22,169 nt of DNA, taken from positions 1 through 22,169 of IMG/VR virus record IMGVR_UViG_3300030109_000996. The stretch is one strand, 5' to 3'. The position numbers and the translations under genes are program-made. Each line of letters begins with the position of its first letter. The first letter of the stretch is position 1. The notes under the pieces are model-generated. The model was not told the origin of the DNA and made no database searches. It was given only the letters and a program-made list of their open reading frames with translations. The stretch comes from a virus. This document shows positions 1 through 22,169 of this stretch, in pieces.

Positions 1-1793
1 CAAATTATAATTTTGAGAATGGCGCAACAGGATGGAATACATCAAATGAAAGTTATGTGCAAAATAATAAATTATTTGCTGACACAGGAGCATTATTATA
101 TCAGTCAGGTGGATTAACAAGTAACAAAACATATAAGGTAGTAATTGATATAGAATCTGTTACGCAAGATGGTTTAAACATATATGCTTATGGCAATCAA
201 AGCTCTACAATAACTACAGCAGGAATACATACACTTTATATAGTTGCAGGAACATCTAATACATTAGTGGGTTTTAATCCTATAAGTCATTTCATAGGGG
301 TTATTAATAGTATATCATTCAAACAAGTTGACCCTAATGATAGATGGACTTTAACTACTATAAAATTCACAGGTGCTAACACTTTTGAAAATACAGCTAC
401 AAATGGCAAGTTACATCAATCTTTTACAACTGTAGTAGGCTCTAAATATAAAGTAAGTGCTACTATAAATAGTGGAACTTGGAATGTAGTTGCATCTACA
501 AATGATAATACAGGAGGGCAAATAGCAAGTACAGCCAATACTACAACTTCAGAGTTTTTTGAGTTTACAGCTACAGCAACAACAACTTTTATACTTTTAT
601 ATAATATTGGTGCTTCAGGCTCAGTAGCAAGTATAACAGATGCAAGTGTAGTAGAAGTACAAGGCGATAGACCAAGATTAAGTTACGATATAACAAATGG
701 AGTAGTAGAGGATCAACCACATTTACTTTTAGAGCCGAGTGCTACGAATAGTATTACATTTAGTAATGATTTATCACAAAGTGTTTATACAGGCGATGGC
801 TTTAGTAATGCAGTTTACGGACAAGTTGGTGTAAATGGAACTAATGATGCTTGGCTTTTTACAAAATCAGGTGCATCTAATAGCGATATATATAACACAG
901 CGTTTACAGGTACATACACATTTAGTTTCTTTGTAAAAAAAGAAGCAAATAAAGGTGTAAAAATATACAATTTTGGAGATACAACACAAAATAGCACTAT
1001 TAACATTGAAACAGGAGCTTATGTTGCAGGTGTAAATACTGTAACTATTCAAGAGTTTCCTAACGATTGGTTAAGAGTTGCACAAACACTAACTATAAGT
1101 AATGGTAAATATTATTTATATGTTACTGATGGTACATCTACACAAATAGCATCAAGCATTGTAGTACAATATTTTCAAATAGAACAACAAGCGTTTCCAA
1201 CTACATACATACCGACAGCAGGAACAACTATCACAAGAGCTGCTGAAACTTGTAACAATTCTAAACCAAGTGTAAATAGTACAGAGGGTGTTTTATATTG
1301 TGAGATAGCTTCTATTGCAAATGACCAATCAGAAAAAAGAGTAACAATGTCAGATGGCAGCATAGCAAATAGAGTTGCAATAGAATATACTTTAACATCT
1401 AACGAAATAAAAGGTAGAGTGGTAAATGGTAGTTCTACACAAGCTAATATGAATCACACAGTTAGTGATATAACTAACTTTAGTAAAATAGCTGTAAACT
1501 ATAAGGCTAATGACTTTCAGCTTTGGATAGATGGTAATAATGTTGTAACAGATACGAGTGGAACAACACCTGCAACTTTAAATCAAATTAGTTTTGATAA
1601 TGGTGCATCAGGTAATTATTTCTACGGAAAAGTAAAAGGTTTAGCAGTATATAACGAAGCATTAAGCGAATCACAACTTATGCAACTAACAGGAGTAACA
1701 GCATCATCAATATATAGCAATTTTGTAACAAGAACAGCATCCTTTACAGTAGAAGCATTAAACGAAGTTAAAAAAGTAATAGATAATTTATAA
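1..1793 (+). CDS. Lectin-like tail adhesin, first of a tandem pair (5' end missing)
   Basis: The reading frame is open from base 3, so the gene starts left of the window; the GTG at 57 is internal. Seen: a carbohydrate-binding-module-like beta-sandwich region, a junction motif (GDRPRLSYD, then LLLEPSATN), a second beta-sandwich, the linker TTYIPTAGTTITRAAE, and a C-terminal LamG/concanavalin-A-like domain (ILYCEIA-type start, DFQLWIDGNNV, GKVKGLAVYNEAL). The same blocks occur in the same order in the next gene, which has a complete N-terminus, so roughly 60 residues are probably missing here. Proteins of this build are usually virion surface or tail-fibre proteins that bind host glycans. The last 30 residues (about VTASSIYSNF onward) have no counterpart in the neighbour. 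The structural role is inferred; no catalytic residues were recognised. Confidence 0.8.
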   Translation, partial: NYNFENGATGWNTSNESYVQNNKLFADTGALLYQSGGLTSNKTYKVVIDIESVTQDGLNIYAYGNQSSTITTAGIHTLYIVAGTSNTLVGFNPISHFIGVINSISFKQVDPNDRWTLTTIKFTGANTFENTATNGKLHQSFTTVVGSKYKVSATINSGTWNVVASTNDNTGGQIASTANTTTSEFFEFTATATTTFILLYNIGASGSVASITDASVVEVQGDRPRLSYDITNGVVEDQPHLLLEPSATNSITFSNDLSQSVYTGDGFSNAVYGQVGVNGTNDAWLFTKSGASNSDIYNTAFTGTYTFSFFVKKEANKGVKIYNFGDTTQNSTINIETGAYVAGVNTVTIQEFPNDWLRVAQTLTISNGKYYLYVTDGTSTQIASSIVVQYFQIEQQAFPTTYIPTAGTTITRAAETCNNSKPSVNSTEGVLYCEIASIANDQSEKRVTMSDGSIANRVAIEYTLTSNEIKGRVVNGSSTQANMNHTVSDITNFSKIAVNYKANDFQLWIDGNNVVTDTSGTTPATLNQISFDNGASGNYFYGKVKGLAVYNEALSESQLMQLTGVTASSIYSNFVTRTASFTVEALNEVKKVIDNL

Positions 1794-1796
1794 GAT

Positions 1797-3473
1797 ATGG
1801 ATATACCAAGTTTATTTATGATCCCCTCAGCAGTTAGTTCAGGCAAAGTACATTCTGTATTTCCTAACTCAACGGATGCTGATTTTGACTTTGATAGAAA
1901 TTCAGATGCTACTCGTGTGAATAGTGATGGTTTAATAGAAAGAGTAGGTTATTATGGTAGTGAGGAAGTTAGTAACGGAGATTTTTCACAGAGTGGCACA
2001 GTTACAAGTACAAGTTGGACTTTAGGTTGGCAATCTGCTGATACAGGCGCAAGTATAAGTGATGGTCTTTTAACAATAGAAAGAACAACTGCAACTGTTA
2101 GAGTTTACGCTACGAACAATGTAAATTCTTTCATAGGTTTAACATCAGGGAAAAAATATAAATTAACATACACTATTGTAAGTAATAGTAATAATGCGCT
2201 TTTAGATTATCATAATGGAGGCTCTTATGTTACAGCTCCTAATAGTGAGGGTACACATACAATAGATTATACTACAGCAGGTACAATATTTTTATTTAGA
2301 AATAACACGAATAATACTACAATAAAAATAGACAATGTTTCTATCAAAGAAGTAACAGGCGACAGAGCAAGATTAAATTATGAAATAGAGGGAGGTTTAG
2401 TAAACACAAAGCCATCACTTTTATTAGAGCCACAAAGCACAAATCTTATAAAATATAGTGAGGATTTTACACAGTCGGAGTGGACAAAAGCTAACACAAG
2501 CATAAACTCTAATAATATTACCGCACCTGATGGAACACAAACAGCAGATAAATTTATAGAAAACACATCTAGTGCACAACATACAATATATGATAATGTT
2601 GCTTGGACTACAGGTCAAGATTACTCTTTTTCAGTTTTTGCAAAAAAAGGTGAAAGAAATATTTTAGCAATAGTTTTTCCTTATACAGCTTTTGGTGCTT
2701 GGAAGTATGCTTCTTTCAATTTAGATACAGGTGCAACTATAACAGTAGATTCAGGGGTTACTGCAAGTATAGAATCTTTGCCTAATGGTTGGTATAGGTG
2801 TATGGCTACTGCTACAACAAATGCTACTACAAGTGCAGATATGGCAATAAAAATGCAAACAGTAGGAATTTCACAAGGAGAATCATATCAAGGAGATGGT
2901 AGTTCAGGTTTTTATATTTGGGGAGCGCAATTAGAACAACTAAGCTATGCAACAAGCTACATACCAACAAACGGAAGCACACAAACAAGAGCAGCAGAAA
3001 CCTGTAATGGTGCAGGTACATCTTCTATCTTTGAAAGCACAGAGGGAATATTATATTGTGAAATAGCAGCACTAAAAAATGAGGGTGCTTATGAAACATT
3101 TAGCCTCAGTTCAGGCTCATCAAGTAATGTAGTTACTCTTTTTTACACACCAAGTAACGGCATAAATGCAAGAGTTTCTGTTGGTGGAGCTTTACAATTT
3201 AACTTTATATATACATCTTCAAATATTACTAATTTTCACAAATTTGCTATTAAGTGGAGGGTAAATGACTTTGCTTTATGGGTAGATGGTACAGAAGTAA
3301 ATACAGACACTTCAGGTAGTGTTTTTTCAGCAGGAACTTTAAATGAATTAGCGTTTGACAATGGAGCAGGTGGAGAAGATTTTTATGGCAAGATACGAGA
3401 TATAAGAGTATATAACACTAAAGAAATGACAGATTCAGAAGTAGATATATTATTAACTAAAATAACAAGTTAA
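1797..3473 (+). CDS. Lectin-like tail adhesin, second of a tandem pair
   Basis: 558 aa, starting 3 bases after the stop of its paralogue. The N-terminus (MDIPSLFMIPSA, then RNSDATRVNSDGLIERV at 34-50) is a conserved leader of Bacteroidota phage surface proteins and supports the ATG chosen. It is followed by a CBM-like beta-sandwich (about 55-185), the junction GDRARLNYE with LLLEPQSTN, a second beta-sandwich (about 220-385), the linker ATSYIPTNGSTQTRAAE, and a LamG/concanavalin-A-like domain to the end (ILYCEIA, DFALWVDGTEV, GKIRDIRVYN). It probably sits on the virion as a fibre or decoration protein binding host surface glycans. Neighbouring lysis and outer-membrane genes fit a host-envelope module. 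The glycan target cannot be read from sequence. Confidence 0.82.
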   Translation: MDIPSLFMIPSAVSSGKVHSVFPNSTDADFDFDRNSDATRVNSDGLIERVGYYGSEEVSNGDFSQSGTVTSTSWTLGWQSADTGASISDGLLTIERTTATVRVYATNNVNSFIGLTSGKKYKLTYTIVSNSNNALLDYHNGGSYVTAPNSEGTHTIDYTTAGTIFLFRNNTNNTTIKIDNVSIKEVTGDRARLNYEIEGGLVNTKPSLLLEPQSTNLIKYSEDFTQSEWTKANTSINSNNITAPDGTQTADKFIENTSSAQHTIYDNVAWTTGQDYSFSVFAKKGERNILAIVFPYTAFGAWKYASFNLDTGATITVDSGVTASIESLPNGWYRCMATATTNATTSADMAIKMQTVGISQGESYQGDGSSGFYIWGAQLEQLSYATSYIPTNGSTQTRAAETCNGAGTSSIFESTEGILYCEIAALKNEGAYETFSLSSGSSSNVVTLFYTPSNGINARVSVGGALQFNFIYTSSNITNFHKFAIKWRVNDFALWVDGTEVNTDTSGSVFSAGTLNELAFDNGAGGEDFYGKIRDIRVYNTKEMTDSEVDILLTKITS

Positions 3474-3474
3474 A

Positions 3475-3648
3475 ATGAAATATAAATTCAAAGACAGAGA
3501 ACAATTAATTAAAATGTATAACAGTATTCCTACTCCACACACACACGGAATAGTCCTTGATGGTAATTCTATGATTATAGAATGGGATGGTCAAGAGCCT
3601 GAAGAATGGAAAGAATACAAAATTAAAAAAAATGATAAAAGTAAGTAA
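3475..3648 (+). CDS. Small conserved-looking phage protein (57 aa)
   Basis: ATG lies one base after the preceding TAA and the frame runs to TAA at 3646-3648. The protein begins MKYKFKDREQLIKMYNSIP and has the centre HTHGIVLDGNSMIIEW followed by an acidic and Lys-rich tail. This layout resembles the next gene (INALP, then HKHTIVTLGNIVLEQ, then a Trp), so the two may be divergent copies of one small family. There is no signal peptide or membrane segment. It overlaps the next gene by 17 bases, which suggests translational coupling. Function unknown; position between adhesins and lysis genes suggests a minor virion or accessory role. Confidence 0.6.
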   Translation: MKYKFKDREQLIKMYNSIPTPHTHGIVLDGNSMIIEWDGQEPEEWKEYKIKKNDKSK

Positions 3649-3994
3649 ATACGAATTTGATTCAAAGGATCAAGCAGAGAGTAAAATAAACGCTTTACCG
3701 AGTGTTAAAGATGAAGATGGTAAAGATGTACCCTCTCACAAACATACTATAGTAACGTTAGGTAATATTGTTTTAGAACAGGGCGAATATGATGCTGAGG
3801 GTAAAGAAACAAAAGCACCTGTATTGTCTGACAAGTATCATGTGGACGTACTATGGAAAGACATAGAGGAAACTGATGAAGATGGTAATGTAAGTATAGA
3901 TCATCCTCACGGATGGAAAACTTATGCTCTTGATTTAGATAGCGAGGGTATGCATGGATTTATGGGGGTGTCTTACCAAGAAAATAAAATGTAA
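3632..3994 (+). CDS. Small acidic phage protein (120 aa)
   Basis: The frame can be extended upstream to GTG 3587, but the ATG at 3632 (MIKVSKYEFDSKDQAESK) gives the compact overlap usual in this genome and a more natural N-terminus. Seen: INALPSVKDEDGKDVPSHKH, a beta-rich centre (TIVTLGNIVLEQGEYD), DKYHVDVLWKD, and a Gly/Asp/His-rich end (DHPHGWKTYALDLDSEG). It resembles the 57-aa product just upstream. It ends in a TAATG overlap with the next gene. No enzymatic motif recognised. It may be a small structural or fibre-associated protein, by position only. Confidence 0.6.
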   Translation: MIKVSKYEFDSKDQAESKINALPSVKDEDGKDVPSHKHTIVTLGNIVLEQGEYDAEGKETKAPVLSDKYHVDVLWKDIEETDEDGNVSIDHPHGWKTYALDLDSEGMHGFMGVSYQENKM

Positions 3995-4308
3995 TGGCAG
4001 AGCTAAATCCTGAAAGCAAGTTTAGTTTATCTTTTAAGGAAATTGTAGGAGCTGTTGTAGCTTTATCAAGTTTGTTTGGTATTTACTTTACTTTACAGAG
4101 TAGTGTAGCTGCAAACACAGAGGATATAGATGCTTTAAAAACAAACAGCGTAAACCCTGTAGAGTTTCAATATAAAGATGAGCTTGTGAGAAGCACAATC
4201 CAAAGAGTTGAGGAAAAGACAGATGTATTAAGTGGAGATGTAAAAGAAGTTAAAGACCAACTACAAAAGATTGATGAGAGATTATATCAAATTAGTAAAC
4301 AAAGATGA
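3994..4308 (+). CDS. Membrane-anchored coiled-coil protein, possible lysis accessory
   Basis: 104 aa, one-base overlap (TAATG) with the gene before and a 4-base overlap with the next. A hydrophobic segment at about 16-36 (IVGAVVALSSLFGIYFTL) is followed by a predicted coiled coil to the C-terminus (STIQRVEEKTDVLSGDVKEVKDQLQKIDERL). One membrane anchor plus a helical rod resembles i-spanins, XhlA-type lysis accessory proteins and many small phage membrane proteins. The close link to exported proteins, an amidase and a 3TM holin supports a lysis or envelope role. No specific family was recognised, so this is inference from topology and context. Confidence 0.6.
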   Translation: MAELNPESKFSLSFKEIVGAVVALSSLFGIYFTLQSSVAANTEDIDALKTNSVNPVEFQYKDELVRSTIQRVEEKTDVLSGDVKEVKDQLQKIDERLYQISKQR

Positions 4309-4631
4309 AATTATGTGTAACGGTAATTGCCCTTTTTGCAACGGTTGCGATTAATGCTCAAATAGAGATAGTCCAATTTAGTGCAGAGTTTTTAAAAGAT
4401 AATGAAATATCATTAAAGGCATTTAGAGGTTATGAAACAAAAACCTTATATATGTCTAAGGAAAGTGCTATGTTTAAAAAATTAGACATTCAGTACATTC
4501 CTACTTTAGTATTATTTAACAACGGAGAAGAAGTATTTAGAGTAGAATCAGGCATTACTTTAGAGCTACCTGAAAACTCAATACAGTTAATAGAAGATCA
4601 AATAGAAGAAATTATAGAAAGTAAGTTTTAA
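4305..4631 (+). CDS. Exported thioredoxin-fold protein lacking redox cysteines
   Basis: 108 aa. Residues 1-18 look like a Sec signal peptide (MKLCVTVIALFATVAINA, Gln next). The mature part reads like a thioredoxin fold: a beta strand IEIVQFSAEF, then DIQYIPTLVLFNNGEEVFRVE with the cis-proline at Pro66 and the usual strand and turn after it, then an amphipathic C-terminal helix. The CxxC that should follow the first strand is absent, and the only cysteine is in the signal peptide. It is therefore probably a binding or scaffolding thioredoxin-like protein, not an oxidoreductase. It is packed with a TM coiled coil upstream and a second exported protein downstream. Role in the infection unknown. 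Confidence 0.7.
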   Translation: MKLCVTVIALFATVAINAQIEIVQFSAEFLKDNEISLKAFRGYETKTLYMSKESAMFKKLDIQYIPTLVLFNNGEEVFRVESGITLELPENSIQLIEDQIEEIIESKF

Positions 4632-4994
4632 ATGAAATACATACTGTTGTTGTTTGTGGGGTTATCGTATGGGCAAATAGCCGAAGATAAAATCTTACAT
4701 TTTGTAGCAGGAGGTATGAGTGGCTCAACAGGATATTTAATAGGAGATTATTATTTAGACAAGCCTCAACTTACAGGAATAGGTTTAGCTTTTGCAAGTG
4801 GTGTTTTTAAAGAAACATACGACTATACAAAAGGTGGAAAGTTTGACACTAAAGATTTATTAGCCACTACAATAGGTGGAGTAGTAATAGTTAAGATTAT
4901 AAGTTTAACAAAAAAAAGTAAGAATGAAAAAATTAATGACAATCTTGTTCGTGGTATGCGTAAGTTGGAACGTCAGCGCAGACGAAAAAGATAA
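4632..4994 (+). CDS. YfiM/DUF2279-like exported or membrane protein
   Basis: 120 aa with a short N-terminal hydrophobic signal (about 1-14, MKYILLLFVGLSYG). The motif DKILHFVAGG (His23), a Gly-rich membrane-like stretch, then KETYDYTKGGKFDTKDLLAT and GG match the 'DK..HF..G ... KE..D....G.F...DL' pattern of YfiM-like periplasmic/lipoprotein families, which are common near phage lysis genes. The last ~24 residues are highly basic and are encoded in a 71-base overlap with the next gene. That tail begins just after an A8 run at 4910-4917; a -1 shift there would end the protein at TAA 4919-4921, four residues after SLT. The family call is by motif memory and moderate. Confidence 0.62.
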   Translation: MKYILLLFVGLSYGQIAEDKILHFVAGGMSGSTGYLIGDYYLDKPQLTGIGLAFASGVFKETYDYTKGGKFDTKDLLATTIGGVVIVKIISLTKKSKNEKINDNLVRGMRKLERQRRRKR

Positions 4995-6114
4995 TATATT
5001 TAAAAAGCTATATAAAGAGTTGTTTAAGTATAGCACAATTTATATTGCAGGAGATATAGACAATCCTAAAGAAAACCCTAAAGATTATTTTGTAAGAACA
5101 AATCCTGATGGTAATTTATATGCACCCCCTGTAGTTGTAGATGGTACAGACTATTATGACTTTGATTATCGTTATGGTTTTGGAATTCGTAAGTTAGCAC
5201 GATTTGACTACGAGATAAAAGGGAAACACTACTACGATGGCACAGAAAACAATATTGGACTATCAGCACCTAATTCTCCTGTTAATGGCTTAGAGTACAC
5301 ATTTCACTACGAAAAAGAAAGATCAAGAGATGAGGTATATGTAAACCACAGATACTTTATAAAGCATAGTGGTAATTATCATGTGATAAAACTTGAAAGT
5401 AGAAAACAAGGTAGAGTAGATTTTAATTATAATTCAGCAGAGATACGAGCTAAACTACCAATAGGTAAAAAGTTTAGTATAAGCGCAGGAGCTATTTATA
5501 GAACACATGAAAGACCTTATGGCTACAATCCAATAGAAATATGGCTAAATGAAACAAACGAGCAAGGTTATCCTGTAAACTATTGGTACACCTTAGGATT
5601 TCAATATGGCTATGATGATATTTATTATACACAAGAAGATGAGAATGGTAATGAAATATCAGATTGGTATTGGATTGATCCTGATGGTAATATAGTTGCG
5701 AATACAGACTTAGAGTTTAGAGATGGTGTGTTTGCTGACTTAATGAATCGTTACAACAATGAGATATTTAGTCAAATAGATGCTTTTGGTGTTGTAAGTC
5801 CTTTAGTAGGTTTTGACTTTTATCATTATGGTAAAGGAGGTAAATTTTGGTTACACGCTTACGGATCATACTTGCTTCCTTATCACAAATACGTTAAAGG
5901 CGATATAGACTTTAGTTATTTAAATAGAAATAATTGGGGGTTAGGTGGGTTAAGACAAGATTCTGAGCATGAGCAATGGGAAGATTATCAAGCAGGTATA
6001 AGTTTTGGTTGGAAAATTAGCAGAACAATAGGTGTGTTTGTAGAGGGAGAATATACTAAGTTTTGGGATTCACAAATATATAATTCAAGCGTTGGTTTAA
6101 ACTTTAGATTATGA
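4924..6114 (+). CDS. Phage-encoded outer-membrane beta-barrel-like protein
   Basis: 396 aa. A signal peptide at 1-19 (cleavage after VSA) is followed by a Tyr/Phe/Asp-rich mature protein of alternating amphipathic strands (NYHVIKLESR, NSAEIRAKLPIGKKFSISAG, FWLHAYGSYLLP, YQAGISFGWKI, IGVFVEGEYTKF). It ends SVGLNFRL, like a final beta strand of outer-membrane proteins. A loop has Asp/Gly repeats (DENGNE, DPDGNI). It probably inserts in the host outer membrane; in a phage this could alter reception of other phages, assist lysis or alter nutrient uptake. The alternative is a beta-rich virion protein, but a signal peptide argues against that. It overlaps the previous gene by 71 bases and the amidase by 4. 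Confidence 0.65.
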   Translation: MKKLMTILFVVCVSWNVSADEKDNIFKKLYKELFKYSTIYIAGDIDNPKENPKDYFVRTNPDGNLYAPPVVVDGTDYYDFDYRYGFGIRKLARFDYEIKGKHYYDGTENNIGLSAPNSPVNGLEYTFHYEKERSRDEVYVNHRYFIKHSGNYHVIKLESRKQGRVDFNYNSAEIRAKLPIGKKFSISAGAIYRTHERPYGYNPIEIWLNETNEQGYPVNYWYTLGFQYGYDDIYYTQEDENGNEISDWYWIDPDGNIVANTDLEFRDGVFADLMNRYNNEIFSQIDAFGVVSPLVGFDFYHYGKGGKFWLHAYGSYLLPYHKYVKGDIDFSYLNRNNWGLGGLRQDSEHEQWEDYQAGISFGWKISRTIGVFVEGEYTKFWDSQIYNSSVGLNFRL

Positions 6115-6533
6115 GAGAAGTAACAAAAATTATAGTACATTGTACAGCTACTCCTGAGGGTAGAGAAGTTGATGTAGAAGAAATAAGAAAGTGGCACGTT
6201 GAGGAAAGAGGTTGGTCAGATGTAGGTTATCATTTTCATATTAAATTAGATGGTACTTTACAAGAAGCAAGACCAATAGAAAGAACAGGCGCACATTGTG
6301 CAGGTCAAAACTTTTGTAGTATAGGGATTAGTTATGCAGGTGGTATGACAAAAGATATGAAAGAAGCTAAAGACACTCGCACAGATGCACAGAAAGATAG
6401 TTTACTTGATTTATTACAAGAACTGAAAGAACAATACCCTAAATCAAAAATATACGGACACAGAGATTTTAGTCCTAAGGCTTGTCCGAGTTTTGATGCA
6501 AGAAAAGAATACGAATACATAAGCAACTGCTAA
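6111..6533 (+). CDS. N-acetylmuramoyl-L-alanine amidase (endolysin, T7 lysozyme-like)
   Basis: 140 aa, a single Amidase_2 domain close in length to T7 lysozyme. Seen: KIIVHCTAT (His10), DVGYHFHI (Tyr40), GHRDFSPKACPSFD (His117, Lys123, Cys125). These match the T7 lysozyme zinc ligands (two His, one Cys) and catalytic Tyr and Lys in order and spacing. It cleaves the amide bond between N-acetylmuramic acid and L-alanine in peptidoglycan. There is no signal peptide, so it needs the holin downstream for release. ATG overlaps the preceding stop by 4 bases, and the stop overlaps the next small gene as TAATG. The family assignment is secure; any additional T7-like RNA polymerase control is not supported. 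Confidence 0.95.
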   Translation: MREVTKIIVHCTATPEGREVDVEEIRKWHVEERGWSDVGYHFHIKLDGTLQEARPIERTGAHCAGQNFCSIGISYAGGMTKDMKEAKDTRTDAQKDSLLDLLQELKEQYPKSKIYGHRDFSPKACPSFDARKEYEYISNC

Positions 6534-6676
6534 TGGACTTTTCTATAATACTTTTATTACCAAACGGAATTAATGTAGGTGTAAATTATTTTCCTGCTGA
6601 CACAGACCACAGCTACGAAGAACTAAACATTTATTTATTAATCGTACAACTTAAATGGAGATTTTATTATGAGTAA
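6533..6676 (+). CDS. Small hydrophobic phage protein (47 aa)
   Basis: ATG overlaps the amidase stop (TAATG) and the frame ends inside the next gene, an 8-base overlap. The sequence MDFSIILLLPNGINVGVNYF is followed by an acidic stretch (DTDHSYEE) and LNIYLLIVQLKWRFYY, giving a hydrophobic or aromatic protein with 'LPNGINVG' and 'YEELNIYLLIVQL' motifs that I associate with small proteins between amidase and holin in Bacteroidota phages. Tight packing on both sides supports that it is translated. It may be a lysis accessory. Function not known. Confidence 0.6.
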   Translation: MDFSIILLLPNGINVGVNYFPADTDHSYEELNIYLLIVQLKWRFYYE

Positions 6677-7121
6677 AAAATTTAAAGACACAAAAGTAGG
6701 TCAAGTATTACTTGGAGCTGCAAGTATGTTAAACCCTACATTAGGAAGCGTTTTAAAGGGTGTTACAAGCCCACAGGAAGCGATTGCAGAGATAACTAAG
6801 GCAGAAGCACCACAAGATGATAAAATCAAGTTACAACAGCTAATATACGATCAACAAAACAAAGAGATAGAAGCTATAACGTCAAGATGGAAAGCAGATA
6901 GTATGTCTGATTCTTGGCTGAGTAAAAACGTAAGACCACTTGTATTAGTGTGGTGTATATGTATATTTTCTTTGGCAGGTATCTTAGATAGTATAGAAAG
7001 CGTGCCTTTCCACATAAACGACACATGGAATGATACTTTCGAGAAGGTTATGATGGCGGTCGTCTTAGCCTATTTCGGAGGACGCACAACAGAAAAAGCT
7101 ACAAGTTTATTTAAAAAATAG
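6669..7121 (+). CDS. 3TM-type phage holin
   Basis: 150 aa. A hydrophobic N-terminal region (VGQVLLGAASMLNPTLGSVL), an amphipathic Lys/Gln/Glu-rich middle (KIKLQQLIYDQQNKEIEAITSRWKADS cut here into its helical part), the hallmark SWLSKNVRPLVLVWCICIF entering the first strong TM helix (about 85-108), and a second TM helix (about 124-140, VMMAVVLAYFGG) match the Holin_3TMs family found in GTAs and Bacteroidota phages. It forms inner-membrane lesions that let the upstream amidase reach the cell wall. It is the last gene of the lysis block and is followed by a 120-base AT-rich gap. Confidence 0.85.
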   Translation: MSKKFKDTKVGQVLLGAASMLNPTLGSVLKGVTSPQEAIAEITKAEAPQDDKIKLQQLIYDQQNKEIEAITSRWKADSMSDSWLSKNVRPLVLVWCICIFSLAGILDSIESVPFHINDTWNDTFEKVMMAVVLAYFGGRTTEKATSLFKK

Positions 7122-7241
7122 CGGTATATATAATTAATATATATAAATAATATATAAAGTTATTTAAGGTATACTTATATTATAATTATATATAATATAT
7201 ATATAGGCAAAGTTATACTTTTTTTTTGTAACTTTATAATT
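7122..7241 (+). other. Extremely AT-rich intergenic region between lysis and replication modules
   Basis: Almost no G or C in 120 bases, made mainly of TATA/ATAT/TAATTA runs with several short near-palindromes (around 7126-7160 and 7172-7203). It separates the lysis operon from NinG and ends in a promoter-like motif. Easily melted DNA such as this can be a promoter region, a protein-binding site or part of a replication origin; nothing in the sequence decides between these. No GC stem of a classic terminator is present after the holin. Confidence 0.6.
7219..7241 (+). promoter_or_regulatory. Promoter-like T9-GTAACTTTATAAT directly before NinG
   Basis: Nine T, then GTAACTTTATAAT, then the ATG at 7242. 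TAACTTTA fits the flavobacterial -7 pattern TAnnTTTG except for the last base. An almost identical copy lies before the gene at 7708. With only about 5 bases from this core to the ATG, the transcript would be leaderless or nearly so. Confidence 0.5.
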
Positions 7242-7613
7242 ATGCCAAGAAAAATATCTCGTAAAGGACTTGTACGTAAGCTTGACAAAGTATTTAGTAT
7301 TTACATAAGAACAAGACTTGCTAAAGAAAACCAAGTACAATGTGTAACATGTGGAGTTAGGAAACATTACAAAGAAGTTGACGCGGGCCACTTTGTTTCA
7401 CGTAGACATTATTCAACGCGTTGGCACCCTCAAAATGTACATGTGCAGTGTAAAAGTTGTAACGGCTTTCATGGTGGCCAAAATTATATAATGGGTAAAT
7501 ACATAGATAAAACTTATGGTGAAGGTACAGCCGATGAATTGATCACTATGTCAAGACAAATAAAAAAATTTACAGACGAAGATCTTAAAGATTTAATAGA
7601 ACAATATTCCTAA
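7242..7613 (+). CDS. ninG: NinG-like recombination protein
   Basis: 123 aa. Basic N-terminus (MPRKISRKGLVRKLDKVFS), then CVTCG (Cys34, Cys37), the signature VDAGHFVSRRHYSTRW (His50), and NVHVQCKSCN (Cys70, Cys73) followed by GFHGGQ. This is the zinc-binding, HNH-like core of lambda NinG/Rap, a structure-specific endonuclease that acts on D-loops and Holliday junction-like intermediates in phage recombination. It is shorter than lambda NinG (about 200 aa) and lacks the long N-terminal part, as is common in Bacteroidota phages. It is a one-gene unit: promoter motif directly before, terminator directly after. Confidence 0.85.
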   Translation: MPRKISRKGLVRKLDKVFSIYIRTRLAKENQVQCVTCGVRKHYKEVDAGHFVSRRHYSTRWHPQNVHVQCKSCNGFHGGQNYIMGKYIDKTYGEGTADELITMSRQIKKFTDEDLKDLIEQYS

Positions 7614-7631
7614 ATTTTCCTTTGTTTTTAT

Positions 7632-7663
7632 AGGGGTTTACTTTGGTAAGCCTCTTTTTTTTT
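7632..7663 (+). terminator. Rho-independent terminator after ninG
   Basis: A 10-bp stem, AGGGGTTTAC (7632-7641) with GTAAGCCTCT (7646-7655), including two G-U pairs, around the 4-base loop TTTG, then a T run to 7663. This is a clear intrinsic terminator 18 bases after the ninG stop. Confidence 0.88.
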
Positions 7664-7686
7664 ATTAACATTAGTTTAAATTAAAA

Positions 7687-7707
7687 TTTTTTTTGTAGCT
7701 TTATAAA
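7687..7707 (+). promoter_or_regulatory. Promoter-like T8-GTAGCTTTATAAA before the replication operon
   Basis: Eight T, then GTAGCTTTATAAA, then ATG at 7708. It differs from the motif before ninG at one base in the core (TAACTTTA against TAGCTTTA). Its place directly after a terminator supports a role in starting the next transcript, with little or no leader. Confidence 0.55.
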
Positions 7708-7833
7708 ATGAGAACAAATTATTCACATCAAACAAAAGACACTTTACTATTAGAATATAGTTATAGAGTCGAAGCATTATTAAATAAAATAAAACAATTA
7801 GAAAATCAATTAAATTATGAAAGGAAAAATTAA
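7708..7833 (+). CDS. Small helical protein (41 aa)
   Basis: The first ATG after the promoter motif gives MRTNYSHQTKDTLLLEYSYR and then a Leu/Lys/Gln helix (VEALLNKIKQLENQLNYERK) with heptad-like leucines. It ends 17 bases inside the next gene, so the two are probably coupled. The good spacing from the promoter makes it likely to be a real gene. Function not recognised; it may be a small regulatory or coiled-coil protein. Confidence 0.5.
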   Translation: MRTNYSHQTKDTLLLEYSYRVEALLNKIKQLENQLNYERKN

Positions 7834-8167
7834 ATTTATTCAAGAAAAAGGAGAATGGTCTAATAGTTCAGGCACATTCAATAAGTATCAAGTTCAATTC
7901 GATGATGGTAAAATTTTTCAATTTCTTGCAAAAGGACCTTTTAAAAAAGAGGTAGGTCAAGAGGTTGAATACGAAATTACGAATCAACAATATGGAACTG
8001 CAAAGCTTATTTATAATAAACCTCAACATACACCAAGTAAAGATCAGACAATATCTAAATTAGCGTGTTTAAAGGCTGCTGCTGAATTTAATGCAGGAAG
8101 ACCTCAATCAGACAGAGTTAGTGTAGTAGAAGATGCTAAACATTTCTATAATTGGATAATAAGTTAA
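7817..8167 (+). CDS. OB-fold-like DNA metabolism protein
   Basis: 116 aa. The first 65 residues (MKGKIKFIQEKGEWSNSSGT, then KYQVQFDDGKIFQFLAKG and VGQEVEYEIT) read as a five-strand small beta-barrel like nucleic-acid-binding OB folds. After a linker (QHTPSKDQ) comes a helical segment, ISKLACLKAAAEFNAGR, and a C-terminal VSVVEDAKHFYNWI. This 'LKAA.E ... A..FY.WI' end is common in phage single-strand-binding or replication accessory proteins. It lies with a DUF3127 SSB-like gene and a replicative ATPase, which agrees. No catalytic motif is present. Confidence is limited to fold and context. Confidence 0.55.
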   Translation: MKGKIKFIQEKGEWSNSSGTFNKYQVQFDDGKIFQFLAKGPFKKEVGQEVEYEITNQQYGTAKLIYNKPQHTPSKDQTISKLACLKAAAEFNAGRPQSDRVSVVEDAKHFYNWIIS

Positions 8168-8170
8168 GTT

Positions 8171-8398
8171 ATGGTAATAAACAATGAAATATTCGAAAGC
8201 TACCGAAAGGAAGTTAAACGAATAGATAACGCTATGCGATTGTTAGTTAAACATAAATATAAGATTATTGATTTAGAAAATCAACTTATACATAGTGGAA
8301 ACATAGACAATTTAAAAGCAAGAGTAAATTATAAGAGAGTGCCAAAACACTCAAAAGTATATTTAAAAACTAATAAAAATGAACAAAATGTCAATTAA
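8171..8398 (+). CDS. Small basic hypothetical protein (75 aa)
   Basis: Starts 3 bases after the preceding stop; ends inside the next gene with a 20-base overlap. The sequence is helical and basic (ESYRKEVKRIDNAMRLLVKH, then ENQLIHSG, then a Lys/Arg-rich tail RVNYKRVPKHSKVYLKTNKN). It could bind nucleic acid because of its charge and place between two OB-fold-like genes, but no family was recognised. Confidence 0.55.
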   Translation: MVINNEIFESYRKEVKRIDNAMRLLVKHKYKIIDLENQLIHSGNIDNLKARVNYKRVPKHSKVYLKTNKNEQNVN

Positions 8399-8720
8399 AG
8401 GAAAAGTAAAAAAAATTACAGAATTAGAAGAAAAAGGAAATTTTAGAGTAAGAAAGTTAATTATTGAAACAATGGATAAATATCCACAAATTGTAGCTTT
8501 AGATTTTACACAAAACAACGTTGGTCTTTTAGATGATCCTGTTTGTAAAGTTGGTAATAGTGTAGAAGTATTTTACAATGTAAGAGGAAGAGAATGGACT
8601 AATGCTAACAACCAAGTTTTATATTTTACTACTTTACAAGGATGGAGAGTCAGAGAGTATAAAGAAGAAGTTGCGGTTGAGGCACAGTCTCCTGATAGAG
8701 AAGATGATTTACCATTTTAA
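8379..8720 (+). CDS. DUF3127 SSB-like OB-fold protein
   Basis: 113 aa (ATG 8388 is an equally possible start). Seen: SIKGKVKKITELEEKG, RVRKLIIETMDKYPQIVALD, VCKVGNSVEVFYNVRGREW, YFTTLQGWRV, then an acidic tail ending DREDDLPF. The barrel and 'W....' motifs fit DUF3127, a Bacteroidota family, and the DDLPF end is the same kind of acidic tip by which bacterial SSB recruits replication and repair proteins. It probably coats single-stranded phage DNA during replication and recombination, in partnership with the ATPase next door and the RecE-like nuclease further on. Confidence 0.75.
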   Translation: MNKMSIKGKVKKITELEEKGNFRVRKLIIETMDKYPQIVALDFTQNNVGLLDDPVCKVGNSVEVFYNVRGREWTNANNQVLYFTTLQGWRVREYKEEVAVEAQSPDREDDLPF

Positions 8721-8726
8721 TTATAT

Positions 8727-8751
8727 GGGGGTTTAATTACCCCCTTTTTTT
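8727..8751 (+). terminator. Terminator-like hairpin abutting the next start codon
   Basis: GGGGGT (8727-8732) pairs with ACCCCC (8739-8744) around TTAATT, followed by seven T that end at 8751. The ATG of the ATPase gene begins at 8752. The shape is that of an intrinsic terminator, but no separate promoter fits between it and the gene, so it may work as an attenuator or be read through. Confidence 0.75.
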
Positions 8752-9660
8752 ATGCTTATAAATTATACAGAACATATAGATAAACTAAACGATTTTCGTA
8801 AAGGTAAAGTACAAGAAGCGTTAAAGTTGGGACATAAAGAAATTGATTCATCTTTTAGGTTTGTAGCCGGAAATATGAATTTTATTCTTGGCCATAATAA
8901 TGTTGGTAAGACACACTTTACTTTTTATCTTATGTTACTATACTCATTAAAACATAATATTAGATGGTTAGTTTTTAGTTCAGAAAATGATCCTGTGCAA
9001 CTTATAAAAAAATTAATAGAATTTATAGAGGGGAAACCAATAAACAAAATAGAAGAAGCAGACTACGAAAAATCAAAAGAATTTATATATAATCATTTTA
9101 AGTTTGTAGATATAAATAGACAATACACGTATAAACAACTTTTAAAGTTAGCCATAAAAGTTAAAGATGCTTGGAATTATCATGGTTTACTTATAGATCC
9201 TATAAACTCATTAAAAAAAGATTTAAGGAATACAAATGGTTATGAATATTCTTACACACAGTTAACTGATATACGTATTTTTTGCAAAACATATAATATA
9301 TCTACATGGATATGTGCGCATGCAGTAACAGAAGCTTTACGTAGGAAACATTCACCTAATCACGAGTATGGTGGCCATGTACCGCCACCTACAATAGGAG
9401 ATAGTGAAGGTGGAGCAGTTAATGGAAATAGATGTGATGATTTTCTTATAGTCCATCGTTATATTGCAAGTCCTGATTCGTGGATGTATACAAGACTTTT
9501 TGTAGCAAAAGTGAAAGAAATGTCTTTGGGATATAAACCGACAAGTCACGAATCACCTATATTATTCAAATCAATACTAAATAATGTGGGATTTCAAATA
9601 GGTGGTAAAAATTTAATAAAGTATAGAACTAAGAAACAATTAACTATTGACAACACTTGA
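8752..9660 (+). CDS. DnaB/RecA-fold replicative helicase-like ATPase
   Basis: 302 aa. Walker A GHNNVGKT (47-54), the SSEND strand end (76-80, in the place of the DnaB catalytic Glu region), Walker B GLLIDPINSL (145-154, Asp149), a sensor-like TWICAHAVTEA (His190), and GDSEGGAVNGNRCDDFLIVHR, which resembles the DnaB/Twinkle loop. There is no N-terminal DnaB domain or primase domain: it is the RecA-like motor with a short lead (NYTEHIDKLNDFRKGKVQEA). It probably unwinds or loads on DNA at the phage fork. An in-frame TAA at 8734 and the lack of other starts force the ATG at 8752. Overlaps the next gene by 14 bases. Confidence 0.78.
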   Translation: MLINYTEHIDKLNDFRKGKVQEALKLGHKEIDSSFRFVAGNMNFILGHNNVGKTHFTFYLMLLYSLKHNIRWLVFSSENDPVQLIKKLIEFIEGKPINKIEEADYEKSKEFIYNHFKFVDINRQYTYKQLLKLAIKVKDAWNYHGLLIDPINSLKKDLRNTNGYEYSYTQLTDIRIFCKTYNISTWICAHAVTEALRRKHSPNHEYGGHVPPPTIGDSEGGAVNGNRCDDFLIVHRYIASPDSWMYTRLFVAKVKEMSLGYKPTSHESPILFKSILNNVGFQIGGKNLIKYRTKKQLTIDNT

Positions 9661-10147
9661 GAAAATAGCTAAAAAACATAAAGTGTGGATTAATACTGTA
9701 ATTTCCTTTGGCTGTGATCCTAATATAGCCGAAGACATAGTACAAGAAGCTTATATAAAAATAAATAAATTAATAAAAAACGGCTTAGATATAAGTTATG
9801 GCAACGATATAAATTATTTTTATGTATATAAAACTTTGAAAACATTATACGGTGATTTATTAAGAAAAAATAAAAAAATAAAAAAAGTAAATATAGATGC
9901 TCTAAATAAATATATAATAATTGAAGAAGAAGAACAAAAAAAAGATATAGATGTTACAAAAAAAATGCAAGAATTAAGTAAAGTTTTAGATTCAATTTAT
10001 TGGTATGATCGTAAAGTTTTTGAAATAATTTCAAGCGGTGTAACAATTGCTGAGCTATCACGAAAAACAAATATAACATATGCATCATTATATAACACAT
10101 ATAGAAATGTAAAAAACATAATCAAACAAAATATAGAATGGGATTAG
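9647..10147 (+). CDS. Sigma-70-like (ECF-type) phage transcription factor
   Basis: 166 aa. TTG 9647 is the first possible start after an in-frame TAA at 9641 and gives MTTLEKIAKKHKVWINTV; GTG 9683 is the only near alternative. Region 2-like: WINTVISFGCDPNIAEDIVQ then EAYIKINKL (14-42). An Asp/Lys-rich spacer precedes region 4-like LDSIYWYDRKVFEIISSGVT, then IAELSRKTNITYASLYNTYR (about 114-153), a helix-turn-helix. It could direct host RNA polymerase to phage promoters such as the ACGTTATA motifs before the structural genes; that link is inference. Sequence is divergent, so a general DNA-binding role cannot be excluded. Confidence 0.65.
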   Translation: MTTLEKIAKKHKVWINTVISFGCDPNIAEDIVQEAYIKINKLIKNGLDISYGNDINYFYVYKTLKTLYGDLLRKNKKIKKVNIDALNKYIIIEEEEQKKDIDVTKKMQELSKVLDSIYWYDRKVFEIISSGVTIAELSRKTNITYASLYNTYRNVKNIIKQNIEWD

Positions 10148-10290
10148 GAACATTATTAGAAAAAATTATAAACGTAGTGACATTAGGCTACGGTAAACGT
10201 ATAGCTACGTGGGTAGCAAGAAAATTTGGCAAAGATGATTGCGGATGTGATAAACGAAAAGATAAAGCAAATAAAGTTAAGTTGTGGTAG
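10138..10290 (+). CDS. Small CxC phage protein (50 aa)
   Basis: ATG overlaps the end of the sigma-like gene by 10 bases. Sequence: an amphipathic N-terminal helix (MGLGTLLEKIINVVTLGYGK), then WVARKFGKDDCGCDKRKDKA with Cys35 and Cys37. The 'CGCD.R...' motif recurs in small Bacteroidota phage proteins I have seen. Overlaps the following GTG-start gene by 7 bases. May be a membrane-associated or metal-binding peptide; function unknown. Confidence 0.6.
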   Translation: MGLGTLLEKIINVVTLGYGKRIATWVARKFGKDDCGCDKRKDKANKVKLW

Positions 10291-10475
10291 AAGAAGACTT
10301 AGAACAATGGTTAGAGTTTGTAAATAGACCAAGACAACATGAACTAAATAAAGAGCAAATTGATCTTGTATGTAATTTACATGCTAAATATTATAAGCAC
10401 GCTTTTAAAAGACCTTGTACTTGTAATGGATCTATATATAGAATGTGGATAAAAGATTTAAATAAATTAGTTTAA
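10284..10475 (+). CDS. Small CxC phage protein (63 aa), GTG start
   Basis: GTG at 10284 is the only plausible start that covers the conserved part: MVEEDLEQWLEFVNRPRQHE, LNKEQIDLVCNLHAKYYKH, then PCTCNGSIYRMWIKDLNKL with Cys45 and Cys47. The sequence is compact and predicted helical. It follows another CxC microprotein directly, so the two may share a partner or metal. It is the last gene of its operon, since a promoter-like region follows. Confidence 0.55.
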   Translation: MVEEDLEQWLEFVNRPRQHELNKEQIDLVCNLHAKYYKHAFKRPCTCNGSIYRMWIKDLNKLV

Positions 10476-10482
10476 AAACATA

Positions 10483-10527
10483 AAAATATTTTTTTTATTA
10501 ACAAATGTTTACTATATTGCAGTATAA
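10483..10527 (+). promoter_or_regulatory. Promoter region before gene 10544
   Basis: A T8 run (10491-10498 area) and ATTAAC, then about 15 bases on a TATATTGC core at 10513-10520, close to the flavobacterial -7 consensus TAnnTTTG. The ATG at 10544 would leave a leader of about 17 bases. The gap 10476-10543 has no ORF. Confidence 0.45.
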
Positions 10528-10543
10528 TTAATAACAAAACAAA

Positions 10544-10723
10544 ATGAAAACACTTATAGATGAATTAGTAATTTTAGACGATTGTGTAGTAACAGGCACA
10601 TTTGCTTGGAGGTCAACTATTGACCCTTATTGGAAGCCAATGGTATGGAACGAGACTTTTGAATGTTGGACTAAGAATTACTGTGGGACTTACACAACTA
10701 TTGATGGATGGATAAAAAAATAG
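10544..10723 (+). CDS. Small Trp/Cys-rich protein (59 aa)
   Basis: First ATG after a promoter-like region. Sequence MKTLIDELVILDDCVVTGTF, then AWRSTIDPYWKPMVWNETFE and CWTKNYCGTYTTIDGWIKK; five Trp and three Cys in 59 residues. Overlaps the next gene by 16 bases. First gene in a transcription unit that continues with nucleotide metabolism, so it may be expressed early. No family recognised. Confidence 0.55.
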   Translation: MKTLIDELVILDDCVVTGTFAWRSTIDPYWKPMVWNETFECWTKNYCGTYTTIDGWIKK

Positions 10724-11001
10724 ACAACCTTAAAGACTTAGAGATTTGGTCTGATCTAAATTTCTTAACTTCTATTGTCAAAAAACAAATAGACAAAAAG
10801 AAAACTGAGAATTTAGAAAAGATGTCAGAATCATTAGTTAGGGTTGTTTTTTATTTTCAGGAATATTCAAACAACATAAGATTATATAAAAAAGCTTTAA
10901 CAGACTATAGACTACAAAAAAACAGAGCTATAGAAAGAGCAAGAAAAGTTGAAAAAGAAAATGAAAAAATACGAAAACAAAATAAAAGCAACAGCATTTA
11001 G
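10708..11001 (+). CDS. Coiled-coil hypothetical protein (97 aa)
   Basis: ATG 10708 lies in the end of the previous gene. The protein is Lys/Glu-rich and helical: DLNFLTSIVKKQIDKKKTEN, VRVVFYFQEYSNNIRLYKKA, then a long basic helix (DYRLQKNRAIERARKVEKEN). No signal or catalytic motif. The 3' part overlaps a 29-aa membrane peptide gene in another frame. Function unknown. Confidence 0.6.
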   Translation: MDKKIDNLKDLEIWSDLNFLTSIVKKQIDKKKTENLEKMSESLVRVVFYFQEYSNNIRLYKKALTDYRLQKNRAIERARKVEKENEKIRKQNKSNSI

Positions 11002-11050
11002 TTATTTAGGCTTAATACTAACATTGTTGTATATTTTATTTACAAACTAA
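10961..11050 (+). CDS. 29-aa single-TM microprotein
   Basis: ATG inside the previous gene in a different frame. Basic lead MKKYENKIKATAFSYL, then a hydrophobic helix GLILTLLYILFTN to a TAA at 11048. A positive-then-hydrophobic layout with the stop just before the next gene (13 bases) fits a small inner-membrane peptide. The overlap is 41 bases. Could also be chance in AT-rich DNA. Confidence 0.4.
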   Translation: MKKYENKIKATAFSYLGLILTLLYILFTN

Positions 11051-11062
11051 ATACGAATCAAA

Positions 11063-11338
11063 ATGGATAATAATAATATTTTGCTTAAAGCAAACGATAT
11101 AGTATTTAAAAGAAAAGAAGAAAAAAAACGCATGTATGGTCCTTTTTCAGAAAGTATGGATCACGCGGCGTGTATAGCTTCAACTATATTAAAAAAAAAT
11201 ATAACAACACAAGATATGTATATTTGCATGACAGCTTTAAAACTATCAAGACAAATGCATAAGCACAAAGAAGATAATTTATTAGATGCCATTGCTTATT
11301 TAGCAGGATTAAATGATTACAATGAAAACAATATTTAA
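11063..11338 (+). CDS. DUF6378-like phage protein
   Basis: 91 aa. Seen: ANDIVFKRKEEKKRMYGPFS (the 'YG.F' motif), then ESMDHAACIASTILKKN, ITTQDMYICMTALKLSRQMH, and KEDNLLDAIAYLAGL. The 'K..R....D...D..AY' end is the hallmark of small helical phage proteins such as DUF6378, which I link by general form to MazG-type all-alpha proteins. It comes just before a hydroxymethylase-like enzyme and a MazG-like enzyme, so a role with nucleotides is possible. No catalytic acidic cluster is clear enough to name a reaction. Confidence 0.6.
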   Translation: MDNNNILLKANDIVFKRKEEKKRMYGPFSESMDHAACIASTILKKNITTQDMYICMTALKLSRQMHKHKEDNLLDAIAYLAGLNDYNENNI

Positions 11339-11978
11339 AAATGCTGAAGAGGTGTTTACACATTATTATAAGCTAATAAACACAAAAGGTTTAGAATATT
11401 GCAATACTAAAGCTTTATTTAATGTAGGTTTTACAATTAAAAATCCTTTACAAAATAGTATAAAAAATAAAGAACGTAATTGGAAATATAATTACGCTGA
11501 GGCAGAGTGGCAATGGTATTTATCAGGTGATCGTAATATAAACAAGTTAGATCAGTTATATGGTAAAGTTCCTAAAATATGGAAATTAATGGCAGATGAA
11601 AAAGGTAATGTTAATTCTAATTACGGTTGGCAATGGCAACGTAAAAAACAAATAGATTATATTGTAAATAAACTAAAACAAAATAATAATACAAGACATG
11701 CTGCAATAAGTATATATGATTGTAAAGAACATAGTTGTTATACAAAAGATACACCTTGTACTTATGCAATACAATTTTATATATTAAACAACAAACTAAA
11801 CATGTCTGTACTAATGAGATCTAATGATTTATGGTATGGCTTCTGTAATGATCAGTATTGTTTTAGTAAACTTCAACAATTAATAGCAAATAAAACAAAT
11901 AAAAAAGTGGGTACATATTACCATTTTGCGCATAACTTACACTTATATAATAACTTTTTAAATAATAACAATGTTTGA
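11322..11978 (+). CDS. Thymidylate-synthase-fold enzyme, dCMP hydroxymethylase-like
   Basis: 218 aa from ATG 11322 (ATG 11313 adds three residues). Seen: ALFNVGFTIKNPL, EAEWQWYLSGDRNI, TRHAAISIYD, TPCTYAIQFYI with the nucleophile Cys146, MRSNDLWYGFCNDQ (Arg166, Ser167, Asp169, Asp177) and HNLHLYNN (His207, Tyr209). By chance the numbering equals that of E. coli ThyA. Position 177, Asn in dUMP-using synthases, is Asp, as in T4-type dCMP hydroxymethylase, where that Asp favours cytosine. It probably uses methylene-tetrahydrofolate to make 5-hydroxymethyl-dCMP. A dUMP-modifying activity is possible. Shorter than ThyA (264) and T4 gp42 (246). Confidence 0.75.
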   Translation: MKTIFKNAEEVFTHYYKLINTKGLEYCNTKALFNVGFTIKNPLQNSIKNKERNWKYNYAEAEWQWYLSGDRNINKLDQLYGKVPKIWKLMADEKGNVNSNYGWQWQRKKQIDYIVNKLKQNNNTRHAAISIYDCKEHSCYTKDTPCTYAIQFYILNNKLNMSVLMRSNDLWYGFCNDQYCFSKLQQLIANKTNKKVGTYYHFAHNLHLYNNFLNNNNV

Positions 11979-12255
11979 ATTAATACGCCAATGGGCAGAA
12001 CAAAAAAAAATACTAGAACACGGTGACAGTAAAACACAATATATAAAGTTACAAGAAGAATCAGGTGAATTAGCCGAGGCAATACTAACTAATAACAAAG
12101 AGGAAATAAAAGACGCTATAGGTGATATGGTTGTTGTATTAACTTCATTAAGTTATTTTAGTGGTTTTACAATAGAAGAAGCAATTGAATCAGCTTATAA
12201 CGAAATAAAAAATAGAGAGGGTAAAATAATCAATAACACATTTGTAAAAAATTAA
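11971..12255 (+). CDS. MazG-like nucleotide pyrophosphohydrolase
   Basis: 94 aa, all-alpha. Metal-binding motif: LQEESGELAEAI (Glu29, Glu30, Glu33) and EIKDAIGDMVVVL (Glu45, Asp48, Asp52), the EExxE...ExxD layout of MazG/dUTPase-like enzymes. It cleaves a nucleoside triphosphate to the monophosphate and pyrophosphate. It overlaps the hydroxymethylase-like gene by 8 bases, so dCTP is an attractive substrate: it would remove dCTP and supply dCMP. Other uses of phage MazG (ppGpp or dNTP balance) remain open. Fold assignment is strong, substrate is inferred. Confidence 0.85.
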   Translation: MFELIRQWAEQKKILEHGDSKTQYIKLQEESGELAEAILTNNKEEIKDAIGDMVVVLTSLSYFSGFTIEEAIESAYNEIKNREGKIINNTFVKN

Positions 12256-12257
12256 AT

Positions 12258-13283
12258 ATGAAAATAGTATCTAAAAAACCATCATGGAAACACATAACTT
12301 TTAAAACACCAAAAATAGGTTTTAGCGAATGGGCTAAAAACGGCGTAACAATTAGGATAAAAGATGATGAGTATATTTTTAGATCACCTGATGAAATACA
12401 TCAATTAAATGTTTGTATAAATCCTTCTTTTCACGGTAATAACTCTTGCTACATAACAGTAGCGGAATTAAAAAGCATATATGAAAAAAGTAAAAGAAAA
12501 GAAACTATTAAACTTTTAAATGGTCAACTATACGACAAAGATGAGTTATTAAGCAAAATGTATAATGATACGTTTTACTATGGTGAATTAGGTAAATACG
12601 CTTTAAGTTCTTCAGCTATAAAGTATTTATTAGATTCTCCTAAAAGCTACGCAAGAAGTTTAAATTTTTCAAAAGATTCTTCAGCTTTTAAAATGGGTAG
12701 GTTAATACATTTAGCAGCGTTAGAGCCTGATAAGTTAGAATCACTATGTCATATAGTAGAGGTACAATCAGCGGTTACAAAAAAATATAAAGACAAAGTA
12801 AAAGAAGTAGGAAGTAATCAATTTGTGTTTACAAGAAAGGAATACGATAAAGCAATGTATTCGGTAGATGCCTTATTGCAAAATGATATATGGCAGCAAT
12901 TAACATACGGTGCGGCTTTAGAACAACCGGGGTTTGACATAGTTAACGGTTATCCATTTAGAGCTAAGGCTGATATACTCGGAGCAGATTATGTTGCTGA
13001 TTTAAAAACAACAAATGACCTGAAAGGCTTTCCTTATAGTGCTCGTAAATACTCGTACGATGTACAAGTGTATTTATATTGTGAAATATTTAAAATATCT
13101 TATGATAAATTCTTTTTCTTTGTTATTGATAAATCTTCGGGGGATTTAGGTTATTACGACGTAAGTGAAGAATTTTATAACTCAGGTAAAAATAAAGTGG
13201 AGTATGCTCTAAAAATATATGAAACATTTTTTGTAAAGCAAGAGCAAGAATTAAATGAATATATAATTAAAGGAACATTATGA
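12258..13283 (+). CDS. RecE/ExoVIII-like PD-(D/E)XK nuclease
   Basis: 341 aa. N-terminal 100 residues are not recognised. Then SSSAIKYLLDSPKSYAR, KMGRLIHLAALEPDKL (His151, Glu156), and the nuclease core: FRAKADIL (Asp239), YVADLKTT (Asp248, Lys250), YDVQVYLY (Gln270, Tyr274). This is the order of motifs in the RecE/DUF3799 exonuclease family, which resects 5' ends to start recombination. No RecT-like annealing protein was seen; the SSB-like and NinG proteins may work with it. Overlaps the next gene by 4 bases. Confidence 0.8.
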   Translation: MKIVSKKPSWKHITFKTPKIGFSEWAKNGVTIRIKDDEYIFRSPDEIHQLNVCINPSFHGNNSCYITVAELKSIYEKSKRKETIKLLNGQLYDKDELLSKMYNDTFYYGELGKYALSSSAIKYLLDSPKSYARSLNFSKDSSAFKMGRLIHLAALEPDKLESLCHIVEVQSAVTKKYKDKVKEVGSNQFVFTRKEYDKAMYSVDALLQNDIWQQLTYGAALEQPGFDIVNGYPFRAKADILGADYVADLKTTNDLKGFPYSARKYSYDVQVYLYCEIFKISYDKFFFFVIDKSSGDLGYYDVSEEFYNSGKNKVEYALKIYETFFVKQEQELNEYIIKGTL

Positions 13284-13711
13284 CAGAAGCGATAAAAATA
13301 GCAAAATACATTAAGGAAATATCTAATATAGATCCATTTAAAAATACTCGTAAAAGAAAATACATAGAAATAAGATCATTACTTACATTTATGTTAAGAC
13401 ACCATTGCGGTATGAAATTTAAAGAAATAAAAGGATTCTACGAAAAGCATGGTAAATCATACGACCACGCAACAGCTATATATAGCTTAAAGGCTTATGA
13501 AACACATAGAAGATACAACCCTTTATTAGATAAGTATTTTGATTTAACTTTGCTAAAATTAAAAGACAAATCAAGATTACAAAAAGCTTTAATAAACCAC
13601 ATAATAGATAACACACTTGAAAAAGATTTAAAAAAGGTATTAAAATTAGTAGACACTTTACCTCAAAAAATTAATGATAGTAAAGATCATATAATAGCGG
13701 GAACAGAATGA
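13280..13711 (+). CDS. DnaA domain IV-like DNA-binding protein
   Basis: 143 aa. Residues 19-75 match the DnaA C-terminal DNA-binding domain: RKRKYIEIRSLLTFMLR, KFKEIKGFYEKHGKS, then the signature YDHATAIYSL (His63, Thr65). There is no AAA+ ATPase part. The remaining C-terminal half is helical and Lys/Leu-rich. It could bind phage or host DnaA boxes, as an origin-recognition protein that works with the helicase-like ATPase, or as a competitor of host DnaA. 4-base overlaps on both sides put it in the replication operon. Confidence 0.78.
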   Translation: MTEAIKIAKYIKEISNIDPFKNTRKRKYIEIRSLLTFMLRHHCGMKFKEIKGFYEKHGKSYDHATAIYSLKAYETHRRYNPLLDKYFDLTLLKLKDKSRLQKALINHIIDNTLEKDLKKVLKLVDTLPQKINDSKDHIIAGTE

Positions 13712-13827
13712 AACAAAAAAAGTTTACAACAATACAAAGAATAAAAAGATTAGAGAATATAGTAAGCCAAATCTATATGAGTGTAGAGGTAATTAAAAAG
13801 CAGCTTGATAAAAAAGAAGAAGATTAA
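13708..13827 (+). CDS. Small coiled-coil protein (39 aa)
   Basis: ATGA overlap with the DnaA-like gene. Sequence MKQKKFTTIQRIKRLENIVS, then QIYMSVEVIKKQLDKKEED: one amphipathic helix with regularly spaced Ile/Leu/Val. Short 'TT.QRI.RLE' proteins at this place are familiar from Bacteroidota phages. Stop is at the edge of the promoter before the terminase genes. Function unknown; last gene of the replication operon. Confidence 0.55.
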   Translation: MKQKKFTTIQRIKRLENIVSQIYMSVEVIKKQLDKKEED

Positions 13828-13840
13828 CGTTATATATTTG
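13825..13840 (+). promoter_or_regulatory. Late-type promoter before the terminase genes
   Basis: TAACGTTATATATTTG, which contains a perfect flavobacterial -7 core TATATTTG (13833-13840) and shares ACGTTATA with the sites at 15351 and 21798. The ATG of the next gene is 21 bases downstream, a normal short leader. Confidence 0.6.
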
Positions 13841-13860
13841 AATAATCAAAGTTTTTCAAA

Positions 13861-14127
13861 ATGTACAAATTAGAGAATAGAGGAGGTAGAAGATTAGGCG
13901 CAGGTAGAAAACCTAAAGCTGATGAGCTTAAGTTAGTAGAGAAGTTAGACAATGTAATTGACAACGATATAGCTTTAAAGAAATTAGGCGAACTAATAGC
14001 TAAAGGCGACATACGAGCAATACAAATCTACTTCAACTATAGATACGGAAAACCAAAAGAAAAGATAGACATAAACTCATCAGAGGGTCTTAACATTAGC
14101 TTCAAAGACTTAATAAGGTTTAAGTGA
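13861..14127 (+). CDS. terS: Terminase small subunit-like protein
   Basis: 88 aa. N-terminal GGRRLGAGRKPK (8-19), typical of phage terminase small subunits, then a helical part (KLVEKLDNVIDNDIALKKLG, ELIAKGDIRAIQIYFNYRYG) and the KPKEKIDIN end. It recognises phage DNA and brings it to the large subunit for packaging. It overlaps terL by 4 bases (GTGA), which supports the assignment. It is shorter than most TerS (130-180 aa), so an accessory packaging protein of the DUF5681-type is the main alternative. Confidence 0.72.
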   Translation: MYKLENRGGRRLGAGRKPKADELKLVEKLDNVIDNDIALKKLGELIAKGDIRAIQIYFNYRYGKPKEKIDINSSEGLNISFKDLIRFK

Positions 14128-15329
14128 TAGATATAAACGAGAAATACCAAAAGTTAGCTAACGACACAAGGTATTACATAATCACAGGGGGTAGAGCTTC
14201 AGGTAAATCATTTTCTGTAAATCTAATGCTTGTATTACTAACATACGAAGCAAACCACACAATACTATTTACTCGTTATACATTAACCTCAGCTTACGTT
14301 TCAATCATACCTGAATTTATTGAAAAGATAGAAATGTTAGATAAGTTTGATGATTTTCACATAACTAAAGATGAGATTATTAATTTAAGATCAGGAAGCA
14401 AGATAGTATTTAAAGGAATTAAAACCTCATCAGGAGATCAAACAGCAAACTTAAAATCTATTACAGGTGTTACTACTTGGGTATTAGATGAGGCAGAGGA
14501 ATTAACAGACGAGGGTACATTTGATAAGATAGACCTTACAATAAGAGAAACTAAAAACCAAAACAGAATTATACTTATTCTTAACCCTACAACTAAAGAG
14601 CATTGGATATATCAAAGATTCTTTGAGGATAAAGGAATACAAGAGGGAACTAATACAGAGAAAGACAATACAACTTACATACACACTACTTATCAGGACA
14701 ACATAACCAACTTAAGTAAATCATTCTTAAAGCAAATAGACGACTTAAAAATAAGACGACCACTAAAATACAAGCATGTAATTATGGGTGGATGGTTAGA
14801 TAAAGCTGAGGGTGTTATATTTAATAATTGGACTATCGGTAAATTTAAAAGAGTAGGTGTAAGTGTATGGGGTCAAGACTACGGATTCTCTAATGATCCT
14901 ACAACCCTAATAGAAACTAATATAGACACCTCTAACAAACGAATATACCTAAAGGAATGCTTTTACCTACCAAGCCTTACAACGAGCCAAATAACACGCT
15001 TAAATGAGCAACACGCAAAAGGTGGTTTAATAATAGCTGATAGTGCAGAGCCTCGACTAATAAGTGAGATACGAGCAAAAGGCTGTAATGTTAAACCAAG
15101 CGTAAAAGGTCAAGGTAGTGTAACCTACGGAATATCACTATTACAAGACTATGATCTAATAATAAGCGAGGACAGTATAAACCTTGTTAAAGAACTAAAC
15201 AACTACTCTTGGTTAGAAAGAAAGTCTAATACACCTATAGATAAGTTTAACCATTTAATAGATGCAGTAAGATACGCTGTGAGCTTCCAACTACAAAATC
15301 CTAATAGAGGTAAATACACAATTAGATAG
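14124..15329 (+). CDS. terL: Terminase large subunit
   Basis: 401 aa, GTG start coupled to terS (GTGA). ATPase: Walker A TGGRASGKS (21-29), Walker B TWVLDEAEEL (Asp122, Glu123), coupling motif LILNPTT (151-157). Nuclease: WGQDYGFSNDPT (Asp252), LIIADSAEPRLISEI (Asp306), NHLIDAVRYAV (Asp380). This is the Terminase_3/PBSX type: it cuts concatemers and drives DNA into the prohead. Full length, no missing motif. The order terS-terL is classic. What follows is not a portal gene but tail assembly genes. Confidence 0.95.
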   Translation: MIDINEKYQKLANDTRYYIITGGRASGKSFSVNLMLVLLTYEANHTILFTRYTLTSAYVSIIPEFIEKIEMLDKFDDFHITKDEIINLRSGSKIVFKGIKTSSGDQTANLKSITGVTTWVLDEAEELTDEGTFDKIDLTIRETKNQNRIILILNPTTKEHWIYQRFFEDKGIQEGTNTEKDNTTYIHTTYQDNITNLSKSFLKQIDDLKIRRPLKYKHVIMGGWLDKAEGVIFNNWTIGKFKRVGVSVWGQDYGFSNDPTTLIETNIDTSNKRIYLKECFYLPSLTTSQITRLNEQHAKGGLIIADSAEPRLISEIRAKGCNVKPSVKGQGSVTYGISLLQDYDLIISEDSINLVKELNNYSWLERKSNTPIDKFNHLIDAVRYAVSFQLQNPNRGKYTIR

Positions 15330-15343
15330 TTTCTAAAACTTTA

Positions 15344-15366
15344 TTTTTTTACGTTATATATATATG
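15344..15366 (+). promoter_or_regulatory. T7-ACGTTATATATATATG motif overlapping a start codon
   Basis: Seven T, then ACGTTATATATAT running directly into ATG at 15364. The distance from the A of ACG to the ATG is 13 bases, the same as at 21798. Probably a phage promoter or start signal for a leaderless message. Confidence 0.5.
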
Positions 15367-16014
15367 AAAGTAGAGGTTTATATTCCTGATACTCTTAGCG
15401 AGATTACTTTAGGTCAATATCAAAAGTATCTAAAGATTCAAGAGAACAACGAAGATGAGAACTTCTTAGCTATTAAAATGATAGAAATATTTTGTGGGCT
15501 AAGAGGCGATACAATAATGGCTATGAAAGCTAACAGCATTAAAGACATAACCCTTATACTTACAGAAATGTTTAATGAAAAACCTCAGCTTGTAAAAGAG
15601 TTTAAAATGGGTGGTAGAAATTATGGCTTTGTACCTAAGTTAGAGGATATGACATTTGGAGAGTATATAGACTTAGATACATACATAGGAGACATGAATA
15701 ATATACATAGAGCTATGAATGTTCTATATAGACCAATGAAACAAAAATATCAGGACAGGTATCTTGTTGAGGACTATACAGGGGAAGATCCTGAGAAAAT
15801 GTTAAATATGCCAATGGATGCTGTACTTAGTTCCATACTTTTTTTTTACAATTTAGGGATGGACTTGTCGAAAGCTATGCTGAACTCTTTGGAGAAAGAT
15901 CAGGAAACGAGCTTAGCTCAGTATCTAACTTCGGAAGAAAGTGGGGATGGTATCAATCACTTTTCGGTCTCGCTCAAGGAGATATTAGAAGATTTGAAAA
16001 TATCACTAAACTAA
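15364..16014 (+). CDS. Tail assembly chaperone (gpG-like), zero-frame product
   Basis: 216 aa: MKVEVYIPDTLSEITLGQYQ start, then GDTIMAMKANSIKDITLILT, MGGRNYGFVPKLEDMTFGEY, DLDTYIGD, and a C-terminus LFFYNLGMDLSKAMLNSLEK ending KEILEDLKISLN. I recognise this as a conserved tail-module protein of Bacteroidota phages. Near residues 159-162 the T9 run allows a -1 shift into a second frame (given separately), and the unshifted stop leaves 85 bases to the next gene. By analogy with lambda G/GT it would bind tape measure or tail tube during tail assembly, in a shorter and a longer form. ATG is part of the promoter-like motif. Confidence 0.75.
   Translation: MKVEVYIPDTLSEITLGQYQKYLKIQENNEDENFLAIKMIEIFCGLRGDTIMAMKANSIKDITLILTEMFNEKPQLVKEFKMGGRNYGFVPKLEDMTFGEYIDLDTYIGDMNNIHRAMNVLYRPMKQKYQDRYLVEDYTGEDPEKMLNMPMDAVLSSILFFYNLGMDLSKAMLNSLEKDQETSLAQYLTSEESGDGINHFSVSLKEILEDLKISLN
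15839..15847 (+). promoter_or_regulatory. Slippery T9 run for programmed -1 frameshift
   Basis: Zero-frame codons CTT TTT TTT TAC contain the heptamer T TTT TTT (15840-15846). The -1 frame is closed by TAG at 15828-15830 upstream and open to 16103. A T9 run can also cause RNA polymerase slippage, which would give the same fusion from a fraction of transcripts. No clear downstream stem-loop was recognised. Confidence 0.75.
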
Positions 16015-16103
16015 ATGTACACACCTGTCTTTATGCTTTGAGTTTTATGAAAGAAAAAGCAGAGGTAGAATCAAAGAATATAAAAAGTAAATTCAATAGA
16101 TGA
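15846..16103 (+). CDS. Tail assembly chaperone -1 frame extension (gpGT-like T domain)
   Basis: After the slip the frame codes for 85 residues, LQFRDGLVESYAELFGERSG, then GRKWGWYQSLFGLAQGDI, RRFENITKLNVHTCLYALSF and MKEKAEVESKNIK. 'KWGWYQSL.GLAQGD..RF' with the Glu/Lys helix is a conserved pattern of Bacteroidota phage tail genes. The stop at 16101-16103 overlaps the next ATG (ATGA). The full fusion has 161 + 85 = 246 aa. Between 15849 and 16014 both frames code, and the DNA is visibly richer in G and C than the rest. The zero-frame C-terminus is also of a familiar form, so both products are probably made. Confidence 0.8.
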   Translation, partial: LQFRDGLVESYAELFGERSGNELSSVSNFGRKWGWYQSLFGLAQGDIRRFENITKLNVHTCLYALSFMKEKAEVESKNIKSKFNR

Positions 16104-16573
16104 GCAATCAAGGAGTAAGAGGCTATTACCAAATAACAGATACTATTAAGACTAATCTCTTAACAGATGAAAATGTCAATACTGTAACAACAGGCGATAT
16201 ATTTGACATAGACTTATCTAAGCAAACAATATTTCCTCTAAGCCATATAATAGTAAACAACGTAACTATACAAGAACAAGTCCTCAACTTTAACATTACA
16301 GTAATGTGCATGGATATAGTAGATCAATCTAAGGATGAGGTAACAGACGTATTTAGAGGCAACAACAACGAGCAAGATATTATAAACACACAATTAGCTG
16401 TAGCAAATAAATTAGTAGGTCTGCTAAGTAAAGGAACACTATACCAAAACAAATATCAGTTAGAGGGAGATGCTTCATGTGAGTTTTTTTATGAAAGGTT
16501 TGAAAATGAAATGGCAGGTGTAGCTTGTACGTTTAATGTATTAATCGCAAATGATATAAACGTATGCAGTTAA
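16100..16573 (+). CDS. Tail terminator/neck-like protein
   Basis: 157 aa. Starts in ATGA overlap with the frameshifted gene. Seen: GVRGYYQITDTIKTNLLTDE, the beta hairpin TTGDIFDIDLSKQTIFPLSH, NNVTIQEQVLNFNITVMCMD, then IVDQSKDEVTDVFRGNNNEQ, DIINTQLAVANKLVGLL and a C-terminal strand ERFENEMAGVACTFNVLI. This order fits tail terminator proteins of Bacteroidota siphoviruses, which cap the tail tube and join head to tail. Overlaps the next gene by 10 bases. Role by family pattern and gene order. Confidence 0.68.
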   Translation: MSNQGVRGYYQITDTIKTNLLTDENVNTVTTGDIFDIDLSKQTIFPLSHIIVNNVTIQEQVLNFNITVMCMDIVDQSKDEVTDVFRGNNNEQDIINTQLAVANKLVGLLSKGTLYQNKYQLEGDASCEFFYERFENEMAGVACTFNVLIANDINVCS

Positions 16574-17076
16574 ATAGAGTAAAAAGAGAGTTAAATAGAT
16601 TTGCTAAGTATGTTATTAAACAAGCAAGAACAAACCTCACAAAGAAGCGTAGAAACGTAAGCAAAAAATTATATAATAGCTTAACTTATAAAATTAATGA
16701 AACACCTGATGCAACAACACTAACTTTCTTTATGGAAGAATATGGTTATTATCAAGATCAAGGTGTAAGTGGTAAAAAGCAAAAATACGGAACACCTTTT
16801 AGTTTTAAATCTAAGATGCCTCCTGCTTCTGCTTTTAGTCAATGGGTTATTAGAAAAGGTATAAAAGGAACAAGAGACAAAAAAGGTAGATTTGTGAAAA
16901 GAAAAAGTTTACAATACTTAATAGCAAGAAGCATATTTAACAAAGGTATAAAACCAAGTTTATTTTTTACTGCACCTTTTGAAAGAGCTTATGACAGATT
17001 AAAAGTTGATTTACCACAAAAATTAGCTGAGGACACAGACAACAATTTTAAATTTTTATTTAACGTAGAGGAATAA
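16564..17076 (+). CDS. HK97 gp10-like tail completion protein
   Basis: 170 aa. Basic N-terminal helix (VKRELNRFAKYVIKQARTNL), then KKLYNSLTYKINETPDATTL, FFMEEYGYYQDQGVSGKKQK with KYGTPFSFKSKMPP, ASAFSQWVIRKGIKGTRDKK and a C-terminal helix pair. 'YG.Y.D.G..G....' after a Lys-rich helix is the form of HK97 gp10/neck proteins that complete the tail. It is next to the terminator and before the tail tube. The start ATG overlaps the previous stop by 10 bases. Confidence 0.62.
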   Translation: MQLNRVKRELNRFAKYVIKQARTNLTKKRRNVSKKLYNSLTYKINETPDATTLTFFMEEYGYYQDQGVSGKKQKYGTPFSFKSKMPPASAFSQWVIRKGIKGTRDKKGRFVKRKSLQYLIARSIFNKGIKPSLFFTAPFERAYDRLKVDLPQKLAEDTDNNFKFLFNVEE

Positions 17077-18035
17077 TGGCACTTATATATTTAAGAACTC
17101 CGTACTTTGTTACAATTACAACTGCATCGCATTTGTCAGCTAAAATGCAGCTTACAGTAGATGGTACACTTAGATACACAATACTTAAAAACGCAACAAG
17201 CAATAGAACAGTATTTGAAATATCTTCATTAGCTAAAGACTATTATAATCCTGATTATGGTGGTACTACAGGCTCAACATTTGATACAGTAGCTATATCT
17301 TATGTTATAACAACTTATACAGGGTTAGATGGTACAGGCACAGGCACAGCGCAAGGTGCAGTAACACATACAGGCTTTTATGGTTATAGTTATTTCTCTC
17401 AAGGCACAGCAGGTAATGATATTGATTCTGATGATGAGGAACTAACAAACACAGGGGATTCAAGAATTATTTATTTACCTGAAAACACAGCAGGTTTTGC
17501 TTGGGATATGAATAGTGGCTCAACTTCTAAAACTACAATAAGCACTTCAGCTACAAGCGTAACCTCAGCTTCAGGTAATTACACTTGGACTATTGAAAGA
17601 ATATGTAGTGCTAAATATACACCTATACAAATGAGGTTTATAAATAGAAAAGGCGCACCACAAGATCAGTATTTCTTTTTAAAGTCTGTAGAAAGCATGA
17701 ACACACAAAGTGAAACATTTAAAAGAAATATATTTACTTATTCCTCATCAAACTATAATGCACAAGACCATCAAACAACTGTATTTAACAAAACAGGCAG
17801 AAAACGATACACATTAAACACAGATTATTTAGCAGAGGCTTATAACGAAGTAATGGAAGATATACTATTAAGCGAATATGTTTGGATAAAATATAATACT
17901 ACAGATGGTAACAAATGGAGACCTGTAATAGTAAATACAAGCTCTTTATTAAAAAAGACATCATTAAATGATAAGTTAATTCAATACACATTAGAGGTAG
18001 AGGAAGCAAACGATATTATCAATAACATAGTATGA
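17076..18035 (+). CDS. Structural tail protein (tube or tip)
   Basis: 319 aa, one-base overlap with the gene before. Beta-rich, Thr/Ser/Gly-rich: PYFVTITTASHLSAKMQLTV, a low-complexity GLDGTGTGTAQGAVTHTGF, DSRIIYLPENTAGFAWDMN, then a conserved C-terminal part (PIQMRFINRKGAPQDQYFFL, SETFKRNIFTYS, DYLAEAYNEVMEDILLSEYV, DKLIQYTLEVEEANDIINNI). I link the 'N..GA.Q...F' and 'N.KL..Y.LE...A...INNI' motifs to tail structural proteins of Bacteroidota phages. Whether it is the tube monomer or a baseplate part is not clear. Confidence 0.6.
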   Translation: MALIYLRTPYFVTITTASHLSAKMQLTVDGTLRYTILKNATSNRTVFEISSLAKDYYNPDYGGTTGSTFDTVAISYVITTYTGLDGTGTGTAQGAVTHTGFYGYSYFSQGTAGNDIDSDDEELTNTGDSRIIYLPENTAGFAWDMNSGSTSKTTISTSATSVTSASGNYTWTIERICSAKYTPIQMRFINRKGAPQDQYFFLKSVESMNTQSETFKRNIFTYSSSNYNAQDHQTTVFNKTGRKRYTLNTDYLAEAYNEVMEDILLSEYVWIKYNTTDGNKWRPVIVNTSSLLKKTSLNDKLIQYTLEVEEANDIINNIV

Positions 18036-20092
18036 AACGTGAACTGCAACTATATATACAAGATACAAGGGTTGATTTATTTAAAGACGAAACAGTTAGT
18101 CTTACAGATACAATCCAAAATGTTCGTGATATTGCAAAAATCTTTACAACTTTTACAAAGACTTTTACGCTACCTGCATCTCAAGTAAACAACAAACTAT
18201 TTAAACACTACTATAACTTTGATATTCTTAACACTTCTTTAACTAAGAGTGCATTTGATGCTCGTAAGAAAGTTACAGCAAGAATTGAACTAAACCACAT
18301 ACCATTTAAAGATGGCAAAATAAAATTAGAGGGTGTAGATATAAAAGGCAATCAACCCTCAGCATATCGAGTTACATTCTTTGGTAACACAGTTGATTTA
18401 AAAGACATAATAGGAGAAGATAAGCTAAACGTACTTACATCTCTTAATTCACTAAACAAAAACTTTGATTCAAGCAACATAAAAACATACTTAGAAAGCA
18501 ATCCTGCATCTAACGATATTATAGTACCTCTTATAACACACACACAAAGATTATATTACGATAGTGGAGATACTACACATAACACAGGTAACTTAGACCC
18601 ATCAAGTAATAAACATGGTGTAAGATGGGATAATTTAAAATACGCTATAAGAGTACACAATATAATAGAAGCTATACAAACACAATATAGTCTTACATTC
18701 TCAAGTGATTTCTTTACAGAAACAAGCAACGATCAATACTCTAAGTTGTTTATGTGGCTACATAGAAAAAAAGGTGTAGTAGAAACAGGAGATCAAATAC
18801 AAAACTTTCCGAGTATAGTAGATGGATGGAGTGCAGGTGTAGGTACATCAGGCTATACACAAATGGTTAATACCTCAACTCTTAGATTAACAGAGGATGC
18901 AGAAACCTTTGGAACTGCTTTCACTTTGACATTAACAAGTCCAACAGGTACTTATGATATACTTATAGAAAAAGATGGTGTAAGTTATTATTCCGAAAAT
19001 GGTATATCAACTTCTAAGACTATCAACCTATACTCGTTAAATGGTGGTGTAGCTGAGGCAGGAGACTATACAGTAACTATAACAGTTACATCAGCAGTAA
19101 CATTTAGTAATATAAGATGGTCAATAACTACAGACGAATTTGGCACAGTATTAACAGACCAATTTAACACAAGTAGTTATACAGCAGCAGCAACATTTGA
19201 ATTTGTTATAACAAGTCAAATACCTGAAATGAAAGTTATAGATTTTTTATCAGGTATATTTAAAATGTTTAATCTTACAGCTTTTGTAAACAATGCAGGA
19301 ACTATAGTAGTTAAAACTTTAGATAGTTATTACTCAGGTGGAACAACATACGACATAACAGAATATGTAAATATAGAATCAGGTCAAGTAAACGTAGCTT
19401 TACCATTTAAAGAAATACAATTTGGTTATGCAGACACAGATAGTTTCTTTGCAGCTATACACAATCAACTATTTAACAAAGAATGGGGTACATCTGACTA
19501 TAACAACAATGAATCTTTAGATGGTGGTTTATATAAAGTAGAATTACCATTCGGACACATGAAATTTGAAAGACTTGTAGATATACACGATTCAAGTTCT
19601 ACAACTACACAATGGGGTTGGAGTGCAGATGACAACCAAGATTCATACATAGGAAAACCTGTATTGTTTTATCCTATATATACTTCTGTGGGAAGCAAGA
19701 CTATTAGTTTTGTAACTATAATAAATGAGGATCAAACATTTCATACAGACGTAGAAATTACAGGCTCTATTAATATGCCAAGTAATTCTGTAGCGTTTTC
19801 ATCAGGCACAAGTACAGCAAATATAAACTTCTTTAATGAACTAAACGAATACACAGGCGATGATACATTTACAGGCACATTATTCCAAAACTTTTATTCT
19901 ACTTATATAAGCCAAGTATTTGATAGTAAGAATCGACTAAGCAAAATAAGAGCAAGGTTACCAATGAGTGTATTGTTAAATTATTCATTAGCAGATAAAT
20001 TTAGAATATCAGGAACAGAGTATAGGATAAACAGCATAACAACAAATCTAACAACAGGCGAAGCAGATATAGAACTATTAAACGTATTATGA
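18032..20092 (+). CDS. Tail baseplate/tip hub-like protein
   Basis: 686 aa, 4-base overlap with the gene before. Conserved start MKRELQLYIQDTRVDLFKDE, then NVRDIAKIFTTFTKTFTLPA and KVTARIELNHIPFKDGKIKL. The centre has jelly-roll-like, Thr-rich repeats (TFTLTLTSPTGTYDILIEKD). Next MKVIDFLSGIFKMFNLTAFV (hub-like helix) and IVVKTLDSYYSGGT with DITEYVNIES. The end is SLADKFRISGTEYRINSITT, NLTTGEADIELLNVL, like the last strands of tail tip hubs. It probably forms the distal tail complex. No lysozyme or peptidase motif was seen. Confidence 0.62.
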   Translation: MKRELQLYIQDTRVDLFKDETVSLTDTIQNVRDIAKIFTTFTKTFTLPASQVNNKLFKHYYNFDILNTSLTKSAFDARKKVTARIELNHIPFKDGKIKLEGVDIKGNQPSAYRVTFFGNTVDLKDIIGEDKLNVLTSLNSLNKNFDSSNIKTYLESNPASNDIIVPLITHTQRLYYDSGDTTHNTGNLDPSSNKHGVRWDNLKYAIRVHNIIEAIQTQYSLTFSSDFFTETSNDQYSKLFMWLHRKKGVVETGDQIQNFPSIVDGWSAGVGTSGYTQMVNTSTLRLTEDAETFGTAFTLTLTSPTGTYDILIEKDGVSYYSENGISTSKTINLYSLNGGVAEAGDYTVTITVTSAVTFSNIRWSITTDEFGTVLTDQFNTSSYTAAATFEFVITSQIPEMKVIDFLSGIFKMFNLTAFVNNAGTIVVKTLDSYYSGGTTYDITEYVNIESGQVNVALPFKEIQFGYADTDSFFAAIHNQLFNKEWGTSDYNNNESLDGGLYKVELPFGHMKFERLVDIHDSSSTTTQWGWSADDNQDSYIGKPVLFYPIYTSVGSKTISFVTIINEDQTFHTDVEITGSINMPSNSVAFSSGTSTANINFFNELNEYTGDDTFTGTLFQNFYSTYISQVFDSKNRLSKIRARLPMSVLLNYSLADKFRISGTEYRINSITTNLTTGEADIELLNVL

Positions 20093-20226
20093 TAAAAAAC
20101 ATATTAGAGATGCTACCTTATGTAGAGGGAGGATCAGAACTTATAGACATAGCAAAGGGCAAATACAAATACCCTGAGACATTTAAAGAAACATTTAAAA
20201 CAATAAAGGAATGGCGCAAAAATTAA
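20089..20226 (+). CDS. Small protein before the tape measure (45 aa)
   Basis: ATGA overlap with the tail tip gene and 16-base overlap with the next. Sequence MIKNILEMLPYVEGGSELID, then IAKGKYKYPETFKETFKTIK and EWRKN. Tight packing on both sides and a sensible helical sequence support translation. Function unknown; may be a tail accessory or coupling peptide. Confidence 0.55.
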   Translation: MIKNILEMLPYVEGGSELIDIAKGKYKYPETFKETFKTIKEWRKN

Positions 20227-21779
20227 TAATGGAGTTAGAGGCTCGTACAGACAAAGCCGAAAAAAACATAGAAAACATAAACACCGATGTAAAAAAGATT
20301 AATAAGAATCTTGAAAAAACTGAAAAAGGTTTTGAAGGTGTAGAGAAAGCAACTAAAGACACAGCTAAGGGTGTTCGTAAAATAGGCACTACTTTAAAAG
20401 CTATTGGTATAGGTCTTTTATTAGCAGCGTTTACAAAACTAAAAGATGTATTCCAAGAAAATCAAAAAGTGTTAGATGGTTTTAATACAACATTTGAATT
20501 TTTGTCTTTAGCATTTAATGACTTGTTTAATTTTTTAGATTCCAACATAGGAACAGTAGTAGGTTATTTTAAAAGCATATTTGAAGATCCTGTACAATCT
20601 ATAAAAGATTTTGGACAGGCAATATTAGATAATCTTATAGAAAGAGTTAAATCGTCATTAGAAGCCTTTGGTTTTTTAGCAAGTGCAGTACAAAAAGTAT
20701 TTAGTGGAGACTTTGCAGGTGCATTAAACGATGTAAAAGAAGCAGGAAAAGAAATGGTAGATGCTGTTACAGGTGTAGATGATTCATTTGATAAAATAGT
20801 AGAGGTAACACCTAAATTAGTTAAAGGTATTACAAATTACGCTAAATCTACTTATGATTCTGCTAAGGCTAATGTCGAGTTACAAAAAACAGCAGAATTA
20901 GCAATAGCACAAAATAGAATTATTTTAGAACAAAAAGATAGAGAGGCTGAATCATTAAGACAAATAAGAGATAACGAATTGCTTACAATAGATGAAAGAA
21001 TAGAGGCTAACAATAAATTAGGGGAAGTTCTTAAAGAACAAGAAAGGTTAATGATTGCTAATGCAGATGCAGTTATAGCAGCAGCACAAGCACAGTTTGA
21101 TAAAAATGACAGCGATGCAAACCAAATAGCATTATTAGAAGCTAAAGCAGAAAAGGAAGCTGTACTTGCACAAATAACAGGTTTTAGATCAGAACAGTTA
21201 GCAAACCAAAACTCTTTATTAAGAGAAAACATAGAAATAGAAAGAGAAGTAGCTGAAGCTAAAACTACAATTCAAGAAATGGCTATGGACACAGCAGCAA
21301 GAGGTTTTCAGTTGCTTGGTAAAATGGCAGGTAAAAATAGAGCTTTACAAGCAGCAGCAATCATAGGAGAAAACGCAGCAGGTATTGCAAAACAAATTAT
21401 ACAAACTAAAGCAGCAAATGCAGCAGTAACTGCAAAATATGCACTATTGCCGGGAGGTATGGCATTAGCAAAAGCAGAAAAAACTCTTAACAATATATCA
21501 TTAGGTTTAGGTATTGCAGGGTCAGTATTAGCAACATCCTCAGCATTAAAAGCTCTTAAAGCAGGTGGTAGCGTATCTTCTCCAAGCGTATCGACATCAG
21601 AGCCTACTGCACCACAAGCACCTGCATTTAACATAGTAGGTCAAAGTACAACAGACCAATTAGCTGATGTTATAGCAGGACAAGCAGGTCAGCCTACAAG
21701 AGCTTATGTAGTTTCTAATGATGTAAGCACAGCACAAGAGCTTGATAGAAATATTATACAAGGGGCAAGTATAGGATAA
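20211..21779 (+). CDS. Tail tape measure protein
   Basis: 522 aa. Starts MAQKLIMELEARTDKAEKNI with a coiled coil (INTDVKKINKNLEKTEKGFE), a Gly-Leu rich membrane-like helix (IGTTLKAIGIGLLLAAFTKL), long Ala/Glu/Gln-rich helices (AELAIAQNRIILEQKDREAE, IAAAQAQFDKNDSDANQIAL), a Gly/Ala TM-like stretch (IIGENAAGIAKQI, GLGIAGSVLATSSAL), and the C-terminus PAFNIVGQSTTDQLADVIAG, then ELDRNIIQGASIG, familiar from this family. It sets tail length and is injected with DNA. At about 0.15 nm per residue it would fit a tail of some 75 nm. Followed by a promoter-like motif and the protease. Confidence 0.8.
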   Translation: MAQKLIMELEARTDKAEKNIENINTDVKKINKNLEKTEKGFEGVEKATKDTAKGVRKIGTTLKAIGIGLLLAAFTKLKDVFQENQKVLDGFNTTFEFLSLAFNDLFNFLDSNIGTVVGYFKSIFEDPVQSIKDFGQAILDNLIERVKSSLEAFGFLASAVQKVFSGDFAGALNDVKEAGKEMVDAVTGVDDSFDKIVEVTPKLVKGITNYAKSTYDSAKANVELQKTAELAIAQNRIILEQKDREAESLRQIRDNELLTIDERIEANNKLGEVLKEQERLMIANADAVIAAAQAQFDKNDSDANQIALLEAKAEKEAVLAQITGFRSEQLANQNSLLRENIEIEREVAEAKTTIQEMAMDTAARGFQLLGKMAGKNRALQAAAIIGENAAGIAKQIIQTKAANAAVTAKYALLPGGMALAKAEKTLNNISLGLGIAGSVLATSSALKALKAGGSVSSPSVSTSEPTAPQAPAFNIVGQSTTDQLADVIAGQAGQPTRAYVVSNDVSTAQELDRNIIQGASIG

Positions 21780-21796
21780 ACAAAAAAATAAATTAA

Positions 21797-21813
21797 TACG
21801 TTATACATATATG
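21797..21813 (+). promoter_or_regulatory. ACGTTATACATATATG motif overlapping a start codon
   Basis: TACGTTATACATAT ends at the ATG of the protease gene (21811). It differs from the site at 15351 in one base of 16 and has the same 13-base distance to the ATG. The gap 21780-21810 has no other feature. Probably a promoter or start element for the head module. Confidence 0.5.
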
Positions 21814-22169
21814 AGAATCGTTGAATTAATCTTAGGGGATGATGAGCTAACAGGAATCGAAGCTATATCTGTAGTAGAAAACCCTGCAATAGAAGAAGAT
21901 TTTATAGCACTAAAAAGCGAGGAAATAAAACTTGCTGAGGTCGATAAAGACAAGCGTATCTTAATGGGTGCTTTACTTGTTCCTAACAAACCTATTTATC
22001 GTAAAAAAGGAGATGAGGAGTATTACATATATTTCTCAAAAGACACAGTAGAAAAAGCATCACAGCTTTATTTAATGAACGGAAACCAATCTAAAGCTAC
22101 ATTAGAACACCAACACACGATCAACGGACTAACATTAGTAGAATCTTGGTTAGTAGAAGATGAGGTACA
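21811..22169 (+). CDS. XkdF-like prohead protease (3' end missing)
   Basis: 119 residues visible, cut by the window end. MRIVELILGDDELTGIEAIS, VVENPAIEEDFIAL, then DKRILMGALLVPNKPIYRK, EYYIYFSKDTVEKASQLYL and KATLEHQHTINGLTLVESWL, VED. 'KRI..G..L.P...IYR', 'YY.YFS.ET...' and 'EH.....G....ESW.VED' are hallmarks of XkdF (Peptidase_S78_2). His100 or His102 is the likely catalytic His. It cleaves scaffold and capsid during head maturation. The gene order puts head genes after tail genes. Confidence 0.82.
   Translation, partial: MRIVELILGDDELTGIEAISVVENPAIEEDFIALKSEEIKLAEVDKDKRILMGALLVPNKPIYRKKGDEEYYIYFSKDTVEKASQLYLMNGNQSKATLEHQHTINGLTLVESWLVEDEV

Follow-up and report, generated by a model that had tools for sequence, protein, structure and literature searches.

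The gene that follows the terminase large subunit gene in the 22-kb record of a Bacteroidetes-type tailed phage (IMG/VR, IMGVR_UViG_3300030109_000996) almost certainly carries a programmed -1 frameshift, by which it is predicted to encode a short protein of 216 residues and a long one of about 246 residues. The model that we propose, and which, with all its steps taken together, we are somewhat inclined to accept, derives two proteins with a common stretch of 161 N-terminal residues from this single gene of the tail or neck region. Straight reading of the message would yield the 216-residue protein. The slippage of RNA polymerase on a run of nine T's would provide a fraction of the messages with one additional U (or deprive them of two), and the ordinary translation of these altered messages would pass into the -1 frame and give a protein of about 246 residues with a conserved helical domain (KWGWY...LAxGD) at its end. 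The ratio of the short to the long protein would be set by the fixed length of the run, and the pair would help tail assembly, by analogy with the G/GT and E/E+E' pairs. We infer that both products are made.

Layout of the gene and conservation of its frame junction

The features of the locus are collected in Table 1, in the coordinates of the window, i.e. the whole stretch of 22,169 nucleotides that was analysed. The figures given in the earlier note for the T9 run, its codons, the TAG, the stops, the ATGA overlap, the 85 residues and the 85 bases are all right on direct reading of the sequence. Past the TAG, the -1 frame meets no stop until the TGA at 16101-16103, a stop overlapped by the ATG at 16100, and a shift at codon 161 would join 161 and 85 residues into a long product of 246 residues. 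The zero-frame stop at 16014 leaves a gap of 85 bases before the next start at 16100. The dual-coding stretch had also been described as richer in G and C than its surroundings, and it is (38.9%, versus 32.6% before the slip and 28.1% after).

Table 1. Features of the frameshift locus and of its neighbourhood.
Feature	Position	Strand	Remarks
Terminase large subunit gene	14124..15329	+	Terminase_3, 3.8e-34
Zero-frame ORF, predicted short product	15364..16014	+	216 aa; residues 1-161 common to the predicted long product
TAG closing the -1 frame just 5' of the slip	15828..15830	+	
-1 frame ORF	15831..16103	+	85 codons past the slip, predicted C-terminal domain of the long product; motif GRKWGWYQSLFGLAQGD
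T9 slip run	15839..15847	+	frame 0 reads CTT TTT TTT TAC
In-phase heptamer T_TTT_TTT	15840..15846	+	possible ribosomal tandem-slip site; 267/267 distinct -1 proteins
Dual-coding stretch	15848..16014	+	purifying selection on both frames (codon-position entropy)
Overlap (ATGA) between the -1 stop and the next start codon	16100..16103	+	
Downstream gene, phrog_30964	16100..16573	+	unknown function; homologue P12024L_42
Neck or tail-completion-like gene, phrog_29822	16564..17076	+	homologue P12024L_43
Tape-measure-like gene	20211..21779	+	phrog_4200 tape measure, 4.8e-5; phrog_32985, 3.4e-6

The nearest cultured relatives of the frameshift gene are the Nonlabens phages P12024L and P12024S. The frameshift gene is separated from the tape-measure-like ORF by four genes (16100-20092), including the phrog_30964 gene, whose product may be called tail-terminator-like by inference only, the neck or tail-completion-like gene and two genes of the structural region. 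P12024L_43 has a weak match (4.2e-4) to phrog_5, 'tail completion or Neck1', and phrog_32985 corresponds to P12024L_50, which matches the tape measure family phrog_9483 at 5.6e-12. The gene order is alike in the window, in P12024L and in a prophage of the bacterium G217. In this prophage (L424, L438), TerL, the frameshift gene, neck-like genes, a tape-measure-like gene, an XkdF-like protease, a probable capsid and a probable portal were recognised, the tail module being placed before the head module.

The second domain lies in the -1 frame and is preceded by an uninterrupted T run in 377 of the 377 loci that hold both domains, a count that is not one of independent cases, the loci being related and some of them being overlapping stretches of one contig, so that the 286 distinct sites to which they reduce, or the 41 clusters, less than 60% identical in their -1 domains, that these form, are the safer figures. 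The first 80 relatives from IMG/VR (60-100% identical) all have the T9, with its phase unchanged, and two open frames; their -1 frame runs beyond the zero-frame stop and mostly closes in an ATGA shared with the next gene, the exception being one contig that ends first. The same T9 is found in P12024L (31% identity), where the -1 frame has the KWGWY motif, and the run and the -1 relation are kept in the prophages L168, L169 and the very distant L170 (E 8e-8). The motif [WYF]GW lies in the -1 frame at 285 of 292 distinct sites, and the FF pair is written TTT TTT at every slip site, as against 43% of such pairs elsewhere in these phages. The alignment of relatives proposed at the outset as a check has the T run and both frames kept throughout, and a search within the gene family for an interrupted -1 frame, a lost T run or two frames joined by an indel found none of them.

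The openness of the -1 frame was compared with that obtained by chance. After synonymous recoding of the zero frame, the -1 frame stays open over the overlap in 0.2% of the trials, and none of 3455 equal windows in the other genes of the 22-kb window is open in -1. In 167 sequences, the third-position entropy of frame 0 is 0.70 in the overlap, down from 1.28 before the slip; for the -1 frame the overlap has 0.68, down from 1.09 past the zero-frame stop. This decrease in both frames indicates that both proteins are constrained across the overlap, a constraint that fits the higher GC content there, which exceeds that of the upstream part in 161 of the 167 relatives. The programmed -1 frameshift claimed in the earlier note is thus upheld by the invariable -1 relation, by a T run that always retains at least eight residues and by the selection acting on both frames.

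Level at which the slip would occur

The earlier note had attributed the shift to the ribosome. That part of its reading is not established, and the run-length statistics lean towards slippage of RNA polymerase. A run of nine residues conserved in length among homologues has been proposed as a criterion for purposeful transcriptional slippage (Baranov et al. 2005, PMC1088944). Here, the run is T9 in 328 loci, T10 in 48 and T8 in one, none being shorter, so that 376 of the 377 loci keep nine or ten residues of one base. When the 5' and 3' extensions of the heptamer are combined, the total reaches at least nine T's at 285 of the 286 distinct sites. Where no T precedes the heptamer on its 5' side, two T's are added on its 3' side in 7 of 8 sites, versus 23 of 259 otherwise, a difference that is indicative only since the sites are related; the three sites devoid of a 3' T have two 5' T's each. 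An amino-acid constraint (I/L/V before, Y/W after) accounts for part of the run length.

The second feature pointing to transcription is the avoidance of long runs in other genes regardless of phase, for which the counts observed in 733 kb of other ORFs from these phages were compared with those expected from synonymous shuffling. The in-phase T7 heptamer occurs 48 times for 90.1 expected and the out-of-phase T7 35 times for 76.2, T8 occurs 3 times for 33.9 and T9 or longer 3 times for 32.6, and T8 in phase 0, which holds no in-phase heptamer, occurs once for 16.6. T runs of eight and longer are in this way about tenfold depleted whatever their phase, and the in-phase T7 is no more avoided than the out-of-phase one. 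A runs are less avoided in the same ORFs (A8, 70 observed for 124 expected, or about twofold depleted; A9, 13 for 50), from which we deduce that the avoidance is strand-specific and reflects a pressure at the level of the RNA strand and not of DNA replication alone, although the avoidance of long T runs may be partly due to their mutability. In the bacterium that carries prophage L168 (G217), the in-phase T7 is not avoided (72 for 50.7), and the figures for T8, T9 and T10 (34 for 37, 5 for 10.2 and 0 for 4.5, respectively) place the beginning of the avoidance at T9-T10, with a lesser strength than in the phages.

Since any T9 holds an in-phase T_TTT_TTT, programmed -1 frameshifting by the ribosome, through the tandem slippage of tRNA-Phe on U_UUU_UUU, has to be weighed as well, and we find it possible but somewhat doubtful. 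The in-phase heptamer of the X_XXY_YYZ type that ribosomal frameshifting calls for is present at the junction in 267 of 267 distinct sites, the shift is always -1, and P2-like tail genes use T6G, T7G and T7C for -1 frameshifts that are taken as translational (PMC3931495). However, other genes of these phages often contain the heptamer, which is no more avoided there than the out-of-phase T7, and the run never comes down to T7 at the sites. The A-site codon is TTT in 267 of 267 distinct sites, whereas TTC, which makes up 19% of the Phe codons and would still give a valid ribosomal heptamer, is absent from this position. In addition, in E. coli U_UUU_UUU is reported to shift much less readily than A_AAA_AAG (PMC5009743), a search for a conserved downstream stem-loop found none, with no excess of energy over the shuffled sequences, and a search of Rfam for a stimulator returned no match. 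Transcriptional slippage is favoured over ribosomal slippage because it is the length of the run and not the phase of a heptamer that is constrained, because neither a T7 nor an A-site TTC occurs and because no conserved downstream structure was found; judged from these sequence data, the slip would probably take place during transcription.

Slippage by RNA polymerase would bring the gene close to the A9 of Thermus dnaX, to the IS elements with A9 and to Shigella mxiE, in which a conserved run of nine is avoided in other genes, as it is here (PMC1088944). These cases of transcriptional realignment involve A9, unlike the T9 of the present phage tail-region gene, and no comparable transcriptional slippage in a phage tail gene was found in the literature searched.

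Other homopolymeric runs were noted in these phages. A neck-like gene of 172-177 codons has a T9 or a T8 at a matching place (codons 132-134) in three loci (L066, about 5596; L071, about 2642; L305, about 4614), where it encodes PSFFFTK in the first two. It is among the very few other intragenic long T runs in these phages, and is possibly a second slip site or the consequence of a mere amino-acid constraint. In the window, A9 runs at 11191-11199 (ORF 11063-11338) and 12002-12010 (ORF 11971-12255) are possible slippage sites made of the other base, and two ORFs overlap in different frames at 3475-3994 around an A8 run at 3625.

Candidate role in tail assembly

The zero-frame product matches phrog_32199, the P12024L_40 family of unknown function, with an E value of 9.6e-24, and searches of Pfam, NCBIfam and the PDB returned no relative of the gene product. 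Its AF2 model (pLDDT 81.7, pTM 0.73) is mostly helical with two beta hairpins, the slip point being located inside the last long helix (residues 151-190); the -1 domain alone gives a helical model of low confidence (pLDDT 61). The fold search of the PDB with the zero-frame model gave no match, which does not show a new fold. That of BFVD gave 38 matches below 1e-3, none of them functionally named, and a weaker one (E 0.011, prob 0.99) to an entry named tail assembly chaperone.

The comparison with lambda G/GT rests on two nested products, the long one having an extra C-terminal domain (PMC5009743), and differs in the position, size and sequence of the gene; the roles of the predicted products here would be transposed by analogy. 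A frameshift at the 3' end that would generate a short and a C-terminally extended product is common to both; G/GT-type genes, flanked by those of the major tail protein and of the tape measure, stand directly upstream of the latter, a location that is not that of the present gene, which follows TerL. We do not class it as a member of the G/GT-type chaperone family, since the tape measure gene is not its neighbour and no relation to a known family was found, and a G/GT-like task is plausible in view of the two-product layout. P2 gene E/E+E' and the P2-like tail genes offer another parallel: there too a tail-region gene has, close to its 3' end, a T run on which the frame shifts by -1, a C-terminal extension distinguishes the long product from the short one, and the -1 ORF overlaps the next gene. 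Nevertheless, the P2-like runs are T6-T7 as opposed to T9-T10 here, P2 E/E' is directly upstream of the tape measure gene while the present gene is not, and no sequence relation between the two was detected.

A real frameshift, occurring by either slip mechanism, could also serve a protein that is a neck or connector component and not a tail chaperone. The position of the gene between TerL and the neck-like genes, as well as that of its single-ORF cousin in Ingeline, after the portal and the adaptor, would suit such a component, which we nonetheless regard as the less probable assignment: short and long products with a common N-terminus are a hallmark of tail chaperones, and the BFVD entry resembling the zero-frame model carries that name. 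Genomic context and analogy thus speak for the participation of the pair in tail assembly, which is a reasonably likely role.

The relatives of Ingeline show that the first domain also exists in another arrangement. The Duneviridae proteins of Flavobacterium phage 2A (293 aa), laban6-1 (301 aa) and Cellulophaga phage Ingeline (301 aa) have a first domain homologous to that of the frameshift gene (hhalign E 3.5e-7, prob 93) and a tape measure gene nearby, but, unlike the gene studied here, they are encoded by one uninterrupted ORF with no frameshift. The profile match of the -1 domain with the C-terminal half of the Duneviridae protein covers only 12 columns (E 0.46) and is not significant. In Flavobacterium phage 6H (L235, KC959568; 10045-10927, minus strand), the homologue is in pieces lying in different frames. 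It was rejected as a second case of frameshift, the ORF being broken differently and its near-identical relatives 2A, 23T and FPSV having one open ORF; the break in 6H looks like a record error.

Annotation of the two pieces and significance

The Nonlabens phages P12024L and P12024S (Inhavirus) have the same gene, with the same T9, frame relation and neighbours and a shorter zero-frame tail, and it is annotated there as two hypothetical proteins belonging to two PHROG families (phrog_32199 and phrog_38404), which bears out the remark of the earlier note that the second domain would escape standard ORF calling. The P12024L annotation even endows the -1 ORF with a start of its own (P12024L_41), as would befit a separate gene expressed without fusion. 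We consider such a gene very improbable, as no ATG, GTG or TTG occurs in the window over the interval that separates the upstream stop from the conserved motif, this interval is without ATG at 278 of 292 distinct sites, the frame junction retains its T run and the two domains always occur together. As for a sequencing indel, a pseudogene or a phase-variable DNA tract, which the error-prone and mutable nature of homopolymers might suggest, it is practically dismissed by the selection on both frames and by the lack of any in-frame fused variant among the 377 loci, which come from many metagenomes and a cultured phage.

The gene family is unannotated and split in the databases, its second domain being either overlooked or entered as a hypothetical protein of its own, and a tail-region protein of a very common marine Bacteroidetes phage group has so far been invisible. 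It is conceivable, and we advance it tentatively, that Bacteroidetes phages and prophages forming a large clade owe the long form of a tail-assembly protein to slippage of RNA polymerase on a conserved T9, and not to a ribosomal frameshift as in lambda and P2. The large set of homologues makes the level of the slip directly testable. For dnaX, the comparison of Thermus with E. coli has already shown that a ratio of short and long products can be reached by more than one route. If the slip is transcriptional here, the trick by which lambda and P2 set the ratio of their short and long products would have been reached in these phages by a different molecular route.
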